From Rhizobium acidisoli (GTDB lineage Bacteria; Pseudomonadota; Alphaproteobacteria; Rhizobiales; Rhizobiaceae), in NCBI RefSeq assembly GCF_002531755.2, contig NZ_CP034998.1, positions 1,364,001-1,428,000 of the forward strand: a stretch of 64,000 nucleotides of DNA, given 5' to 3'. Of the stretch, positions 1 to 64,000 are shown piece after piece (the first letter of the stretch is position 1; every line of letters starts with the position of its first letter). Made by a program: the position numbers and the translations under genes. The notes beneath the pieces are model-generated. The model was not told the DNA's origin and ran no database searches. It was given only the letters and a program-made list of their open reading frames with translations.

Positions 1-557
1 ACATAGGGCCAGTCGAGCGACTGGAAGAAGCCCTTCTGCCCCGGCATTTCCTCCGGCCGCACCACGGTTTCGAAGGCGACATATTTGGCGCTGCCGAGTG
101 GCTCCACCTTGTCGAGGAGCGATGCCAGCGGAAAGCCATCCCAGGGAATGACCATCGACCAGGCCTCGACGCAGCGCATGCGGTAGGTGCGCTCCTCGAT
201 CGGGAATTCCTTGATCAATGCCTCGAGGTCGAAAGTGCCAGGTTTGTTGACCATGCCGTCGACCTTGATCGTCCAGGGCAGCGGTTTGAAATCGCCGGAA
301 TTCGCCGCGGGATCGCCCTTGTCGAGGCCGAACTCATAGAAATTGTTGTAGGTCGTGACGTCCTTGATCGGCGTCGGCTTCTCGTCGACTTTGTATTTGC
401 TCTCGACGGCGGAAAGGGCGGCCGCACTCGCTGTGCCGGCGCCGTAGAGCGCCATGGCGCCGAGTGCTGCAGCCCCGAGGAATTCACGGCGGCGCAGATA
501 GAGCTGGTGCGGCGTGATTTCCGACGACGCGATCTTCGGTGGGCGATAGCTGGGCAT
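1..557 (-). CDS. msrP: MsrP, periplasmic methionine-sulfoxide reductase catalytic subunit (3' end outside window)
   Basis: Molybdopterin-dependent MsrP (YedY) repairs oxidised methionines in periplasmic proteins, with the membrane haem protein MsrQ as electron donor. I translated about 185 residues from the ATG at 557. A twin-arginine signal (RRREFLG, residues 22-28) is followed by a hydrophobic Ala/Gly stretch. The oxidoreductase Mo-binding domain follows, with the [10 protein letters not shown] segment carrying the molybdenum-ligand cysteine of the family. The gene runs off the left end, so its C-terminal third is not seen. msrQ would be expected next downstream, also outside. Two direct repeats lie just upstream of the start. 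Confidence 0.93.
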
Positions 558-892
558 GTCGAAACCTCCAGGGCGGGTTTCCCGAATATAGTCTCTAAAC
601 GAACCGCCCGCATATTCGGATTAGTCTCTAAGCCTTGAATATTGCTGACGGGAAGCCAATTTTTTGTGTTCGGCTGTGATGGAATAGGCTGTAACCGAAC
701 CCCGCGCCGAACCGTATATCACCAACGGCGCTCAAGGCGCTTCTCCAGGCAGCGTACCGGATTTGGCCTTGCCGGTAGTGACAGTCCCTGCCGATTGGAT
801 TAGGACAATTCCAAACAGCAGCGTTGCCCGGCCGCAGGCTCAATGCCGCCCTGCTTCGCCTGATGATCTCCGACACGTCGAGGAAGATACCG
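558..892. other. Divergent intergenic region between msrP and ilvD
   Basis: This 335-base region separates the divergent msrP and ilvD starts and should hold both promoters. Visible signals are a twofold direct repeat near msrP and, at the right end, a GAGGAA ribosome-binding site 7 bases before the ilvD ATG. Short reading frames exist here but none has a convincing ribosome-binding site or a recognisable product. I see no leader-peptide attenuator or T-box for ilvD. Confidence 0.5.
589..631. promoter_or_regulatory. Two direct repeats TAGTCTCTAA upstream of msrP
   Basis: The 10-mer TAGTCTCTAA occurs at 589-598 and again at 622-631. In msrP orientation it reads TTAGAGACTA. The copies are 33 bp apart, about three helical turns, and begin about 30 bp upstream of the msrP ATG. 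This is a plausible tandem binding site for a regulator of msrP, possibly a redox-responsive one. No regulator gene is seen here, so the role is inference. Confidence 0.4.
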
Positions 893-2731
893 ATGCCAGC
901 CTACCGTTCCAGAACCACGACCCACGGCCGCAACATGGCAGGCGCGCGCGGCCTTTGGCGCGCCACGGGCATGAAGGATTCGGATTTCGGCAAGCCGATT
1001 ATCGCGGTGGTGAATTCTTTCACCCAGTTCGTACCCGGCCACGTGCACCTGAAGGACCTCGGCCAGCTCGTTGCCCGCGAAATCGAGGCGGCCGGCGGTG
1101 TTGCCAAGGAGTTCAACACGATCGCCGTCGACGACGGCATCGCCATGGGCCATGACGGCATGCTCTATTCGCTGCCCTCGCGCGAACTCATCGCCGACAG
1201 CGTCGAATATATGGTCAATGCCCATTGCGCCGACGCCATGGTCTGCATCTCCAACTGCGACAAGATCACCCCCGGCATGCTGATGGCGTCGCTGCGCCTC
1301 AACATACCCACAGTCTTCGTCTCGGGCGGCCCGATGGAAGCGGGCAAGGTTGTGCTGCACGGCAAGACGCATGCGCTCGATCTCGTCGATGCCATGGTCG
1401 CCGCAGCCGATGAAAAGATCAGCGACGAGGACGTTCAGACCATCGAGCGCTCGGCCTGTCCGACCTGCGGCTCCTGCTCCGGCATGTTCACCGCCAATTC
1501 GATGAACTGCCTGACCGAGGCGCTCGGCCTGTCGCTGCCCGGCAACGGCTCGACGCTTGCAACCCATGCCGACCGCAAGCGCCTCTTCGTCGAGGCCGGC
1601 CATCTGATCGTCGATCTCGCCCGCCGTTACTACGAGCAGGATGATGTCAAGGCGCTACCGCGCACCATCGCCTCCAAACAGGCCTTCGAGAATGCCATGG
1701 CGCTCGACATCGCTATGGGCGGCTCGACCAATACGGTCCTGCACATCCTTGCCGCCGCCCATGAAGGCGAAATCGATTTCACCATGGCCGATATCGACGC
1801 GCTCTCGCGCCGGGTGCCCTGCCTGTCGAAGGTCGCACCCGCCAAGAGCGATGTTCATATGGAAGACGTGCACCGCGCCGGCGGCATCATGTCGATCCTC
1901 GGAGAGCTCGACAAGGGTGGTCTCTTGAACCGCAATTGCCCGACAGTGCATGCCGAGACGCTGGGCGATGCGATCGACCGCTGGGATATCACCCGCACCA
2001 CCAGCGAAACCGTCCGCAACTTCTATCGTGCCGCACCCGGCGGCATCCCGACCCAGGTCGCCTTCAGCCAGGCGGCCCGTTGGGACGAACTCGACACCGA
2101 CCGCCAGAACGGCGTTATCCGCTCGGTCGAACATCCTTTCTCTAGGGATGGTGGCCTTGCCGTGCTCAAGGGCAATCTCGCGGTCGACGGATGCATCGTC
2201 AAGACGGCCGGCGTCGATGAATCGATCCTGAAATTTTCCGGCCCGGCCCGCGTCTTCGAAAGCCAGGATGCCTCCGTCAAGGCAATCCTCGCCAATGAGG
2301 TGAAGGCCGGCGACGTCGTCGTCATTCGCTACGAAGGCCCGAAGGGCGGCCCAGGCATGCAGGAAATGCTCTATCCGACGAGCTATCTGAAATCGAAGGG
2401 CCTCGGCAAGGCCTGCGCGCTGATCACCGACGGCCGCTTCTCCGGCGGCACCTCCGGCCTCTCGATCGGCCACGCCTCGCCGGAAGCGGCCAATGGCGGT
2501 ACGATCGGCCTGGTGCGCGAAGGCGACATGATCGACATCGACATCCCGAACCGCACGATCAGCCTGCGCGTCGACGAGGCCGAACTCGCCGCCCGCCGCG
2601 CCGATCAGGACGCCAAGGGCTGGCATCCCGCAGAAGTGCGCAAGCGCAACGTCACGACGGCACTGAAGGCTTACGCCGCCTTCGCGACGAGCGCCGATCG
2701 CGGCGCCGTGCGGGATCTGAACGCTCGCTGA
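893..2731 (+). CDS. ilvD: Dihydroxy-acid dehydratase IlvD
   Basis: Catalyses dehydration of 2,3-dihydroxy-isovalerate and 2,3-dihydroxy-3-methylvalerate, a late step of valine and isoleucine synthesis, in the cytoplasm. At 612 residues it matches the long [4Fe-4S]-type enzymes (about 616 in E. coli). The N-terminus [20 protein letters not shown] matches the family start, so I use the ATG at 893 rather than the in-frame ATG at 824. Cluster-binding cysteines are visible in SNCDKITPG (Cys122) and the [10 protein letters not shown] block. A GAGGAA ribosome-binding site lies 7 bases upstream. It appears to be transcribed alone and to end at the hairpin near 2779. Confidence 0.97.
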
Positions 2732-2738
2732 GTAGCCT

Positions 2739-2781
2739 GAGCCGACGACCTACTGATTAAAAGTCAGTTGCTCTGCCGACC
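2739..2781 (-). pseudogene. tRNA-Lys(UUU)-like fragment
   Basis: Read on the minus strand, this segment matches the middle of a tRNA-Lys. It has the 3' half of the D arm (GGCAGAGC), a perfect 5-bp anticodon stem ACTGA/TCAGT around the loop CTTTTAA with anticodon TTT, a variable loop AGGTC and the first strand of a T stem (GTCGG). The acceptor stem, D-arm 5' half and T-loop (TTCRANNC) are missing. The similarity is far too ordered for chance. It could be a remnant of recombination at a tRNA-Lys gene or a degraded duplicate. It should not give a functional tRNA. Confidence 0.65.
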
Positions 2782-2813
2782 GGTCGCTTTCAAAGCGGCC
2801 GGTTGATGTTTTT
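2779..2813 (+). terminator. Probable Rho-independent terminator of ilvD
   Basis: A 12-bp stem with one G-T pair (arms 2779-2790 and 2792-2803) is followed by TTTTT at 2809-2813. It lies downstream of ilvD and overlaps the 3' end of the convergent small gene, so it may act in both directions. Confidence 0.5.
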
Positions 2814-3143
2814 ATAGCTCTCGCCGAGCTGCTTCAGCCGCTCATCATAGGCAGCCTTGATACAGACGGCATCCGCCGCGCATTCCTGCCGCTTCTTCAG
2901 CCAGGCAGTCTGCTCGTCCTGCAATGTCCCGCGCGCGCCCATCGCCAGCAGACCGGAGAGCAGTTCGAAGGTCGTCACCATCTTCACGTCGGCATCGTTG
3001 AGCGCGCGATTGTCGCAGATCGTCTTTTCGTCCGGCTTCAATTCCTTCGCGTCGCAGTCGAAACTCGCCGCCTGTGCCATATCCGATGCGAAGATCGAAA
3101 TCGCAAAACCAAAACTCATCATCATCGCTCTTGCCGTCATCAT
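2790..3143 (-). CDS. Small exported LprI/DUF1311-like protein
   Basis: A 117-residue protein with an N-terminal signal peptide (hydrophobic to about residue 25, ...MAQAASF) and a short mature domain. The mature part has cysteines in FDCDAKELKPDEKTICDN, then a helical part ending AADAVCIKAAYDERLKQL. The cysteine spacing and the xxDEKxIC and W-x-x-x-R-x-x-C patterns resemble the lysozyme-inhibitor LprI / DUF1311 family, small periplasmic proteins often of unknown role. The start has two adjacent ATGs (3143 and 3140) behind an AGGA repeat; either may be used. It is 21 bases downstream of the YkvA-like gene on the same strand, probably co-transcribed. Family call from motif pattern only. Confidence 0.7.
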   Translation of the reverse strand: MMTARAMMMSFGFAISIFASDMAQAASFDCDAKELKPDEKTICDNRALNDADVKMVTTFELLSGLLAMGARGTLQDEQTAWLKKRQECAADAVCIKAAYDERLKQLGESYKNINRPL

Positions 3144-3164
3144 TCCTGTTCCTGTTGCTGCCGG

Positions 3165-3545
3165 TCAAACCAGTTTGCGCAATGCCAGAGCCAGGAAGAT
3201 GATGCAGGCAAGCCAGACGGCAAGGATGAAGATCAATCCGGCCCGGCCGGAAGGGCGCTCGATGCATCTTGCCGCCTCGGCGCGAAGCTCGCTCATCACC
3301 TCGGCCGGGATAAGCCGCGTCGCCAGCAGAATGCCGAGCGGCACGATGAGGAGATCGTCGAGATAGCCGAGTACGGGAATGAAATCGGGGATGAGATCGA
3401 CGGGCGACAGCGCATAGGCCGCAACGGCGCCGGCCACCGCTTTCGCAGGCCAAGGCACGCGCGGATCCCGCGCGGCAAGCCATAGGGCGACGATGTCACG
3501 CTTCAGTGACTTCGCCCAGATTTTAGCTTTTGATATCAGTTGCAT
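3165..3545 (-). CDS. YkvA/DUF1232 family membrane protein
   Basis: A protein of about 126 residues of the DUF1232 (YkvA) family. The diagnostic core is the YALSPVDLIPDFIPVLGYLDD stretch, followed by a hydrophobic segment and a C-terminal transmembrane helix (residues about 103-122). Function is not established for the family. I start at the ATG at 3545 because AGGAA lies 8 bases upstream; a TTG two codons earlier is possible. It probably forms a two-gene unit with the downstream LprI-like gene. Confidence 0.82.
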   Translation of the reverse strand: MQLISKAKIWAKSLKRDIVALWLAARDPRVPWPAKAVAGAVAAYALSPVDLIPDFIPVLGYLDDLLIVPLGILLATRLIPAEVMSELRAEAARCIERPSGRAGLIFILAVWLACIIFLALALRKLV

Positions 3546-3717
3546 GGCCAAATTTCCTGAATCGAATTCGCAAAGGCTTCAAGCGCAGTCTCGTGGGGTC
3601 GTCTCTGCCTTATTCTTCCATGCTTCCGCCCTCTTTTCTTTCTAGCGTCGGGCCGCAGAACAGGATGATTTTAGGCCGGTTCGGCTTAAAATCTGAATCC
3701 TGTTCGCAACTAAATAG

Positions 3718-3771
3718 TTAGAGCATGATGTCGTCCGAAAACCGCTCACACTTTTCGGCATCATGCTCTAA
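3718..3771. repeat. Rhizobial palindromic intergenic repeat
   Basis: Perfect 13-bp inverted arms (3718-3730 and 3759-3771) enclose an imperfect inner dyad. I recognise the sequence type (GAGCATGATG...CATCATGCTC with an inner CCGAAAA/TTTTCGG pair) as a dispersed intergenic palindrome common in Rhizobium and relatives. It lies just upstream of degP. Transcribed, it would fold into a long hairpin. It is unlikely to be gene-specific. Confidence 0.8.
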
Positions 3772-3804
3772 ACGTTGCTCAAGAGGATTCAAAAAGGGAT
3801 AATC

Positions 3805-5208
3805 ATGCAAGGCCTGTTCAAACACGCCTCCGTTTCGCTGCTCGCTCTGACGCTGCTTCTGCCGGCTGCCGCTTACGCGCAGACGGCAAAGACGGTGCCC
3901 GAGAGCCAGATGCAGATGCAGCTCTCCTTCGCGCCGCTCGTCAAGCAGACATCCGGCGCCGTCGTCAATGTCTATGCGGAAAAGACAGTCCAGCGGCAGT
4001 CGCCCTTTGCCGGCGATCCCTTCTTCGAGCAGTTTTTCGGCCAGCAGATGCCGAATCGCTCGGAAAAGCAGTCCTCGCTCGGTTCCGGCGTCATCGTCGA
4101 GGCGAACGGCACTGTCGTGACCAACAATCATGTCGTCGAAGGCGCCGACGATATCAAGGTTGCGCTGCCGGATGGACGCGAGTTCCCCTGCAAGGTGGTG
4201 CTGCGCGACGACCGTGTCGATCTTGCCGTGCTGAAGATCGACACCAAGGAAAGTTTCCCGACATTGCCGATCGGCAATTCCGATGCCGTCGAGGTCGGTG
4301 ATCTCGTGCTGGCGATCGGCAACCCCTTCGGCGTCGGCCAGACGGTGACGAGCGGCATCGTCTCCGCGCTTGCCCGCAACCAGGTGGTCAGGAACGAGTT
4401 CGGCTTCTTCATCCAGACCGACGCCTCGATCAATCCCGGCAATTCCGGCGGCGCCCTGATGAACATGAAGGGCGAACTGATCGGCATCAATACGGCGATC
4501 TTCTCGCGCGGCGGCGGCTCGAACGGTATCGGCTTTGCCATCCCCGCCAATCTGGTCAAGGTCTTCCTCGCCTCGGCCGATGCCGGCGTCAAATCCTTCG
4601 AGCGGCCCTATGTCGGCGCGAGTTTCGATGCGGTGACCTCGGAAGTCGCCGAAGCGCTTGGACTGAACAAGGCGCGCGGCGCGCTGGTCGTCAAGGTTTC
4701 GGAAGGCGGCCCGGCCGCCAAGGCCGGGCTGAAGGCCGGTGAAATCGTCACCGCTGTCGACGGTATTTCGGTCGAGCATCCGGATGCGCTGCTTTACCGG
4801 CTGACGACGGCCGGTCTCGGAAAGTCCGTCAAGCTCACGGTCGTCGAGAACGGCCGCGAGGAGCAGCTGCCGCTGACGCTCGATCGCGCCCCGGAAACCT
4901 CGCCGCGCGACCAGCGCACCATCGGCGGGCGTACCCCCTTCAGCGGTGCTGTCGTCGAGAACCTTTCGCCGCGGGTCGCCGACGAGCTGCGCATGCCGCC
5001 GGAATCGGCAGGCGTCGTCGTATCCGAGGTGAAGGAGGATTCGCCTGCCGCCCGTCTCGGTTTCGAGCCGAAGGATATCATCGTCTCGATCAACGGCACC
5101 GACGTGAAGTCGACCAGCGAGCTGTCCCAAATCGCCGATAGCGACCCCGGCCTCTGGCGGGTGGAGATCGAGCGCGACGGCCAGCGCATCCGGCAGTTCT
5201 TCCGATGA
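3805..5208 (+). CDS. degP: DegP/MucD-type periplasmic serine protease (Do family)
   Basis: HtrA-family protease and chaperone that degrades misfolded envelope proteins in the periplasm. The 467-residue product has a signal peptide ending near AAAYAQ (residue 26), a trypsin-like domain with the triad His109 (VTNNHV), Asp139 (DRVDLAV) and Ser214 (GNSGGA), and two PDZ domains (about 255-350 and 375-465). I use the ATG at 3805, preceded by AAAGGGA, rather than an upstream TTG at 3775. The stop overlaps the rarA start by four bases (ATGA), so the two are probably co-transcribed. The exact paralogue (DegP, DegQ or MucD) cannot be fixed here. Confidence 0.92.
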   Translation: MQGLFKHASVSLLALTLLLPAAAYAQTAKTVPESQMQMQLSFAPLVKQTSGAVVNVYAEKTVQRQSPFAGDPFFEQFFGQQMPNRSEKQSSLGSGVIVEANGTVVTNNHVVEGADDIKVALPDGREFPCKVVLRDDRVDLAVLKIDTKESFPTLPIGNSDAVEVGDLVLAIGNPFGVGQTVTSGIVSALARNQVVRNEFGFFIQTDASINPGNSGGALMNMKGELIGINTAIFSRGGGSNGIGFAIPANLVKVFLASADAGVKSFERPYVGASFDAVTSEVAEALGLNKARGALVVKVSEGGPAAKAGLKAGEIVTAVDGISVEHPDALLYRLTTAGLGKSVKLTVVENGREEQLPLTLDRAPETSPRDQRTIGGRTPFSGAVVENLSPRVADELRMPPESAGVVVSEVKEDSPAARLGFEPKDIIVSINGTDVKSTSELSQIADSDPGLWRVEIERDGQRIRQFFR

Positions 5209-6521
5209 GCAATGACCTCTTCGCGCCGCGCGTTCCGGAGGAGGTTGCCGCCAGGCGGCCGCTTGCCGACCGGCTGCGGCCGAAGACGCTTGCCGATGTT
5301 ACCGGTCAGGAACATCTGACCGGTGAAGACGGCGTGCTGAAAAGGATGATCGAAAGCGGTTCGCTCGGCTCGATGATCTTCTGGGGCCCGCCCGGCACCG
5401 GCAAGACGACGGTGGCGCGGTTGCTGTCGGGTGAGGCGGGGCTGGCTTTCGAGCAGATTTCAGCGATCTTTTCCGGTGTCGCCGATCTGAAGAAGGTGTT
5501 CGAAACGGCCCGCCTGCGCCGCATGGACGGCCGTCAGACACTGCTCTTCGTCGACGAGATCCACCGTTTCAACCGCGCCCAGCAAGACAGTTTCCTGCCT
5601 GTTATGGAGGACGGCACCGTCATTCTCGTCGGCGCCACCACCGAAAACCCGTCCTTCGAGCTCAATGCCGCTCTGCTGTCGCGCGCCCGGGTGCTGACCT
5701 TCAAGTCGCATGACGAGGAGAGCCTGGAGGAATTGCTGAAGCGCGCCGAGGCGATCGAGCAGAAGCCGCTGCCGTTGACCGAGGAAGCGCGTCTCAGCCT
5801 GATCCGCATGGCCGACGGCGATGGCCGTGCGGTGCTGACGCTTGCCGAAGAGGTGTGGCGGGCCGCGCGCGAGGGCGAGAGCTTCGACACCGAAGGCCTG
5901 ACGCGGATCGTCCAGCGCCGCGCTCCCGTCTATGACAAGGCGCAGGACGGTCATTACAATCTGATCTCGGCGCTGCACAAATCCGTGCGCGGCTCGGATC
6001 CCGATGCCGCGCTCTATTATCTCGCCCGCATGTTCGATGCCGGCGAGGATCCGCTTTATCTCGGCCGGCGGCTGGTGCGCATGGCGGTGGAGGATATCGG
6101 CCTTGCCGATCCGCAGGCGCTGGTGATCTGCAACGTCGCCAAGGATGCTTATGAGTATCTCGGCTCTCCGGAAGGCGAACTGGCGTTGGCGCAGGCCTGC
6201 GTCTATCTCGCCACCGCGCCGAAATCGAATGCCGTCTACACCGCCTTCAAGGCCGCTAGTCAGGCCGCCAAGCAGAACGGCTCGCTGCTGCCGCCGAAGC
6301 ATATCCTCAATGCGCCGACCAAGCTGATGAAGGGCGAAGGCTACGGCGAGGGCTACCGCTACGATCACGATGAACCGGACGCCTTTTCCGGCCAGGATTA
6401 TTTCCCGGAGAAGATGGGCCGCCAGACCTTCTACGATCCGCCGGAGCGCGGCTTCGAGCGTGATATCCGCAAGCGGCTGGAATGGTGGGAAAAACTTCGT
6501 CGGGAGCGCAATCCGCGCTGA
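5205..6521 (+). CDS. rarA: Replication-associated recombination protein A (RarA/MgsA ATPase)
   Basis: AAA+ ATPase of the RarA/MgsA/WRNIP1 family that acts at stalled replication forks with SSB. The 438-residue length is normal. Walker A is GPPGTGKTT (residues 61-69) and Walker B is LLFVDEIH (113-120). Sensor 1 lies in ILVGATTENPSFELN and the C-terminal tetramerisation part ends in the usual KRLEWWEKLRRER pattern. It starts inside the degP stop. Pairing of degP with rarA is common in Rhizobiales. Confidence 0.95.
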   Translation: MSNDLFAPRVPEEVAARRPLADRLRPKTLADVTGQEHLTGEDGVLKRMIESGSLGSMIFWGPPGTGKTTVARLLSGEAGLAFEQISAIFSGVADLKKVFETARLRRMDGRQTLLFVDEIHRFNRAQQDSFLPVMEDGTVILVGATTENPSFELNAALLSRARVLTFKSHDEESLEELLKRAEAIEQKPLPLTEEARLSLIRMADGDGRAVLTLAEEVWRAAREGESFDTEGLTRIVQRRAPVYDKAQDGHYNLISALHKSVRGSDPDAALYYLARMFDAGEDPLYLGRRLVRMAVEDIGLADPQALVICNVAKDAYEYLGSPEGELALAQACVYLATAPKSNAVYTAFKAASQAAKQNGSLLPPKHILNAPTKLMKGEGYGEGYRYDHDEPDAFSGQDYFPEKMGRQTFYDPPERGFERDIRKRLEWWEKLRRERNPR

Positions 6522-6525
6522 ACCT

Positions 6526-6837
6526 TCAAGACGCGCGCGGCGCCTTCTGATTTGGCGGCGCGGCGATCACCTTGACGGACGATTCCGCCAGCCCGTGATG
6601 GCCTTCCATATCGACGACGATATGCCAGTGGCCGCTTTCCGGAACGGCGATCTTGATCGGCGATTTGCGCGCGACGCCGCCGATATATTTGAAATCGAGA
6701 ACCTCGGTGAACCGCTGGAAATTCGGCGCCGTCATCAGCCGAACGTTGTTTACCGCATTCAACGACACCTCGACGATCGTTCCGGCGCGTTGTTCCTTGA
6801 GATCGTAATGGGTAAAGCGGAAATTCGGTTTCGGCAT
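6526..6837 (-). CDS. DUF1883 domain protein
   Basis: A 103-residue protein with no signal peptide that appears to be a single DUF1883 domain. It has the starting pattern FRFTHYDLKEQRAG, the VRLMTAPNFQRF segment and SGHWHIVVDMEGH near the C-terminus. In other bacteria this domain is sometimes fused to TIR domains, but its activity is unknown. It is convergent with rarA with only a few bases between. ATG at 6837 fits the family start. Confidence 0.75.
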   Translation of the reverse strand: MPKPNFRFTHYDLKEQRAGTIVEVSLNAVNNVRLMTAPNFQRFTEVLDFKYIGGVARKSPIKIAVPESGHWHIVVDMEGHHGLAESSVKVIAAPPNQKAPRAS

Positions 6838-6978
6838 CGGTCGCGTTGTGTCTGAAGTCTCTGCGACTGGATTCTACCAGCGTGCCGGTTAAGGAAAGGT
6901 TGGAATCAGCCAATAGAGTGCCGCGCGTCCACCACGAACGCTCTATGACTCTAATTACGCGCTGAGCTCATGTCGTCG

Positions 6979-7008
6979 TGCTCCCGCCACGGGAAAGGGG
7001 CGGGAGCA
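6979..7008. terminator. Perfect 10-bp GC-rich inverted repeat
   Basis: TGCTCCCGCC (6979-6988) and GGCGGGAGCA (6999-7008) form a perfect stem with a 10-base loop, immediately 3' of the minus-strand gene ending at 7019. No U-run follows on either strand, so it is either a weak terminator or an mRNA 3'-end stabiliser. Confidence 0.45.
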
Positions 7009-7018
7009 TAGGCAGGGT

Positions 7019-7285
7019 TTAGTGGATATTCGCATTGCTGCGGGCAAAGGGCGTGAATTCAAGTATCATGCCTCCGGCCGCTCTGCAGATATCCGCGGAG
7101 GTGCAGTTGCATTCGCCGGCGGCGAAATGAAGGGCCGCCTCCTCATTGATGAAGAGCCCGCCGACAAGGCCGTCGCGATCGTGGACAATCCAGCGACCGC
7201 TTCTGTCGCGGCCGACGGTGAAGCGGGTGGAAGGCGAGGAGAGGCTGGCCGGAAGGCTGCGACGTTGCTGTGCGTTTGCCATCAT
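7019..7285 (-). CDS. Small hypothetical protein, 88 residues
   Basis: I do not recognise a family. The protein has a polar N-terminus, then the sequence FTVGRDRSGRWIVHDRDGLV, which looks like a compact beta-rich fold, and a C-terminal part with CNCTSADIC (three cysteines). No signal peptide or membrane segment. Two ATGs (7285, 7282) are possible. It sits 23 bases downstream of the small membrane gene starting at 7491, on the same strand, so they may be one transcript. A rhizobial hypothetical protein is the best description. Confidence 0.6.
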   Translation of the reverse strand: MMANAQQRRSLPASLSSPSTRFTVGRDRSGRWIVHDRDGLVGGLFINEEAALHFAAGECNCTSADICRAAGGMILEFTPFARSNANIH

Positions 7286-7308
7286 GATGATCCTTCTGTT
7301 CCGATGCT

Positions 7309-7491
7309 TCAGCGGGAGATGAGGTTGAAGGTCATCTGCACAAATCCGGCAAAAGCCATAGTCACCGCAAGCCAGGGCGCAATGGCGGCAAGGCCGGAGA
7401 GAATCTGATGGGAGGGATCGGCGGTGAGTATTCTGATGTGGTTACGTTTCAGCGGGGCGATTTCGGCACTCGGTTTAGTCAGGCGTGACAT
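7309..7491 (-). CDS. Small single-pass membrane protein, 60 residues
   Basis: A short protein starting MSRLTKPSAEIAPLKRN, with one hydrophobic segment in residues about 32-57 (SGLAAIAPWLAVTMAFAGFV). AAAGGAC lies about 7 bases before the ATG at 7491; a longer in-frame start at 7515 lacks such support. No family recognised. Its neighbour downstream is the 88-residue protein. Confidence 0.5.
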   Translation of the reverse strand: MSRLTKPSAEIAPLKRNHIRILTADPSHQILSGLAAIAPWLAVTMAFAGFVQMTFNLISR

Positions 7492-7611
7492 CGGTTTGTC
7501 CTTTCGAAGTCTCACACAACCGCTGCTAGATGGTGCGGCGGCGTCACCTTTAAAAAATAATCCGGGACGGATAGGGTTTCCATTTGGTATGTGTAGAGAA
7601 ACATAAAAATA

Positions 7612-8532
7612 TCATATGGATAGCGCCATTGTCCCGCCGCGTTCGTCAAGGAAAGGTGCAAGCGCCTTGCCGATTGCAAAACGTCTCTCAGGCTCGGCGG
7701 TGACAAGCGGAAGGCGAAGTACGACTTCAAGCCCGCGGAGCAGTTGCAGCGCATGCTTAATGCCGGCCGGATCGCCCTCCGGCCCGAACTCGGCAATGAG
7801 CGGCAGTAGCCGATCTTGCAGCGAAAGCGCTGCCGAAAGGTTTCCGGCCCGCGCCGCCCGGTACATCGAGGTGAAGAGCCGCGGCAGCACGTTGGCTCCC
7901 GGCGAGATCACGCCGTCGCCGCCGGCGATGGTAAAGGCGAGCGCAGAAGGATCATGTCTGGAAAAGAAGCGGAAGCGCTGCCGCAGGAACGGCGAGAGGC
8001 CGGCGAATCGGGCGATGTCGCCCGTGGCGTCGGTAATCCCAAGAATCCCAGGGTTGGCAGCCAATTGGCCGAGCGTTTCCGTTGAAAGGTCGCTCGCCGT
8101 CTGCGCCGGCGCATTGTCGACGATAACAGGCAGTCCGCTTGCGGCCACCACCTGCTCGAAGTGGTGAATGATGCCCTTCTGCCCGGGTTTGGAATAATAA
8201 GGCACGGTGATGAGTGCGGCAGCGGCACCGAGCGCTTCGGCCTCTCGCGTCAGCGCGATCGTCCTTTCGGTACAGTTGGTGCCGGTGGCGGCGATGATGG
8301 GCACGCGGCCGGCAGCAGAGCGGATGGCGAGATCAATCACCTCGGCGCGCTCCCGCGGCGTAAGCGTGGGGCCTTCTCCTGTAACAGAGCAAACCGCAAG
8401 CCCGTTGACGCCGCTGAGGACCTGCCATTCCGCAAGCGCCTGAAGCGCCGGCCTGTCGAGCCTGCCATGGCGAAACGGCGCGACGAGGGCGGTGATCGCG
8501 CCAGCAAGGCGTGGCATTCTGGCCGTCTCCAT
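7612..8532 (-). CDS. DapA-superfamily protein lacking the Schiff-base lysine
   Basis: A 306-residue class I aldolase-fold protein of the dihydrodipicolinate synthase/N-acetylneuraminate lyase superfamily. Seen features are the GEGPTLTPRERAEV region (family motif around the GTTGE loop), the active-site tyrosine context VPYYSKPGQKG, and the C-terminal helices. The segment that normally reads GIKEATG or GVKDATG reads GITDATG: codon ACC at 8034-8032 puts Thr167 where the catalytic lysine belongs. It is therefore probably not a normal pyruvate-dependent aldolase and certainly not the housekeeping DapA. I use ATG 8532 (GAGG five bases upstream); a GTG at 8574 would overlap the preceding small gene. 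Confidence 0.8.
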   Translation of the reverse strand: METARMPRLAGAITALVAPFRHGRLDRPALQALAEWQVLSGVNGLAVCSVTGEGPTLTPRERAEVIDLAIRSAAGRVPIIAATGTNCTERTIALTREAEALGAAAALITVPYYSKPGQKGIIHHFEQVVAASGLPVIVDNAPAQTASDLSTETLGQLAANPGILGITDATGDIARFAGLSPFLRQRFRFFSRHDPSALAFTIAGGDGVISPGANVLPRLFTSMYRAARAGNLSAALSLQDRLLPLIAEFGPEGDPAGIKHALQLLRGLEVVLRLPLVTAEPERRFAIGKALAPFLDERGGTMALSI

Positions 8533-8539
8533 GGCGGCC

Positions 8540-8698
8540 TCAGAGCGTGCCAAGGATGATGTAGAGTTCGACACAGGCGAGCACGACGCCGAAGAACATC
8601 AGCGCCTGGGCCGTGCGCTTCTCGCGCATCTGCCGGCTGCCTCGCGTGATCCTGTACGGGCGAAGAGGGTGGAAACCGGAAGACATGATATCTCGCAT
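8540..8698 (-). CDS. Small membrane protein, 52 residues
   Basis: A short open frame on the minus strand with ATG at 8698 preceded by AAAGG. The product has a basic N-terminal half (MSSGFHPLRPYRITRGSR) and one hydrophobic helix (ALMFFGVVLACVELYIILG), ending in GTL. It stops 7 bases before the DapA-like start, consistent with a two-gene transcript. No family recognised. The charge-then-helix pattern and gene spacing support a real gene. Confidence 0.5.
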   Translation of the reverse strand: MRDIMSSGFHPLRPYRITRGSRQMREKRTAQALMFFGVVLACVELYIILGTL

Positions 8699-8881
8699 GG
8701 CATCTGACCTTTGCAGTGATGGCAGAAGCCTACTGCCGCCTGCGGTAGGAAATCCATTCGGGGCGACGAATGAAAATATAAGAATTGCATAAAGGCTGAA
8801 TCGGCAAATTTCGAAGAGTAGTGTCGGAAAAGCCTGGCCGCCGCCGTCCTTGCGGTATCGATGCAAAAACGGAGCAAGGAC

Positions 8882-9823
8882 ATGTCGAAGATGAGGCTGA
8901 TTTCGATGGTCGCAACCGCTGCCGCATTCCTGGCCGTGCCCGATATGGCAGGCGCCGGCGGTGCGTCGGCGAGCGAGGATAAGGCGGTCGCGCCGATCGT
9001 CAGGAAGGGAAGCGTACCGGTCAACGGTATCGACTATTATTACGAAATCCGCGGGGAGGGCGAACCGCTGCTGCTGTTGCACGGCGGCCTCGGGCAGATC
9101 GAGATGTTCGCGCCGGTCATGCCTGTTTTCGCCGACCACCGGCAGGTAATCGCGGTCGATCTGCAGGGCCATGGCCGTACGCCGCTCGGCAAGCGGCCGA
9201 TCGACCTTGCGGCAATCGGCGCCGATCTCGCGATCCTGGTGAAACAACTGGGCTACGACAAGCTCGACGTCTTCGGTTATTCCTTCGGCGGCGGAGTGGC
9301 GCTGAACATGGCGGCGAACGCGCCCGACCAGGTGCGCCGCCTGGTGATCCTCTCGGCGCCCTATGCGCAGAACGGCTTCTTCCCGGAGATGCTGCCGCAG
9401 CAGGCGGCCGTCGGCGCCGGCATGGCCGAGATGATGAAGGACACGCCGATGTTCCTCTCCTACAAGGCGGTGGCGCCCGACGTGTCCGAGTTTCCGAAGC
9501 TGCTCGATGCCATGGGTGCGCTGATGCGCGAACCCAAGGATTATAGCGATGCCGTCGCCAGGCTCACCATGCCGGTGATGCTGATCTATGGCGACGCCGA
9601 TATGATCCGCCCCGAGCATATGATCGACTTCTACCACAAGCTCGGCGGCGGTCTGCGCGATGCGGGCTGGATGCGGGAGAACATGTCGAAGAACCGGCTG
9701 GCGATCCTGCCCGATCTCACCCACTACGAGACCTTCGCTTCGCCGCTCATGGCGAATGTGGCGATGACTTTCCTCGATGGCGGCGGCAAGGCGCCGAACT
9801 GGGCCGAGCAGGTCGGCAAATAA
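8882..9823 (+). CDS. Exported alpha/beta-hydrolase
   Basis: An alpha/beta-hydrolase of about 313 residues with a signal peptide (MRLISMVATAAAFLAVPDMAGA). It has the HGG oxyanion-hole segment (LLLLHGGLGQ), the nucleophile elbow GYSFGG, an acid in YGDADMIRP and a late histidine in LPDLTHYETF. Substrate is unknown; the closest general classes are haloperoxidase-like or esterase-like hydrolases. The start is uncertain: ATGs at 8861, 8882 and 8891 are in frame. AAGGA just before 8882 best serves the ATG at 8891. It stands alone, ending at a hairpin. Confidence 0.82.
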   Translation: MSKMRLISMVATAAAFLAVPDMAGAGGASASEDKAVAPIVRKGSVPVNGIDYYYEIRGEGEPLLLLHGGLGQIEMFAPVMPVFADHRQVIAVDLQGHGRTPLGKRPIDLAAIGADLAILVKQLGYDKLDVFGYSFGGGVALNMAANAPDQVRRLVILSAPYAQNGFFPEMLPQQAAVGAGMAEMMKDTPMFLSYKAVAPDVSEFPKLLDAMGALMREPKDYSDAVARLTMPVMLIYGDADMIRPEHMIDFYHKLGGGLRDAGWMRENMSKNRLAILPDLTHYETFASPLMANVAMTFLDGGGKAPNWAEQVGK

Positions 9824-9856
9824 AGTCCAGCGGTCGGCCTTCTGGTCACGAGCGAA

Positions 9857-9893
9857 CCTGCGCCGCACCCCGATATCCGGAAAGCGGCGCAGG
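9857..9893. terminator. Bidirectional hairpin between convergent genes
   Basis: CCTGCGCCGC (9857-9866) and GCGGCGCAGG (9884-9893) form a perfect 10-bp stem with a 17-base loop. It lies between the 3' ends of the hydrolase (9823) and the SDR gene (9908). No long U-run is present, but placement and strength fit transcription termination. Confidence 0.55.
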
Positions 9894-9907
9894 CATAGTC
9901 TTGCGTA

Positions 9908-10759
9908 TCAGGCCGAGGCCGCCGCATCGCTCGGAAAATCCGTGGAGAGGGCAAGTTCACGCCAGCCGGCAAGTTCCTTTTCGACGCTCGCATGCTGCGC
10001 TTCGATCATCGCCACCGTGTCGCTGCCGAACGGCATGCGCAGCGGCGGGTTGGCCGAATTGACCATTGTCATGATGCCGGCGGCGAGCTTGGCGGGGTTG
10101 CCGGGCTGGGCATGATTGGCGTCGGCGGCGAAATTGCGCATGTTGCCGGCCGGCGTGCCTTCGTAATCGGCGATCGAGGCCGGGCTTACCGCCAGCGACG
10201 TATCGGCGAGAAAGTCGGTGCGGAAGAATCCGGGCTCGACGATCGTCACCTTGATGCCGAAGGGTTCGAGTTCGGCGGCCATCGATTCCGACAAGCCTTC
10301 GACGGCGAATTTCGTCGAGCCGTAGACGCCCCAGCCGGGATAGCCTAAGTAACCGCCGATCGAGGAGAAGTTCAGGACGTGGCCGGAACGCTGGCGCCGC
10401 AGATAGGGCAGCACGGCGCGCGTCACCTTCAGAAGGCCGAAGACATTCGTGGCATAGAGTTTTTCGATCTCATCGGCCGTGGCCTCCTCGACGGCGCCGA
10501 GCAGGCCGTAGCCGGCATTGTTGGCGAGAACATCAATGCGGCCGAAGCGAGCGACGCCGGCTGCCGCCGCCTCTTTCGCCTGGGCCTCGTTGGTGACGTC
10601 AAGCGCTACGGCGAGGAGGTTCGGATGGTCGCCGAACTGCTCGGTGACGGTCTTCGGGTTGCGGGCGGTGGCGATGACGGCATCGCCAGCGGTAAGGGCT
10701 TCCTTGGTCATCAGCGCGCCGAAGCCGCGGGATGCACCAGTGATGAACCAGACTTTCAT
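9908..10759 (-). CDS. Short-chain dehydrogenase/reductase (SDR)
   Basis: A 283-residue classical SDR with NAD(P)-binding motif TGASRGFG (residues 7-14), the NNAG motif, catalytic Ser in NFSSIGG and the YxxxK motif in YGSTKFAVEG. The KVWFITGASRGFG start is typical of the oxidoreductase group often named short-chain oxidoreductase of unknown substrate. The ATG at 10759 has AAGGA 8 bases upstream. It is transcribed divergently from a LysR regulator; such SDR/LysR pairs usually mean the regulator controls the SDR. Confidence 0.9.
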   Translation of the reverse strand: MKVWFITGASRGFGALMTKEALTAGDAVIATARNPKTVTEQFGDHPNLLAVALDVTNEAQAKEAAAAGVARFGRIDVLANNAGYGLLGAVEEATADEIEKLYATNVFGLLKVTRAVLPYLRRQRSGHVLNFSSIGGYLGYPGWGVYGSTKFAVEGLSESMAAELEPFGIKVTIVEPGFFRTDFLADTSLAVSPASIADYEGTPAGNMRNFAADANHAQPGNPAKLAAGIMTMVNSANPPLRMPFGSDTVAMIEAQHASVEKELAGWRELALSTDFPSDAAASA

Positions 10760-10890
10760 GACGAATTCCTTTCGAGGACTATTTGGTTGTCTCGGCGTCG
10801 CATCTCTGTGCTGACGGGTTGAATTTGACCGAAAATCCGTTGCTGTATAAGATTTGTTATTATTGAAACTATGATGAGCCATATTCAGTA

Positions 10891-11778
10891 ATGCGCGCCA
10901 CTGAACTGTCCGAACTCGCGGCCTTCGCGGCCGTTGCCCGGTATAAGAGTTTTCGCAAGGCGGGCGAGGAGAGGGGTGTCACTGCCTCGGCGATCAGCCA
11001 TGCGGTGCTCAACCTCGAAGACCGGATCGGCATTCGCCTGCTCAACCGCACGACGCGCAGCGTCTCGTTGACCGAGGCCGGCGAACTGCTGATCTCGCAT
11101 CTCGACCCGGCCTTCGGCGAGATGGCGGCAGCACTCGACGCACTGAACCGTTACCGCGACACGCCCTTCGGCAAGGTGAGGATCAATGTGCCGAATTCGA
11201 TCGGCCCCTTCGTCATCGGCCGCGTCATTGCCCCGCTGCTCCAACGCAATCCCAATCTGCAGCTGGAGATCAACGCAACAGACAGGCTGGTCGATATCGT
11301 CGAGGAGGGCTTCGATGCCGGCCTCCGTTTCGGTGAGCGTGTCACCGAGGGCATGATCGCGCTGCGCATCAAGCCGCGCATCCGCCTGGTCGTCGTCGGT
11401 TCGCCTGCCTATTTCGAGGTCCGGCCGAAGCCGGAAACGCCCCACGATCTCAAGCGCCACCTCTGCATCCAGAACATGTTTCCGTCAGGTGCACGTTATG
11501 CCTGGGAATTCGAAAAGGATGGCCAGACGGTCAGCTTTCAGCCGACAGGACCGCTGTCGCTCGATGATCACGAACTGATGCTGCAGGCAGCGCTCGGCGG
11601 CGTCGGCCTTGCCTATATCTGGGAGCCGCGGGTGGAGAAGGCGATTGCCGACGGCGAACTGATCCAGGTGCTCGACGACTGGTGCCAGCCGGAGGAGCCG
11701 CTCTATCTCTACTATCCGAGCCGACGCCACATGTCGGCGGGTTTCAGGGCGGTCATCGATGCGATGAAAGCCGAGTAA
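10891..11778 (+). CDS. LysR-family regulator, divergent from the SDR gene
   Basis: A 295-residue LysR-type transcriptional regulator with an N-terminal winged helix (FRKAGEERGVTASAISHAVLNLE, recognition helix about residues 28-45) and the effector-binding domain from about residue 90. The RLLNRTTRSVSLTEAG wing is typical of the CrgA/PtxR-like group. It probably controls the divergent SDR gene from the 131-bp shared region. The ribosome-binding site is weak. Confidence 0.9.
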   Translation: MRATELSELAAFAAVARYKSFRKAGEERGVTASAISHAVLNLEDRIGIRLLNRTTRSVSLTEAGELLISHLDPAFGEMAAALDALNRYRDTPFGKVRINVPNSIGPFVIGRVIAPLLQRNPNLQLEINATDRLVDIVEEGFDAGLRFGERVTEGMIALRIKPRIRLVVVGSPAYFEVRPKPETPHDLKRHLCIQNMFPSGARYAWEFEKDGQTVSFQPTGPLSLDDHELMLQAALGGVGLAYIWEPRVEKAIADGELIQVLDDWCQPEEPLYLYYPSRRHMSAGFRAVIDAMKAE

Positions 11779-11833
11779 AAAAGCTCAGGATTCGCACCCT
11801 TCACCCTTTTGACTCCTGCGTGCGAACTGGCCA

Positions 11834-11867
11834 ATGATGCTGCCATGGCCGTCATGGCCAGCATCAT
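11834..11867. repeat. Inverted repeat just upstream of the serine-less hydrolase gene
   Basis: The arms ATGATGCTGCCATG and CATGGCCAGCATCAT pair over about 14 bp with one bulge and a 5-base loop. The dyad ends 12 bases before the ATG at 11880 and touches the ribosome-binding region. It could be a regulator site or an RNA hairpin influencing translation, or the 3' hairpin of the LysR gene. Confidence 0.4.
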
Positions 11868-11879
11868 CGGGAGAGGTTG

Positions 11880-12923
11880 ATGAACGGTCGGATTTTGCCA
11901 ACGGTCAATCGAAGCGCAGCAAAGCGGCTCGGCGGTCTGTTGCCCGCATTGGCTGCGGTGATGCTGCTGGCCTCGGCGGCCGTCGGAAAGGACATTGAAC
12001 CGCAAAGCCAGGCCTCGCGCGATCAGGTCGAAAAACTCGTCGGCCTCTGGAAGGATCATTTTGCCGGAACCGATGGCCTGCAGCAGCGGCGGACAGCCTT
12101 CCGGACGCTGATGGAAACGACGCCGGGGCCGACACGCATCCAGGTCCGGCAGGTCGATGCCGATGGCGTCGACGCCGAGCTGATGTGGCCCGCCCGCCTT
12201 CACCACCCGATCGGCCAAAGGGTGATCCTCTATATTCATGGCGGCGGCTTTTCCGGTGGCTCCATCCGCACGCACAGCCTGCTTGCCGGCTCGCTCGCCA
12301 AGGCCGCATCCAGCGACGTGCTTCTGATCGAGTATCGGCTGATGCCCGAATATACCTATCCCGCCCAGATCAACGACGCGCTGACGGCCTATCGCTGGCT
12401 TCTCGACAACGGCTATCGCGCCGAGAATGTCGTCGTGGCGGGAGACGGCGCCGGCGGCAATATCGCGCTGGAGACCGTGCTGCGGCAGAGGCAGGCGGCA
12501 AAGCCGCTGCCGGCAGCGGTCATTGCGCTCAGCCCCATCACCGATCTTGCCGCGACCGGCGGATCGATGACATCGAATGCCGATAGCGATCCGCTGGTCG
12601 GCAGGGCCTCGATCGAAACCTTGCGCAAGGCCTATCTCGGCAGCCGGTCGCCGAGCGATCCCCAGGCATCGCCGCTTTATGCCGACCTGACCGGCTTTCC
12701 GCCGCTGCTGCTGCAGGTCGGCTCCGGCGAAGTGCTGCTGGACGATACGCTGCGGCTCGCCGACAAGGCGCGTCAGGCCGGGGTGGATGTCACCACCGAG
12801 ATTTGGCCGGGCATGCCGCATCAGTGGCAGCTGTTTCCGTCGCTGCTCGACGATGCCGACCGGTCGAGCCAGAATATCGCCGAATTTGCGATCCGGCATT
12901 TCGCAGACAAGCCGCAGGAGTAG
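11880..12923 (+). CDS. Alpha/beta-hydrolase fold-3 (HSL-like) protein without the serine nucleophile
   Basis: An exported protein of 347 residues of the hormone-sensitive-lipase-like family. It has a signal peptide (residues about 18-37), the oxyanion-hole motif YIHGGGFSGG, the acid in VGSGEVLLDD and the histidine in MPHQWQ. The nucleophile elbow, normally GDSAGG, reads GDGAGGN (GAC GGC GCC at about 12451-12459): glycine replaces the catalytic serine. A normal esterase mechanism is impossible, so it is either a pseudoenzyme or uses other chemistry. ATG at 11880 with GGGAG upstream; a TTG directly before it is also in frame. Confidence 0.8.
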   Translation: MNGRILPTVNRSAAKRLGGLLPALAAVMLLASAAVGKDIEPQSQASRDQVEKLVGLWKDHFAGTDGLQQRRTAFRTLMETTPGPTRIQVRQVDADGVDAELMWPARLHHPIGQRVILYIHGGGFSGGSIRTHSLLAGSLAKAASSDVLLIEYRLMPEYTYPAQINDALTAYRWLLDNGYRAENVVVAGDGAGGNIALETVLRQRQAAKPLPAAVIALSPITDLAATGGSMTSNADSDPLVGRASIETLRKAYLGSRSPSDPQASPLYADLTGFPPLLLQVGSGEVLLDDTLRLADKARQAGVDVTTEIWPGMPHQWQLFPSLLDDADRSSQNIAEFAIRHFADKPQE

Positions 12924-12961
12924 GGCCTCGAGGCAGAGGCCTCACGTCCTCGCCGTCCGGA

Positions 12962-13585
12962 TCATTGCGATGTGCCACGCGACGGTGACGGCGCCAGAGG
13001 CCGCTCGACCTCCCGACCGACGCTGAGCGCCTTTCTGACATTCGGCTCCAGCCGCTCGATATAGGCGTGATCGGGTGCAGCCCCCAGCGCATCCAGCATT
13101 TTCGAGAAGAAACACCGGGCCGCTGCCGCGGCCGTCACGTCAAAGACCTCGGCATCACTCAGCCCGTGTTTCTTCAGCCCGTCTATATCCTGCTGGGTAA
13201 TCGACGTTGCGTCGCGCGCCACCTTGGCGGCAAAGGCCATGATCGCCCTTTCGCCGGCATCGATCGGAGCTTTCTCCGTCTCGTTGACGACAGCCGTCAG
13301 CCCGTCGCTGGTAAAACCCTCGCGCAGAAGCACCGAGCCGTGCGCCAGCATGCAATAGGAGGATTTCAGCTCTTTGGCCGCCGCCAGCGTCACCAGCTCA
13401 TAGCGCCTGAGGCTCATATGTCCGCGAATGCTGGAAAGCAGCGCTGCCCAGTTCTCCATCACCTCCGGCCGGTGTCCGAAGGCGCGGTACATGTTCGGCA
13501 GATAACCATAATTCGCCTCGGCCGACGCATACATCGACGTCGTCTTCTCGCTGGCGGATGCATTGGGGGTGTGAATGAAAGCCAT
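12962..13585 (-). CDS. AhpD-like peroxidase-related / carboxymuconolactone decarboxylase family protein
   Basis: A 207-residue all-helical protein of the CMD/AhpD-like superfamily. The active-site region reads SSYCMLAHGSVL, a C-x3-H motif with one cysteine only, as in the uncharacterised peroxidase-related subfamily rather than AhpD itself (CxxC). Later helices (TQQDIDGLKKHGLSDAEVFD, AARCFFSKMLDALG) fit the family. AGGAGG lies 7 bases before the ATG at 13585. It is convergent with the hydrolase gene. A role in peroxide or electrophile detoxification is family inference. Confidence 0.78.
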   Translation of the reverse strand: MAFIHTPNASASEKTTSMYASAEANYGYLPNMYRAFGHRPEVMENWAALLSSIRGHMSLRRYELVTLAAAKELKSSYCMLAHGSVLLREGFTSDGLTAVVNETEKAPIDAGERAIMAFAAKVARDATSITQQDIDGLKKHGLSDAEVFDVTAAAAARCFFSKMLDALGAAPDHAYIERLEPNVRKALSVGREVERPLAPSPSRGTSQ

Positions 13586-13648
13586 GGCATGGTCCTCCTC
13601 TATAGCGAGAAGGATAGGGTAGATATTGAGGACAGCAATCCTGAAATG

Positions 13649-15184
13649 TCAGGCGGCGTCGCTGTTCTCAGAAGCGTTACCAGTTCGTTTGATCGGAAGG
13701 GTTACGGTGAATGTCGATCCGCAGCCTCTTGCGCTTCGAACCTCTATCGCGCCGTGGTGCAGCTCGACGATCTGCTTCACCAGGTTGAGGCCGATGCCCG
13801 TCCCGGCAATTCCGGTCGACGTCCCGGCCCGAAAATAGCGCTGGAACAGCCGGGGCACGTCTTCGGGATCGATCCCCACCCCGTCATCGCTGATCGAAAC
13901 TTTGACGTTTCCCGTCTCCTCCCATGCCGTGACGCGAATTTCCGAGGTTCCGGGCGCGTATTTGACGGCGTTGGACAGCAGGTTGGTAAAGACCTGCGCC
14001 AAGGTTCGGGGATCGGCATCGATGAACTCCGGCAGCCCGTCGATATCCAGCACGAAACTGTGCGTCTTGGCGATCGTCGACTGCCGCTCGCAACAGCTTC
14101 TGATCAATGATCGCAAGGCGCAGGCGTCATAGCTGATATCGATCTTGCCGGTGTCGAGGCGCCCGGCCGAAAGGATACTCTCCATCAGGTCGACGATCCG
14201 GTTCACCGATGCGCGGATCTGATCGACCTTGTCGCTGAGAAATTCGGGCTCGACTGCTCCTCTTTTGCGCAGCAGCCGCTGGGCGGCAGCGTCGATGATG
14301 GCCAGCGGCGTTCGGAATTCATGGGAGGCCATCGCCACGAACTGCCGCTGCAATTCGTTGATGTTTCGCTCCTGCGCAAGCATTCGCTCGAGTTCCCGCG
14401 CCTGCCGCTCGACCTCGGCTGTGCGGCTCTGCACCGTCGTTTCGAGCTGATCGTGATGCCGGCGCAGCTCTTCGGTCAGCCGCACTGTTTTGGTGACGTC
14501 TTCGTGGGTGGCCACGTAGCCACCGTTCTGCATCGGATTGTGGGTGATTTTGATAACGCGGCCGTCAACGAGCACGATATTCTGGCTGGCCACCGCGCCG
14601 CGCGCCGTTGCTTCGAACACCACATCGAAATAGGTAGCGGTGTCGGCCGGGCCATTTCCCTCGCGGCCGCGATAGGCCAGGATATCGACAAGCGGCGTCC
14701 CCGGTTGCGTCAGGAGATCCGGCAGATTGTACATCCGCGCGTAGGCTGGGTTGCACAGGATCAGCTTCTTCGTCGAATCGAACATGCATAGGCCGTGCGG
14801 CATGTTGCTGAGTGCTGCGTCGAACCGGTGATGTTGTTCGGTGAGACTGTCTTCGACGCGGATCAGGGTCGAGATGTCTTCGTAGCTGAGGATCCAGCCT
14901 CCCTCTTTCGATGGGGCGCAGGTCATTGAGACCATCCGTCCGTCGGAAAGCGCAAACTGAGACGTGTGCGGCCTGCCGGTCGTCGACTGCCGGCATGCGG
15001 CCGCGCGGCAATCGGCGGTGCCCGGCAGTCCGTCGATATTCATTCCTTTGCCGATGGCTCCATCCGGCAACCCGAGAATAGCAAGTGTGCGGGAATTGAA
15101 AGCCGTCACCCTGCTGGCAGGATCAAGGAGAACAATGCCTTGCGGCAGGTTCTCCAGAATGGATTCAAACGAATGTGGCATCAT
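13649..15184 (-). CDS. PAS-domain sensor histidine kinase
   Basis: A soluble-looking kinase of about 511 residues. It has a first PAS domain (residues about 5-115), a second PAS (about 120-245, PHGLCMFDSTKKLILCNPAYA), a coiled-coil linker, a HisKA domain with the H-box ASHEFRTPL, and a HATPase domain with N-box NLLSNAVKYAP, DDGVGI and GTGIGLNL. No transmembrane helices, so it should sense in the cytoplasm. I prefer ATG 15184 over the longer frame from 15295, because AGGG precedes it and the first PAS starts right after. No response regulator is adjacent, so it is an orphan kinase. Confidence 0.87.
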   Translation of the reverse strand: MMPHSFESILENLPQGIVLLDPASRVTAFNSRTLAILGLPDGAIGKGMNIDGLPGTADCRAAACRQSTTGRPHTSQFALSDGRMVSMTCAPSKEGGWILSYEDISTLIRVEDSLTEQHHRFDAALSNMPHGLCMFDSTKKLILCNPAYARMYNLPDLLTQPGTPLVDILAYRGREGNGPADTATYFDVVFEATARGAVASQNIVLVDGRVIKITHNPMQNGGYVATHEDVTKTVRLTEELRRHHDQLETTVQSRTAEVERQARELERMLAQERNINELQRQFVAMASHEFRTPLAIIDAAAQRLLRKRGAVEPEFLSDKVDQIRASVNRIVDLMESILSAGRLDTGKIDISYDACALRSLIRSCCERQSTIAKTHSFVLDIDGLPEFIDADPRTLAQVFTNLLSNAVKYAPGTSEIRVTAWEETGNVKVSISDDGVGIDPEDVPRLFQRYFRAGTSTGIAGTGIGLNLVKQIVELHHGAIEVRSARGCGSTFTVTLPIKRTGNASENSDAA

Positions 15185-15321
15185 CCGGCCCTGCTTCAGA
15201 TCTGGCACGCTGCACGTATTCGTAGCATTCGTCAGAAACGATAAAGTTTCGCTAAAGCCTGTCGGCGGTAACTCATCGAGAGCAATTTGCAGCAACAGTG
15301 CGCGCGGTGATTTTGCATCAC

Positions 15322-15726
15322 TTAGCCGAGTTCGGCGAGTTGCTCGTCCAGAAGATCAAGGCTGTCCTCTCCCACCTCGTTGACGTCACTCGGCATGGCT
15401 CCGCCGGTCTCCTGATAAACAAGCCAGGCGACGTACATGACTGCCGTCGTCAGCGCATTCCAGCCGCCTTCGCTGGGCTTTCCTGCCGCCTCGGAAAGAC
15501 GGCGAAGCGTCCCGCGCTCCTCATCGCTGTAGACAAGATCGGAGAAATATCGGCCGGTTATGCGTCCGCCGTCGCCCCAGGCACGGATGGCCGCCAAGGC
15601 GGCCTCGGCCTCCAGTGCGTCGGGTTCGGTGCACCTGATTTGCGCCACCAGGGATGCGGCGACGGCTGTCAGGCGCTGTGCCTGTTCGCGTGGCGGCAGA
15701 GCGGTCAGTTCAGCGCGCAAGGTCAT
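15322..15726 (-). CDS. Hypothetical helical protein, 134 residues
   Basis: I do not recognise this family with confidence. The product is acidic and helical (MTLRAELTALPPREQAQRL..., ending DLLDEQLAELG) with no signal peptide. The ATG at 15726 has a strong GGAGGAAA but 13 bases away; an in-frame ATG at 15804 is less likely. It resembles small immunity-like or cytoplasmic proteins of unknown role. It is upstream of the orphan kinase on the same strand, separated by about 137 bases. Confidence 0.55.
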   Translation of the reverse strand: MTLRAELTALPPREQAQRLTAVAASLVAQIRCTEPDALEAEAALAAIRAWGDGGRITGRYFSDLVYSDEERGTLRRLSEAAGKPSEGGWNALTTAVMYVAWLVYQETGGAMPSDVNEVGEDSLDLLDEQLAELG

Positions 15727-15944
15727 GTCTCGGTGATTTCCTCCGCTGATCGCGGGCGCAATGATTGTCTCGACAGCATAGGGGACGAGCCCCGAATCTT
15801 CCACGACTTTGCAGGCCGCAGGCGCCTCTCAACTGTGACCGGAATTTAGATCGTTCCAATTTATTAGTTGAAATGTTGACGGTGAAATAAAGCTGACATC
15901 TCAATAGAAGCAAATAAATTCATAAAAGGAACTCCAAATTTTCC

Positions 15945-15974
15945 TTGACAGAATTGGAACGTTCCAAATATTTA
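15945..15974 (+). promoter_or_regulatory. Promoter with embedded LacI-type operator for the catabolic operon
   Basis: A TTGACA -35 (15945-15950) is followed by TTGGAACGTTCCAA (15954-15967), a perfect 14-bp palindrome with the central CG typical of LacI/GalR operators, and a TATTTA -10-like hexamer at 15969-15974. Binding of the LacI protein encoded directly downstream would occlude the promoter spacer, so autorepression is likely. A half-site CGTTCCAATT at 15852-15861 lies about 100 bp upstream and may be a second operator contact. Confidence 0.75.
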
Positions 15975-16006
15975 TCCATCAGTCGACGTGATGGTCGGAG
16001 AGGAAA

Positions 16007-17080
16007 ATGACAAAGGCGCGGGTAACCGTCATTGACATCGCAAAGGCCGCCGGCGTCTCCAAGTCGACGGTGTCGCTGGTGTTGCAGGGCTCCTCCCTGG
16101 TCAATGAGGGGACGCGCTCCAAGGTCAATGCCGTGATGCGCGAACTGGGCTATGTCTATAATCGCGGCGCCGCCAATCTTCGCCAGGCCGGTGCCAAATC
16201 GAAGATTATCGGCGTTGTCGTCAACGACCTGACGAACAGCTTTTTTGCGGAGCTGGCGGTCGGCGTCGATATGGTCGTCCAGTCGGCCGGCTTCGTGCAG
16301 TTCCTGTCGAATACCGGCGAGAGCATCGACAGGCAGCGTGAGGTTGTCGCCTCGATGCGCGAGCACGGCATTTCCGGACTCATCGTCTCGCCGGCCCGCG
16401 CCACCGATGCCGCCGACTTCAAGCCGCTCGTTGCGGCAGGGATTCCAGTCGTGGTCGTCGTTCGAAACCTGCCCGGCGCCAAAGTCTCGTCCATCGTTTC
16501 CGACAACCGGGCCGGCATGATGTCGGCCGTCAAGCATCTGGCCGGGCTCGGCCACAAGCGCATCGCCTTTCTCGGCGGCTTTCCCGACACTGCCGTCTTC
16601 GACGACAGGCTTGCCGGTTATCGCAGCGGCGTGGAGGCGGCCGGGCTCGATTATCACGAAGAACTCGTCATCTCCTCGGCGCCGTCGCGAGCCGGCGGGG
16701 TGGAGGCGATCGGAAAGGCGATCGCGCTCGGCCGGCGGCCGACTGCGGCCGTCTGCTTCAACGATGCCGTGGCCTTCGGCGTTTGCGACGGGTTGCGGGC
16801 GCGCCGCCTGGAGCCCGGCGCCGACTTCGCCGTGGTGGGCTTCGACGACGTCATCGAGGCTCAGGCGGCGGTTCCGGCGCTGACGACGGTCTCGGTCGAC
16901 CCACAGGGCATCGGGCGCCGCGGCGCGCAGATGCTGCTGAAGCAGATCAATGCCGGCAAGGCCGAGGCGGAGACGGTGACGACAGCCGTTCGGCTGGTCG
17001 TTCGCGAAAGCTGCGGCGCCGGCAAGACCGCGCCGGCAAAGGCCGGCAAGAGCGTAAAATCGAAACAGGACGCTGAGTAA
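16007..17080 (+). CDS. LacI-family repressor of the catabolic operon
   Basis: A 357-residue LacI/GalR regulator. The N-terminal HTH (VIDIAKAAGVSKSTVSLVLQG, residues about 6-26) with hinge helix is followed by a periplasmic-binding-protein-like ligand domain (IIGVVVNDLTNSFF..., FDDVIEAQAAVPALTTVSVD). The stop TAA overlaps the next start by one base, so the regulator is the first gene of the operon. The perfect palindrome at 15954-15967 in its own promoter is the likely operator. The ligand is expected to be the imported sugar-like compound or a metabolite of it. Confidence 0.93.
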   Translation: MTKARVTVIDIAKAAGVSKSTVSLVLQGSSLVNEGTRSKVNAVMRELGYVYNRGAANLRQAGAKSKIIGVVVNDLTNSFFAELAVGVDMVVQSAGFVQFLSNTGESIDRQREVVASMREHGISGLIVSPARATDAADFKPLVAAGIPVVVVVRNLPGAKVSSIVSDNRAGMMSAVKHLAGLGHKRIAFLGGFPDTAVFDDRLAGYRSGVEAAGLDYHEELVISSAPSRAGGVEAIGKAIALGRRPTAAVCFNDAVAFGVCDGLRARRLEPGADFAVVGFDDVIEAQAAVPALTTVSVDPQGIGRRGAQMLLKQINAGKAEAETVTTAVRLVVRESCGAGKTAPAKAGKSVKSKQDAE

Positions 17081-18699
17081 TGCATATGAAGAAGCATCTC
17101 ACCCCAGCCGAAGCGGCCGCGCTCATCCCGGATGGCGCCGTCGTCACGGTATCGTCTTCCAGCGGTCTCGGTTGCCCGGACCTCATGCTGAAGGCGATCG
17201 GCGAGCGTTTCGAGGCGACCGGCCATCCCCGCGATCTCACCACCCTTCATCCGATCGCCGCCGGCGACATGAGCGGCATCAAGGGCGTCGACTACATCGC
17301 CAGGAAGGGCCTGCTCAAGTGCATCATCGGTGGCTCCTATCCGTCCGGGCCGTCATCGTCCGAGCCGCCGCTGATCTGGCAGATGATCACCAACAACGAG
17401 ATCCCGGCCTATAACATTCCCTCCGGCATCCTGTTCGACATCCATCGCGAAGCCGCCGCCAAGCGGCCGGGCGTGCTGACCAAGGTCGGCGTCGACACAT
17501 TCGTCGACCCCCGGCGGCAGGGCTGCGCGATGAACGAACTGGCTTCGGAACAACAGGTGGTCAAGCGCGTCAGCTTCGAGGGCGACGACTGGCTGTTCTT
17601 CCCCTCGATCGTCCCTCAGGTCGCCATTATCCGCGCCACCACTGCCGACGAGCGCGGCAATCTCACATACGAACATGAAGGCGCCTATCTCGGCGGCCTC
17701 GATCAGGCGCTCGCCGTACGCAACAATGGCGGCATCGTCATCGCCCAGGTCAAGCGGATCACCAAGGAAGGCTCGCTGAAACCGCATGACGTCCGGGTGC
17801 CGGGCATGCTGGTCGATTATATCGTCGTCGATCCTGATCAGAAGCAGACGACGCAGACGGCGTACGATCCGGCGATTTCGGGAGAGATCTTCCGCCCGCT
17901 CGATAGTTTCCACGTTCCGGAATTCAATGTTCAGAAGGTCATCGCCCGCCGCGTCGCACAGGAGCTGCAGGCGGGAAGCTGCGTCAATCTCGGCTTCGGC
18001 ATCTCGGCCAACGTGCCGCGCATTCTGCTGGAGGAGGGGCTCCACGGCGCCGTCACCTGGGTTATAGAGCAAGGCGCGGTCGGTGGGGTGCCGCTGCTCG
18101 ACTTCGCCTTCGGCTGCGCCTCCAATGCCGACGCCTATATGCCGTCCCCCTATCAGTTCACTTACTTTCAAGGCGCGGGCTTCGATGCGTCGCTGCTCTC
18201 CTTCCTCGAGATCGGCAAGGACGGATCGGTCAACGTCTCCAAACTTTCCTTCCGGCCGCATGTGACGGCGGGCGCCGGCGGCTTCGTCGACATCACCGCG
18301 CGGGCGAAGAAGATCGTCTTTTCAGGCATGTTCAACGCCGGGGCGAAGCTTTCGATCGCTGACGGGGCTCTGCTCATTGAAAAAGAAGGCAAGCTGAAGA
18401 AGCTCGTCAACGAGGTCGAACATGTCACCTTCAGCGGCAGGCGGGCGATCGAGCAGGGGCAGGAGATCATCTATGTCACCGAGCGGTGCGTGATGAAGCT
18501 GACGCCCGAAGGCATCGTGCTGACCGAGATCGCGCCCGGTGTCGATCTTCAGTCCCAGATCCTCGATCAGTCCGAATTTCCGCTGATCGTCGCGCCTGAC
18601 CTGAAGGTCATGGATGCGGCACTCTTCGGCGAGGCCGGCATCGGCCTGTCGCTTCCAGCCAAAAGCGCGCGGACGCTGGAGGGTACTTTCCATGGCTAG
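17080..18699 (+). CDS. Acyl-CoA:acetate/propionate CoA-transferase family protein
   Basis: A 539-residue fused alpha-beta family I CoA-transferase (YdiF/Pct type). Seen are the N-terminal subdomain with DGAVVTVSSSSGLG and the C-terminal subdomain with the catalytic glutamate motif VIEQGAVGG (E-x-G-x-x-G). It would activate an organic acid by moving CoA from acetyl- or succinyl-CoA. Start at 17080 (TAATG overlap with the repressor stop); an ATG two codons later is possible. It precedes an enoyl-CoA hydratase, so the activated acid is probably then hydrated or cleaved. Confidence 0.88.
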   Translation: MHMKKHLTPAEAAALIPDGAVVTVSSSSGLGCPDLMLKAIGERFEATGHPRDLTTLHPIAAGDMSGIKGVDYIARKGLLKCIIGGSYPSGPSSSEPPLIWQMITNNEIPAYNIPSGILFDIHREAAAKRPGVLTKVGVDTFVDPRRQGCAMNELASEQQVVKRVSFEGDDWLFFPSIVPQVAIIRATTADERGNLTYEHEGAYLGGLDQALAVRNNGGIVIAQVKRITKEGSLKPHDVRVPGMLVDYIVVDPDQKQTTQTAYDPAISGEIFRPLDSFHVPEFNVQKVIARRVAQELQAGSCVNLGFGISANVPRILLEEGLHGAVTWVIEQGAVGGVPLLDFAFGCASNADAYMPSPYQFTYFQGAGFDASLLSFLEIGKDGSVNVSKLSFRPHVTAGAGGFVDITARAKKIVFSGMFNAGAKLSIADGALLIEKEGKLKKLVNEVEHVTFSGRRAIEQGQEIIYVTERCVMKLTPEGIVLTEIAPGVDLQSQILDQSEFPLIVAPDLKVMDAALFGEAGIGLSLPAKSARTLEGTFHG

Positions 18700-19471
18700 C
18701 GGAACAGTCAGGATCGACATTGACGGACATGTTGCGACCTTGACGATTTCTCGTCCGGAGAAGCTGAACGCGCTCGATCTCGACATGCTGAAAGCCTTGG
18801 CGGATGCCGCTGACGTAGTCGAGGCGAACCCGGACGTGCGCGCTGCCGTTCTGACGGGCGAAGGAAAGGGTTTTTCCGCCGGAGGCGATATCAAGGCCTG
18901 GGGCGGAATGCTGCCGCAGGAGTTCGGCCATGCCTGGGTTCGACACGGTCACCGGATCTTCGAACGGCTGGCGACGCTCCGGGTGCCGCTGGTCGCGGCC
19001 CTGAACGGCCACGCCCTCGGCGGAGGGCTCGAACTGGCAGGCGTTGCCGACATTCGCATCGCAGAGGAGCACATTAAGATCGGCCTGCCGGAGACCGGCC
19101 TTGGAATGGTGCCGGGCTGGTCCGGCACCCAGCGTCTCGTGCGCCGTTTCGGCGCGCAGGCCGTCCGGCGCATGGCGCTCGGCGGCGAGATCTTCACCGC
19201 CGAGGAGGCGCGCCTGCTCGGTATCGTCGATGCGGTCGTTCCCTCGGGAGGCGCGCTGGCTGCCGCCCGGGATTATGCGCAGCGGATTGCCGCAAGGGGG
19301 CCAGCTGCTGTCGAGATCGCCAAGCTGATGATCGCATCGGCAAATGGTGAGGACAACGGAACCGCGGTCGAAGCCCTGGGCTCGATCCTCGCTGCCAAGA
19401 CCGGCGATCTGAAAGAGGGCGTCGCATCGTTCAGCGAGAAGCGCCCGGCAACGTTCAAGGGAGAATGGTAA
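18692..19471 (+). CDS. Enoyl-CoA hydratase/isomerase (crotonase family)
   Basis: A 259-residue crotonase-family enzyme. The oxyanion-hole motifs are GFSAGGDIK and HALGGGLELAG. The two glutamates of true hydratases are present in GGLELA and GLPETGLG, followed by the usual GxxGTQRLVRR. It overlaps the CoA-transferase by 8 bases and the aldehyde dehydrogenase start by 1 base, so translation is probably coupled. Hydratase, hydratase/aldolase (as in hydroxycinnamate degradation) or isomerase activity cannot be told apart from sequence. Confidence 0.9.
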   Translation: MASGTVRIDIDGHVATLTISRPEKLNALDLDMLKALADAADVVEANPDVRAAVLTGEGKGFSAGGDIKAWGGMLPQEFGHAWVRHGHRIFERLATLRVPLVAALNGHALGGGLELAGVADIRIAEEHIKIGLPETGLGMVPGWSGTQRLVRRFGAQAVRRMALGGEIFTAEEARLLGIVDAVVPSGGALAAARDYAQRIAARGPAAVEIAKLMIASANGEDNGTAVEALGSILAAKTGDLKEGVASFSEKRPATFKGEW

Positions 19472-20991
19472 TGACGGTCCTCGTCAACCCCACGGCGCTC
19501 AGCGACCACAAGGCGCGTGATTTCAAGATGCTGATCGACGGCAGATGGGAGTCCGGCGCCGCCGATCCGATCGAGCGTGTCGCACCGAGCCATGGGGTCG
19601 TGGTCAGCCGGTTCCCGACCGGCAGCAGGAATGATGCCGAGCGCGCCATTGCCGCCGCACGCAAGGCTTTCGACCAGGGACCATGGCCGCGGATGACCGC
19701 GTCCGAACGCTCCGCTATCCTGCTCAAGGCGGCTGATCTGATCGCAGCGCGTGCGGAGGAACTGGCATTTCTCGATGCCATCGAGGCCGGAAAACCGATC
19801 ACGCAGGTGCGGGGCGAAATTGCCGGCTCGGTCGACATCTGGCGCTATGCGGCGGCTCTCGCACGCGATCTCCACGGTGAAAGCTACAACACGCTCGGCG
19901 ACGGCACGCTCGGCGTCGTGCTCCGCGAAGCGATCGGCGTGGTCTCGATCATCACGCCCTGGAATTTCCCGTTCCTGATCGTCGGCCAGAAGCTGCCCTT
20001 CGCGCTTGCGGCGGGCTGCACGGCCGTCGTCAAACCTTCGGAGCTGACATCGGGATCGACGCTCGTGCTCGGAGAAATTCTGCAGCAGGCCGGCGTTCCG
20101 GATGGCGTCGTCAATATTGTCACCGGTACGGGACCTGAGGTCGGCGCGATCATGACATCTCATCCCGATGTCGACATGGTCTCCTTCACCGGCTCGACCG
20201 GTGTCGGAAAACTGACCATGTCGAATGCAGCGCAGACGCTGAAGAAGGTCTCGCTGGAACTCGGCGGCAAGAACCCGCAGATCGTTTTCCCGGATGCCGA
20301 TCTCGACGCCTTCATCGATGCCGCGGTCTTCGGTGCCTATTTCAACGCCGGCGAGTGCTGCAATGCCGGGTCGCGGCTGATCCTGCACAAATCGATCGCC
20401 TCAGACGTCGTCAACCGGATTGCCGAACTGTCGAAGGCAGTGAAGGTCGGCGATCCCCTCGATCCCTCCACACAGGTCGGCGCGATTATTACGCCGCAGC
20501 ATCTGGAGAAGATCTCAGGCTATGTCGCCGGCGCCAGGAGCAGCGGCGCCCGCGTTGCCCATGGCGGCGAGACGCTCGACCTCGGCATGGGGCAGTTCAT
20601 GTCGCCGACGATCCTCGAAGCGGTCACCCCCGATATGGCGGTGGCGCGCGAGGAAGTCTTTGGCCCGGTGCTGTCGGTCCTGACATTCGAGACATCGGCC
20701 GAAGCGATCAGCATCGCCAATTCCATCGACTACGGCCTGTCGGCCGGTGTCTGGAGCCGCGATTTCGATACCTGCCTGACGATCGGCCGGTCGGCGCGGG
20801 CGGGCACGGTCTGGATGAACACCTTCATGGACGGCGCCTCGGAGCTTCCCTTCGGCGGCTACAAGCAGAGCGGCCTCGGCCGCGAGCTCGGCCGCCATGC
20901 GGTCGAGGATTACACCGAGACCAAAACGCTGAACATGCATATCGGCAAACGCACCGGCTGGTGGATGCCGCAGACGGAAAAGCTGGCTTAG
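19471..20991 (+). CDS. NAD(P)-dependent aldehyde dehydrogenase
   Basis: A 506-residue ALDH-superfamily enzyme with the glutamate motif LELGGKNP and the catalytic cysteine in [12 protein letters not shown]. The folding pattern is that of betaine-aldehyde/aminoaldehyde dehydrogenase-like proteins. Two ATGs (19465 and 19471) are in frame; the second overlaps the hydratase stop as TAATG and is preferred. Within the operon it probably oxidises an aldehyde released by the preceding steps or by the GMC enzymes further down. Confidence 0.92.
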
Positions 20992-21077
20992 CCGGTAAGG
21001 AAACTGCCCGAGGAGGGCGGGTGATCGGATGCGGGAATGGTCCCGCATCTTCCAAGAGGGAACTGGGAGGTTCTTCG

Positions 21078-22340
21078 ATGAATAGGTTTTTGACCACGAC
21101 CGCAATGATCGCATTGGCTCTGGCCGGCGCGCATGTCTCCGCCCGCGCAGCCGACGTGAAGGAAGTTCAGATGCTGCACTGGTGGACATCCGGCGGCGAG
21201 GCAGCGGCTTTGAACGTGTTGAAGCAGGACCTGTCGAAGGAAGGTTTTGCCTGGAAGGACGTTCCGGTGGCCGGCGGCGGCGGTGATGCGGCGATGACGG
21301 CGCTGAAGGCGATGGTTGCGGCCGGCACCTATCCGACGGCCTCGCAGATGCTCGGCTATACCGTGCTCGATTATGCCCAGGCCGGCGTCATGGGTGACCT
21401 GACCGAGACGGCCAAGAAGGAAGGCTGGGACAAGTCGGTTCCGGCGGCGCTGCAGAAGTTCTCGGTCTATGACGGCAAATGGGTCGCAGCGCCGGTCAAC
21501 GTGCACTCGGTCAACTGGCTGTGGATCAACAAGGCGGTGATGGACAAGATCGGCGGCACCCAGCCGAAGACCTTCGACGATCTGATCGCGCTGCTCGACA
21601 AGGCCAAGGCCGCAGGTGTCATCCCCTTGGCGCTCGGCGGTCAGAACTGGCAGGAAGCGACGATGTTCGATTCCATCGTGCTGTCGACCGGCGGCCCGGA
21701 ATTCTACAAGAAGGCCTTCAACGACCTCGACGAGGAGTCGCTGAAGTCGGACACGATGAAGAAGTCCTTCGATAATCTGGCGACGATCATCAAATATGTC
21801 GATCCGAACTTCTCCGGCCGCGACTGGAACCTGGCGACCGCCATGGTCATCAAGGGTGATGCGCTGGTGCAGGTGATGGGCGACTGGGCCAAGGGCGAAT
21901 TCGTCGCCGCCAAGAAGACCCCGGACAAGGACTTCCTCTGCTACCGCTTCCCCGGCACCGAAGGCAGCGTCGTCTATAACTCCGACATGTTCGGCATGTT
22001 CAACGTCCCCGACGACCGCAAGGCGGCCCAGGTGGCGCTGGCAACGGCGACGCTGTCGAAGAGCTTCCAGTCGGCCTTCAACGTCGTCAAGGGTTCGGTG
22101 CCGGCCCGCACCGACGTTCCCGACACCGACTTCGACGCCTGCGGCAAGAAGGGCATCGCCGATCTGAAGGCTGCCAATGAGGGCGGCACGCTGTTCGGTT
22201 CGCTGGCCCAGGGCTACGGCGCCCCTCCGGCGATCGCCAATGCCTATAAGGACGTGGTCTCGAAGTTCGTCCACGGCCAGATCAAGAGCTCCGACGAAGC
22301 CGTCAAGCAGCTCGTCCAGGCGATCGACGACGCTCGCTGA
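21078..22340 (+). CDS. Sugar-type ABC transporter substrate-binding protein (CUT1)
   Basis: A 420-residue periplasmic binding protein of the UgpB/MalE (COG1653) type, with a signal peptide ending near HVSARA (about residue 23), then [16 protein letters not shown] typical of sugar-binding members. The long in-frame extension back to 20355 is an artefact inside the ALDH gene; GGGAGG lies 7 bases before the ATG at 21078. It should deliver the operon's substrate to the permeases encoded next. Ligand class (sugar or glycoside) is inferred from family only. Confidence 0.93.
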
Positions 22341-22442
22341 GATCAGCCGATGAATATGCTTCCCCGCGCATGTCGCGGGGAAGCTTCAGGCTCCGCGACG
22401 ATTATTGCCGAGCCGATCCTGCGGGAAGGGAGACAAGATACC

Positions 22443-23396
22443 ATGAGCACAGTTGCGACCACCGATCCGGTTCTGACGCCGGCGCATTCGACGCCGATCT
22501 CGCTGCGCGGCCGGCTGCAGGATGCGCTGCCGAAGATCGTGCTGGCGCCGAGCTTCGTCATCACGCTGGTCTTCGTCTACGGCTTCATCGTCTGGACGGC
22601 CTATCTCTCCTTCACCAATTCCAAGACCTTTCCCTCTTATGCGCTGACTGGCGCACGCGCCTATCAGCGGCTGTGGCGCTGGACCTTCGAGAGCGATCCG
22701 CCGTCCTCCTGGTATACCTCGATCACCAACATGGCGATCTTCGGCTTCCTCTATGTCGGCATCTGCCTGGCGCTCGGTCTGTTCCTGGCGATCCTGCTCG
22801 ACCAGAAGATCCGCGGCGAGGGGGTTTTGCGGCCGATCTTCCTCTATCCGATGGCGCTCTCCTTCATCGTCACCGGGGTTGCCTGGAAATGGTTCCTCGA
22901 TCCCGGCCTCGGGCTGGAGCAGACGCTGCACCACTTCGGCTGGACGAGCTTCCACTTCGACTGGATCAAGAACAAGGACTTCGTCATCTACACCGTCGTC
23001 ATCGCCGGTGTCTGGCAGGCGTCCGGCTTCGTCATGGCGATGTTCCTGGCCGGTCTTCGCGGCATCGACGGCGAGATCATGAAGGCGGCGCAGATCGACG
23101 GCGCTTCCCCCTTGCAGCTCTATCGCCGCATCGTCATTCCGCTGCTGCGGCCGATCTTCCTGTCGGCCTTCATCGTGCTCGCCCATATGGCGATCAAGTC
23201 CTACGACCTCGTGGTGGCGCTGACCTCGGGCGGGCCTGGCGGCTCGGCCTGGCTGCCGTCCAACTTCATGTATGAATACACCTTCAAGCGCAACGAGATG
23301 GCCGTCGGCTCGGCCAGCGCCATCATCATGCTGATGACCATCTCGGCGATCATCGTTCCCTATCTCTATTCCGAACTGAAGGAGAAGGCCCGATGA
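22443..23396 (+). CDS. ABC transporter permease (CUT1, UgpA/MalF-like)
   Basis: A 317-residue inner-membrane permease with six predicted helices and the EAA-type loop MKAAQIDGASPLQLYRRIVIPLL that contacts the ATPase. AAGGGAG lies about 10 bases before the ATG at 22443; the frame open to 22350 includes a non-hydrophobic leader and is not used. It overlaps the second permease by four bases. Confidence 0.93.
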   Translation: MSTVATTDPVLTPAHSTPISLRGRLQDALPKIVLAPSFVITLVFVYGFIVWTAYLSFTNSKTFPSYALTGARAYQRLWRWTFESDPPSSWYTSITNMAIFGFLYVGICLALGLFLAILLDQKIRGEGVLRPIFLYPMALSFIVTGVAWKWFLDPGLGLEQTLHHFGWTSFHFDWIKNKDFVIYTVVIAGVWQASGFVMAMFLAGLRGIDGEIMKAAQIDGASPLQLYRRIVIPLLRPIFLSAFIVLAHMAIKSYDLVVALTSGGPGGSAWLPSNFMYEYTFKRNEMAVGSASAIIMLMTISAIIVPYLYSELKEKAR

Positions 23397-24364
23397 GCAG
23401 CGTCACCGCCTCGACCGTACCTTCGACCGCAGCGCTTTCGCAGAGCGGCGACAGCAGGAATAACAACACCCGCTGGATCGGCCGCCTGGTGATCTACGGG
23501 CTGCTGACGATCTTCGCCATCCTCTATCTGATGCCGCTCTTCGTCATGCTCGTAACCTCGTTCAAGACCATGGACGAGATCCAGGGCGGCAACATGCTGG
23601 CGCTGCCGCAGGCGCCGACCTTCGATCCCTGGATCAAGGCCTGGGGCGAGACCTGCGTCGGGCTGACCTGCGCCGGCATCAAGGGCTACTTCTGGAACTC
23701 GATCAAGATGGTGGTGCCGGCGGTGGCAATCTCCACCATCATGGGGGCGCTGAACGGCTATATCCTGACCAAATGGCGTTTCCCCGGCCATACGCTGGTG
23801 TTCGGGCTGATGCTGTTTGCCTGCTTCATCCCGTTCCAGTCGGTGCTGCTGCCGATGGCGACCATCCTCGGCTCGCTCGGCCGCTTCGGCGTCACCCTGC
23901 AAAACGCCACCGGCTGGAACTTCGGCTTCGGCAATTCGACCGTCAACCTGGTCTTCGTCCATGTCGTCTATGGCTTGGGCTTCACCACACTGTTCTTCCG
24001 CAATTTCTACGAGGCCTTTCCGACCGAGCTGGTGCGGGCCGCCCAGGTCGACGGCGCCAGCTTCTTCCAGATCTTCCGCCGCATCATGCTGCCGAACTCG
24101 CTGCCGATCATCGTCGTCACGGTGATCTACCAGTTCACCAATATCTGGAACGACTTCCTGTTTGCCTCGGCTTATGCCGGCACCGGCGACTCCATGCCGA
24201 TGACGGTGGCGCTGAACAACGTCGTCAACACCTCGACGGGGGTGGTCGAATACAATGTCAACATGGCTGCGGCGATGATCGCGGCCGTTCCCACACTGAT
24301 CGTCTATATCCTCGCCGGCCGCTACTTCGTGCGCGGTCTGATGGCGGGGGCAGTCAAAGGGTAA
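23393..24364 (+). CDS. ABC transporter permease (CUT1, UgpE/MalG-like)
   Basis: A 323-residue second permease with a cytosolic N-terminus, six helices and the EAA loop VRAAQVDGASFFQIFRRIMLP. The ending GRYFVRGLMAGAVKG is characteristic of the CUT1 MalG-like half. Starts in the ATGA overlap with the first permease and is followed three bases later by the ATPase gene. Confidence 0.95.
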   Translation: MSSVTASTVPSTAALSQSGDSRNNNTRWIGRLVIYGLLTIFAILYLMPLFVMLVTSFKTMDEIQGGNMLALPQAPTFDPWIKAWGETCVGLTCAGIKGYFWNSIKMVVPAVAISTIMGALNGYILTKWRFPGHTLVFGLMLFACFIPFQSVLLPMATILGSLGRFGVTLQNATGWNFGFGNSTVNLVFVHVVYGLGFTTLFFRNFYEAFPTELVRAAQVDGASFFQIFRRIMLPNSLPIIVVTVIYQFTNIWNDFLFASAYAGTGDSMPMTVALNNVVNTSTGVVEYNVNMAAAMIAAVPTLIVYILAGRYFVRGLMAGAVKG

Positions 24365-24367
24365 GTC

Positions 24368-25483
24368 ATGGCCTTCCTCGAAATCTCCGGTCTCAGAAAG
24401 CGTTTCGGCGCCGTCGACATTCTCAAGGGGATCGACCTCGAACTCGAAAAGGGCGGCTTTCTGGTGCTGGTCGGCCCGTCCGGCTGCGGCAAGTCGACCC
24501 TGCTCAACACCATTGCCGGGCTGGAGACGATCACCTCCGGCGATATCCGGATCGACGGGCGCGCCATCAACGGCCTGCACCCGTCCAAGCGCGACATCGC
24601 CATGGTGTTCCAATCCTATGCGCTCTATCCGAACATGACGGTGGCGGGCAATATCGCCTTCGGCATGGAGATCCGCGGCGTGCCGAAGGAAGAGCGCGCC
24701 AAGGCGATCAAGCAGGTCTCCGACATGCTGCAGATCGGCCATCTGCTCGACCGCAAGCCGTCGCAATTGTCCGGCGGCCAGCGCCAGCGCGTCGCCATGG
24801 GCCGGGCCTTGGTGCGCAATCCGCAGGTCTTCCTGTTCGACGAACCTTTGTCCAATCTCGACGCCAAGCTGCGCGTCGACATGCGCACCGAGATCAAGCG
24901 GCTGCATCAGCGCATGGGCACCACCTTCGTCTATGTCACCCACGACCAGATCGAGGCGATGACGCTGGCGACCAAGATCGCCGTGCTCAAAGACGGCGTG
25001 CTGCAGCAGTTCGGCACGCCGGCCGAGATCTATAACAGCCCCGCCAATCTCTTCGTCGCCGACTTCATGGGATCGCCGGCGATGAACTTGCTCAACGCCA
25101 CCGTCGAAAACGGTGCGGGCGGACTGCAGGTCGCGCTGGAGCGGCCGAATGGCGCCCCGCTCCGGCTGCCGGTCGTCGCAGGCAATCATGGCCTGTCCTC
25201 CTATGCCGGAAAACAAGTGATCTTCGGCATCCGCCCCGAGGCGCTGACCGACCCTGATGGTGCCGACCGCAAGGCGCGCTCGCTGACCGAGGACGATTGC
25301 CTGATCGAGGTCGTCGAACCGGCCGGCTCCGACACCTTCGCCGTCACCAAGCTCGGCGGCAAATCCGTCGTCGCCCGACTGCGTGCCGATGCCGGCATCG
25401 CCCCCGGACAAAACACACGCCTTGCCTTCAATCTCGACAAGGCCGTGTTCTTCGATCCTGAGAGCCAGGTGCGGATCGTGTGA
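24368..25483 (+). CDS. ABC transporter ATPase (UgpC/MalK-like)
   Basis: A 371-residue MalK-type ATPase. Walker A is GPSGCGKST, the signature LSGGQRQR, Walker B VFLFDEPLSNLD and the H-loop YVTHDQIEA. A C-terminal TOBE regulatory domain follows (residues about 245-371, with IFGIRPEAL). It energises the two permeases upstream. Confidence 0.95.
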   Translation: MAFLEISGLRKRFGAVDILKGIDLELEKGGFLVLVGPSGCGKSTLLNTIAGLETITSGDIRIDGRAINGLHPSKRDIAMVFQSYALYPNMTVAGNIAFGMEIRGVPKEERAKAIKQVSDMLQIGHLLDRKPSQLSGGQRQRVAMGRALVRNPQVFLFDEPLSNLDAKLRVDMRTEIKRLHQRMGTTFVYVTHDQIEAMTLATKIAVLKDGVLQQFGTPAEIYNSPANLFVADFMGSPAMNLLNATVENGAGGLQVALERPNGAPLRLPVVAGNHGLSSYAGKQVIFGIRPEALTDPDGADRKARSLTEDDCLIEVVEPAGSDTFAVTKLGGKSVVARLRADAGIAPGQNTRLAFNLDKAVFFDPESQVRIV

Positions 25484-25498
25484 CGGCCAGGTGCTGAT

Positions 25499-27037
25499 AT
25501 GAAGAGTTCACCGGACATCGTCATCATCGGTTCAGGCGTCGGCGGCTCCACCGTCGCGGCCGGCCTGGCTGCATCAGGCGCGGAGATATTAATCCTCGAA
25601 GCCGGCGATCACATTGCCGATCTTCCCGTCAATCGTGACCAGGGAGCGATCTTCCAGCGGGGCCATTTCCGACCGAAGGAAACCTGGTACGAGGCGAACG
25701 GCAAGGGTTTCAATCCCGGCAACTATTACAATGTCGGCGGCAATTCGAAGTTCTACGGCGCCGTCCTGTCGCGCTACCGCAAAGAGGATTTCGGCGTCAT
25801 CCAGCACCGGGAGGGCATGTCACCGGCCTGGCCCTTTCCCTATGAGGAGCTGGAGCCGTGGTACTCAAGGGCGGAGCGGATGTACCAGGTTCGCGGCAGC
25901 CTGGGCGACGATCCGACGGAACCGCACCACTCGGCTGGCTATGCGTATCCGCCGGTGCCTGACGAGGCGCCGATCGCCGACATCAGGGCCCGCCTCAAGC
26001 AGAAGGGTCTGCATCCCTTTTCCCTGCCGCTCGGCATGGATCTCGATGCCTGGCTCTCCAAGGCGCGGACTCCCTGGGACGCACATCCGAACGCACGGGA
26101 CGGCAAGATGGATGCCGAGACCGCAGCCCTTGCAGTGGCGCTGGAGCACGAGAACGTCCGACTCGAAACCAATGCGCGCGTCACGCGGCTCGACACCGGG
26201 ACGGGGAGCCGGATCGGCCGGGTCACCTATGTCAGGAACGGTGAGACGCTCACGGTTTCGCCTGAGATGGTCATCCTGTCTGCCGGCGCGGTTCAGTCGT
26301 CGGTGCTGTTGCTGCGCTCGAAGAACGACCGTTTCCCAAAGGGGCTGGCGAATTCCTCCGACCAGGTGGGCCGCAACTTCATGAACCACAATGCCTCCGC
26401 CGTCATCGGCGTCTCGCCGCGGTTTAAGAACAATGCCGTCTATCAGAAGACCTTTGCCTTCAACGACTTCTATCTCTCTGACGGGGAGGGTGGGCCGCCG
26501 CTCGGAAACGTGCAACTGCTGGGCCGCATCTCCGAAAAAGTTCTGAAGGGCTCTCTGCCGCAGGCGCCGGAATGGCTCCTGCGTTTCATCACCAACCATG
26601 CCATCGACTTCTATGCGATGAGCGAGGACGTTCCCAATCCGGAAAGCCGCGTCATCGTCGATGGAGATCGGATCATTCTCCAATGGCAGCGAACCAACTG
26701 GGACGCGCATCTCGCGCTTGTCGCCAGGCTGAAGGCGATTTTGAAGTCGATCGGGTTTCCGCTGGTGCTGTCGCGGCCCTTCGATAAGCGCACGCCCTCC
26801 CATCAGTGCGGAACGGTCCGCATCGGAAACGACCCTGCGACGGCACCGCTCGACCCATACTGCCGATCATACGATCACGAGAACCTCTTCGTCGTCGATG
26901 CCGGTTTCCTGCCGACCTCGGCCGCGGTCAATCCCGCGCTCACCGTTGCCAGCCAGGCGCTCAGAGTTGCCGACCACATCGCGTCGAAGGACTTGCAGGC
27001 AAAATCAGATCCATTGGCGCATGCCGGGCACAAATAG
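25499..27037 (+). CDS. GMC-family FAD oxidoreductase (glycoside/polyol type)
   Basis: A 512-residue GMC-superfamily flavoenzyme. The N-terminal dinucleotide-binding motif is GSGVGGSTVAAGL and the flavin segment VGGNSKFYGAVLSRYR follows. The C-terminal catalytic part has SHQCGTVRIG and NPALTVASQALRVADHI, which hold the usual His and His/Asn pair. It belongs to the COG2303 group that includes bacterial glucoside 3-dehydrogenase-like enzymes and lacks a signal peptide. It likely oxidises a hydroxyl group of the imported compound. Starts 16 bases after the ATPase gene. Confidence 0.85.
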   Translation: MKSSPDIVIIGSGVGGSTVAAGLAASGAEILILEAGDHIADLPVNRDQGAIFQRGHFRPKETWYEANGKGFNPGNYYNVGGNSKFYGAVLSRYRKEDFGVIQHREGMSPAWPFPYEELEPWYSRAERMYQVRGSLGDDPTEPHHSAGYAYPPVPDEAPIADIRARLKQKGLHPFSLPLGMDLDAWLSKARTPWDAHPNARDGKMDAETAALAVALEHENVRLETNARVTRLDTGTGSRIGRVTYVRNGETLTVSPEMVILSAGAVQSSVLLLRSKNDRFPKGLANSSDQVGRNFMNHNASAVIGVSPRFKNNAVYQKTFAFNDFYLSDGEGGPPLGNVQLLGRISEKVLKGSLPQAPEWLLRFITNHAIDFYAMSEDVPNPESRVIVDGDRIILQWQRTNWDAHLALVARLKAILKSIGFPLVLSRPFDKRTPSHQCGTVRIGNDPATAPLDPYCRSYDHENLFVVDAGFLPTSAAVNPALTVASQALRVADHIASKDLQAKSDPLAHAGHK

Positions 27038-27046
27038 GACGGTAAA

Positions 27047-28702
27047 ATGGGCTTCGATTATATCATCACAGGCGCCGGTCCCGCCGGCTGCGTTCTTGCA
27101 AGCCGGCTGAGCGAAGATCCCGATATCCGCGTCCTCCTGCTCGAAGCAGGCGGCGGCGACTGGAATCCTCTTTTTCACATGCCGGCGGGCTTCGCCAAGA
27201 TGACCAAGGGCGTGGCCAGCTGGGGATGGCAAACCGTTCCCCAGAAGCACATGAAAGACCGGGTGCTTCGCTATACCCAGGCGAAGGTCATCGGCGGCGG
27301 CTCGTCGATCAACGCCCAGCTCTACACGCGTGGAAATGCGGCCGATTATGACCTCTGGGCCAGTGAAGACGGCTGCGAGGGCTGGGACTATCGCTCGATC
27401 CTGCCCTATTTCAAACGCGCCGAGGACAATCAGCGCTTCGCCGACGACTACCACGCCTATGGTGGCCCGCTGGGTGTCTCGATGCCGGCAGCACCCCTGC
27501 CGATCTGCGACGCCTATATCCGTGCAGGCCAGGAGCTCGGCATTCCCTATAATCACGATTTCAACGGCCGCCAGCAGGCGGGCGTTGGATTTTATCAGCT
27601 CACCCAGCGCGATCGCCGCCGGTCATCGGCTTCGCTGGCTTACCTCTCGCCGATCAAGGATCGGAAGAACCTGACGGTTAGGACGGGCGCCCGCGTCGCG
27701 CGGATCATCGTCGAGGGAACGCGAGCGACAGGCGTCGAGATCGCCACCGCGCGCGGCTCGGAAATCGTCCACGCCGAGCGCGAAGTGCTGATCTCGTCGG
27801 GCGCGATCGGATCGCCGAAGCTGCTTTTGCAGTCCGGCATAGGACCGGCCGATCACCTCAGGTCCGCGGGCGTCAAGGTGCTCCACGATCTGCCCGGCGT
27901 CGGCGGCAATCTGCAGGATCACCTTGACCTTTTCGTCATCGCCGAATGCACCGGTGATCACACCTATGACGGCGTTGCAAAGCTTCACCGCACACTCTGG
28001 GCCGGGGTTCAATATGTCCTGTTCCGCACCGGTCCTGTGGCGTCGTCGCTCTTCGAGACCGGCGGCTTCTGGTATGCCGATCCCGAGGCCCGGTCTCCCG
28101 ATATCCAGTTTCACCTCGGCTTGGGGTCGGGCATCGAAGCCGGCGTCGAGCGGCTCAAAAATGCGGGCGTGACGCTGAATTCTGCCTATCTGCATCCGCG
28201 CTCCCGCGGGACGGTGCGTCTGTCATCCGCCGACCCGGCTGCCGCGCCCCTGATCGATCCGAACTACTGGTCCGATCCGCACGACAGGCAGATGTCGCTG
28301 GAGGGGCTGAAGATCGCCCGCGAGATTATGCAGCAGGCGGCGCTGAAGCCTTTTGTCATGGCCGAAAGGCTTCCCGGGCCGAAGGTCATGACCGACGAGC
28401 AGCTGTTCGACTATGGCTGCGCCAATGCAAAGACCGACCATCATCCCGTGGGCACCTGCAAGATGGGAACAGGACCCGACGCGGTCGTCGGGCTGGATCT
28501 CAAAGTCCACGGCCTCGAAGGCATCCGCGTCTGCGATTCTTCGGTCATGCCGCGCGTGCCGTCCTGCAACACCAACGCGCCGACGATCATGGTCGGCGAA
28601 AAGGGATCGGATCTTATCAGGGGCTTGCCTGCGCTGCCGTCGGCTATCTTCGCCTATGAACGCAACGATGTCAGGCCTCGGGCCCGCGCCGAAATCCGCT
28701 AG
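27047..28702 (+). CDS. GMC-family FAD oxidoreductase (choline/alcohol dehydrogenase-like)
   Basis: A 551-residue GMC enzyme clearly distinct from its neighbour. It has the GAGPAGCVLASRL FAD motif, GGGSSINAQLYTRGN (GMC signature 1) and the signature-2 region SSGAIGSPKLLLQSGIGPA. The C-terminus has HHPVGTCKMG and the NAPTIMVGEKGSDLI segment of the BetA/alcohol dehydrogenase group. Two different GMC enzymes in one operon suggest two oxidations at different positions, or oxidation of both free and conjugated substrate. Cytoplasmic by sequence. Confidence 0.88.
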   Translation: MGFDYIITGAGPAGCVLASRLSEDPDIRVLLLEAGGGDWNPLFHMPAGFAKMTKGVASWGWQTVPQKHMKDRVLRYTQAKVIGGGSSINAQLYTRGNAADYDLWASEDGCEGWDYRSILPYFKRAEDNQRFADDYHAYGGPLGVSMPAAPLPICDAYIRAGQELGIPYNHDFNGRQQAGVGFYQLTQRDRRRSSASLAYLSPIKDRKNLTVRTGARVARIIVEGTRATGVEIATARGSEIVHAEREVLISSGAIGSPKLLLQSGIGPADHLRSAGVKVLHDLPGVGGNLQDHLDLFVIAECTGDHTYDGVAKLHRTLWAGVQYVLFRTGPVASSLFETGGFWYADPEARSPDIQFHLGLGSGIEAGVERLKNAGVTLNSAYLHPRSRGTVRLSSADPAAAPLIDPNYWSDPHDRQMSLEGLKIAREIMQQAALKPFVMAERLPGPKVMTDEQLFDYGCANAKTDHHPVGTCKMGTGPDAVVGLDLKVHGLEGIRVCDSSVMPRVPSCNTNAPTIMVGEKGSDLIRGLPALPSAIFAYERNDVRPRARAEIR

Positions 28703-28713
28703 GGAGTAGTGAA

Positions 28714-29883
28714 ATGTCTGAAGTGAGAGTTGCAGTGCTTGGCGCCTCGGGCTGGATGGGAAAGGTCCACACGATGGCCTATCAGACCTTTCCGCATTTC
28801 TTCGGCGTGTCGGACGGAACGGCGCGGATCGTGGCGCTGGTCGACGGCAATCCTGACGCTGCCGCGGATATAGCCAACAGGGCGCCGGGGGCCAGGATCT
28901 ATCAGGATTGGAAGCTGGCGGTCGCCGATCCCGAGGTCGATCTGATCGATATCTGCCTGCCCGATCACCTGCATTATCCGGTGGCCAAGGCGGCTCTGCT
29001 GGCCGGCAAACATGTCTACTGCGAGAAGCCATTGGCCAACACCGCCGATGAGGCGCGGGAACTTGCCGACATCGCCAGAGAGAAGGGTGTGATCACCCGT
29101 GTCGGACACGCCTTTCCCCGCAATCCCGTCCATGACCTGGCGAAAGACATCATAGAATCCGGCGAAATCGGCGAGATCAAGCTGTTCCGCGGCTGCCAGC
29201 ACGTCGACATGTATGGTGATCCCATGGCCCCCTTCATGTGGCGCGCCGATGGCAAGCTGGCGCCGACCGGAATCGTCGGCGATACCGGTTCGCATATCTT
29301 CAGCTTCATGGATTTCCTGGTTGGCCGCGTCAGTTCCCTGATCGCCGATAATCTCATCGTCACGCCGCGCCGGCCCGTCGTCGAGGGCCTTGATTATGGC
29401 GAGCAGGTGAAACTGACAGGCAGCGAATCCTGGGCCGATATCACCAACCCCGACGCCACGAACCTGCTCTGCCGGTTCGCCAACGGCGCCGGCGGGATCG
29501 TCGATTTCAGCCGTGTCGCGACCGGCCGCAAGTTCATGCAGACCTACGAGGTCTACGGAACCAAAGGCAGCATCGCCTATACCTATGACGAGATAAACCG
29601 GCTGCGCTTCTACTCCAACGACGACCGGACGGGGCGGCGCGGCTTCCGAGAGATCGATGTCGGCCCGGAAAATCCCACCTTCCGCGCTTTCCTTCCCCTG
29701 CCGAATTTCGGCATAGGCTACAATGAAAGTAAGATCATCGAGGTGGCCGAGGTGATCCGCTCGATCGTCGCAAACACACCGATGTGGCCGACCTTCGATA
29801 CCGGCCATCACATCTGCCAGATCGTCGACGCATGCATGGAGTCTTCCCGCCAGAAGCGCTGGGTCGACATCCCGTTGGGCTGA
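28714..29883 (+). CDS. Gfo/Idh/MocA-family oxidoreductase
   Basis: A 389-residue NAD(P)-dependent dehydrogenase with the Rossmann motif LGASGWMGKVH, the EKPLAN motif (YCEKPLANTADEA) that carries the catalytic lysine, and the GDTGSHIFSF segment with the conserved histidine. Members act on sugars, inositols and glycosides, including 3-keto-glycosides. AGGGAG precedes the ATG. It fits a role in handling the product of the GMC enzymes. Confidence 0.92.
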   Translation: MSEVRVAVLGASGWMGKVHTMAYQTFPHFFGVSDGTARIVALVDGNPDAAADIANRAPGARIYQDWKLAVADPEVDLIDICLPDHLHYPVAKAALLAGKHVYCEKPLANTADEARELADIAREKGVITRVGHAFPRNPVHDLAKDIIESGEIGEIKLFRGCQHVDMYGDPMAPFMWRADGKLAPTGIVGDTGSHIFSFMDFLVGRVSSLIADNLIVTPRRPVVEGLDYGEQVKLTGSESWADITNPDATNLLCRFANGAGGIVDFSRVATGRKFMQTYEVYGTKGSIAYTYDEINRLRFYSNDDRTGRRGFREIDVGPENPTFRAFLPLPNFGIGYNESKIIEVAEVIRSIVANTPMWPTFDTGHHICQIVDACMESSRQKRWVDIPLG

Positions 29884-29888
29884 CGTCG

Positions 29889-31973
29889 ATGAGCACCGCT
29901 GTTCCGCAGGAAATTCTCGACGCGCTGACCGATGTCGACATGCCCAAGCTCCCGCCGGAAGCTCGCCCCTCGGGCACGACCCGGCTCGCTGGCATCGAGG
30001 TGCCGGTCTATCGGGCCGGCTGCGTCGTCGTCGGATCGGGTGCCGCAGGTCTGCGTGCGGCCGTGGAAATGAAGCGGCGCAGCGACGACGTCGTCATCAT
30101 GAGCCAAAGCGCATGGGGCGGAACCTCGGCTTGCTCGGGATCCGACAAGCAGACCCTGCACACGGCCAATACGGCCGACCAGGGTGACAATTACCGGGCG
30201 ATGGCCCGCGCCATCCGCAGCGGTGGGGCAATGGACGAGGACACGGCCTATGCCGAAGCCGTCGGCTCGTCGCGGATGATGGCGTCGCTGCAGTTCCTAG
30301 GCCTGCCGCTGCCGCAAGATCCGCTCGGGGGCACGCTGAGATATCAGACCGACCACGACGAGGTCGGTCGCGCCACCAGTTGCGGCCCGCGCACCTCGCG
30401 CCTGATGGTCAAGGTGCTGGCCGAGGAGGCGATCCGGCTTGCTGTGCCCTTCTACAACCAGACGACCGCGGTCAAAATCCTCACGGAAGGTGAGGGAGCG
30501 GGCTGCCGTGTCGTCGGCATCCTCGCCATGCGCGCCGGCGACCGCAGTGAAGAGAATCCGCTGGGCATTGCCTTGTTCGTCAGTGACGTGATCGTGCTCG
30601 CAGCCGGCGGGCCGGGCGAGCTTTACCGCGACAGCGTCTATCCCAACGGCTGCTTCGGCTCGCTCGGGCTGGCGCTCGAGGCCGGCGTCGAGCTCGTCAA
30701 TCTGACCGAAAGCCAGTTCGGCATCGGAACGCGCAGGGAAGGCTTCCCGTGGAATCTGTCGGGCACTTACGTCCAGGCAATCCCGCACATCTACTCGGTC
30801 GATGCCGAAGGCATCGAACATCACTTCCTGGCGCAATATTACCGCAGCACGCAGGAATTGGCGTCGAACGTCTTCCGCAAGGGCTATCAATGGCCGTTTC
30901 ATGCGACCCGCATGCTCGATTTCGGATCGAGCCTAGTGGATCTCGCTATCTCTCGCGAAACCGTCGCGGGGCGGCGCGTCTTCATGGACTTCAATCGCAA
31001 TCCGCTGCCGGTGCCGGGTGACCAGCCGTTCAGTTTGGAAAGGCTGGACGAAGACGTCCGCCTCTATCTCGGCAAGGCCGGCGCCGGCCAGGACATGCCG
31101 ATCGATCGGTTGAAGCACATGAACCCGCTCGCGATCGAACTTTACCGCCGTTACAAGATCGACATTGCCGCCGAGCCGCTGGAATTCGCCGTCAATAACC
31201 AGCACATGAACGGCGGCGTGATGGTCGACACATGGGGTCGCAGCAATCTTGCCGGCTGCTACGCGGTCGGCGAAGCGGCGGGCACACATGGCGTGACGCG
31301 GCCCGGTGGCGCGGCGCTTAATGCCGGGCAAGTCTTCGGCACCCGGGCGGCCGAGCATATCAGCGCCAGCGGAAGAGCGAAGCGGGCCGCCGCGGGCGAG
31401 ATCTCAGCGATCGCAGAAGCAGGCATCACAAAACTGCTGGCCGTCCTTCGCGCCGAAAGCCCGCTCACCGTCAAGTCGATCCGCTCCGAGGTGCAGGCGC
31501 GGATGAGCGAGAAGGCCGGCATCATCTGCGATCAGGAAAGCGTCGGCCAAGCCTTGATGGAAGCGCGCAAGCTGAATGCCGACATTCGCGCGGAGGGTAT
31601 CGCCTACGGCCGCGCCGCCGAGGCGGTCCGGGGCGTGCAGTGGCGGCATATGGCGCTCGCCTCGGAAGCGGTGCTCACTGCGCTCGACTTCTTCATCCGC
31701 AATGGCGGCGGCAGCCGCGGAGCGCGGGCGATATGTGATGCCGAGGGCGAATCCCTTCCGCATGCGAACGCAGGCCCGTTGGAGGAATATCGCTTCCGCA
31801 GGGAAAGCGAGGCGCATAGGCGCGAGCAGATCGTCGTTCGGCTTAAGGGCGATGAGATCAGGCTTTCCACGCGGGCGAACCGCACTTTGGATGAAGATGC
31901 CAAATCCTTCTTCGAGCGAGACTGGCCGGCCTGGCTGACAGGCCGCATCTATGATCTCGGCGCGGATGAATGA
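29889..31973 (+). CDS. Large FAD-dependent oxidoreductase (fumarate reductase/SdhA-like flavoprotein)
   Basis: A 694-residue protein with an FAD-binding-2 domain: dinucleotide motif VVGSGAAGLRAAVEMKR, the WGGTSACSGSDKQTL segment and the flavoprotein C-terminal helical domain (about residues 520-690). The VTRPGGAALNAGQVFGTRAAEHI region matches SdhA/FrdA/L-aspartate oxidase-like proteins. No signal peptide. It is the last gene of the operon and probably catalyses a desaturation or reduction; the electron partner is unknown. I place the start at ATG 29889, six bases after the previous stop; the longer frame from 29784 overlaps the Gfo/Idh gene. Confidence 0.85.
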   Translation: MSTAVPQEILDALTDVDMPKLPPEARPSGTTRLAGIEVPVYRAGCVVVGSGAAGLRAAVEMKRRSDDVVIMSQSAWGGTSACSGSDKQTLHTANTADQGDNYRAMARAIRSGGAMDEDTAYAEAVGSSRMMASLQFLGLPLPQDPLGGTLRYQTDHDEVGRATSCGPRTSRLMVKVLAEEAIRLAVPFYNQTTAVKILTEGEGAGCRVVGILAMRAGDRSEENPLGIALFVSDVIVLAAGGPGELYRDSVYPNGCFGSLGLALEAGVELVNLTESQFGIGTRREGFPWNLSGTYVQAIPHIYSVDAEGIEHHFLAQYYRSTQELASNVFRKGYQWPFHATRMLDFGSSLVDLAISRETVAGRRVFMDFNRNPLPVPGDQPFSLERLDEDVRLYLGKAGAGQDMPIDRLKHMNPLAIELYRRYKIDIAAEPLEFAVNNQHMNGGVMVDTWGRSNLAGCYAVGEAAGTHGVTRPGGAALNAGQVFGTRAAEHISASGRAKRAAAGEISAIAEAGITKLLAVLRAESPLTVKSIRSEVQARMSEKAGIICDQESVGQALMEARKLNADIRAEGIAYGRAAEAVRGVQWRHMALASEAVLTALDFFIRNGGGSRGARAICDAEGESLPHANAGPLEEYRFRRESEAHRREQIVVRLKGDEIRLSTRANRTLDEDAKSFFERDWPAWLTGRIYDLGADE

Positions 31974-31986
31974 GCGCCATCTCGGC

Positions 31987-32778
31987 TCAAACGGCTGCAG
32001 TGCTGGGAACGTCGAGTTCGATCATGACGGGCGCATGATCGCTGGTATGTTCCCAGCCTCGCGGCTTTCTCCGGACGGTCGCCGATCGAAGCCATGGCGC
32101 GACGGCCGGGCTGAGCAGGAAGTGGTCGATCCGTAGCCCCGCGTCGCGTTCGAAGCTGTTGCGCCAGTATTTCCAGAAGGTGTAGATGCGCTCGTCCGGA
32201 TGCAGATGCCTGACGGCGTCGGTCCAGCCCTGGCCGACGAGATGGGCATAGGCCTTGCGAACTTCCGGCCTGAAAAGCGCGTCGTCGAGCCAACGTTCGG
32301 GCTTGTAGACGTCGATCTCCGTCGGCATGACGTTGAAGTCGCCGGCCAGGATCGACGGCACTTCGAGTTCCAGCAGTTCGGCGGCGTAGTCGTACAGGCG
32401 ACGGAACCAGCGGAGCTTGTAATCGAACTTGGCGCCTGGGAAGGGATTGCCGTTCGGCAGATAGAGGCATCCGATCACGATGCCGTCGATAACGGCTTCG
32501 ATATAGCGGCTGTGGCTGTCATCGGGATCGCCGGGAAGACCCCGCCGAGTCAGGATCGGTGTCTTGCCCTTCGCCAATATGGCGACCCCGTTCCAGGATC
32601 TCTGCCCGTGCCAGACGGCGCCGTAGCCGGATCGTTCGATTTCTTCTAGCGGAAACCCGGCGTCGTCTGTCTTCAGTTCCTGGAGGCAGACCACATCAGG
32701 GGCATCCTCCTTGAGCCAGCGCAACAGGATGGCCAGCCGTCCATTGATCCCGTTGACGTTATAGGTTGCGATTTTCAC
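31987..32778 (-). CDS. xth: Exodeoxyribonuclease III
   Basis: A 263-residue AP endonuclease/exonuclease III for base-excision repair. The start KIATYNVNGINGR, the metal-binding glutamate in CLQELKTDD, YLPNGNP, LAGDFNVMP (Asp/Asn) and SDHAPVMIEL (Asp-His) are all present. The start codon is GTG at 32778. It is convergent with the catabolic operon (13 bases between stops). Rhizobia usually carry several xth paralogues, so the exact paralogue is not assigned. Confidence 0.93.
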   Translation of the reverse strand: MKIATYNVNGINGRLAILLRWLKEDAPDVVCLQELKTDDAGFPLEEIERSGYGAVWHGQRSWNGVAILAKGKTPILTRRGLPGDPDDSHSRYIEAVIDGIVIGCLYLPNGNPFPGAKFDYKLRWFRRLYDYAAELLELEVPSILAGDFNVMPTEIDVYKPERWLDDALFRPEVRKAYAHLVGQGWTDAVRHLHPDERIYTFWKYWRNSFERDAGLRIDHFLLSPAVAPWLRSATVRRKPRGWEHTSDHAPVMIELDVPSTAAV

Positions 32779-32787
32779 GCTGATCGC

Positions 32788-33282
32788 TCAACGCGTCGCT
32801 CCGAAGACGAAGGCAATGCCGGCGACGATTGCGACCGCCGTCAACGGCTGCTGGCGTATCCGGTCTTCGACGTCCTGGACAAAGCTTCGCGCTTCCGCCT
32901 TCGCCAGGCGGGTCGTCCCCGAAGCCACCTCCGAAGCGGTTTCCGCCACGCCGCCGGCTTCTCTCTGAAGCGCGCGCCTTTCGCGATCGAAATCGGAGCC
33001 TTCGGAGAAGCCGCCGGTTTCGCCGGTGGATCGCAGCGCTTGGTCGACGAGCGGATAGGCCTCGTCGAGCCTGGTGGGATCGGGCTCCCGCTTCACCCGC
33101 TCGGCCGCCTCGATATCGCTGCGGCCGGCAGGGATCGAGGTATGGGTGGCCGACACTGGGTCGGAGGTCGGGAAGGTGCCCTCGATGCCTCTGTCGAGCT
33201 CACCCTTTCGAGCCCTTCTTTGCTGCTCTGCCTGCTCTTTTCGCAGGGACTGGACCGCGGGGGATTCGTTCGGGTTTGCCAT
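32788..33282 (-). CDS. YqjD/DUF883-like membrane-anchored protein with disordered N-terminus
   Basis: A 164-residue protein. The N-terminal two thirds are polar and charged (low order), and the C-terminal helix AKAEARSFVQDVEDRIRQQP leads into one membrane segment (LTAVAIVAGIAFVFGATR) with the G-x-x-x-G-type pattern of the ElaB/YqjD ribosome-associated family. GAGG lies 9 bases before the ATG at 33282. It is 9 bases upstream of exonuclease III, so they are probably co-transcribed. A GGAAC-N16-GATT stretch upstream (33338 to 33314, minus strand) is a weak ECF-type promoter match. Confidence 0.7.
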   Translation of the reverse strand: MANPNESPAVQSLRKEQAEQQRRARKGELDRGIEGTFPTSDPVSATHTSIPAGRSDIEAAERVKREPDPTRLDEAYPLVDQALRSTGETGGFSEGSDFDRERRALQREAGGVAETASEVASGTTRLAKAEARSFVQDVEDRIRQQPLTAVAIVAGIAFVFGATR

Positions 33283-33473
33283 CACTATTTCCTCTGTTGC
33301 TCTTCGACAATCAAATCGGTGACGAGGAAAGAAGTTCCAGAAAAATGCATTCGCCTGATGCGGCCATGTATTGACGAGGAGGCAAATATCGCCGATGGCG
33401 CGCTGCGCAATCCAGCGCCCGGGATAATCGTTCGGACTTTTCCTCGCTGATGGCCTTGGCAATCCGGCGGCCG

Positions 33474-33550
33474 GGACCAAAGTCCGGCCCGATCTAGTAC
33501 CTAGGTCCGGTTGCATTTATCCGCCGGAACGGCGAAAATTGGCGCGCGTC
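33474..33550 (+). promoter_or_regulatory. Tandem GGAC-N4-GTCC boxes with ECF-type promoter
   Basis: Box 1 is GGACCAAAGTCC at 33474-33485 and box 2 is GTACCTAGGTCC at 33497-33508, with centres 23 bp apart. An ECF-like promoter follows: GGAAC at 33526-33530, 16 bases, then CGTC at 33547-33550. The distance from the box 2 centre to the GGAAC is 23.5 bp. It lies upstream of the gene starting at 33591. The rest of the 308-base gap from 33283 shows no other gene. Confidence 0.6.
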
Positions 33551-33590
33551 TATATTGCGTAAGACGGCGAAGAGCGGACGAGGCTATGGC

Positions 33591-34112
33591 ATGACATTCT
33601 CGAAACGTGATTTTCTGAGATTGGGCGGCAGCGCGGCCATTGCTATCGTCGCAGCCGCATCGCCGGCCACATTCAACCTCGACGGCTTCCTTCCTGATCT
33701 TAAGGTAGAAAGCGCCCAGGCAAAGGACGGCAATAACGGGAATGGCAATGGAAACGGCAACGGCGGAGGAAATGGCAACGGCGGCGGCAACGGCAACGGC
33801 GGCGGCAACGGCAACGGCGGCGGCAACGGCAACGGCGGAGGCAATGGTAACGGCAATAGTGGCAGCAACGGCAACAGCGGTTCGGGCAATAGTGCCGGAT
33901 CCTCTGCCTCTTCCTCCGCGAGCGCCTCGCAGGAATCGGGGGCAACAGCGACCGAAGCGTCCGATGGCTCGATCGACGTCCGCCATGCGAACGGCATTAC
34001 CGAAACCCTGCGGCGTGGCCGCTACGTGATGAAGGACGGAAAGGGCAGGACGATCATAAGCCGGCAAGCGACGGCAAACGATGCCCGCCGGCTAGGCCGC
34101 TACCTCCGCTAA
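33591..34112 (+). CDS. Tat-exported Asn-Gly-repeat protein
   Basis: A 173-residue protein. The N-terminus KRDFLRLGGSAAIAIVAAASP looks like a twin-arginine-type signal with Lys-Arg in place of Arg-Arg, or a Sec signal. Residues about 45-90 are an Asn-Gly repeat (NGNGNGGG units), then a Ser-rich linker. The C-terminal part (ETLRRGRYVMKDGKGRTIISR) ends in KxGRxI-like beta sequence. The repeat is encoded by near-perfect 12-base units. GAGG is 7 bases before ATG 33591. No family recognised; probably a surface or periplasmic protein. It follows the boxed promoter and is convergent with the response regulator. Confidence 0.65.
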   Translation: MTFSKRDFLRLGGSAAIAIVAAASPATFNLDGFLPDLKVESAQAKDGNNGNGNGNGNGGGNGNGGGNGNGGGNGNGGGNGNGGGNGNGNSGSNGNSGSGNSAGSSASSSASASQESGATATEASDGSIDVRHANGITETLRRGRYVMKDGKGRTIISRQATANDARRLGRYLR

Positions 34113-34143
34113 AAAGCCTAAGGCGGGGATGTGGTCAACTGAT

Positions 34144-34764
34144 CTAGTGTTGGCGCCATTGCAGAGCCGCTTCAGTCCTGTTCGAGACGCCGAGCTTGCT
34201 CAAAATCTGCGTCATATGATGCTTCACCGTCTTTTCCTGCAGGCTGAGACGCAAGCCGATATGCTTGTTTGACAAGCCTTGAGCGACGAGATCCATCACC
34301 TCGCGTTCCCGTGGCGTCAGACCGTTCTTCTCGGTGGCGCCGCCATTCAGCGAATTCTCCATGACCTTTGTCGACATTGTCGGGGAGATATAGCGTGATC
34401 CGCTCAGCACAGTCTGGATGGCTTCGGCGAGACCGCGCGAGCCGACACCTTTGAGAACATAGCCCATTGCGCCCCGTTGCAGGGCTGCCATCAGCGTGTC
34501 CACCTCCTCGGATACCGTCAACATCAGCACTTTCGTTGCCGGGCTCCGCGTCAGCACGTCGCTGATCGCCGACAGCCCGCCACCGGGCATCGAGACATCG
34601 AGGAGCATGATGTCGGGATGGTTGTTCGCAGCGATCATCGCAGCGTCATCGCTGCTGGCGCCTTCCCCAACGACGGCAAAGTCGCTGATCTCGGAGAGGC
34701 TCCGGGTTACGCCCTCGCGAAAAAGCGGATGGTCGTCCACGACGCCGATCGTGATGGATGTCAT
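34144..34764 (-). CDS. LuxR/NarL-family response regulator
   Basis: A 206-residue two-component regulator. The receiver domain has acidic residues VVDDHP (10-11), phosphoacceptor Asp56 (MLLDVSMPG), Thr83 and Lys105 (YVLKG). The C-terminal LuxR helix-turn-helix (residues about 144-206) has LTPREREVMDLVAQGLSNKHIG. ATG at 34764 is two bases after the kinase stop, so the pair is co-transcribed. GGAC-N4-GTCC dyads lie upstream of its own operon and of several nearby genes. It is the natural candidate to bind them, but this is inference. Confidence 0.93.
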   Translation of the reverse strand: MTSITIGVVDDHPLFREGVTRSLSEISDFAVVGEGASSDDAAMIAANNHPDIMLLDVSMPGGGLSAISDVLTRSPATKVLMLTVSEEVDTLMAALQRGAMGYVLKGVGSRGLAEAIQTVLSGSRYISPTMSTKVMENSLNGGATEKNGLTPREREVMDLVAQGLSNKHIGLRLSLQEKTVKHHMTQILSKLGVSNRTEAALQWRQH

Positions 34765-34766
34765 GT

Positions 34767-36155
34767 CTAATCTCCCACTTCCATAGGCTCGAAGGTCATG
34801 GTCACCGTCGTCCCTCCTTCGCCCGTCTTTACGTCGAAGGATCCTCCCAGACTGTCGATCCGTTCGCGCAGCCCGACCAGGCCGAGGCTTGTCGGCCTCA
34901 CCTCCATCGGGTCGAAGCCATCGCCGCGGTCGCTGACCTCGACATGAACATGACCGTTGTGCGAGACGGCGCTTACGGTCTGCTGAATACCGCCGCCATG
35001 GCGATAGGCATTGTTCAAGGCTTCCTGAACGAAGCGATAGATACAGATCTTTACGGCAGGCGCGGGTTCGGGTCCATCGTCGTCGATAATTGTTTCGACA
35101 CGGGTTTCGGTCTTGTGCTGATGCGCTTCGACCACACGGGCGACGATCTCGGTGATCGAGGACTTCTCGATCTGCGGGAGCACCAGCCCGCTGCAGATAC
35201 TGCGGATCTCGGTCATCGCCTCGGCAAGGCTCGAACGTATCCACGCGAGCTCCTTTTCGCGCGCTTCGGGCGGGGTCGACGCATTGATCAACATATCGCT
35301 GTCCAGCCGCAGTGAGGCATAGGCAATGTGCTGGGCCGGACCGTCGTGCAGATCGGCGCCGATGCTCCGCAGATATGTTTCGTTCAGCGCCGCCACGCGC
35401 TGGGAGGCGCGCTGCAGCCGCCGCTGCAGCCCGCGGTTTTCCGCCAGCAGCGCAGACAGGTCGTTGACCCGTTCCTTGAGATCTTTCCGTTGCGCTTCGA
35501 TCGTGCGGCTGACCCGAAACACCAGGACGGCGAGAATAAGGAAAAAGATTGCTGTCAGAGCGGCGACGGCGGCCCAGCTCCGGAGCCTGGCATTGGTCAG
35601 ACTGTCGCCTAGTCCTTGCGCGGTCTCGTAGAATTCAATGACGGCGACGGCCTGTCCGGACCATGGCTGGAGCACAGGGTTGTAGATTTCCATCAGCGGC
35701 TTGCCGAGCGCACGCTCCTTTTCGCTTTCCGGATCGTCGGCGATTTCGTAGCGCGCAACGAGAGAGCCTGCGAAGGCTTTTCGAAGCTTGTCGTTGACCG
35801 CAAACGTCTTTCCCACAAGTTCTTTTTCGTTCGAGTAGAGAATGGTGCCGTCGCTTCGCCACAGCTTGAACGAAACAAGCCGCCTGCCGAGCGCGCCCTG
35901 ACCAAGCGTTTCGTCCAGAGCCTGGGCGCTGCCTTCGTCCAGGAATGATGCCGTTTGCATGTCGGGAAGCAGCGGCGCGACAACGCTGTCGACATAGAGT
36001 GCCGTCGCAGCACCGGAATTGTAGATGACTGCCTCCTCGATGAGATGGGTGACGAGAAGGCCCACCAGGAACATGGCGGCAATCGAGATCAAACCACCCG
36101 CGATGAAGAACTGCGAGGCGAGTGAGCGGGCATTCCAGCGGCGAAGCCAATTCAT
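34767..36155 (-). CDS. Membrane sensor histidine kinase (HisKA_3 type)
   Basis: A 462-residue kinase. It has a transmembrane helix (residues about 13-37), a periplasmic sensor region of about 160 residues, a second helix (about 197-220), a coiled coil, and a HisKA_3 dimerisation domain with the phospho-accepting His in IGADLHDGPAQH. A HATPase_c follows with NNAYRHGGG, DRGDGF and SLGLVGLRERI. This is the NarX/DegS-like class that pairs with LuxR-type regulators, matching the gene directly downstream. The periplasmic domain is unfamiliar, so the signal is unknown. Confidence 0.92.
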   Translation of the reverse strand: MNWLRRWNARSLASQFFIAGGLISIAAMFLVGLLVTHLIEEAVIYNSGAATALYVDSVVAPLLPDMQTASFLDEGSAQALDETLGQGALGRRLVSFKLWRSDGTILYSNEKELVGKTFAVNDKLRKAFAGSLVARYEIADDPESEKERALGKPLMEIYNPVLQPWSGQAVAVIEFYETAQGLGDSLTNARLRSWAAVAALTAIFFLILAVLVFRVSRTIEAQRKDLKERVNDLSALLAENRGLQRRLQRASQRVAALNETYLRSIGADLHDGPAQHIAYASLRLDSDMLINASTPPEAREKELAWIRSSLAEAMTEIRSICSGLVLPQIEKSSITEIVARVVEAHQHKTETRVETIIDDDGPEPAPAVKICIYRFVQEALNNAYRHGGGIQQTVSAVSHNGHVHVEVSDRGDGFDPMEVRPTSLGLVGLRERIDSLGGSFDVKTGEGGTTVTMTFEPMEVGD

Positions 36156-36218
36156 TGTGATACCGGTAAGAGACTTGCCGACTAACCTATCGCTTCCTCG
36201 AAATTTTTCCAGACGGCG

Positions 36219-36395
36219 TCAGGGGACATCCCTGGTATCGAAGATTTCGGCGCCTCTTATACTTTTCGTCAATTGGAGCGTATCGCCGGACATGGCTGCA
36301 CCGAAAACGTAGAGAAGAGCCGCCAGGACGACGACAAGGGCGACGACGCACACGTTGCAGGCGTCATTGACACGGGATCTGTTAGTCTGAGCCAT
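36219..36395 (-). CDS. Small single-pass membrane protein upstream of the sensor kinase
   Basis: A 58-residue frame with a strong AAGGAG eight bases before ATG 36395. The product is MAQTNRSRVNDACNVCV, then a membrane helix (VALVVVLAALLYVFGAAM), then a polar tail ending TRDVP. Cysteines sit just before the helix. It is 64 bases upstream of the kinase on the same strand and directly downstream of a boxed ECF-type promoter, so it likely leads the operon small protein-kinase-regulator. It may modulate the kinase in the membrane. No family recognised. Confidence 0.65.
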   Translation of the reverse strand: MAQTNRSRVNDACNVCVVALVVVLAALLYVFGAAMSGDTLQLTKSIRGAEIFDTRDVP

Positions 36396-36420
36396 ATCGG
36401 GATCTCCTTCACCCCTTCCA

Positions 36421-36486
36421 AACGACGCGGTCCTGTCCGCGTTCCACCCCCGGGACTTCGGTCTGACAGGCCTCGGACCTAGGTCC
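36421..36486 (-). promoter_or_regulatory. Perfect ECF-type promoter with tandem GGAC-N4-GTCC boxes
   Basis: On the minus strand GGAAC (36445-36441), 16 bases, then CGTT (36424-36421): an exact match to the EcfG/RpoE-type consensus known in alphaproteobacteria. Upstream are GGACTTCGGTCT (36453-36464) and the palindrome GGACCTAGGTCC (36475-36486), centres 22 bp apart. The nearer box is centred 13.5 bp from the GGAAC. It should drive the small membrane gene, kinase and regulator. Confidence 0.7.
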
Positions 36487-36557
36487 GGGCCCCGTAGACG
36501 TCACCAGATTCAGTCATATTTCAGCACTGACTGGTTCGGGGTTCTGGAGATTTGCGA

Positions 36558-37400
36558 GTGACAATTTCTGCTGACATCGAAAACGGCGCTCCCGCCACCT
36601 CTGCCCCACCATTCGATGAAGGTATGGCCGAGCTTTACCAGACCCTCCTGGTGCCGATCCTCTTCGCGCCTTATGCGACCGAGATGGCGATCGCCGCCGA
36701 CCAGTCGAAACCTGGAAGCGTTCTCGAACTCGCTGCGGGGACGGGCGCCTTGACGCGCGCCCTGCGCGCGACGCTTGATCCGCCAACGGAAATTGTTGCC
36801 ACCGACCTCAGCCAGGCGATGATCGACATCGGCGCGCCGACGGTGACGATGTCGCGGACCCACTGGATGCACGCCGATGCGCAAAATCTTCCCTTCGCGC
36901 CGGAGATGTTCGATCTGGTCATCTGCCAGTTCGGCGCAATGTTCTTTCCCGACAAGGTGAAGGCCTATAGCGAGGCAGAAAGAGTGTTGCGCAGCAAAGG
37001 CCGGTTTCTGTTTTCGACGTGGGATTCACTCTCGGTCAACGACTTCGCGAGCTGTGTCGACGAATGCCTGGCAGGTCTCTTCCCATCCGACCCTCCGGAT
37101 TTTCTCCGGCGCTTGCCATACTCCTACTTCGACCCCGGCGCCATCAAGGCGCAGATGTCGTCGGCTGGATTTAAGGCAGTGACCTGCGACCGGCTCGAAT
37201 TGACCTCCGTGGCGGCCAGCGCCCAGGACGTCGCAGCCGCATTCTGCCAGGGCACGCTTCTGCGGGGCGAGATCGAATGGCGGGCGCCGGAACGCATGTC
37301 CGAAATCGTCGATGAGGTGGCCGAGTGCGTGGAAGCGCGGCACGGAACTCGTCCTAGCGGCGGCATGAGCGCCTTGGTCGTCGCCGGTCGTGTCTCGTAG
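36558..37400 (+). CDS. Class I SAM-dependent methyltransferase
   Basis: A 280-residue methyltransferase of the Methyltransf_11/UbiE-like type. Motif I is VLELAAGTGALTRAL, motif II ATDLSQAMID, and post-motif regions ADAQNLPFAPEMFD and LRSKGRFLFSTWDS are clear. Substrate unknown. I start at GTG 36558 with GGAG 8 bases upstream; a TTG two codons earlier is in frame. It is divergent from the small membrane gene across the boxed promoter, so shared control is possible. Confidence 0.88.
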   Translation: MTISADIENGAPATSAPPFDEGMAELYQTLLVPILFAPYATEMAIAADQSKPGSVLELAAGTGALTRALRATLDPPTEIVATDLSQAMIDIGAPTVTMSRTHWMHADAQNLPFAPEMFDLVICQFGAMFFPDKVKAYSEAERVLRSKGRFLFSTWDSLSVNDFASCVDECLAGLFPSDPPDFLRRLPYSYFDPGAIKAQMSSAGFKAVTCDRLELTSVAASAQDVAAAFCQGTLLRGEIEWRAPERMSEIVDEVAECVEARHGTRPSGGMSALVVAGRVS

Positions 37401-37517
37401 TTCCTCGGCCGAGTGCCGGCGCATTAATCATACAATTCCTACAATCATCCTCCCATTTTATAATCATTCTTAATTGGAACATGCTTCACTCGTCCGAAGG
37501 CCGAGGGAATAGCATTC

Positions 37518-38462
37518 ATGTCGACAATTTTTCGAATTCTGATCGCAGCATTGATCTTGCTGCCGACAGCCGTCTTTGCTGATGCCGACGACTGGCGGGT
37601 GGTCAAGGCGACAGATCAGGTGAAGTATACCGTCGACAGGACGAACTGGCAGGACCTGCGCGCCGGCGAGGTGGTTCCCAACCGGGCATGGGTCTCCACA
37701 GGTCCGCGGGGGCGGGTTCAGCTTGCCAGGGGTGTCGAGAGCATCACGTTTCAGCCAAACACGCTTGCCGCCATCTGCACCAACGAATCCGCTGCGATGA
37801 AGACGCAGATCTACCAGCAGGTCGGTTCGCTGGACCTTGAAATCGAGAAGCGGCGCCAGCCGCATACGAGCGTACAGACGCCCTACCTCGCGGCAGTTGT
37901 GAAAGGAACGATCTTTCATGTGACGACCGATAGGACGAAGGCGTCCGTCGCCGTGGATCGCGGCCTGGTCCAGGTCACCTCGTTTGCCAGCGGCCAGCGG
38001 TCGAATGTGGCGCCGGGTCAGAGCGCGACTGTCGACAAGAAAGCCGGCATGACAGTGGCGGGCCGGTTATCCAAGCCCGAGATCACCTCGGTTGCGCCGT
38101 CGGTCGCCCAGATTCCGGCCGTCGGCACCACGAGCCTCGCCGGCGCCACCGCCGAGGCCAAGAGCAGCTCTTCGGCAACGAGCAAGACCACCAACGCGAA
38201 CGACGATGACAGCAGCAGCAACGGCAAAAGCAACGGAAATTCCAGCAGCAACGGCAACAGCGGAAACGGCAATAGCGGCGGCCGTGGCAATTCCGGCGGA
38301 AACGGCAACAACGGCAATGGCAACGGTCATTCCGATGACAGCGGTAACAGTGGGAATGGCAACGGCAATTCCGGCAATGGCAACGGCAACAGCGGCAAGG
38401 GCGATAATAACGGCGGTGGCAAAGGTAACGGCGGCGGAAACGGCAAAGGCAAGGACAAGTGA
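37518..38462 (+). CDS. FecR-domain protein with Asn-Gly-rich tail
   Basis: A 314-residue exported protein. It has a signal peptide (ending TAVFADA, about residue 23), a SH3-like/LysM-like start and a FecR domain (about residues 60-175, GPRGRVQLARGVESITFQPNT ... VVKGTIFHVTTDRTKASVAVDRGLVQVT). A long low-complexity tail follows (about 210-314) of Ser, Asn and Gly ending GGGKGNGGGNGKGKDK. FecR domains of this type pair with CHASE2 sensors in other bacteria. The stop overlaps the CHASE2-EAL start (GTGA), so the two form one operon. Confidence 0.85.
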   Translation: MSTIFRILIAALILLPTAVFADADDWRVVKATDQVKYTVDRTNWQDLRAGEVVPNRAWVSTGPRGRVQLARGVESITFQPNTLAAICTNESAAMKTQIYQQVGSLDLEIEKRRQPHTSVQTPYLAAVVKGTIFHVTTDRTKASVAVDRGLVQVTSFASGQRSNVAPGQSATVDKKAGMTVAGRLSKPEITSVAPSVAQIPAVGTTSLAGATAEAKSSSSATSKTTNANDDDSSSNGKSNGNSSSNGNSGNGNSGGRGNSGGNGNNGNGNGHSDDSGNSGNGNGNSGNGNGNSGKGDNNGGGKGNGGGNGKGKDK

Positions 38463-41233
38463 GAGATAGAGCCAAGGCGGCTGGGGATCACCTCTCCAAC
38501 GGCATCAGCACGATCACGGTTCGGCTTTTGCTGATCGCCGTCATGCTGGCGCTGCCCATGGCCGGATCCAGTCTCGGCCTCCTGCAGGGGATCAACAACA
38601 GTCTTTTCGCCAAGCGCTTCGAATGGGCGCCTCGCACCGCCACCGGCAACATCGTCTTCGTTGCAATCGACAAGCACTCCCTCGACGCCGTCGGCACATG
38701 GCCCTGGCCGCGGCACATTTACGCGACGCTGCTCGATAAGCTGGTCGCCTCTGGCGCCAAGGACGTCTTCCTCGACGTTGATTTCAGCGCCTTCTCCGGC
38801 ACCGAGGAGGACGAGCGTCTGGCGGCGGCGCTCGCGAGATCCGGAGGAGGGGTCCTTCTGCCGGTGTTCCGGCAGCAGGAGATGGCGTCATCGTCTGAAA
38901 CCGCGGTGACAAGGCCGATCCCGCAGCTCCTGCAGAATGCCTGGCCTGCATTCGCCAATGTCGCGATGGATGCAGACGGGATCGTCCGCCGTTTCGATCT
39001 GGGAAGCCAGCTCGATGGAAACCCCACCCAATCCGCCGCAGCAGCCCTTGGCACGATAGACGGCAGTGCCGGTTCCCGGCTGATCGACTACTCGATAAGG
39101 CCCGACACCGTCCCGACATTCTCCTTGTCCGACGTGCTGAACGGGAGCGTGCCGGCAGAGGCAATCAGAGACCGCTCGGTAGTGGTCGGGGCATCGGCAG
39201 CCGAGCTGAAAGACATTTTCGCCGTTCCCGTCTACGGCGCCATCGCCGGCCCGCTTATTCACGTGCTCGCGGCCGAGACGCTGCTCCAGAACCGTTTCCT
39301 CAGGATGGTCGATGAGGTTCCGCTGGAACTCTTGTTTGCGGCCCTGCTGATCGTCGGCGTCATCCGCAGCCGTTCAACCGGCCTTGTCACGATGATGGCG
39401 GTCGCACTGACCATCGTTGCCGTCGGCGAGATCGGCGCATTCCTGCTACAGTGGCGGTACGCGATCCTTGTCGGAACGGCGGTGCCGTGGTTGACGCTGC
39501 TGCTTGCGTGGATGCTCGCCCTGAACGAGCGTGTCGACCTCGGCCGAATGCTTGTCGCCATCGCCAATACCGAGGCTCGAAACACCCGACGCCTGATGAG
39601 AAGGATCATCGCCGACAGTTCGGACGGTGTCGTCGCATTCGACAGCGATCTGAGGATCGTCGAGGCGAGCGAATCCGCAAAGGCGGTGCTGCGAGCCGAG
39701 ATCGGCGCCTCCCTTCTCGCCAGCACCGACGCCGCCATCATCGACCTCGTGCGCAGGCTGGTTTCAGAGCGCGACGCCGAACCGGGTAGGGTGCACACGG
39801 CCCTTGTCGACTTCGCAGGCAAAAGGGGTTCGCAGGCGACGCATTACGAGGCATCAGTCACGATTTCGCCCATTGAACAGCCGAATGCGCATCCGGCCGC
39901 GGCGCGGTCGCGATTTGCCGGTTGCCTCATCATCCGGGACATCACCGCGCGATACGACTATGAAGAACGGTTGAAGACTCTGTCCGAGCTGGACGAACTC
40001 ACCGGACTGCTCAATCGCCGGGAATTTGCATATCGGCTGGCAACCCTCGAGGGCGATATCCTCGTCTCCGTGCTGGATATCGAACGTTTCTCCTCGCTTT
40101 GCGCCACGCTTGGGCGCGACGTCGGCGACGAACTCCTGAAAGCCGTCGCGTCAAGACTCGGTGATGCATTCGCCGGGCATTTGCTGGCAAGACTGGACCG
40201 TGACCATTTTGGCATCGCCACTTCGATGACGGACGCACGTCCGATTGAGGATTTTGCCAATGGTCTTTTGGCGCTGTTCGAGGAGCCTCTGCAGCTCCGC
40301 GGTTCGGCCGTGCCGATCTCGGTCCACGTCGGAATAGCCAGCTCGGAAGATGCCGCCCCCGGCGCGCTCCTGAACGCCGCCGAATCCGCGCTTGATGCTG
40401 CCAAGGCCCTGGCCGGCCGGCGATGGTCTTCTTTCGATCCTTCCGCTGCCGTTCGCCAGGCCCGGTCACGCCGGCTGGAACGGGACATGCGCGATGCTTT
40501 CCGGGACCGGCAGTTCTTCCTGCTGTTCCAGCCGCAGATCGAATTTGCGAGTGGGCGCCTTTTAGGTGCCGAAGCCCTGATCCGATGGAACCATCCCGAG
40601 TTCGGTTTGATATCGCCGGCCGAATTCATCCCGATTGCCGAATCCTCCGGCTTGATCTGCGAGATCGGCCGCTGGACGCTGTTCGAGGCCTGCACCGAAG
40701 CGGCCGCCTGGCCCGGTGAACTCGGCGTCGCCGTCAACGTCTCGGCACTTCAGTTCGAGCAGTCCGACATCGAGGCCGATGTGAGGGAGGCCTTGTCAAA
40801 CAGCGGGCTTCCTCCTTCCCGCCTGTGCCTCGAGCTGACGGAGTCGGCTTTCCTCGGCCAAGGCGGAGCCGTGATCGCAAAGATGCGCGCGCTTCGCGAA
40901 GCAGGGGTCGTCATTGCCTTGGACGACTTCGGCACCGGCTATTCCTCGATGAGCTACCTTGCCGATCTTCCACTCGACAAGCTTAAGATCGACCAGTCCT
41001 TCGTCCGGCGAATGAACGGAAGTCCGACTGTATTGGAGATCGTCCGCGCCATCATTTCGTTGGCGCACGGCTTGAACCTGCAGGTCGTCGGCGAAGGTGT
41101 TGAAACCGAGCTGGAGGCCGAAGCGTTGCAACGGCTCGGATGCGAGACGGGGCAGGGCTATCTCTTCGGGAGGCCGGACGAGGCTCTACGCATGCTTTCC
41201 AAATGGAATGTCCAGACACGTCTATCGGCCTGA
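38459..41233 (+). CDS. CHASE2-PAS-GGDEF-EAL protein, probable c-di-GMP phosphodiesterase
   Basis: A 924-residue membrane signalling protein. It has an N-terminal helix, a periplasmic CHASE2 domain (about 40-280, FVAIDKHSLDAVGTWPWPR), three membrane helices (about 285-345), a PAS-like domain (about 360-500), a GGDEF domain (about 500-650) and an EAL domain (about 660-915). The GGDEF signature is degenerate (LDRDHF), so no cyclase activity is expected. The EAL domain keeps GAEALIRW, VNVSALQF, LELTES, DDFGTGYSS and GEGVET, so it should hydrolyse c-di-GMP. GTG start overlaps the FecR stop. The FecR protein may present the CHASE2 signal. Confidence 0.93.
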   Translation: MRDRAKAAGDHLSNGISTITVRLLLIAVMLALPMAGSSLGLLQGINNSLFAKRFEWAPRTATGNIVFVAIDKHSLDAVGTWPWPRHIYATLLDKLVASGAKDVFLDVDFSAFSGTEEDERLAAALARSGGGVLLPVFRQQEMASSSETAVTRPIPQLLQNAWPAFANVAMDADGIVRRFDLGSQLDGNPTQSAAAALGTIDGSAGSRLIDYSIRPDTVPTFSLSDVLNGSVPAEAIRDRSVVVGASAAELKDIFAVPVYGAIAGPLIHVLAAETLLQNRFLRMVDEVPLELLFAALLIVGVIRSRSTGLVTMMAVALTIVAVGEIGAFLLQWRYAILVGTAVPWLTLLLAWMLALNERVDLGRMLVAIANTEARNTRRLMRRIIADSSDGVVAFDSDLRIVEASESAKAVLRAEIGASLLASTDAAIIDLVRRLVSERDAEPGRVHTALVDFAGKRGSQATHYEASVTISPIEQPNAHPAAARSRFAGCLIIRDITARYDYEERLKTLSELDELTGLLNRREFAYRLATLEGDILVSVLDIERFSSLCATLGRDVGDELLKAVASRLGDAFAGHLLARLDRDHFGIATSMTDARPIEDFANGLLALFEEPLQLRGSAVPISVHVGIASSEDAAPGALLNAAESALDAAKALAGRRWSSFDPSAAVRQARSRRLERDMRDAFRDRQFFLLFQPQIEFASGRLLGAEALIRWNHPEFGLISPAEFIPIAESSGLICEIGRWTLFEACTEAAAWPGELGVAVNVSALQFEQSDIEADVREALSNSGLPPSRLCLELTESAFLGQGGAVIAKMRALREAGVVIALDDFGTGYSSMSYLADLPLDKLKIDQSFVRRMNGSPTVLEIVRAIISLAHGLNLQVVGEGVETELEAEALQRLGCETGQGYLFGRPDEALRMLSKWNVQTRLSA

Positions 41234-41518
41234 CGGCTCGCCGGGTTTGCGCTGTGGGGTCGTAAGTCCGAGGGAAGGTTCGTGGATCGCCCGGATGACA
41301 TGTTTTTCGATCTCGAAACAGGTCTCGTCATATTCTTGCACCAGCTTCGGATCGAACCGTCGTTTGCGAACGGAATCGCGCGCTTCGATTGCCATCTGGT
41401 AGGCCTCGAAGAGCTGGAGCTGCCAAGGATCGCGCGCTTCCATGATCAGCTTCCGCATCTCCGGCAGACGCATCGCCAAGCGCCTGCGGCCCGCCTCCCT
41501 GCGGTTGGATCGTGCCAT
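41222..41518 (-). CDS. Small basic hypothetical protein, 98 residues
   Basis: A 98-residue helical protein rich in Arg (MARSNRREAGRRRLAMR), with no signal. AGGAG lies 10 bases before ATG 41518; the longer frame to 41656 runs through the boxed promoter and is not used. It is tail-to-tail with the CHASE2-EAL gene and overlaps it by 12 bases. No family recognised. Confidence 0.5.
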   Translation of the reverse strand: MARSNRREAGRRRLAMRLPEMRKLIMEARDPWQLQLFEAYQMAIEARDSVRKRRFDPKLVQEYDETCFEIEKHVIRAIHEPSLGLTTPQRKPGEPSGR

Positions 41519-41604
41519 CTCCTTCAGTCTCCTGCCTATGCCGCGTACGACCGGTTCCTTTCCATCCGAAAATAGCGCCGGCAACGGACATTGAAATGCG
41601 CTTA

Positions 41605-41670
41605 GGACCAAAGGCCGGGATCGATCGGACTGAGGTCCGGGGCGTGGAACGACCACGCCGCTAACTGGTT
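41605..41670 (+). promoter_or_regulatory. Tandem GGAC-N4-GTCC boxes with ECF-type promoter for the DUF1236 gene
   Basis: GGACCAAAGGCC at 41605-41616 and GGACTGAGGTCC at 41627-41638, centres 22 bp apart. An ECF-like promoter GGAAC (41646-41650), 16 bases, GGTT (41667-41670) follows, with the nearer box centred 13.5 bp before GGAAC, exactly as in the kinase promoter. The gene at 41719 follows. The boxes are also upstream of the divergent small gene starting at 41518, but no ECF-like promoter points that way. Confidence 0.6.
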
Positions 41671-41718
41671 GGTTTGGCAGCGGTCACCAAGGCCGCTTCA
41701 AAACAGAAGGAGGAAAAT

Positions 41719-42117
41719 ATGCTCTCCAAGCTTATCGTTTGTGCGGCAACTGCCGCGACCCTCATGTCGGGCGTCGCATTCGCCCAGTCCTCGACCGTCA
41801 ATGGTGCGGCCGGCGGCGCGGTTACCGGAGCGATCGTCGGTGGCCCCGTCGGCGCTGCTGTCGGCGGTGTTGCCGGCGCCATCGTCGGCACCGCGATCGA
41901 TCCGCCGCCGCAGAAGGTCGTCACCTATGTCCGCGAGGCTCCGGCCCCATCGGCGCGCGTGGTCGTCAAGGAGAAGGTTGTCGTCGGACAGCCGCTGCCG
42001 GAGACGGTCGTCGTGACGCCTATTCCGGATGATCCGACATATGCCTATGCGGTGGTCAACGATGAACGTGTCATCGTCGAACCGTCTTCTCGCAAGGTTA
42101 TCCAGGTCATCAAGTGA
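41719..42117 (+). CDS. DUF1236 protein with glycine-zipper segment
   Basis: A 132-residue exported protein. It has a signal peptide (MLSKLIVCAATAATLMSGVAFAQ), a glycine-zipper-like segment (AAGGAVTGAIVGGPVGAAVGG) and a C-terminal DUF1236 domain with PDDPTYAYAVVNDERVIVEP. A perfect AAGGAGG precedes ATG 41719. DUF1236 proteins are rhizobial envelope proteins, often stress-induced. It lies directly behind a boxed ECF-type promoter. Confidence 0.8.
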   Translation: MLSKLIVCAATAATLMSGVAFAQSSTVNGAAGGAVTGAIVGGPVGAAVGGVAGAIVGTAIDPPPQKVVTYVREAPAPSARVVVKEKVVVGQPLPETVVVTPIPDDPTYAYAVVNDERVIVEPSSRKVIQVIK

Positions 42118-42127
42118 CTTGACCTCT

Positions 42128-42147
42128 CCGCGGCCCCTCTGCCGCGG
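42128..42147. terminator. 7-bp GC hairpin between the two DUF1236 genes
   Basis: CCGCGGC (42128-42134) and GCCGCGG (42141-42147) form a perfect stem with a 6-base loop, 10 bases after the first DUF1236 stop. No U-run follows, so it is likely partial termination or 3'-end protection. The rest of the gap to 42228 shows nothing else. Confidence 0.4.
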
Positions 42148-42227
42148 CTTACTCCGGAAATCATCGTTTAGAACAGCCGCACGGCGCGCAGCAGCGACGT
42201 CGTGCGGCCAAAATCAGTGAGTTTGTT

Positions 42228-43046
42228 ATGAAGACCAAGATACTCGCCGTCCTGATGACGGCACTTTCGATCGGCGTCTCGCCAATCGGCATCTCAGCCT
42301 CGGCGCAGGATGCACCGATCCTTCCCAAGAAGGGTGCGGCTCAGAACGACCAGTCCAGCGGCGGTGCCGCGCAGCAGCCGGAAGCGGGCGGCGCGGGCGC
42401 ATCGACAGGTCAGGGCACGCAGCAGCCTTCAGGCTCTGACGGAAGCTCGTCGGGCGCATCCTCTGGGACCGCCACCGATGGATCCTCGGGTCAGACGGCA
42501 ACCGAGCCGGGCGCGAAGACGCAGTCCGGAAGCTCTGACAGCTCGAAGACGCCCAAGTCGAAACAGTCCTCGACGGAAAGCCAGAAGCCTGCCGCCAGCC
42601 AGGACTCCCAGACATCCACCGGCACCTCGACCGGTGGCGAAACCCAAAAATCCGGCGATGCCGCGAAGTCTTCCGGCGGTTCGACCGAGACCCAGTCCAA
42701 CAGCAAGACGAACGTCGAGAACAACAACACGTCGGTCGACAGCAACACCAAGAACACCACCAAGACCGAGACCAACAATACGACCAACGTCAACATCTCG
42801 GTCGAGCAGCAGACGGAAATCCGGACTGTCGTGAAGGACGTTCATGTCGAGCCGGTTCGTGAGACGAATTTCACGGTCTCGGTCGGCACGGCCATCCCGA
42901 AGAAGATCAGGCTCGAGCCGCTGCCGCCGCGGATCGTGGAAATCGTTCCGCAGTACAAGGCCTATCGTTTCTTCATCCTCGCCGACGGTCGGATCGTTAT
43001 CGTCGATCCCTCTGCGTTGACGATCGTCTACATCATTTCGGCCTAG
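42228..43046 (+). CDS. DUF1236 protein with long Ser/Gly/Thr-rich low-complexity region
   Basis: A 272-residue exported protein. It has a signal peptide (to about residue 27, ISASAQ), a low-complexity region (residues 40-175, Ser, Gly, Thr, Gln and Asn, with an Asn/Thr-rich end) and a C-terminal DUF1236 domain (about 185-272, ending YRFFILADGRIVIVDP...). It is a paralogue of the DUF1236 gene just upstream with an added disordered spacer, so it probably reaches across the periplasm or coats the surface. The ribosome-binding site is weak. Confidence 0.75.
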   Translation: MKTKILAVLMTALSIGVSPIGISASAQDAPILPKKGAAQNDQSSGGAAQQPEAGGAGASTGQGTQQPSGSDGSSSGASSGTATDGSSGQTATEPGAKTQSGSSDSSKTPKSKQSSTESQKPAASQDSQTSTGTSTGGETQKSGDAAKSSGGSTETQSNSKTNVENNNTSVDSNTKNTTKTETNNTTNVNISVEQQTEIRTVVKDVHVEPVRETNFTVSVGTAIPKKIRLEPLPPRIVEIVPQYKAYRFFILADGRIVIVDPSALTIVYIISA

Positions 43047-43055
43047 CAGCCGGCG

Positions 43056-43078
43056 CCCGGCGGCTTAGCGCCGCCGGG
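43056..43078. terminator. 9-bp perfect GC hairpin
   Basis: CCCGGCGGC (43056-43064) pairs fully with GCCGCCGGG (43070-43078) around the loop TTAGC. It sits in the 46-base gap between the DUF1236 gene and the small membrane gene. With no U-run it may attenuate or protect the transcript rather than terminate it. Confidence 0.45.
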
Positions 43079-43092
43079 ATGAGGAGAGGAAA

Positions 43093-43260
43093 ATGATTTA
43101 TTCCGAAGAGAAATCCACTGGTCTGGCTCTGCCGCTGGTCGTCATCCTGCTGGCGATCGCCGGTATCCTCGCCGTGCTTGTCGTCACCGGCAGCCGACAG
43201 GGCAGCACGGTCAGCCGCGTCTGGGTTCCACAGGTGCAGCAGCAGGGAGCGGGACAATGA
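43093..43260 (+). CDS. Small single-pass membrane protein, 55 residues
   Basis: ATG at 43093 follows GAGGAGAGG. The product starts MIYSEEKSTG, has one membrane helix (LALPLVVILLAIAGILAVLVV) and ends VPQVQQQGAGQ. The stop overlaps the BA14K start as ATGA, so the genes are translationally coupled. No family recognised. It resembles small inner-membrane partners of envelope proteins. Confidence 0.65.
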   Translation: MIYSEEKSTGLALPLVVILLAIAGILAVLVVTGSRQGSTVSRVWVPQVQQQGAGQ

Positions 43261-43838
43261 ATGGCCTCGCATCTGTCGCCTTCGGCATCGTCAGCTCGGT
43301 CGGGGCCTGCATAGCCGTCGCATCCGTTGCCTCCCACGTCGCGGCGGATTCCGAGCCGCATGCCTTACAGAACCTCGCCGAGCCCGATCTTTGGACGACA
43401 GGGCCGGTCAAAGTCGAGCCTCATCAGCAGGGCTATGAACGGATTGCGCCCGTCTATTCCAGCTATGTCACCGAGGCGCCGGCCGTCATGACGGCAAGGG
43501 CGAAGCCGGATCCCATCGGCTCGTCAACCGAACCCTTGGTGCCGCAACCAAAGTTTTCGGCCGAACACCTTGCCTGGTGCGCGCAACGTTACCGCTCCTT
43601 CGATCCTGCGACCAACAGCTATCGATCCTACAGTGGCGAAATCCGCGCCTGCTCTTCGCCGCACCAGCCTGATGTCGCCGCGGCCGATGAAGGCGCGGGC
43701 ACGACAGTCAATGCACAGGCGGCGGCCTGGTGCGCCGCTCGCTACAGGTCGTATCGGCCTGAAGACAATACATATCAGCCGTGGGACGGCCCGCGGCGCA
43801 ATTGCGACGCATCTGTGCTCGTGGCGACGAGCAATTGA
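43257..43838 (+). CDS. BA14K-family protein with two BA14K repeats
   Basis: A 193-residue exported protein with a signal-like hydrophobic N-terminus (residues 5-30). It carries two copies of the BA14K motif: WCAQRYRSFDPATNSYRSYSG near residue 108 and WCAARYRSYRPEDNTYQPWDG near residue 159, each followed by a cysteine. BA14K proteins are envelope proteins first known as a Brucella antigen with lectin-like activity. Two motifs in one protein suggest bivalent binding. Coupled to the small membrane gene upstream. Confidence 0.85.
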   Translation: MNGLASVAFGIVSSVGACIAVASVASHVAADSEPHALQNLAEPDLWTTGPVKVEPHQQGYERIAPVYSSYVTEAPAVMTARAKPDPIGSSTEPLVPQPKFSAEHLAWCAQRYRSFDPATNSYRSYSGEIRACSSPHQPDVAAADEGAGTTVNAQAAAWCAARYRSYRPEDNTYQPWDGPRRNCDASVLVATSN

Positions 43839-43861
43839 GCGTGGCCGCGCCGCGCGATGTT

Positions 43862-43905
43862 GGACCAAAGTCCGTGTTGCAAACGCTACGGTTGTGATAT
43901 CGGTT
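43862..43905 (+). promoter_or_regulatory. Single GGAC-N4-GTCC box with weak ECF-like promoter
   Basis: GGACCAAAGTCC at 43862-43873 is identical to box 1 of the 33.5-kb promoter. It is followed by CAAAC (43880-43884) and GGTT (43902-43905), a degraded match to GGAAC-N16/17-CGTT. It lies upstream of the gene at 43930. Only one box is seen here. Confidence 0.45.
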
Positions 43906-43929
43906 GCGTTGAGGGTCGGAGATCAGGGG

Positions 43930-44244
43930 ATGGCGACGACGCTGGTAACGGAAATCCAGAGGGCGCAGGCAAGGCTCCGGTTCCTGAGCAGGGCGGACCG
44001 GGGCGCCCTTATCGTCCGCATTCTGCGCGAGCTGCAGACCCATCGGCATGAGGTTCTCGGCCATGTGCCGGCCGACCGCTGTGTCTGGATCGACAGGCTC
44101 ATCGCCTCCGTTTCCTCGACGATAGCGGAGATCACCGGCATGCCGGACGCCGAATTCAATCGTGTCCTGAACGAGTTTGAAAAGCTCATGGCGACACTGC
44201 AGGATGTTTCACATGCGGAAACGCAATTGAAGACAATTCATTGA
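43930..44244 (+). CDS. Hypothetical cytoplasmic helical protein, 104 residues
   Basis: A 104-residue all-helical protein (MATTLVTEIQRAQARLRFL...) without signal or membrane segment, with cysteine only in ADRCVW. GGAG is 8 bases before ATG 43930. The longer upstream frame overlaps the BA14K gene and is not used. No family recognised. It is followed by a terminator. Confidence 0.55.
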   Translation: MATTLVTEIQRAQARLRFLSRADRGALIVRILRELQTHRHEVLGHVPADRCVWIDRLIASVSSTIAEITGMPDAEFNRVLNEFEKLMATLQDVSHAETQLKTIH

Positions 44245-44255
44245 AGAGGAATTGC

Positions 44256-44282
44256 CCGCGGTCTTATCGCGGTCTCGTTTTT
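44256..44282 (+). terminator. Rho-independent terminator
   Basis: CCGCG (44256-44260) pairs with CGCGG (44268-44272), followed by TCTCGTTTTT to 44282. It is 11 bases after the stop at 44244. Confidence 0.6.
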
Positions 44283-44352
44283 CCGAGTGAAAATTTAGTC
44301 GCTTCCGGCTGTCCCCCGGAAACAGATCCCGTCGTGCAAGCGTTCTCAGTCC

Positions 44353-45243
44353 ATGACCGAAACGAAATCCCCGGCAGATCGTGACGAGGCGCCAGCGGGC
44401 GATGACGACCCCAAGCCCGGCGCCGAGGTATCCTTCCCCTATGACAGGATGACTGTCGAGCAGTTCCGAAAGCGTTTCCCGCGTGCCCGCTGGAGCGATG
44501 CCCGCAAGGCCTGGTTCGTTCCCGGCCGGACGGCGCCCCGCCGCATCGGGCGATGGCTTGCCGAGCTGGAGGCCGAAGCCGACGCCCATGCGGATGCGAA
44601 GGGGCGCGACGCCTTTGCCTTCGATCCGATCGACAGCCCATATCTTCAACTCGGCAAGGCAGGTTTTCGAATCCGCACGCCATACTCGAAAACTGTCGTC
44701 GACGAACTGCGCGAGGTGCCATTGTCCCGGTGGGACGGCGATCTCAGAATATGGCACGTTCCCTTCCGATCCTATGAGGACCTCAGGCGCAGATGGCCCG
44801 ATATCGAAGCGGCGGCTCGCAGAAACGAGCCGGAAGAGAGACGGCGCCGGGCCGAGGAGAGGAAAGGGACGGAACAGGAGATGCGCAGCAAACTGCGCTC
44901 TGCGGAACGAAAGCGTCATCGCTACCCGCTTCCCGGTGACGATCTGCCGCCGCTGGGAAGACCGGTCGCCATCTCCTACGGCATCGTCATCTTTACTTAT
45001 ATCACCGGCGAACTGGCCGACCCGGATATCGTCGCGGACGTCTATCCCGGTGTGACCGAGGATCACGTCTGGGGATATTGGCGGGCGCCCACGCTCGAAG
45101 AACTCGTCCGCACCTGGCCTGCGAAAACGCCTCCCGTTCAAGGTGCCGAGTGGTGGCTGCCGACGATCGAGGAACTAAGGCCGGCGCGCCGCGCGGCAAG
45201 ATCGCGCGAAGCCAGGAGGCGTGGGAAGACGCCCGTGATTTGA
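44353..45243 (+). CDS. Hypothetical protein with two HARP-like repeats
   Basis: A 296-residue cytoplasmic protein. Residues about 27-70 (FPYDRMTVEQFRKRFPRARW...KAWFVPG) and about 106-150 (IRTPYSKTVVDELREVPLSRW..., RIWHVPF) look like two copies of the HARP domain known from SMARCAL1-type annealing helicases: a hydrophobic strand, a helix, then W-x-(F/V)-P. No helicase domain follows. A charged coiled region (160-195) and a C-terminal domain with several Trp complete it. The likeness to HARP is from pattern only. It could bind forked or single-stranded DNA. The ATG has no clear ribosome-binding site. Confidence 0.5.
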   Translation: MTETKSPADRDEAPAGDDDPKPGAEVSFPYDRMTVEQFRKRFPRARWSDARKAWFVPGRTAPRRIGRWLAELEAEADAHADAKGRDAFAFDPIDSPYLQLGKAGFRIRTPYSKTVVDELREVPLSRWDGDLRIWHVPFRSYEDLRRRWPDIEAAARRNEPEERRRRAEERKGTEQEMRSKLRSAERKRHRYPLPGDDLPPLGRPVAISYGIVIFTYITGELADPDIVADVYPGVTEDHVWGYWRAPTLEELVRTWPAKTPPVQGAEWWLPTIEELRPARRAARSREARRRGKTPVI

Positions 45244-45262
45244 AGAAGGACATAAGCGACCA

Positions 45263-45367
45263 ATGCATGTCGCCCGGAAGTGTGCAGCGGTTCCGGGATA
45301 ACGACATGCATCAAAACAAAGAGCTAAAGCGCGTCACATGAATCAAGTTTGATGCGACGCGCTTTAG
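45263..45367. repeat. RIME1-like rhizobial intergenic mosaic element
   Basis: Two palindromes in tandem, about 105 bp in total, typical of the Rhizobium-specific intergenic mosaic element RIME1. The first has arms ATGCATGTCG (45263-45272) and CGACATGCAT (45302-45311). The second has 12-bp arms CTAAAGCGCGTC (45324-45335) and GACGCGCTTTAG (45356-45367). It is inserted between the HARP-like and L,D-transpeptidase genes and ends exactly at a GGAC-like box. Confidence 0.8.
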
Positions 45368-45420
45368 GCCTAAAGTCCGAGGATCCTTGCTCGATGGAAC
45401 AAGTTTCGGCGACGGCCATT
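45367..45420 (+). promoter_or_regulatory. Box-like site and ECF-type promoter for the L,D-transpeptidase gene
   Basis: GGCCTAAAGTCC at 45367-45378 differs from GGAC-N4-GTCC by one base. GGAAC (45396-45400), 16 bases, then CATT (45417-45420) follows; the box centre is 23.5 bp from GGAAC, as in the 33.5-kb promoter. The upstream box expected 22-23 bp away is absent, because that place is occupied by the RIME-like repeat. Confidence 0.5.
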
Positions 45421-45428
45421 TGTCGTCT

Positions 45429-46427
45429 ATGAAAACAGCCCTGCCGATGTCGCTGCTCGCTTTGATCATCTCCGTTGGCGATGGTGTCGCGGCAGAACTC
45501 AAACCCGATGCAATCAACGCCGCTTCGATTGCATCAATCAAAACAGAAAAGCGCTCGTCCGACGATCCGGACCCGGCAATCGTCCGCCTCCAGGTCCTCC
45601 TCGATCGGGCAGGCGCATCTCCTGGTGTCATCGACGGGCTCACCGGCGAGAACGTCAACAAGGCGGTGGCCGGTTTCGAGGCGATGAACAAGCTTCCCAT
45701 CGATGGAAGGGCGGACCCGGACGTCGTTTCCCGCTTGGAAGAAGGTGCCTCGATACCGATCGTCGAGAGCTATGTCGTCTCGGCGGACGACGCCAAGGGC
45801 CTCGTCGATCGGATACCCGAGGATTATGGCGAGAAGGCCAAGATGCAGAGCTTGGGATATACCAGCGTTGCGGAAAAGCTATCCGAGCGGTTCCACATGG
45901 GTATCGATCTCGTCAATGCGCTCAACCCGGCTTCGCAGTTTGCGCCTGGCGATACGGTGTGGGTGGTGAACCCCGGTCCCCCGAGGAAAGGCAAGGTCAA
46001 GAGGATCGAGGCCGACAGGAAGACGGGCCAGGTGCTCGCCTATGCCGAGGACGGAGCGCTGCTTGCAGTCTATCCCGCGACGATCGGCAGCGAAGACAAC
46101 CCGGCGCCGTCGGGCAAACACAAGGTCAAGGGCGTCGCGAGAATGCCGGTCTACCGCTATGACCCGAAGCGCAACTTCAAGCAGGGAAAGAACGACAAGG
46201 TCCTGACCATTCCGAAAGGGCCGAACGGTCCGGTCGGTACCGTCTGGATCGATCTGACAGAGCCTACCTATGGCATACACGGGACACCTGAGCCAAAGCT
46301 GATCGACAAGGTCGGCTCGCATGGTTGCGTGCGGCTGACGAACTGGGACGTTGAAGAACTGGCCGGCATGGTCAAGCCGGGCGTCCTGGTCGATTTCGTC
46401 AATCGAAGTTCAGTCGCTCCGAAGTGA
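45429..46427 (+). CDS. L,D-transpeptidase (YkuD) with peptidoglycan-binding domain
   Basis: A 332-residue periplasmic enzyme that makes 3-3 or lipoprotein cross-links in peptidoglycan. It has a signal peptide (to about residue 23), a peptidoglycan-binding-type domain (about 35-90), a LysM-like region and a YkuD domain (about 200-325) with the conserved HGT and the catalytic SHGCVRL motif near residue 305. ATG 45429 has no ribosome-binding site. If the ECF-like promoter ending at 45420 is used, the mRNA would begin at or next to this ATG (leaderless). A TTG at 45387 is an alternative start. Confidence 0.88.
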   Translation: MKTALPMSLLALIISVGDGVAAELKPDAINAASIASIKTEKRSSDDPDPAIVRLQVLLDRAGASPGVIDGLTGENVNKAVAGFEAMNKLPIDGRADPDVVSRLEEGASIPIVESYVVSADDAKGLVDRIPEDYGEKAKMQSLGYTSVAEKLSERFHMGIDLVNALNPASQFAPGDTVWVVNPGPPRKGKVKRIEADRKTGQVLAYAEDGALLAVYPATIGSEDNPAPSGKHKVKGVARMPVYRYDPKRNFKQGKNDKVLTIPKGPNGPVGTVWIDLTEPTYGIHGTPEPKLIDKVGSHGCVRLTNWDVEELAGMVKPGVLVDFVNRSSVAPK

Positions 46428-46474
46428 GCGAGGAGAGATCGTCAATCCCCACCCTCGTTTCACCCCGTCGGCGT

Positions 46475-47266
46475 TTACGAAGCCTTGGCTTCGAAAGCGG
46501 GAGCGAAATCACCGAGCGATTTCGCCTTGAGGATCGTGCCCTCGATATCCTGTTCCACGATCGCCTCCAGATCGGCAAAGCTGTCGATGACGTAGTAGAT
46601 CGGCTGGAGAATATCGATGCGGTAGGGCGTCCTCAGCACGCTCAGCAGATCGAACGGCCGAAACTCGCAGGCCGTGCCTTCGGTTGCCGCCTTGGCTTCG
46701 CTTGGTGATGAGACGATGCCTGCGCCGAAGCAGCGGCGTCCCTGCGGCGTGTTGATCAGCCCGAATTCGACAGTGAACCAGAAGATCCGGAACAGATGCC
46801 AGGAATAACCCTTGCCGAGCCGGACGGCGGTTTCACCGAAATGGCGGACGAAATTGGCATAGCTCTGGTTGGTCAGCAGCGGGCAGTGGCCGAACACCTC
46901 GTGGAACAGGTCCGGTTCCTCGATATAATCGATATGCTCGCGACGGCGCAGGAAGGTTGCCAGCGGGAATTTGCCCTGCGACAGAAGCTCGTAAAAGCGC
47001 GAGGGCGGGATGAGCGCCGGCACGCCTTCGACGCCGAAGCCGGTGGTCTCGTTCAGGCGTCTGTTCACATCGAGAAGCTGCGGCACCTTCTCCGGCTTGA
47101 GCCCCAGCAGCGTGACGCCGTCCAGATATTCGCGGCAGGCGGTATCGGCCAGCATCTTCATCTGGCGCCGGTAGAGTTCGCCCCAGATCGCATCTTCCTC
47201 GGCTGTGTAGTCATAAAGGCGGTCCGGGCCGGGCAGTTTGGCGGTGTAGCTGCTTTCCTTGGTCAT
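46475..47266 (-). CDS. phhA: Phenylalanine 4-monooxygenase
   Basis: Converts phenylalanine to tyrosine with tetrahydropterin and non-haem iron. The 263-residue length fits bacterial PhhA. Iron ligands are His122 and His127 (HEVFGHCP) and Glu167 (FTVEFGL). ATG 47266 has GGAGGAT upstream; the longer frame into the divergent regulator gene is not used. It feeds the tyrosine-degradation genes at 48.5-52.7 kb. A divergent Lrp/AsnC gene probably regulates it. Confidence 0.95.
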   Translation of the reverse strand: MTKESSYTAKLPGPDRLYDYTAEEDAIWGELYRRQMKMLADTACREYLDGVTLLGLKPEKVPQLLDVNRRLNETTGFGVEGVPALIPPSRFYELLSQGKFPLATFLRRREHIDYIEEPDLFHEVFGHCPLLTNQSYANFVRHFGETAVRLGKGYSWHLFRIFWFTVEFGLINTPQGRRCFGAGIVSSPSEAKAATEGTACEFRPFDLLSVLRTPYRIDILQPIYYVIDSFADLEAIVEQDIEGTILKAKSLGDFAPAFEAKAS

Positions 47267-47390
47267 AGGCTGATCCTCCCGGAGCATGACGATATGGCTG
47301 CCATTATCCTCCAGCTTTGGCGGATTTTCTTTTCTTTCATCTTGGATCTTGCGATAATGGTGGCAAATTTTCCCGAACCTGGGGCCGCAA

Positions 47391-47852
47391 ATGAAAGAAA
47401 CTGGGAACTTTCGCCGAACCCTTCTGCAGCTCATTCAGGCCGACGGCAGCCTTTCTCTGGCAGATCTGGCTGAGAAGGCCGGCATGTCGCAGAGTTCGGC
47501 CTGGCGGAAGATCCAGGAACTCGAAGCCGACGGCGTCATCCGCAAGCGGGTGACGCTGCTCGATCCCGGCAAACTCGATCTCAAGCTCTGCGTGATCGCG
47601 CATGTGACGCTGGAAGATCACCATGAGGAGGCGGTCGCCTCTTTCGCTGCGGTGGTGCTGGAGCGGCCGGAGATCATGGAGTGTTACGCCTTGTCGGGCG
47701 CCTTCGACTATATGCTGAAGATCCGGGCGAGGGACGTCGAAAGCTACGAAGCCTTCATGACGCGCTACCTCATGCGCAACCCGCATGTGCGCACAGTTGT
47801 CTCGAGCTTCGTGCTGCGCGAATTGAAATTCTCGACCGAATTGCCGCTCTGA
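47391..47852 (+). CDS. Lrp/AsnC-family regulator divergent from phhA
   Basis: A 153-residue Lrp-type regulator. The N-terminal HTH (SLADLAEKAGMSQSSAWRKIQELE) is followed by a RAM/AsnC ligand-binding domain (from about residue 65, CVIAHVTLEDHHEEAV). The 124-bp shared intergenic region suggests it controls phhA in response to an aromatic amino acid. Confidence 0.9.
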   Translation: MKETGNFRRTLLQLIQADGSLSLADLAEKAGMSQSSAWRKIQELEADGVIRKRVTLLDPGKLDLKLCVIAHVTLEDHHEEAVASFAAVVLERPEIMECYALSGAFDYMLKIRARDVESYEAFMTRYLMRNPHVRTVVSSFVLRELKFSTELPL

Positions 47853-47888
47853 CGCCTACCGCCGGCGGGGCAGGGGATGTCTTCAAAC

Positions 47889-48389
47889 TTATCGCATGCT
47901 GTCGCCATGGCGGCTGCCCGGCATGTGCACCGGAAAGCCCTCGAATGTCTTCAGCGTGTCGAGCACGATCGAGGTCTTCACGTGCTGGACCGACTCGTGC
48001 GGCAAGAGAACGTCGTTGACGAATTTTGAAAGATCGGCGAGGCCGCGGGCCGCCACCTTCAGGTGGTAGTCCATTTCCCCCGTCAAAGCATAGGCTTCGA
48101 GAACTTCCGGCAACCCGTTGATCAACTGGGAAAATCGGCGGGCATTGTCTCTATTGTGGGTCGCAAGCGTCACGGAAATGACCACCAGCATATCCAGGCC
48201 CAGCTTCTCTCGATCGAGATAGGCCCGGTAGCTGCGAATATAGCCCTCGGCTTCCAGCCGCGTGCGCCGGCGCGAGCATTGCGACGGTGACAGCGCGATG
48301 CGATCCCCCAGCTCGTTGTTCGTCAACCTGCCGTCCTTTTGCAGTTCCTCGAGCAGGCGCAAATCCAATTTGTCGAGCTGTTCATCCAT
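47889..48389 (-). CDS. Lrp/AsnC-family regulator divergent from hppD
   Basis: A 166-residue Lrp-type regulator with HTH RLTNNELGDRIALSPSQCSRRRTRLE and a C-terminal AsnC domain. It faces the hppD gene across a 129-bp region holding an ATTATGC/GCATAAT dyad. The arrangement matches known control of hppD and hmgA by an Lrp-like activator or repressor in rhizobia and relatives; the direction of control is not shown by sequence. Confidence 0.9.
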   Translation of the reverse strand: MDEQLDKLDLRLLEELQKDGRLTNNELGDRIALSPSQCSRRRTRLEAEGYIRSYRAYLDREKLGLDMLVVISVTLATHNRDNARRFSQLINGLPEVLEAYALTGEMDYHLKVAARGLADLSKFVNDVLLPHESVQHVKTSIVLDTLKTFEGFPVHMPGSRHGDSMR

Positions 48390-48403
48390 TGCACGAAATC
48401 TCC

Positions 48404-48428
48404 ATTATGCTCACGAACCGTGCATAAT
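48404..48428. promoter_or_regulatory. Dyad ATTATGC-N11-GCATAAT, likely Lrp-type operator
   Basis: ATTATGC (48404-48410) and GCATAAT (48422-48428) form an inverted repeat in the divergent region between the second Lrp gene and hppD. Two further TTGCAC copies nearby (48472-48510 region) may be extra contacts. AT-rich dyads of about this size are typical Lrp/AsnC sites. Confidence 0.55.
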
Positions 48429-48518
48429 ATCTTCTTCGAACATGAAGAATGCAAGGATTTTGCACGTGTTTTGCGCCACACTTTGCACAGTCAAACTCCA
48501 TCTCTTCAGGAGGAGAAA

Positions 48519-49628
48519 ATGGGTCCTTTCCCGCACGATGCGCCGCCATCCGAAATCACCGCCGACAATCCGGCCGGCACCGACGGTTTCGAATTCGTCG
48601 AATTCGCACATCCCGAACCCGAGAAGCTCAGCGAACTTTTCACGCGCATGGGCTATGTCGCTGTCGCCAGGCACAAGACGAAAGACATCACCGTCTGGCG
48701 CCAGGGAGACATCAATTATGTGGTGAATGCCGAGCCCGGCAGCCATGCCGCCCGCTTCGTTGGGCAACACGGTCCCTGCGCCGCATCGATGGCCTGGCGT
48801 GTCGTCGATGCCAAACATGCTTTCGACCATGCGGTGTCGAAGGGTGCTGTTCCCTACGAAGGCGACGACAAGATGCTCGACGTCCCGGCCATTACTGGCA
48901 TCGGCGGCTCGCTGCTCTATTTCGTCGAAACCTATGGGGCGAAGGGTTCGGCCTACGATGCCGAGTTCGATTGGCTGGGCGAGCGCAACCCGCGACCCGA
49001 GGGGATCGGTTTCTACTATCTCGACCATCTCACCCACAACGTCTTCCGCGGCAACATGGACAAGTGGTGGGATTTCTACCGCGAGCTGTTCAACTTCAAG
49101 CAGATCCACTTCTTCGATATTGACGGCCGCATCACCGGTCTGGTCAGCCGCGCCATCACCTCGCCCTGCGGCAAGATCCGCATTCCATTGAATGAATCGA
49201 AGGACGACACCAGCCAGATCGAGGAATATCTGAAGAAGTACCGGGGCGAGGGCATCCAGCACATCGCCGTCGGCACCGAGGACATTTACGGCGCGACCGA
49301 CAAGCTCGCCGATAACGGCTTGCGCTTCATGCCGGGTCCGCCGGAGACCTATTACGACATGTCCTATGAACGGGTGAACGGCCATAGCGAACCCATCGAA
49401 CGCATGAAGAAACACGGCATCCTGATCGACGGGGAGGGCGTGGTGAATGGCGGCATGACAAAAATCCTGCTGCAGATCTTCTCCAAAACCGTCATCGGCC
49501 CGATCTTCTTCGAATTCATCCAGCGCAAGGGCGACGAGGGATTTGGCGAAGGCAACTTCCGGGCGCTGTTCGAGTCGATCGAGGCCGATCAGATCAAGCG
49601 TGGTGTCATCGGGACGGCAGCGGAGTAA
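48519..49628 (+). CDS. hppD: 4-hydroxyphenylpyruvate dioxygenase
   Basis: Converts 4-hydroxyphenylpyruvate to homogentisate with Fe(II) and O2. The 369-residue protein has a vicinal-oxygen-chelate fold. Iron ligands are in HLTHNVFRG (His), GIQHIAVGTE (His) and FFEFIQRKGDEGFG (Glu). AGGAGG lies just before ATG 48519; the long frame to 48339 crosses the divergent regulator and is not used. It leads hmgA and the two following genes. Confidence 0.96.
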   Translation: MGPFPHDAPPSEITADNPAGTDGFEFVEFAHPEPEKLSELFTRMGYVAVARHKTKDITVWRQGDINYVVNAEPGSHAARFVGQHGPCAASMAWRVVDAKHAFDHAVSKGAVPYEGDDKMLDVPAITGIGGSLLYFVETYGAKGSAYDAEFDWLGERNPRPEGIGFYYLDHLTHNVFRGNMDKWWDFYRELFNFKQIHFFDIDGRITGLVSRAITSPCGKIRIPLNESKDDTSQIEEYLKKYRGEGIQHIAVGTEDIYGATDKLADNGLRFMPGPPETYYDMSYERVNGHSEPIERMKKHGILIDGEGVVNGGMTKILLQIFSKTVIGPIFFEFIQRKGDEGFGEGNFRALFESIEADQIKRGVIGTAAE

Positions 49629-49692
49629 ACTCCTGAGCGCCGCGTCTCTGAACGATGCGCGGCGCTGGAGGGATTGAGGGAGGAGTTGAGCA

Positions 49693-51054
49693 ATGGACCA
49701 GACATCGATCCAGACTTCCGGCGGTGAAGCTGCGACGGCAAGCACGCTGAAATATATGCCGGGCTTCGGCAATGACTTCGAGACCGAGTCGCTTCCCGGC
49801 GCTTTGCCGCAGGGTCAGAACAGCCCGCAGAAATGCAATTACGGTCTTTATGCCGAGCAGCTTTCCGGCTCGCCCTTCACCGCGCCGCGCGGGACGAACG
49901 AAAGATCCTGGCTTTACCGCATTCGCCCGAGCGTGCGCCACACCCGCCGCTTCTCCAACGCTTCCTATCCGCTCTGGAAAACCGCGCCTTGCCTGGACGA
50001 GCATTCGCTGCCTCTCGGCCAGCTTCGCTGGGATCCCATCCCCGCACCCGAGGAGAAACTGACGTTTCTGGAAGGCGTGCGGACCATCACGACGGCAGGC
50101 GATGCCGCTACCCAGGTCGGCATGTCGGCCCATGCCTACGTCTTCAACCAGGACATGGTCGACGATTACTTCTTCAATGCCGATGGCGAATTGCTGATCG
50201 TGCCGCAGCTCGGCGCCATCAAGGTGTTCACCGAAATGGGCATCATGGATGTCGAGCCCCTGGAGATATGCCTCATCCCCCGCGGCATGATGTTCAAGAT
50301 CCTCAAGACCGGCGAGCAGGCGGTCTGGCGCGGCTATATATGCGAAAACTACGGCGCCAAATTCACGCTGCCGGACCGCGGGCCGATCGGCGCCAACTGC
50401 CTGGCAAACCCGCGCGACTTCAAGACACCCGTCGCCGCCTTCGAGGACAAGGAAACGCCGTGCCGCGTCCACGTGAAATGGTGCGGAAAATTCTATGTCA
50501 CGGAGATCGGCCACTCGCCGCTCGACGTGGTGGCCTGGCACGGCAACTACGCCCCGTTCAAATACGACCTCAGGACATTTTCTCCGGTCGGCGCCATCCG
50601 CTTCGATCACCCCGATCCGTCGATCTTCTCGGTTCTGACCGCCCCGACCGAAGATGCCGGGACCGCGAATGTCGATTTCGTGATCTTTCCGCCGCGCTGG
50701 CTGGTCGCCGAGCACACATTCCGTCCACCCTGGTACCACCGCAACATCATGAGCGAGTTCATGGGCCTGATCCACGGCCAGTATGATGCCAAGGAGGAGG
50801 GCTTCGTGCCTGGTGGTATGAGCCTTCATAATATGATGCTTCCCCACGGGCCGGACGCGCTCGCCTTCGAAAAGGCAGCCAATGCCGAGCTGAAACCGGT
50901 GAAGCTCGACCACACCATGGCCTTCATGTTCGAGACCCGATACCCGCAACAGCTGACGAAATATGCGGCCGAGCTGGAAACGCTGCAGGAGGATTACCTC
51001 GAGTGCTGGGACGGGCTGGAGCGCAAGTTCGACGGCACCCCCGGTATCAAGTGA
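49693..51054 (+). CDS. hmgA: Homogentisate 1,2-dioxygenase
   Basis: Opens the homogentisate ring to maleylacetoacetate. At 453 residues it is normal for HmgA. Iron ligands lie in [15 protein letters not shown] and [13 protein letters not shown]. The start at 49693 has GGAG upstream. It follows hppD by 64 bases in the same operon. Confidence 0.96.
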
Positions 51055-51072
51055 TAGCATCGGAATTGGAAC

Positions 51073-52098
51073 ATGAAACTTGCGACCTTGAAGGACTCCA
51101 CCAGGGACGGCCGCCTCGTCGTTGTCTCCCGCGACCTGACCCGCTGCTCGGAAGTCGGCCATATCACCCGCACCCTGCAGGCAGCGCTCGATGACTGGGA
51201 GCATGTGGCACCGAGACTTCAGCTGATTGCCGAAGGCATCGAAACCGGAGCCCAGCCGACGATCCGCTTTCACGAGCATGACGCTACGTCACCTCTACCG
51301 CGGGCCTATCAATGGGCGGACGGTTCCGCTTACGTCAACCATGTCGAACTGGTGCGCAAGGCCCGCGGCGCCGAAATGCCGGCGAGCTTCTGGACCGATC
51401 CACTGATGTATCAGGGCGGCTCGGATGCTTTCCTCGCGCCGCGCGATCCGATCCTGGTGGCCGACGAGGCCTATGGGATCGACATGGAGGGCGAGGTCGC
51501 CGTCATCACCGGCGACGTTGCCATGGGGGTGGGTCCGGACGCGGCGCGCGACGCCATCCGGCTGGTGATGCTGGTCAACGATGTATCGCTGCGCGGCCTG
51601 ATCCCCGACGAACTGGCCAAAGGGTTCGGTTTCTTCCAGTCCAAGCCGGCATCGGCATTTTCGCCCGTGACGGTGACGCCGGACGAGCTGGGGGAGGCGT
51701 GGGATGGCGGCAAGCTGCATCTGCCGCTGCTCGTCAGCCTGAACGGCAGGCCGTTCGGCAAGGCCAATGCCGGGGTGGATATGACGTTCGATTTCGGCCA
51801 GCTGGTCGCCCATGCCGCCAAAACCCGCAGTCTGACGGCCGGAACCATCATCGGCTCGGGAACGGTTTCCAACAAGCTGGATGGCGGCCCGGGCCGGCCG
51901 ATCGAAGACGGCGGCGACGGTTATTCCTGCATCGCCGAAATCCGGATGATCGAGACGATCGAAACCGGCGCGCCGAAAACGCCGTTCATGCAGTTCGGCG
52001 ATCAGGTCCGCATCGAGATGAAGGACCGCGCCGGCCATTCGATCTTCGGGGCGATCGAGCAGACCGTCGAACGTTATGGCGGAGCGAGGGCGCAATGA
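51073..52098 (+). CDS. fahA: Fumarylacetoacetate hydrolase
   Basis: Splits fumarylacetoacetate to fumarate and acetoacetate, the last step of tyrosine degradation. A 341-residue FAH-superfamily protein. The catalytic core has DGSAYVNHVELVRKARG, the Mg-site region IDMEGEVAVITGDV and the GTIIGSGTVSN segment. Short bacterial FAHs of this type, rather than the 420-residue mammalian type, are usual in rhizobia. It overlaps maiA by four bases. Confidence 0.9.
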   Translation: MKLATLKDSTRDGRLVVVSRDLTRCSEVGHITRTLQAALDDWEHVAPRLQLIAEGIETGAQPTIRFHEHDATSPLPRAYQWADGSAYVNHVELVRKARGAEMPASFWTDPLMYQGGSDAFLAPRDPILVADEAYGIDMEGEVAVITGDVAMGVGPDAARDAIRLVMLVNDVSLRGLIPDELAKGFGFFQSKPASAFSPVTVTPDELGEAWDGGKLHLPLLVSLNGRPFGKANAGVDMTFDFGQLVAHAAKTRSLTAGTIIGSGTVSNKLDGGPGRPIEDGGDGYSCIAEIRMIETIETGAPKTPFMQFGDQVRIEMKDRAGHSIFGAIEQTVERYGGARAQ

Positions 52099-52727
52099 GC
52101 GAGGTCGTTCTTTACGACTACTGGAGATCGTCGGCGAGCTATCGTGTCCGCATCGCGCTCAACCTGCTGGAGATCGACTACAGGACGGTGCCGGTCAATC
52201 TGCTGGAGGGCGCGCACCGAACGCCGGACTATCTCACGCTCAACCCCCAGGGGCTGGTGCCGACCCTGGTAATCGATGGAAGGCCGCTGACGCAATCGCT
52301 TGCCATCATCGAATATCTGGCCGAGCTTCGCCCGGAATGCGGATTGCTGCCAACCGATAGCGCCGATCGTCAGAGAGTCCGCGCCCTGGCCTATGCGGTC
52401 GCCATGGACATCCATCCGATCTGCAATCTGCATGTCGTCTCGCATCTCATGACGCTGACGGAAAAGGCCGATGCCCGCGAGGAATGGATGAAGCATTTCA
52501 TCGGCGACGGGCTTCGCCTAGTGGAGGCCATGATCGGCGAGGCCGATGGAAAGTTCAGCTTTGGCGATAGGCCGACGATGGCCGACCTCTGCCTTATTCC
52601 CCAGCTCTACAATGCCCGCCGCTGGGGCGTTGTTGTGACCGCTTTCAGCCGCATCACCGACATCGACGCCAGATGCGCCGAACTTCCCGCCTTTCAGGCG
52701 GCGCATCCCGACCGCGTGAAACCGTAG
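52095..52727 (+). CDS. maiA: Maleylacetoacetate isomerase
   Basis: Glutathione-dependent zeta-class GST that isomerises maleylacetoacetate to fumarylacetoacetate. A 210-residue protein with the zeta motif SSASYRVRIALNL (residues 11-23, SSCS-type with Ala for Cys) and the NPQGLVPTLVIDG GSH-binding segment. Starts in the ATGA overlap with fahA. The longer frame to 51312 is a shadow of fahA. Confidence 0.94.
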   Translation: MSEVVLYDYWRSSASYRVRIALNLLEIDYRTVPVNLLEGAHRTPDYLTLNPQGLVPTLVIDGRPLTQSLAIIEYLAELRPECGLLPTDSADRQRVRALAYAVAMDIHPICNLHVVSHLMTLTEKADAREEWMKHFIGDGLRLVEAMIGEADGKFSFGDRPTMADLCLIPQLYNARRWGVVVTAFSRITDIDARCAELPAFQAAHPDRVKP

Positions 52728-52730
52728 AGA

Positions 52731-53201
52731 CTACGCGTCCCGCCATGAAGAGAATATCGCAGCCTGACCCAACAGCTTGCCCGCTTCATCGATGAGCTGC
52801 CAGACGGTGAAGTTGTCGACCCAGAAACGGCGGCCCGATTTCGCGACTCTGACACCGCGGCCACTATCGACAAAACCATCACGCGTGACGGAATCGAGCA
52901 GCCGCTGGCGCTCGGCGCGATCAGGCTGTTCGGCCGAAAGCCGCGACGGCAGCGTGATGAATTCATCCCAGCTGTATTCGAAGCACTTCTGCGCAGTCCT
53001 ATTCGCATAGATGAAGCGCGGGTCGGGCAGGGTATTGTGGGCAAGGACCACGAAAGGCGCATCATTGTAAAGCCAGTTCGGCCCTTGCCCCTCCTCGATA
53101 AGACGGCGGCCGGTGATGCGCAGGTAGCTTCCGGTAAGAAGGGCGAAGAAACCAAGATCATTCCTCAGGTCGAGGACGTGGGTGTCATAGGTGGAAGTCA
53201 C
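52731..53201 (-). CDS. MEKHLA domain protein
   Basis: A 156-residue single-domain PAS-like MEKHLA protein, shown by FVVLAHNTLPDPRFIYANRTAQKCFEYSWDEF and the end FWVDNFTVWQLIDE. The family is PAS-related and of unknown role; in plants MEKHLA is fused to homeodomain proteins. GTG start at 53201 with GAGG six bases upstream. Convergent with maiA (3 bases between). Confidence 0.85.
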   Translation of the reverse strand: MTSTYDTHVLDLRNDLGFFALLTGSYLRITGRRLIEEGQGPNWLYNDAPFVVLAHNTLPDPRFIYANRTAQKCFEYSWDEFITLPSRLSAEQPDRAERQRLLDSVTRDGFVDSGRGVRVAKSGRRFWVDNFTVWQLIDEAGKLLGQAAIFSSWRDA

Positions 53202-53546
53202 GAACGGCCTCGCTGATCAAATGTGTCGGTGCAGGCGACATAGCCGATATCAATTGCACGCGTCTATGATGCCTCGAGAACTGCGAAGGGGCGGCATTTA
53301 CCTTGTCTCATCACTTCTGATTGTGGCGCTTGCCAGAAGATCGCCCTTGTGCATTGATCTTAAGCTGCTGGGGCAGCTGTCAACATTCTCTGCGAAGCTA
53401 TTGTTCTTCGGACCGTAATTGGCGTCGGCCGGTCACGGATGAGGCTGGTGGAGCAGGGGATTTTCATCATCCGGCTATACAGACCTGCGCAAGCTATGCT
53501 GCGAATGACGACAGGAGAAGTAAGGGTGCTCGAGGGCTGGGGAAGA
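53202..53546. other. Intergenic region upstream of the ClpP-fold protease
   Basis: 345 bases. Some short frames pass through, but none has a good ribosome-binding site plus recognisable product. It presumably holds the promoters for the MEKHLA gene and the protease. I see no repeat or RNA-like structure worth naming. Confidence 0.4.
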
Positions 53547-54860
53547 ATGCGGAAATTCGTCTCGTTGATATCGATGCTGCTGGCGTTCGTTGCCATGGCC
53601 GGAAAGGGGCATGCGGCCATTTCCTACCAACGTCTGGAGACCGCGCCGGGAGAACGCGCCCTGACGATAAAAGGCGTGTTCGAGAGTTCCGACGATGCGA
53701 TGACGCTTGTCGACGAATATACGCAATACCAGCCGAGCTATGTCACCTTTGATTCGCCCGGCGGAAACGTGGTCGCAGCGATTAGGTTCGGTCGGGCCCT
53801 CCGCCTCCTGAATGCAAAAACGATACAGATCAGAGCCGCCGAGTGCGCGTCGGCTTGCGCCTTCGCCTTTGTCGGTGGCGTTGAAAGATTTGCCCAGCCG
53901 GGCTCCATCGGCGTGCATCGCGTTTCCCTGTCCGACGATGTTGCCATCGACAGCCAATTGGCCATCTCGACTGTTCAAGCACTGACCGGCGAGATCATCG
54001 GCTATCTCACCGACATGGGGGTAAGCCCCAATCTGCTGCAGCTCAGCCTGTCGATCGACAGCTCCGATATCAGGTATCTCACCGCTGCGGAAATGCGGGA
54101 CTGGAACATCAACACTCCCGAGGATATGCCCTCGCCAGAGGAAGGCGCGGCACCGCCATCGGACGCCGCGCCTGAGGTGAGCGCAACACCCGCCGTCATG
54201 CTACCGGACTCAAGCGATTCTGAGGAGGTGGCCGCAGCCGAACCCGGCGACCTGACCACGGAGGCGGTTGATTTCGTCAACCGATACAATGACGAATGGT
54301 CGAAAGACAGCGCCTCGGCGTTGGCCTTCATGAAGGACGTCTATGCCGACGAGGTCTCCTTCTTCGGAAATCCGGTCGACAAAGGCGTCGTGCTAAAAGA
54401 CAAGGCGACCTTCGCCCAACGCTGGCCGCAGCGCATCTACAGCGTCAAGCCAGGCTCCGTCACTGCCAGCTGTGCCGGAAAATGCGAGATGTCGGGAGTT
54501 ATCGAGTGGTTTGCCGGAAACAGGGACACGGGTAAGACTTCCTCCGGCATGGCGGAATTCTCCTTCGTGTGGAACACGGCCTCTCTGCAGATCGAGTCCG
54601 AGAGCGGAAAGGTACTCACCACGGACAAGGGGGCAAAAGCGCCGGACCGGTTGATCCATCAGTGGACAGGACTGGACGACCTCTGCCGCACGAGTGTCGA
54701 TCGCCAGGGCACCGAGGTGCTACGGGCCTGCAAACGGCGCGACGAACTCGGTCCGCTGCTCAACCGCGTCGACTGGTGCTACGGCCATGAAGGCGAAGCC
54801 GAAATAAACTGGGAGTGGCAAAAATGCGATGCCAATTCCCGCCGATATACGAGCAGGTAG
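53547..54860 (+). CDS. Periplasmic ClpP-fold (COG3904-type) serine protease-like protein
   Basis: A 437-residue exported protein. It has a signal peptide (to about residue 23, GKGHAA) and a ClpP/SppA-like domain (about 25-190) with VTFDSPGGNVVAA, the serine motif AECASACAFAF and the GSIGVHRV histidine. A disordered Pro/Ser-rich linker (200-250) follows, then a C-terminal domain (about 258-350) that looks NTF2-like, and a last Cys-rich part (CRTSVD, LRACKRRDE, WCYGHEGE). The likely target and role are unknown. Start at 53547; an upstream in-frame ATG lacks a signal-like N-terminus. Confidence 0.75.
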   Translation: MRKFVSLISMLLAFVAMAGKGHAAISYQRLETAPGERALTIKGVFESSDDAMTLVDEYTQYQPSYVTFDSPGGNVVAAIRFGRALRLLNAKTIQIRAAECASACAFAFVGGVERFAQPGSIGVHRVSLSDDVAIDSQLAISTVQALTGEIIGYLTDMGVSPNLLQLSLSIDSSDIRYLTAAEMRDWNINTPEDMPSPEEGAAPPSDAAPEVSATPAVMLPDSSDSEEVAAAEPGDLTTEAVDFVNRYNDEWSKDSASALAFMKDVYADEVSFFGNPVDKGVVLKDKATFAQRWPQRIYSVKPGSVTASCAGKCEMSGVIEWFAGNRDTGKTSSGMAEFSFVWNTASLQIESESGKVLTTDKGAKAPDRLIHQWTGLDDLCRTSVDRQGTEVLRACKRRDELGPLLNRVDWCYGHEGEAEINWEWQKCDANSRRYTSR

Positions 54861-54942
54861 CGCGCAGGCCCAAAAACAAGCAACCGGTCGTTGCCCGGAG
54901 GAAGAAATGTTGGGAAACTCACATTCCTAAGCGAGGCCGAGC

Positions 54943-56211
54943 ATGTCAGAAGGCGAGCATTCCCGATCGAACACCGTTCTGCCGGGACCCGACGAACCCG
55001 ACAAGCCGGCGGAGCGCTATCAACTCGGCCTCTGCCTTTCCGGCGGCGGCTGTCGGGCCATGCTCTTTCATGCGGGATCGCTGGCGAGGCTGAACGAGGC
55101 CGGTCTTCTGGCGAAGCTCGATATGATCTCCTCGGTCTCAGGCGGATCGATCGCCTCCGGCCTGCTCGCCTATATCTGGCCGCGGCTGGTCTTTGAGAAC
55201 GGTGTCGCCGTCAACTTCAGAACAGAATATGTCGATCGCATTCTGGCCTTCAGCCAGGTCTTTGCCGATGGCCCGAGCTTTCTGAAGGGCGTGTTCAATC
55301 CCTTCTCGAGCGCGGCGGAGGAGGCCGCCAAACTCTATGAGCGACATCTGTTCGACGGAAAATCGCCAAGCCTGAAAGATCTTCCGAACGCGCCCTGGTT
55401 CGTCTTCTGCGCCAGCAATCTCAGCACCGGTTCGCTCTTCCGCATGTCGAACCGCTATATCGCGGATTACAGGATTGGCGTGTCGTTTCATCCCGCACTT
55501 TCGCTCGCGACCGCAGTTGCGGCTTCGGCGGCATTCCCGCCCGTGCTGTCCCCGCTGCGATTGGACCTGTCGCAGTTTTCCTGGACGAGGGAAAAACTCG
55601 ACGATACCGTCGGCGAACCCGTTGCGCCGGGCCGGGCAATCCTCAGCGATGGCGGCGTTTACGACAATCACGGCATCGAGCCGGCGCTGAAACGCTGCGA
55701 TTGCCTGCTTGTCAGCGATGCCGGCGCGCCTTGGCGCTCCTCCACCCGCGGATACTGGAATTATCTCAGCCAGCTGAAGCGTGTTCTCGACACCACCGAC
55801 AATCAGGTGAGGTCGTTGCGGCGGCGAGACCTGATCGGTGGCTTCAAGGCAGCAGAACAGGCCGACATGCTCGGCCTCGACGCTCCTTCGAAATCGGCTT
55901 TGCGCGCGAGTACGCGCGGCGTCTATTGGTCGATCGACAGCAAGGAGGCCGAACTCGCGCCCTATGCCTCTTACACGCTGCCGCCATCGTCGGTCGATCC
56001 TTCCGACGTCGGCACCTACCTTCATTTCCTCGGCGCCAAGGAGACGGAGTATCTGACGACTTGGGGTCACCATGTCTGCGACGCGATGCTCAATCGGTTC
56101 TATCAATCGCCGCTGGCGCCTTCGTCCGGCCCGCCATTGATCGCCGGGAGCGTCAAGCCCTCCTGGGCAGCGAGCGCCAGCAATCGCTTGTTCGACTTCC
56201 TGCCCTTTTGA
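54943..56211 (+). CDS. Patatin-like phospholipase
   Basis: A 422-residue patatin-domain protein. It has the oxyanion motif LSGGGCRAMLFHAG, the nucleophile context SSVSGGSIASG and the catalytic Asp in LSDGGVYDNHG. No signal peptide, so it acts in the cytoplasm or is secreted by another route. Such proteins occur in effector and lipid-turnover settings. It follows the protease by 82 bases on the same strand. Confidence 0.9.
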   Translation: MSEGEHSRSNTVLPGPDEPDKPAERYQLGLCLSGGGCRAMLFHAGSLARLNEAGLLAKLDMISSVSGGSIASGLLAYIWPRLVFENGVAVNFRTEYVDRILAFSQVFADGPSFLKGVFNPFSSAAEEAAKLYERHLFDGKSPSLKDLPNAPWFVFCASNLSTGSLFRMSNRYIADYRIGVSFHPALSLATAVAASAAFPPVLSPLRLDLSQFSWTREKLDDTVGEPVAPGRAILSDGGVYDNHGIEPALKRCDCLLVSDAGAPWRSSTRGYWNYLSQLKRVLDTTDNQVRSLRRRDLIGGFKAAEQADMLGLDAPSKSALRASTRGVYWSIDSKEAELAPYASYTLPPSSVDPSDVGTYLHFLGAKETEYLTTWGHHVCDAMLNRFYQSPLAPSSGPPLIAGSVKPSWAASASNRLFDFLPF

Positions 56212-56301
56212 ACGGAGGTGGCATCCCGGCAAAGCGCCAAGCGCGATTTTTATCGGAATGCTGGCCGCCCGGCTTGCGGCCGGACGACCAGCCTGGTTCT
56301 C

Positions 56302-57152
56302 TTATTTGGACTTGACGTTTTCCCAGCGTTTCATCAGGTCGGCATGGGCGTCGATCCAGGTCTTGATCGCTTCGTCCATCGAATTGCCGTCCTTGACGGC
56401 GCCGTTGATGGCGGTGATGTCGTCAATCGGCAGGTAGACGCTGGCCAGACCTCGCGGGCATGCGGATAGTCTGCCGAAAAGCCTCTATGGCCGATCCAGT
56501 AGTAGCTCTGCGGCGGCGGGTAGACGCCCTTCGGGTCCTGCAGAAACTTGATGTCGTATTTCTGGGCCATCCAGGATGGCGTCCACAGGGTCACGGCCAC
56601 CCATTCCTTGCGGTCGATCGCAGACTTCAGCGCCGCCGTCATGCCGGCCGTGCTGCCCTCGATAAGCTGGAGCTTCAGACCATAGTCCTTGACCGCGTTG
56701 GCGGTGTCACGCATCAGCCCGGCGCCGGGCTCGATGCCGACGATCTTGCCGCCGAACTTGTCGGCATTGTCGTTGAGCTGATCCAGCGAGTCGATGGTGA
56801 CGTATTTCGGCACTGCGACCGCCTGGTAAAGGCCGTGCGAAACTGGCGACAGCTTCTCCAGCTTGTTCTTATTCTTGTCCCAGTAGTCCTGGGCGGCGTA
56901 GTCCGTCTGGGAGGTCAGAACCTGGATGTCGCCCTTGGCAAGAGCGGCATAGGCAATGCCCCACTCGGAGAATTGGGTCACCTTGACGGTGTAGCCCGCA
57001 TCCTCGAGGACTTTCTTGGTGATTTCGGTGATCGGGGTAAGGTCTTCCCACGTCATCGTTCCCATCGAAATGGTCTTTTCTTCGGCCTGTGCGGGCATCA
57101 TGGTCATCCCGACCATTGCGGCAGCACAAAGTGCTTTCCATAAGATCTTCAC
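56302..57152 (-). pseudogene. Glycine/proline betaine ABC transporter binding protein, frameshifted near the 3' end
   Basis: An OpuAC/ProX-like periplasmic protein. It has a signal peptide (MKILWKALCAAAMVGM, GTG start at 57152 after AGGAGAG), then MGTMTWEDLTPITEITKKVL and PPPQSYYWIGHRGFSADYPHA of the betaine-binding group. Near 56447 the frame breaks: after ...HAREV the correct family ending (ASVYLPIDDITAINGAVKDG, ending at stop 56302) continues in another frame, as if one base were lost. The unshifted reading ends at 56334. It may be a true mutation or a sequencing error. It neighbours genes suggesting proline-betaine use. Confidence 0.7.
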
Positions 57153-57392
57153 GGTTCTCTCCTAGTTTGCGGTTCCTGTTATTATCGAAGGCTGATTTTT
57201 CAGCTTTCGCTATTGCGCGGCTGGGTGATAACCGCCCGGCTTGCAATTTCTGGAAACAATGGTCGTTCCAACCTCAGAGCGCGCACGGCCAAGCGCTCGG
57301 CGGACGCACTCGCCGGCGATCTCGAAATTCGCTATGCCCGGAGGCGATTTCGCTACCGTTCCGGCCTTGTGGCCGGATACGGAGGGCGATGG

Positions 57393-58328
57393 CTAAGCAT
57401 TGACCGCATCGACCACGTAGCTCGCCATCATCAGATCGAGATGCGCGCCGCCGCCATTCTTGAAGACGGTGATCTGCTCGTCGGATTGGCGGCTCGTCGT
57501 GCCTGCTGTCACGAGATCATAGAGATCTCCCCTGATATGGGAGCGTTTGATGGCGCCGGCCGCGATCGGCTGCATGATCTCGCCGATCCGGTCCATCACC
57601 GTCTCCATGAAATCCACATAGACCAGCCCCGCGGCGATCAGCGCGTCATCGGCCTCGCGCATATCGGGCGTGAAAGCGCCGATCAGATCGATATGGGTGC
57701 CGGGGCGGACCCATTCGCCCCGAAGGATCGGGGAACGCGCCATCGTCGCAGCCGAAACGATATCGGCCGTCCGAACCGCCTCCGCCACGTCGGCAGCGGC
57801 CGTGACCTTAGCGCGCAGATCGCCAAGCGTGGCGGCAAGCGCTTCGGCTTGTTCCGGGCGGCGCGACCAGATCGAGATGCGCTCGATATCGGGAAAGGCG
57901 GCGTCATAGGCCCGCGCGAGAGTGGCGGCCACAGCGCCGGCCCCCAGGATGACCAGATGGCGGCTGTCGGCGCGCGCCAGGCATTGCGCGCCGAGAAGGG
58001 AATCCGCCGCCGTCTTGTAGTGCGTGACCAACCGGCTATCGATGACGGCCCGCACGGCCCCGCAATCCGCATCGAACAGCAGAACCGCCCCTTGAACCGA
58101 GGGCAGTCCCCTTTTGGCATTGCCGGGAAAGACGCTGTCCGCCTTGACCGCGAAGCCGAGACCATCGATCCGGGTGGCGCGGTTCAAAAGCCGTGCATCG
58201 TCCGAGCCGAGCAGCAGGTCTCCCTGTTCTGGCCGGGGCCGCTGATGGCCGCGGCGCAAGGCATCGACCGCAGCGGGCCAGCTCAGCTTCGATACGCTTG
58301 CTTCATAGGTCAGGAGGGCAGGGAGCAT
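57393..58328 (-). CDS. Ornithine cyclodeaminase/mu-crystallin family reductase
   Basis: A 311-residue NAD(P)-binding protein of the OCD/mu-crystallin family with LGAGAVAATLARAY (Rossmann) and the IDLIGAFTPDMREADD segment. In hydroxyproline pathways such proteins reduce delta-1-pyrroline-2-carboxylate to proline; others are true ornithine cyclodeaminases. GGAGG lies 7 bases before ATG 58328. It is 13 bases after the enolase-superfamily gene, in one operon. Confidence 0.85.
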   Translation of the reverse strand: MLPALLTYEASVSKLSWPAAVDALRRGHQRPRPEQGDLLLGSDDARLLNRATRIDGLGFAVKADSVFPGNAKRGLPSVQGAVLLFDADCGAVRAVIDSRLVTHYKTAADSLLGAQCLARADSRHLVILGAGAVAATLARAYDAAFPDIERISIWSRRPEQAEALAATLGDLRAKVTAAADVAEAVRTADIVSAATMARSPILRGEWVRPGTHIDLIGAFTPDMREADDALIAAGLVYVDFMETVMDRIGEIMQPIAAGAIKRSHIRGDLYDLVTAGTTSRQSDEQITVFKNGGGAHLDLMMASYVVDAVNA

Positions 58329-58341
58329 GGCGTGGCCTCCA

Positions 58342-59442
58342 TCAGGAAAAGCTGGCCACCGGCGCGCCGAGCAGCGAGCGGTCGACCGTGATGCCGAGAC
58401 CGGGGCCGGTCGGTGCAGCACCCCGGCCATTGCGCGTGCGCGGCTGATAGCCGGCCACATGCTCGTTCGTCCAATCGTTGAAGAAGGAGGTGTGCATCAG
58501 ATTTTCCGGGAAGGCGCTGGCTGCTACATGCGACACCGCCGCCGCCGTAACATCGCCGCCCCAGACGTCCTCGATGCAGAAATGCATGCCGAGATCCTGC
58601 GCCGTGTTGCGCATGGCAACCGCCGGCGTGATGCCGCCGAGACGCCCGAGCTTGATGTTGACCGCAGCCGCATTCACCTCGTATTTGGCGCGATAGAGGT
58701 CGGCATGGGTGAGGATCGCTTCATCCAGCACGATCGGCAGCCCGCTGATCTTACGCAGCATGGCGCAATCGGCGAGATCCCGGCAGGGCTGTTCGACGTA
58801 GAGGTTCATATCTTCAAGCGCACGCATGGCGATCTGGGCTTCGAGCAGCGTGTATCCGGCATTCGCGTCGACGAAGAAGAAGATATCCGGGAAGGCCTTG
58901 ACGATGGCACGGGCACGCGCGGCGTCGTTTACCGGATCGTCGCCGATCTTGATCTGGTAGCGCATGATGCCCTGGGCGCTGCGCTTGCTGACATAGTCGA
59001 GGCTTTCCTCGGTCGAGGACAGCGGCACGGCCTCGAAGATCGGCAGGTCGGTGCTCAGCACGCCGCCGATCAGCGCCGCGATCGGCAGATCGACGGATTT
59101 GCCGAAAATATCCCAGCAGGCCACGTCGAAAGCGTTCTTGGCATTGGCTTGTCCCATCAGCACACTGGCCATCAGGCGCTGCAGGTGCGTGCTCCTGCGC
59201 GGATCCTGCCCGATCAGCAGCGGCGCGAGTTCGCGCAGCGCCGCACGCGTGCTGCCGGCAAAGACCGGCAGATAATTGCCGGAAAGCGTTGCAGCCTCGC
59301 CCCAGCCTTCGATGCCGCTGTCGGTGATGACCCTCACGAGATTGGACGGCTGCTGTTTCGCCGACCGGCCCTTGGACATCACATAGGTTCCGTGGGAGTA
59401 GGTCAGGTCGTATTCGTAAAGCTCGATGGCCGAAATCTTCAT
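58342..59442 (-). CDS. Mandelate racemase/MLE-family enolase-superfamily enzyme
   Basis: A 366-residue enzyme. The first catalytic lysine is in RYQIKIG, metal ligands in FVDANAGYT (Asp), YVEQPC (Glu) and VLDEAI (Asp), and the second lysine in NIKLGRLGG. The ending GPGLGIT...GAPVASFS is shared with hydroxyproline-betaine 2-epimerase and cis-3-hydroxyproline dehydratase relatives. With a betaine-type binding protein and an OCD-family reductase next to it, one of these activities is likely. Choice of ATG 59442; ATGs at 59451 and 59454 are possible. Confidence 0.85.
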   Translation of the reverse strand: MKISAIELYEYDLTYSHGTYVMSKGRSAKQQPSNLVRVITDSGIEGWGEAATLSGNYLPVFAGSTRAALRELAPLLIGQDPRRSTHLQRLMASVLMGQANAKNAFDVACWDIFGKSVDLPIAALIGGVLSTDLPIFEAVPLSSTEESLDYVSKRSAQGIMRYQIKIGDDPVNDAARARAIVKAFPDIFFFVDANAGYTLLEAQIAMRALEDMNLYVEQPCRDLADCAMLRKISGLPIVLDEAILTHADLYRAKYEVNAAAVNIKLGRLGGITPAVAMRNTAQDLGMHFCIEDVWGGDVTAAAVSHVAASAFPENLMHTSFFNDWTNEHVAGYQPRTRNGRGAAPTGPGLGITVDRSLLGAPVASFS

Positions 59443-59585
59443 GGCTGTCATCATCCCTGCTGAATGTCGCTTCCGCTTGAGGCGGCGCGACTTGGTTGCT
59501 GCATGAATCAAGATTTCATGCGGGCGGACTTGCGACAAACCAGTTTTCAGCGATAAAAGGGTCAGAAAATCTAGGCCTCAATTTC

Positions 59586-60473
59586 ATGTCCATCGCGCCG
59601 CCGTTCGACAGATTGCCTTCGCTGAACGCGCTGCGCGCCTTCGAGGCCGCCGCCCGGCTGGGCAGCTTTCGCCGCGCCGCCGATGAACTGATGGTCACGC
59701 CAGGCGCCGTGGCCGCGCAGATCAAGGCGCTGGAGGCCGAATTCGGCGCCGAGCTGTTTCACCGGCAGGCGAGGGGTGTCACCCTGACCGCCCTCGGACA
59801 GCGCGTCGCTCCCCGGTTCAGCGCCGCCTTCGATGCGCTTGGCGGTGCGGTGCGCGAGCTGCGGCGTCACGCGGCCCCGCGCAAAGTCCATATTGTCACC
59901 TCGCCGGCGCTCGCCCAGCTGTGGCTGGCGCCGCGCCTGCTGCCTCTGCGCGCGGCGCTGCGCGATGTCGATATCTCGGTCACTGCACTCGAAGAGCCGC
60001 CGGATCTCAAGCGCACACCCTTCGATCTGTGCCTGTTCTATGCCGAGCCCGGCCCGGACAAGATCACCTTGTGGGACGAACAGCTGCTGCCGGTCTGCAT
60101 GCCTGGATTGGCCGCAACGCTTGCCGACCCCGCCGATCTTGCAACGGTCAACTGCATCTCGGATGTGGTCTGGCAGGATTGGCGGATCTGGGCGGAAACC
60201 GCCATGCCCGACAGCCCGGTAATCCCCACCGGACCCGGCTTCTCACTCTATGCAGTTGCCGTGCAGGAAGCTTTATCCGGCGCAGGGGTTCTGATGGGGC
60301 GGCAATCGCTGGTGCAACCTCATCTCAACAGCGGCGCCCTCGTCGCCCCCTTCGACCGCCGCGTTCCGCTCGGCCTTTCGATCACGGCATGGATGCTGCC
60401 GGAAAGCCGCAACGACCGGGCCGTCATCGCAGTCGCCAACGGACTGCGCCAGATTGCTGGCGGGGTGGGGTGA
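59586..60473 (+). CDS. LysR-family regulator (GcvA-like) of the betaine/hydroxyproline cluster
   Basis: A 295-residue LysR-type regulator with the GcvA-like N-terminus LPSLNALRAFEAAARLGSFRRAADEL and a short effector domain. It is divergent from the enolase-superfamily gene across 143 bp, so it is the likely regulator of the operon reading left. A frame open further upstream (59496) has a poor start. Confidence 0.88.
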   Translation: MSIAPPFDRLPSLNALRAFEAAARLGSFRRAADELMVTPGAVAAQIKALEAEFGAELFHRQARGVTLTALGQRVAPRFSAAFDALGGAVRELRRHAAPRKVHIVTSPALAQLWLAPRLLPLRAALRDVDISVTALEEPPDLKRTPFDLCLFYAEPGPDKITLWDEQLLPVCMPGLAATLADPADLATVNCISDVVWQDWRIWAETAMPDSPVIPTGPGFSLYAVAVQEALSGAGVLMGRQSLVQPHLNSGALVAPFDRRVPLGLSITAWMLPESRNDRAVIAVANGLRQIAGGVG

Positions 60474-60580
60474 TTGTTGCGGAACGCGTGCCGCCAAATA
60501 TTCCCTCTTTCGCGCCGCTGCACCTAGGGCACCGGAAATTCGGGAACCCAATTGTCATCAATCAGCAAGATTAGGCTAAG

Positions 60581-61123
60581 ATGACCAACGCTAGCTTAGG
60601 GCCGGCTCCGGACGAACACAGCACCACTCCGGAGGCGCTGTCCGAAACGAGATACCGATTCGCGAAGCGACGGGATGCGGATATGGCTGACAATCTTACG
60701 ACGACACAGCGTCAGGCGTGTATGAAAAAGATACGCTCGCGGAATACTAAGCCAGAATTGCAGCTGCGCACTGCCTTATGGGCATTGGGACACCGATATC
60801 GCATCCGATCAACGCTGGAGGGTAAACCGGACATTATCTTCCCGCGCTACAGGCTGGCTATTTTCGTTGACGGCTGCTTTTGGCACGGTTGTCCGATTCA
60901 TGCCACGAAACCCAAATCTAACGCAGACTACTGGCTTCCGAAGCTTGAGCGTAATCGCGCACGTGATCTCGGGGTCACAGCAAAGCTCGCTTCGGAGGGA
61001 TGGAGGGTTCATCGGGTATGGGAGCACGAGATTAGACAGGACCTGACGGCCGTTGTCAGAACGGTCCTGGCGATCATTGACGACGTTCGTCACTGCGGCA
61101 TCATCTTCAAAACGGCTGACTAG
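60581..61123 (+). CDS. vsr: Very short patch repair endonuclease (Vsr)
   Basis: Nicks next to T:G mismatches that arise from deamination of 5-methylcytosine. The product is 180 residues from ATG 60581 or 146 from ATG 60683 (MADNLTTTQRQACMKKIRSRNTKPE, closer to the usual start). Active-site elements: GKPDIIFPRYRLAIFVDGCFWHGCP (Asp and the Zn-site His/Cys) and WRVHRVWEHEI. Codon use and GC content fall here compared with the rest, as in acquired restriction islands. The matching cytosine methylase is not in the window and should lie beyond the right end. Confidence 0.9.
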   Translation: MTNASLGPAPDEHSTTPEALSETRYRFAKRRDADMADNLTTTQRQACMKKIRSRNTKPELQLRTALWALGHRYRIRSTLEGKPDIIFPRYRLAIFVDGCFWHGCPIHATKPKSNADYWLPKLERNRARDLGVTAKLASEGWRVHRVWEHEIRQDLTAVVRTVLAIIDDVRHCGIIFKTAD

Positions 61124-61124
61124 T

Positions 61125-61874
61125 CTAGATGTCGCTGAGCGTTAGCTTAGTCGAAATCAGATCAGAGATAACGTTCGACGCCTGGGCGTTATCGAAGCAG
61201 TCGATCAGCTTGAAGCCACCGATCGAATTGACTTCTGCCATCAGACGTCGGAATGCCTGGCGCTCGAACAGCTTTTTGTTGCCTCTGTAGGACGTGACGA
61301 GCTTTTCCAGTATGGCTCCGAAAAGTTCGGTTGACTGCGACGTGGTAGGCCTTTCAACGAGGTTTGCCCGGACGTCGGATTTGTAAAGGAAAGCTTCGAG
61401 AGCGACCTCCCTGTCCAGCTCTGGCACTCGCGCGCAGAGGTGCGCCATCCACCAGAGTCGCGACGCTGCGTTGTCCCGTTCGCTCTGGCGCTTGTCGCGG
61501 GCGAAGAAGTGCCGCCGGATATGCGCGACTGCCTGGTCGTCGTCGTTCGGAATCGGCCATCGGCGTCTCGAATATTCGAGGAGATGCGTGTGGACATAGT
61601 AGGCCCAGAGCCGCTCATCGCGAGCTTCGTAAGCTGTCAGGCCGTTGAACGCATCGTAGAGGACAATGCAGTTGTCCACTTCGTAGTGGTCACCAGCCTT
61701 CGAAAACGTCATGTCCTTGAATCGTGACTCGTTTACCTCGCGGTCAAGTTCAAACCAGAGGGCGTCATCAACTTCAATGCTTTCGAAGTTTCCGCTTCGA
61801 TATTGCTGGAGGTGTGTTGGGACTGCCTGGCGAAGTTCTTCGAGGGTCGTGCCCTTCAGGAGTCTGGCCTTCAT
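61125..61874 (-). CDS. DUF6339-like protein
   Basis: A 249-residue cytoplasmic protein. Features are LWAYYVHTHLLEYSRRRWPIPND and SRLWWMAHLCARVPELDREV, a W-rich helical pattern I associate with DUF6339 proteins of restriction and defence islands. Function unknown. It overlaps the upstream gene by four bases (ATGA) and ends two bases from the vsr stop (convergent). Confidence 0.6.
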   Translation of the reverse strand: MKARLLKGTTLEELRQAVPTHLQQYRSGNFESIEVDDALWFELDREVNESRFKDMTFSKAGDHYEVDNCIVLYDAFNGLTAYEARDERLWAYYVHTHLLEYSRRRWPIPNDDDQAVAHIRRHFFARDKRQSERDNAASRLWWMAHLCARVPELDREVALEAFLYKSDVRANLVERPTTSQSTELFGAILEKLVTSYRGNKKLFERQAFRRLMAEVNSIGGFKLIDCFDNAQASNVISDLISTKLTLSDI

Positions 61875-62461
61875 GAATCCGCCTTAAAGAAATAAGCGTC
61901 GATGAGCTTCATTGGATGTTTCATCAGTTCCTGGGCCACGAAAGATGCGCTCTCATGGTCTAGGTTTATCGACAGGTCGTCGCACCTCTTCCTGAAGATA
62001 TGCGCCCATCTGAAATCCTCGACCTCCTGCGGTTCGTATTTCAGCAACGAAACGCACTGGATCACCGCGCCGAGATAGATCGAGTTGAGAAGAATCGCCT
62101 TCTTTCCGCTGTCGTTGCGAGCGAGGTCGATTTTGGCTTTGGTGTCCGGACTGACCAAGATCGTGACCTTGTCGCCGTAAGGCTCCACGCGCCATTGGTT
62201 GTCAGGCACATCGTAATTCTTGACCAGCTGAAATGCCGAGCTGATAGGCTTAAAGGCGTCGCGGTCGACGTAGATCGATTGCGGCACCTCGAGCCCCAGC
62301 GCCGCGCCTTCTTCGAAGGCGAACGGGCCTGCGCCGAATTCGGCGTTGATCCACTTGCACGTGAAGTTATCGATATTCGTTCTCGCCACGACGTAGGGGT
62401 AGATGAGCACTTCGCCGCGAATCGAACCCGCCGGGAAACTATGGGAGTAGGGTCGGGACAT
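61871..62461 (-). CDS. Hypothetical protein, possibly the 3' part of a split gene
   Basis: A 196-residue protein starting MSRPYSHSFPAGSIRGEV, with a beta-rich N-terminal part (VLIYPYVVARTNI) and a helical C-terminus. The start ATG lies inside the upstream gene, in another frame; GTG 62494 is also in frame. The N-terminus looks like the continuation of a domain that begins in the upstream gene (CRDTYFR...). The pair may be one gene broken by a frameshift. No family named with confidence. Confidence 0.5.
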   Translation of the reverse strand: MSRPYSHSFPAGSIRGEVLIYPYVVARTNIDNFTCKWINAEFGAGPFAFEEGAALGLEVPQSIYVDRDAFKPISSAFQLVKNYDVPDNQWRVEPYGDKVTILVSPDTKAKIDLARNDSGKKAILLNSIYLGAVIQCVSLLKYEPQEVEDFRWAHIFRKRCDDLSINLDHESASFVAQELMKHPMKLIDAYFFKADS

Positions 62462-62708
62462 CGCTGAGGACAGCCTTCCGGAAGTAGGTGTCACGGCAGG
62501 CGAACACCACTGAATAAGCGGCGCGCCCAGCTTCGATCTCCGCCACGATTTCCGGAACCGAGAGCGCGAAGGACACGTGTGCCGTCAGCGTCAGACCGTC
62601 GTCCGATTGTGTGAAGTCGACGGTTGCCTGGATGTCTCCGTCAATATAGTCGTCGACCGATGGACGAAGAACGGGGTAGGGGAATGCCCTGAGAAGATCA
62701 AATTGCAT
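62439..62708 (-). CDS. Hypothetical protein, possibly the 5' part of a split gene
   Basis: An 89-residue product (MQFDLLRAFPYPVLRPSVDD...), which ends shortly after SVVFACRDTYFRKAV. The last 20 residues overlap the following gene in another frame. The start overlaps the ATPase stop by 11 bases, as in a compact defence operon. See the frameshift finding. Confidence 0.5.
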   Translation of the reverse strand: MQFDLLRAFPYPVLRPSVDDYIDGDIQATVDFTQSDDGLTLTAHVSFALSVPEIVAEIEAGRAAYSVVFACRDTYFRKAVLSDVPTLLP

Positions 62709-64000
62709 CTGCTACGACCTTGATCGTGCCGACGAACTCGCGGTCGAGTTCGACCTCGAACATCAGACGTTCCCCCGAAATCATTGGGAGCGAACCGACC
62801 ATTCCGGCGGCTACCTTGCCGATCGTCGAACTCACCACGTTAAGTGCTCTGTCGGTATCAGCGCCGGAGTCCTGTAGCACAACTCGTCCCATACCTGTTC
62901 TCAGCGGAGTGAAAGCGATTCGACGACGACGTTTGTCGGCGAGGGGAACGGCACGAACATCCCGGACCGGGGCCGAGGAGAACGCTCCGTGTTGCGCGTT
63001 GCCCATTCCGCCCCCGCTGGCGTCGTCTCCACCCGAGCTGTCGTTTGGTTTTGGCTCTCCTACTCCTCCTTCGCCGGGTCCTGCATTTTCGCCTTGTGCA
63101 TCGGCCTTGTCCGGACTGTCGAGGTCGTCGTCGACATCCGCGGCGACCGCATTGGGAGCTGGTAGGTAGCTCGGCGCGCGGATCTTCGACTTCACCTGCC
63201 GCGCGCGAATGACGATCTTGCCCGCAGGGTTTTCATCGCGCTTCTTTCCGTCTCCTTCGTCTTCTTCGTCAGCGAAGAAGTCCGCCAGCTCGTCAAGATT
63301 CGTCACCTCGGTGACAGGGTCCTGGGCGTGGCGCTTTAGCATCTCGCGAACAAAAACCGCGAGTTCCTTGAGCGCTGTCTTACCAGCGCTACGCCTGTCG
63401 GGCGGAAGTCGTTCTGGTTCGAAGGCATCATGGCGTGGCGGCTCCATTCCGCGCAACAGTGCCTGACCCTTGGTGCTGGAACACTCAAGTACGGCAACAA
63501 AGTCTTTGAATTCACCAAAACGCTTTAATCCGGCAAGCTCTTCAGTGATCAGCATGCCGTTTCTCAGCACAGCAACTTTCTTCGGCAGCTTTTCCCCGAC
63601 AAGGATTCGTACTTGGCAATCGCCAAGATGTAGGTTTTGTGAGTTCTCGATGGAGACGCCTTCGCCGCCTTCCAGAGCCTCCAGGTAGCTTAGGATCGTC
63701 CGGAAACGGCCCGCTTCGCCTTCTTGCTCGTCGGCCACCTTTGCCAGTGCCCCGTTGTTCAGCAGTGTCGTCAGGCTTGCCGAATTGATGTCGTGGCTTC
63801 CGTCGATGGAAACTTCTAGTTCGCCGCGTTGGATGGCGCCAAAGAAATTCATGAGGATGTTCGCGGTGAGAACGTTCTGCCAATCCTTCACCGCGTCGAA
63901 GCCGAGGATGCTCAGCGTGGTTCCGGCAAAGCCCGAAATCTCGCCGTCATGCGTTCTTCGGAGCCAGTCAGGCACGTCGTCTGTGAGTGAGGTGATGGGC
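62698..64000 (-). CDS. Probable GHKL/MORC-type ATPase, C-terminal part (5' end outside window)
   Basis: About 430 residues of a larger protein, open past the right end. The visible part has VAVLRNGMLITEELAGLKRF, EFKDFVAVLECSSTKGQALLRGMEPPRHDAF, a low-complexity linker (about residues 230-330 of the visible piece, Asp, Gly, Glu) and a last beta-rich domain. The RNGM...LLRxMEPPxHD pattern fits the region after the ATPase core in MutL/MORC-like ATPases found in restriction islands with Vsr and Z1 helicases. The ATP-binding motifs themselves are not in view, so the class is inferred. Confidence 0.55.
   Translation of the reverse strand, partial: PITSLTDDVPDWLRRTHDGEISGFAGTTLSILGFDAVKDWQNVLTANILMNFFGAIQRGELEVSIDGSHDINSASLTTLLNNGALAKVADEQEGEAGRFRTILSYLEALEGGEGVSIENSQNLHLGDCQVRILVGEKLPKKVAVLRNGMLITEELAGLKRFGEFKDFVAVLECSSTKGQALLRGMEPPRHDAFEPERLPPDRRSAGKTALKELAVFVREMLKRHAQDPVTEVTNLDELADFFADEEDEGDGKKRDENPAGKIVIRARQVKSKIRAPSYLPAPNAVAADVDDDLDSPDKADAQGENAGPGEGGVGEPKPNDSSGGDDASGGGMGNAQHGAFSSAPVRDVRAVPLADKRRRRIAFTPLRTGMGRVVLQDSGADTDRALNVVSSTIGKVAAGMVGSLPMISGERLMFEVELDREFVGTIKVVADAI

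Follow-up and report, generated by a model that had tools for sequence, protein, structure and literature searches.

Paired GGAC boxes at EcfG-type and sigma70-like promoters of Rhizobium as putative sites of an adjacent LuxR-type response regulator

The DNA analysed here, called the window, is a stretch of 64,000 nucleotides from Rhizobium acidisoli (contig NZ_CP034998.1), and all positions are counted from its first letter. It carries, on the minus strand, an operon whose first gene encodes a small membrane protein of 58 amino acids (36220..36396), followed by a DesK-type (HisKA_3) membrane histidine kinase of 462 amino acids (34767..36155) and a NarL/LuxR-type response regulator of 206 amino acids (34144..34764). 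The regulator consists of a receiver domain (PF00072, 1.4e-20) and a GerE/LuxR helix-turn-helix domain (PF00196, 2.4e-19) with the recognition helix EKTVKHHMT. An exact EcfG-type promoter, GGAAC-N16-CGTT, precedes the operon (36421..36445, minus strand, CGTT at 36424), and upstream of it lie two copies of a palindromic box, to which no strand is assigned: the proximal box GGACTTCGGTCT (36453..36464, as written on the plus strand), 7 bp before GGAAC, and the distal box GGACCTAGGTCC (36475..36486), 22 bp from the proximal one. With kinase and regulator adjacent and putative regulator sites in the promoter, these genes appear to form a cognate two-component operon, which would be autoregulated.

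The same box was found at several plus-strand genes. A gene for an exported, Tat-signal-like, Asn-Gly-rich protein of 173 amino acids (33591..34112), for which no Pfam family scored above the cut-off, is preceded by the distal box GGACCAAAGTCC (33474..33485) and, 23 bp from it, by the proximal box GTACCTAGGTCC (33497..33508), with GG-TTGCAT directly after and an EcfG-like element, GGAAC-N16-CGTC, further on (33526..33550, CGTC at 33547). Likewise, a DUF1236 operon has the distal box GGACCAAAGGCC (41605..41616), the proximal box GGACTGAGGTCC (41627..41638), 7 bp before GGAAC, and the EcfG-type promoter GGAAC-N16-GGTT (41646..41670, GGTT at 41667). Its genes encode a DUF1236/Gly-zipper protein (41719..42117; PF06823, 3.9e-20), probably a second, long DUF1236 protein (42228..43046; PF06823, 2.1e-14) and possibly, at 43093..43838, the products of a small ORF (43093-43260) and of a BA14K-like gene (43257-43838); the order BON, DUF1236, DUF1236, small ORF, BA14K occurs on plasmid pRphaR744a of R. 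phaseoli. A single box, again GGACCAAAGTCC (43862..43873) and with no adjoining GGAAC, precedes a gene for a small protein of 104 amino acids with no assigned function (43930..44244); by eye, a TAT-containing stretch lies about 24 bp downstream of this box and is possibly a sigma70-like -10 region. An L,D-transpeptidase gene (YkuD and PG_binding_1; 45429..46427) has the EcfG-type promoter GGAAC-N16-CATT (45396..45420, CATT at 45417) and a weak single box, GGCCTAAAGTCC (45367..45378). When the window was re-read, every box and all four GGAAC-N16 elements recorded by the first-pass annotation were present at their positions. Its three pairs of GGAC-N4-GTCC, 22-23 bp apart, also stood as pairs (distances of 23, 22 and 22 bp for those at 33474, 36453 and 41605, with a gap to GGAAC of 17 or 7 bp), while one member of every pair is one letter off that pattern.

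The boxes are real and occur above chance. They share the core GGACYNNRGTCC and are most commonly arranged as pairs 22 bp apart. We found GGAC-N4-GTCC five times in the window against 1.29 expected, a number reached by 1 of 100 shuffles. Moreover, a pair followed by GGAAC and at least three of the four letters of CGTT was present three times for the GGAC half-site and not once in the window for each of 23 control half-sites made of the same letters as GGAC or their complement. In the whole genome, neither bare GGAC-N4-GTCC (90 sites versus 153 for the reversed pattern) nor GGACYNNRGTCC (31 versus 43) was enriched; the bare pattern was therefore dropped as a genome-wide marker and the arrangement alone is informative. 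A pair spacing of 22 bp was enriched in this genome (25 versus 11), and a spacing of 23 bp alone was not (11 versus 18). The fifth exact GGAC-N4-GTCC of the window, at 40231, lies within a GGDEF-EAL gene and outside the set first recorded.

Boxes were scored on a scale of 8, with cut-offs of at least 6.5 or at least 7.0 depending on the test. Conservation among relatives extended to the boxes at 33474, 36453, 41605 and 43862 and to the EcfG-like elements at 36421, 41646 and 45396, but not to the element at 33526. Of 58 kinase loci in other genomes (L016-L073), 44 kept the composite of a pair (near and far box each at least 6.5) and GGAAC-N16/17-CGTT upstream of the kinase operon. The box-GGAAC gap was 7 bp in 43 of these and 6 bp in one, and the two boxes were 22 bp apart in 39 (21-24 bp accepted). 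In 32 close kinase promoters, identity was 0.947 in the core box columns versus 0.667 elsewhere (P = 1.4e-9), and the box spacing remained unchanged across GACC/GACT swaps. The composite was absent at the kinase in 14 of the 58 loci, 11 of which had one elsewhere in the locus, and one pair was shared by divergent promoters in seven (L046, L049, L051, L052, L066, L071, L073). The composite of the DUF1236 operon was kept in 29 of 30 close relatives (three of four CGTT letters accepted). Both operons thus have a conserved GGAAC-N16/17-CGTT element, which suggests EcfG promoters beside the boxes, as first proposed; the EcfG1 motif of R. etli is GGAAC-N16-CGTT in the excerpt of PMC3892343.

Not every box belongs to such a promoter. 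Of 44 orthologues of the Tat/Asn-Gly gene, 36 had a box of at least 7.0 between -112 and -131, and 13 (12 of 28 close ones) had GGAAC with at least three letters of CGTT. All 28 close orthologues had TTGC(A/T)(T/A) after the box, 21 of them with a GAAA stretch 16-18 bp further. Because of the invariant box-TTGC, the evidence points to a sigma70-like promoter and not to the EcfG type first assigned, and the EcfG-like element at 33526 may be a chance occurrence beside it. For the 43930 gene, a box of at least 6.5 was present in 39 of 39 orthologues and an EcfG-like element in 0 of 39, the window itself being excluded; boxes also occur away from EcfG elements in other families. The transpeptidase gene, counted in the same way, kept its EcfG element in 26 of 26 orthologues and a box of at least 6.5 in 4, so its box was withdrawn from the set. 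Since neither this box nor the Tat/Asn-Gly EcfG element is conserved, the phasing by one helical turn (boxes 13.5 or 23.5 bp from GGAAC) that had been suggested falls, and the composite with a gap of 17 bp was rejected as a conserved class. The link between regulator and boxes rests on other evidence, and its probability is therefore unaffected.

The regulon had been described as local. However, the composite precedes two further DUF1236 operons and one secreted-protein gene elsewhere in this genome, on the chromosome and plasmid C5; the regulon is therefore not local. The predicted regulator sites outside the window are C1:695260, C5:48303 and C5:789795. By our own grouping there are eight DUF1236 transcription units in the genome, all with an EcfG-like promoter and three with box pairs. 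An ECF sigma factor, NepR (PF18557) and PhyR (PF22029, PF22233) are encoded side by side in the same genome (L234). Across the 58 kinase loci, GGAC pairs 21-23 bp apart numbered 134, rank 1 of 24 half-sites, the next having 37. GGAC again ranked first in 20 more distant loci, with kinase identities of 53-58% (19 pairs, spread over 13 loci, versus 5 for the next half-site), where a pair followed by GGAAC with all four CGTT letters occurred only in L143, L147 and L148. In six further loci of the same family, GGAC pairs were not above one control half-site (2 versus 3). Among 199 genomes of the family, a pair with GGAAC (at most two mismatches) was found in 15, 13 of which were among the 60 kinase carriers (p = 3.8e-6), and an exact pair in nine, eight with the kinase (p = 3.3e-4), both p values ignoring kinship. 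Composites track the kinase in these genomes, apart from two of the 15 without a kinase match. Of 16 kinase loci from elsewhere in the order, outside the family, 11 had a box of at least 7.0 in the 250 bp before the kinase (4 of 16 for the best control half-site), and no EcfG element accompanied it there. The box therefore belongs with the two-component system, to which the EcfG coupling looks secondary. Of 16 pattern matches in other genera, eight preceded a DUF1236 (5), BA14K (2) or Asn-Gly-rich (1) gene, and in the other eight no envelope gene was recognised downstream. The Clostridium loci L074 and L075 were left out of all counts.

The regulator adjoins the kinase in 76 of the 78 loci searched, and the two exceptions (L067, L068) end inside the kinase gene. 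All 76 regulators have the helix EKT[VI]K[HQ]H, with lysines at the positions of K179 and K182 of DosR, the dormancy regulator of Mycobacterium tuberculosis; the helix being near-invariant, the box letters have almost no helix variants with which to covary. In two loci of other families (L199, L202), boxes are present and the helix reads ERTVK. The helix EKTVKHH aligns with EKTVKNY of DevR/DosR, whose core DNA-binding residues are given as K182, N183 and K179 in PMC5999986. The position of N183 is H in 74 regulators and Q in 2; the regulator may therefore work like DosR but is not classed as one. The two systems are further alike in that NarL-family regulators with a K-T-V-K recognition helix are associated with GGAC half-sites that enclose four central bases. 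The DosR motif is TTSGGGACTWWAGTCCCSAA (excerpt of PMC2275270), and the 12-mer GGACTAAAGTCC is common to a DosR oligonucleotide (PMC5999986, in part) and to R. johnstonii 3841 (L027), where it lies upstream of the small gene. The flank differs, being TCGGAC here and GGGAC in DosR. Some promoters here are of the EcfG type and the targets are envelope proteins, unlike in the DosR system. In the latter the kinase sensor is a haem GAF domain, whereas in the DesK-like Rhizobium kinase the sensor is predicted to be an alpha/beta structure flanked by two long helices. The structure model behind this prediction (mean pLDDT 80.8, pTM 0.46, low TM scores for whole-chain matches) was relied on for no more than the DesK-like core and a coarse outline of the sensor; in a Foldseek search, DesK crystal structures were among the best matches, from rank 5 down.

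Control of the boxes by the adjacent LuxR-type regulator, proposed from the window alone, is supported by this co-occurrence, by the conservation outside the family and by the DosR-like recognition helix. We consider it likely that the boxes are sites of this regulator, switched by the DesK-type kinase, and that it co-activates some EcfG and some sigma70-like promoters. The regulator would bind as a dimer to each box, reading GGAC half-sites much as DosR does; where boxes are paired at 22-23 bp, or two helical turns, it would occupy both and probably do so cooperatively. At the kinase and DUF1236 operons, the gap of 7 bp between the proximal dimer and the -35 element GGAAC downstream of it could allow the dimer to contact EcfG-RNA polymerase. 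These composite promoters would follow an AND logic and be most active once EcfG has been released by general stress and the regulator phosphorylated through the kinase signal. At the second kind of promoter, a sigma70-like -35 region would adjoin a pair or single box, and the -10 region would follow about 25 bp further down; the Tat/Asn-Gly gene, the 43930 gene, a BON gene and, in other families, the kinase genes may be such targets. The targets would be mainly exported envelope proteins, encoded on chromosome and plasmid, and the box, going with the two-component system, would be older than the EcfG coupling.

Activation is not the only way to read these sites. The regulator could bind the boxes and repress, occupied pairs blocking polymerase until the kinase signal removes it, as the closeness of the pairs to the -35 element would allow; autorepression is common among regulators. 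Nevertheless, the sites lie upstream of GGAAC-CGTT without overlap and at a fixed 6-7 bp, a position usual for activators. DevR activates from similar sites, which are adjacent, cooperative and near the -35 element (PMC3029386, in excerpt). We regard repression as unlikely. Distinctly improbable, in our estimate, is that the boxes serve another regulator and that their nearness to the kinase is incidental. With E<=1e-5 as the cut-off, the regulator does have 17 matches in the genome, but only this one of the nine alignable GerE domains has the DosR-like K-T-V-K, the boxes track the kinase locus across genera and families, and composites co-occur with the kinase at the genome level. Slightly less probable still is that EcfG alone matters, the DUF1236 and related genes simply belonging to the general stress response and the box pairs being without function today. 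This would accord with the EcfG-like promoter at all eight DUF1236 units, three having pairs, and with the transpeptidase gene, which keeps its EcfG element where the box is lost. It is hard to reconcile with box cores conserved amid drifting surroundings, a spacing constant through the GACC/GACT swaps, the boxes kept without an EcfG element at the Tat/Asn-Gly and 43930 genes and the single pairs serving divergent promoters in seven loci.

The fixed placing of these DosR-like box pairs ahead of general-stress promoters of envelope genes suggests a second signalling system wired into part of the Rhizobium general stress response. Tentatively, at somewhat less than an even chance, an old self-regulating DosR-like system of the order, which at first worked with promoters of the sigma70-like kind, was captured by that response in Rhizobium, with dimers 6-7 bp from GGAAC contacting EcfG-RNA polymerase, so that part of the response needs a second, envelope-type signal. 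If true, the general stress response would be a two-key system for the DUF1236 envelope module, contrary to the idea that the sigma factor by itself suffices at EcfG promoters. The promoter motif and the ECF sigma/NepR/PhyR cluster match the PhyR-NepR-EcfG system; the difference lies in a further two-component system, which has putative DNA sites of its own at a subset of promoters. A precedent is algD of Pseudomonas, where an ECF promoter (AlgU) also needs a response regulator, AlgR, which is of the LytTR type with other sites and spacing. DesK-DesR of Bacillus subtilis shares the HisKA_3 kinase core and differs in sensor part, boxes and targets. The excerpts of PMC3892343, PMC3188799, PMC6599016 and PMC8103513 name no second two-component system at EcfG promoters, and titles, openings of abstracts and excerpts of the open-licence literature yielded no rhizobial description of the boxes or the regulator. 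The boxes offer a DNA code and a likely role for a kinase/regulator pair found widely in Rhizobium and also in other families, a possible splitting of the general stress regulon by a second input, and a common control for envelope proteins of the DUF1236, BA14K and Asn-Gly-rich kinds, which have been little studied. DosR invites comparison, as its box logic is the same and its promoters and signal differ, and the predicted sites are precise enough for tests with a few mutants of laboratory rhizobia.

Aluminium induces DUF1236 and BON genes in R. phaseoli (excerpt of PMC8909678). No box of at least 7.0 was found near the strongly induced BON gene AMC88_RS25470, and no link with aluminium stress as the signal is claimed. 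An ECF sigma gene of this genome that matches R. etli ecfG2/PF00052 has a GGACCAAAGTCC box 61 bp upstream; on p42f, RHE_RS26680 is flanked by matches to the ecfG2 primers given in PMC3188799. The ecfG2-like gene, a lead as a candidate target of the regulator, had a box of at least 6.5 in 5 of 11 orthologues sampled from 157 plasmid records with a match.

The boxes and promoter elements of the first-pass annotation were all confirmed in position; every pair in the window has one box with a one-letter deviation from GGAC-N4-GTCC. Composites, in which a box pair is followed by a GGAAC-N16-CGTT-like element, occurred three times in the window for GGAC and never for 23 other half-sites. The bare 12-mer was not enriched across the whole genome (7.5 Mb, five contigs), so the signal is carried by the arrangement only.

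The composite was followed upstream of the kinase operon, which encodes a small membrane protein, a DesK-type kinase (34767..36155, minus strand) and a LuxR/NarL-type regulator (34144..34764, minus strand). A kinase search of named genomes, some contributing two loci, gave 60 loci, or 58 after removal of two Clostridium loci; the kinase of Rhizobium redzepovicii (L016) was 98% identical to that of the window. Far box, near box (each scoring at least 6.5 of 8, 21-24 bp apart) and exact GGAAC-N16/17-CGTT were present in 44 of the 58. The box distance was 22 bp in 39 of these loci, 23 bp in 3, 21 bp in 1 and 24 bp in 1, and the gap from near box to GGAAC was 7 bp in 43 and 6 bp in 1. The boxes exchange GACC and GACT and their flanks drift, with constant spacing; among 32 close kinase promoters, mean identity was 0.947 in core box columns versus 0.667 in other columns (Mann-Whitney P = 1.4e-9). 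The composite was missing at the operon in 14 of 58 loci (L053-L063, L065, L067, L068); L062 has the near box alone, and 11 of the 14 (L053-L061, L063, L067) carry a composite at another place in the locus. In L053-L061 and L063, from other Rhizobium genomes, it lies at a DUF1236-type promoter 5-6 kb off, with a gap of 6 bp. A single pair is common to two divergent promoters in L046, L049, L051, L052, L066, L071 and L073, and the far-side ORF, where readable, is a DUF1236/Gly-zipper gene (all but L071). Adjoining the kinase operon in the window (37518-41233), a gene for a FecR-domain protein overlaps a CHASE2-GGDEF-EAL gene.

The regulon had been described as local. We found further composites on contig C1 (695260-695304), before a Gly/Ser-rich, exported-looking protein without a Pfam family, and on contig C5 (48303-48347 and from 789795 onward), in both cases before a DUF1236 operon of two genes. 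The genome has 11 DUF1236 genes in 8 transcription units by our own grouping. GGAAC-N16/17 matching CGTT in three or more letters stands upstream of each of the 8 units, and box pairs occur solely at the 3 two-gene operons. On this sequence evidence, the regulon is dispersed and covers a subset of EcfG-type promoters. A single GGACTTAAGTCC precedes the BON-domain gene adjoining the C5:789795 operon. Single boxes stand before small BON-domain genes beside DUF1236 operons in L231 (5407-5418) and L236 (5965-5976), where a sigma70-like -10 region about 25 bp downstream is possible, judged by eye. A box pair at C5:785797-785841 (L091, L231) has GGACC where GGAAC is expected and no clear gene behind it.

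The other window promoters were compared among relatives. The composite of the DUF1236 operon (pair at 41605) was kept in 29 of 30 loci (L016-L045), the far box of L037 being under threshold. In 36 of the 44 orthologues whose start could be aligned, the Tat/Asn-Gly gene (pair at 33474) is preceded by a box of at least 7.0 at -112 to -131. An EcfG-type promoter had been assigned to it, and this was not supported: GGAAC with at least three of CGTT occurred in just 13 of 44 (12 of 28 close orthologues), versus box-TTGC(A/T)(T/A) in 28 of 28 close orthologues, with GAAA 16-18 bp beyond the TTGC in 21 of them. We therefore read it as a box pair at a putative sigma70-like promoter, where the EcfG-like element may be a chance occurrence or an addition. 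For the 43862 site, all 39 orthologues, down to 37% protein identity, keep a box of at least 6.5 at -62 to -89 (at least 7.5 in 32), and none of the 39 had an EcfG-like element. The box proposed for the L,D-transpeptidase gene (45367) was kept in only 4 of 26 orthologues, and GGAAC-N16-CATT in all 26.

Across 199 same-family genomes, of which 60 have the kinase (match at E<=1e-40), composite occurrence followed kinase presence. The pair plus GGAAC (at most 2 mismatches) occurred in 15 genomes, 13 of them with the kinase (hypergeometric p = 3.8e-6, ignoring kinship; reversed-pattern control, 3 genomes), and 8 of the 9 genomes with exact pairs have the kinase (p = 3.3e-4, ignoring kinship; control, 4 genomes). 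Sixteen of the 26 pattern matches came from other genera; 8 of these precede a DUF1236 (5), BA14K (2) or Asn-Gly-rich (1) gene, and the remainder lack such a gene or have none assigned. Twenty loci sampled from the 60 kinase genomes (kinase identity 53-58%, one of the window's genus) held 19 GGAC pairs in 13 loci versus at most 5 for 23 other half-sites, and, at spacings of 18-27, 23 pairs versus 0 in reversed sequence; a pair followed by GGAAC with complete CGTT occurred only in L143, L147 and L148. Six extra same-family loci gave no such excess: 2 GGAC pairs, both in one locus, and 3 pairs for one control half-site. Among 16 kinase loci of other families (13 genomes, 34-42% identity), 11 have a box of at least 7.0 in the 250 bp preceding the kinase, versus at most 4 for other half-sites. 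TANNNT begins 25 or 26 bases after the box in 4 of the 11, pairs 22-23 bp apart reach 13.0 or more in L197, L198, L199, L202, L206 and L207, and GGAAC within 20 bp behind the box occurs just in the near-identical L206 and L207, without CGTT.

The regulator helix EKTVKHH aligns to EKTVKNY of DevR/DosR, the NarL-family regulator of Mycobacterium tuberculosis, and EKT[VI]K[HQ]H is found in 76 of 76 regulators (78 loci). Other-family regulators mostly have EKTVKHY, with ERTVK in L199 and L202 and different letters in L204 and L211. Among nine aligned GerE domains of the genome, K-T-V-K is unique to the window regulator, the others reading ENTVK, EATIK, DNTVN, SKTAS, EITVK, ESTVK, EVTLQ and EVTVK. 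Core DNA-binding residues of DosR are K182, N183 and K179, and K182 bonds to one A and one G of the site (excerpts of PMC5999986); its motif is TTSGGGACTWWAGTCCCSAA (excerpt of PMC2275270). The frequency table of 242 distinct paired sites gives TCGGACYTARGTCCGA, with preferences also outside the scored positions. Because N183 is not retained and the flanks differ from those of DosR sites, we do not class the window regulator as DosR.

The core of the kinase is of the DesK-like HisKA_3/ATPase kind, and in the structural model an alpha/beta part flanked by two long helices is taken for a periplasmic sensor. Once phosphorylated, the regulator would occupy two adjacent sites, by analogy with DevR, which binds two neighbouring sites cooperatively close to the -35 element (excerpt of PMC3029386). 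At EcfG promoters, the regulator at the proximal site could touch the EcfG polymerase, a contact made geometrically possible by its position 6-7 bp upstream of GGAAC. We infer promoter activation, cooperativity and AND logic. GGAAC-N16-CGTT is the motif of R. etli EcfG1 (excerpt of PMC3892343). The components are of known kinds: a NarL-type regulator, a DosR-like box and an EcfG promoter. In the portions of the open-licence literature covered by our search, no paper joined them in rhizobia.

ECF sigma, NepR and PhyR genes are adjacent in the window's genome. The box GGACCAAAGTCC at C5:702327-702338 (L230 1528-1539) stands 61 bp ahead of a gene that is probably orthologous to R. etli ecfG2 (PF00052; placed on p42f via published primers). 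A box of at least 6.5 was present in 5 of 11 fetched orthologues, most with the right half GTCCG-TATCGTA; the box may give ecfG2 an input independent of PhyR. Six copies of the GC-centred GGACCGGAGTCC within 16 kb of contig C2 (485224-500876) look like a separate repeat family.
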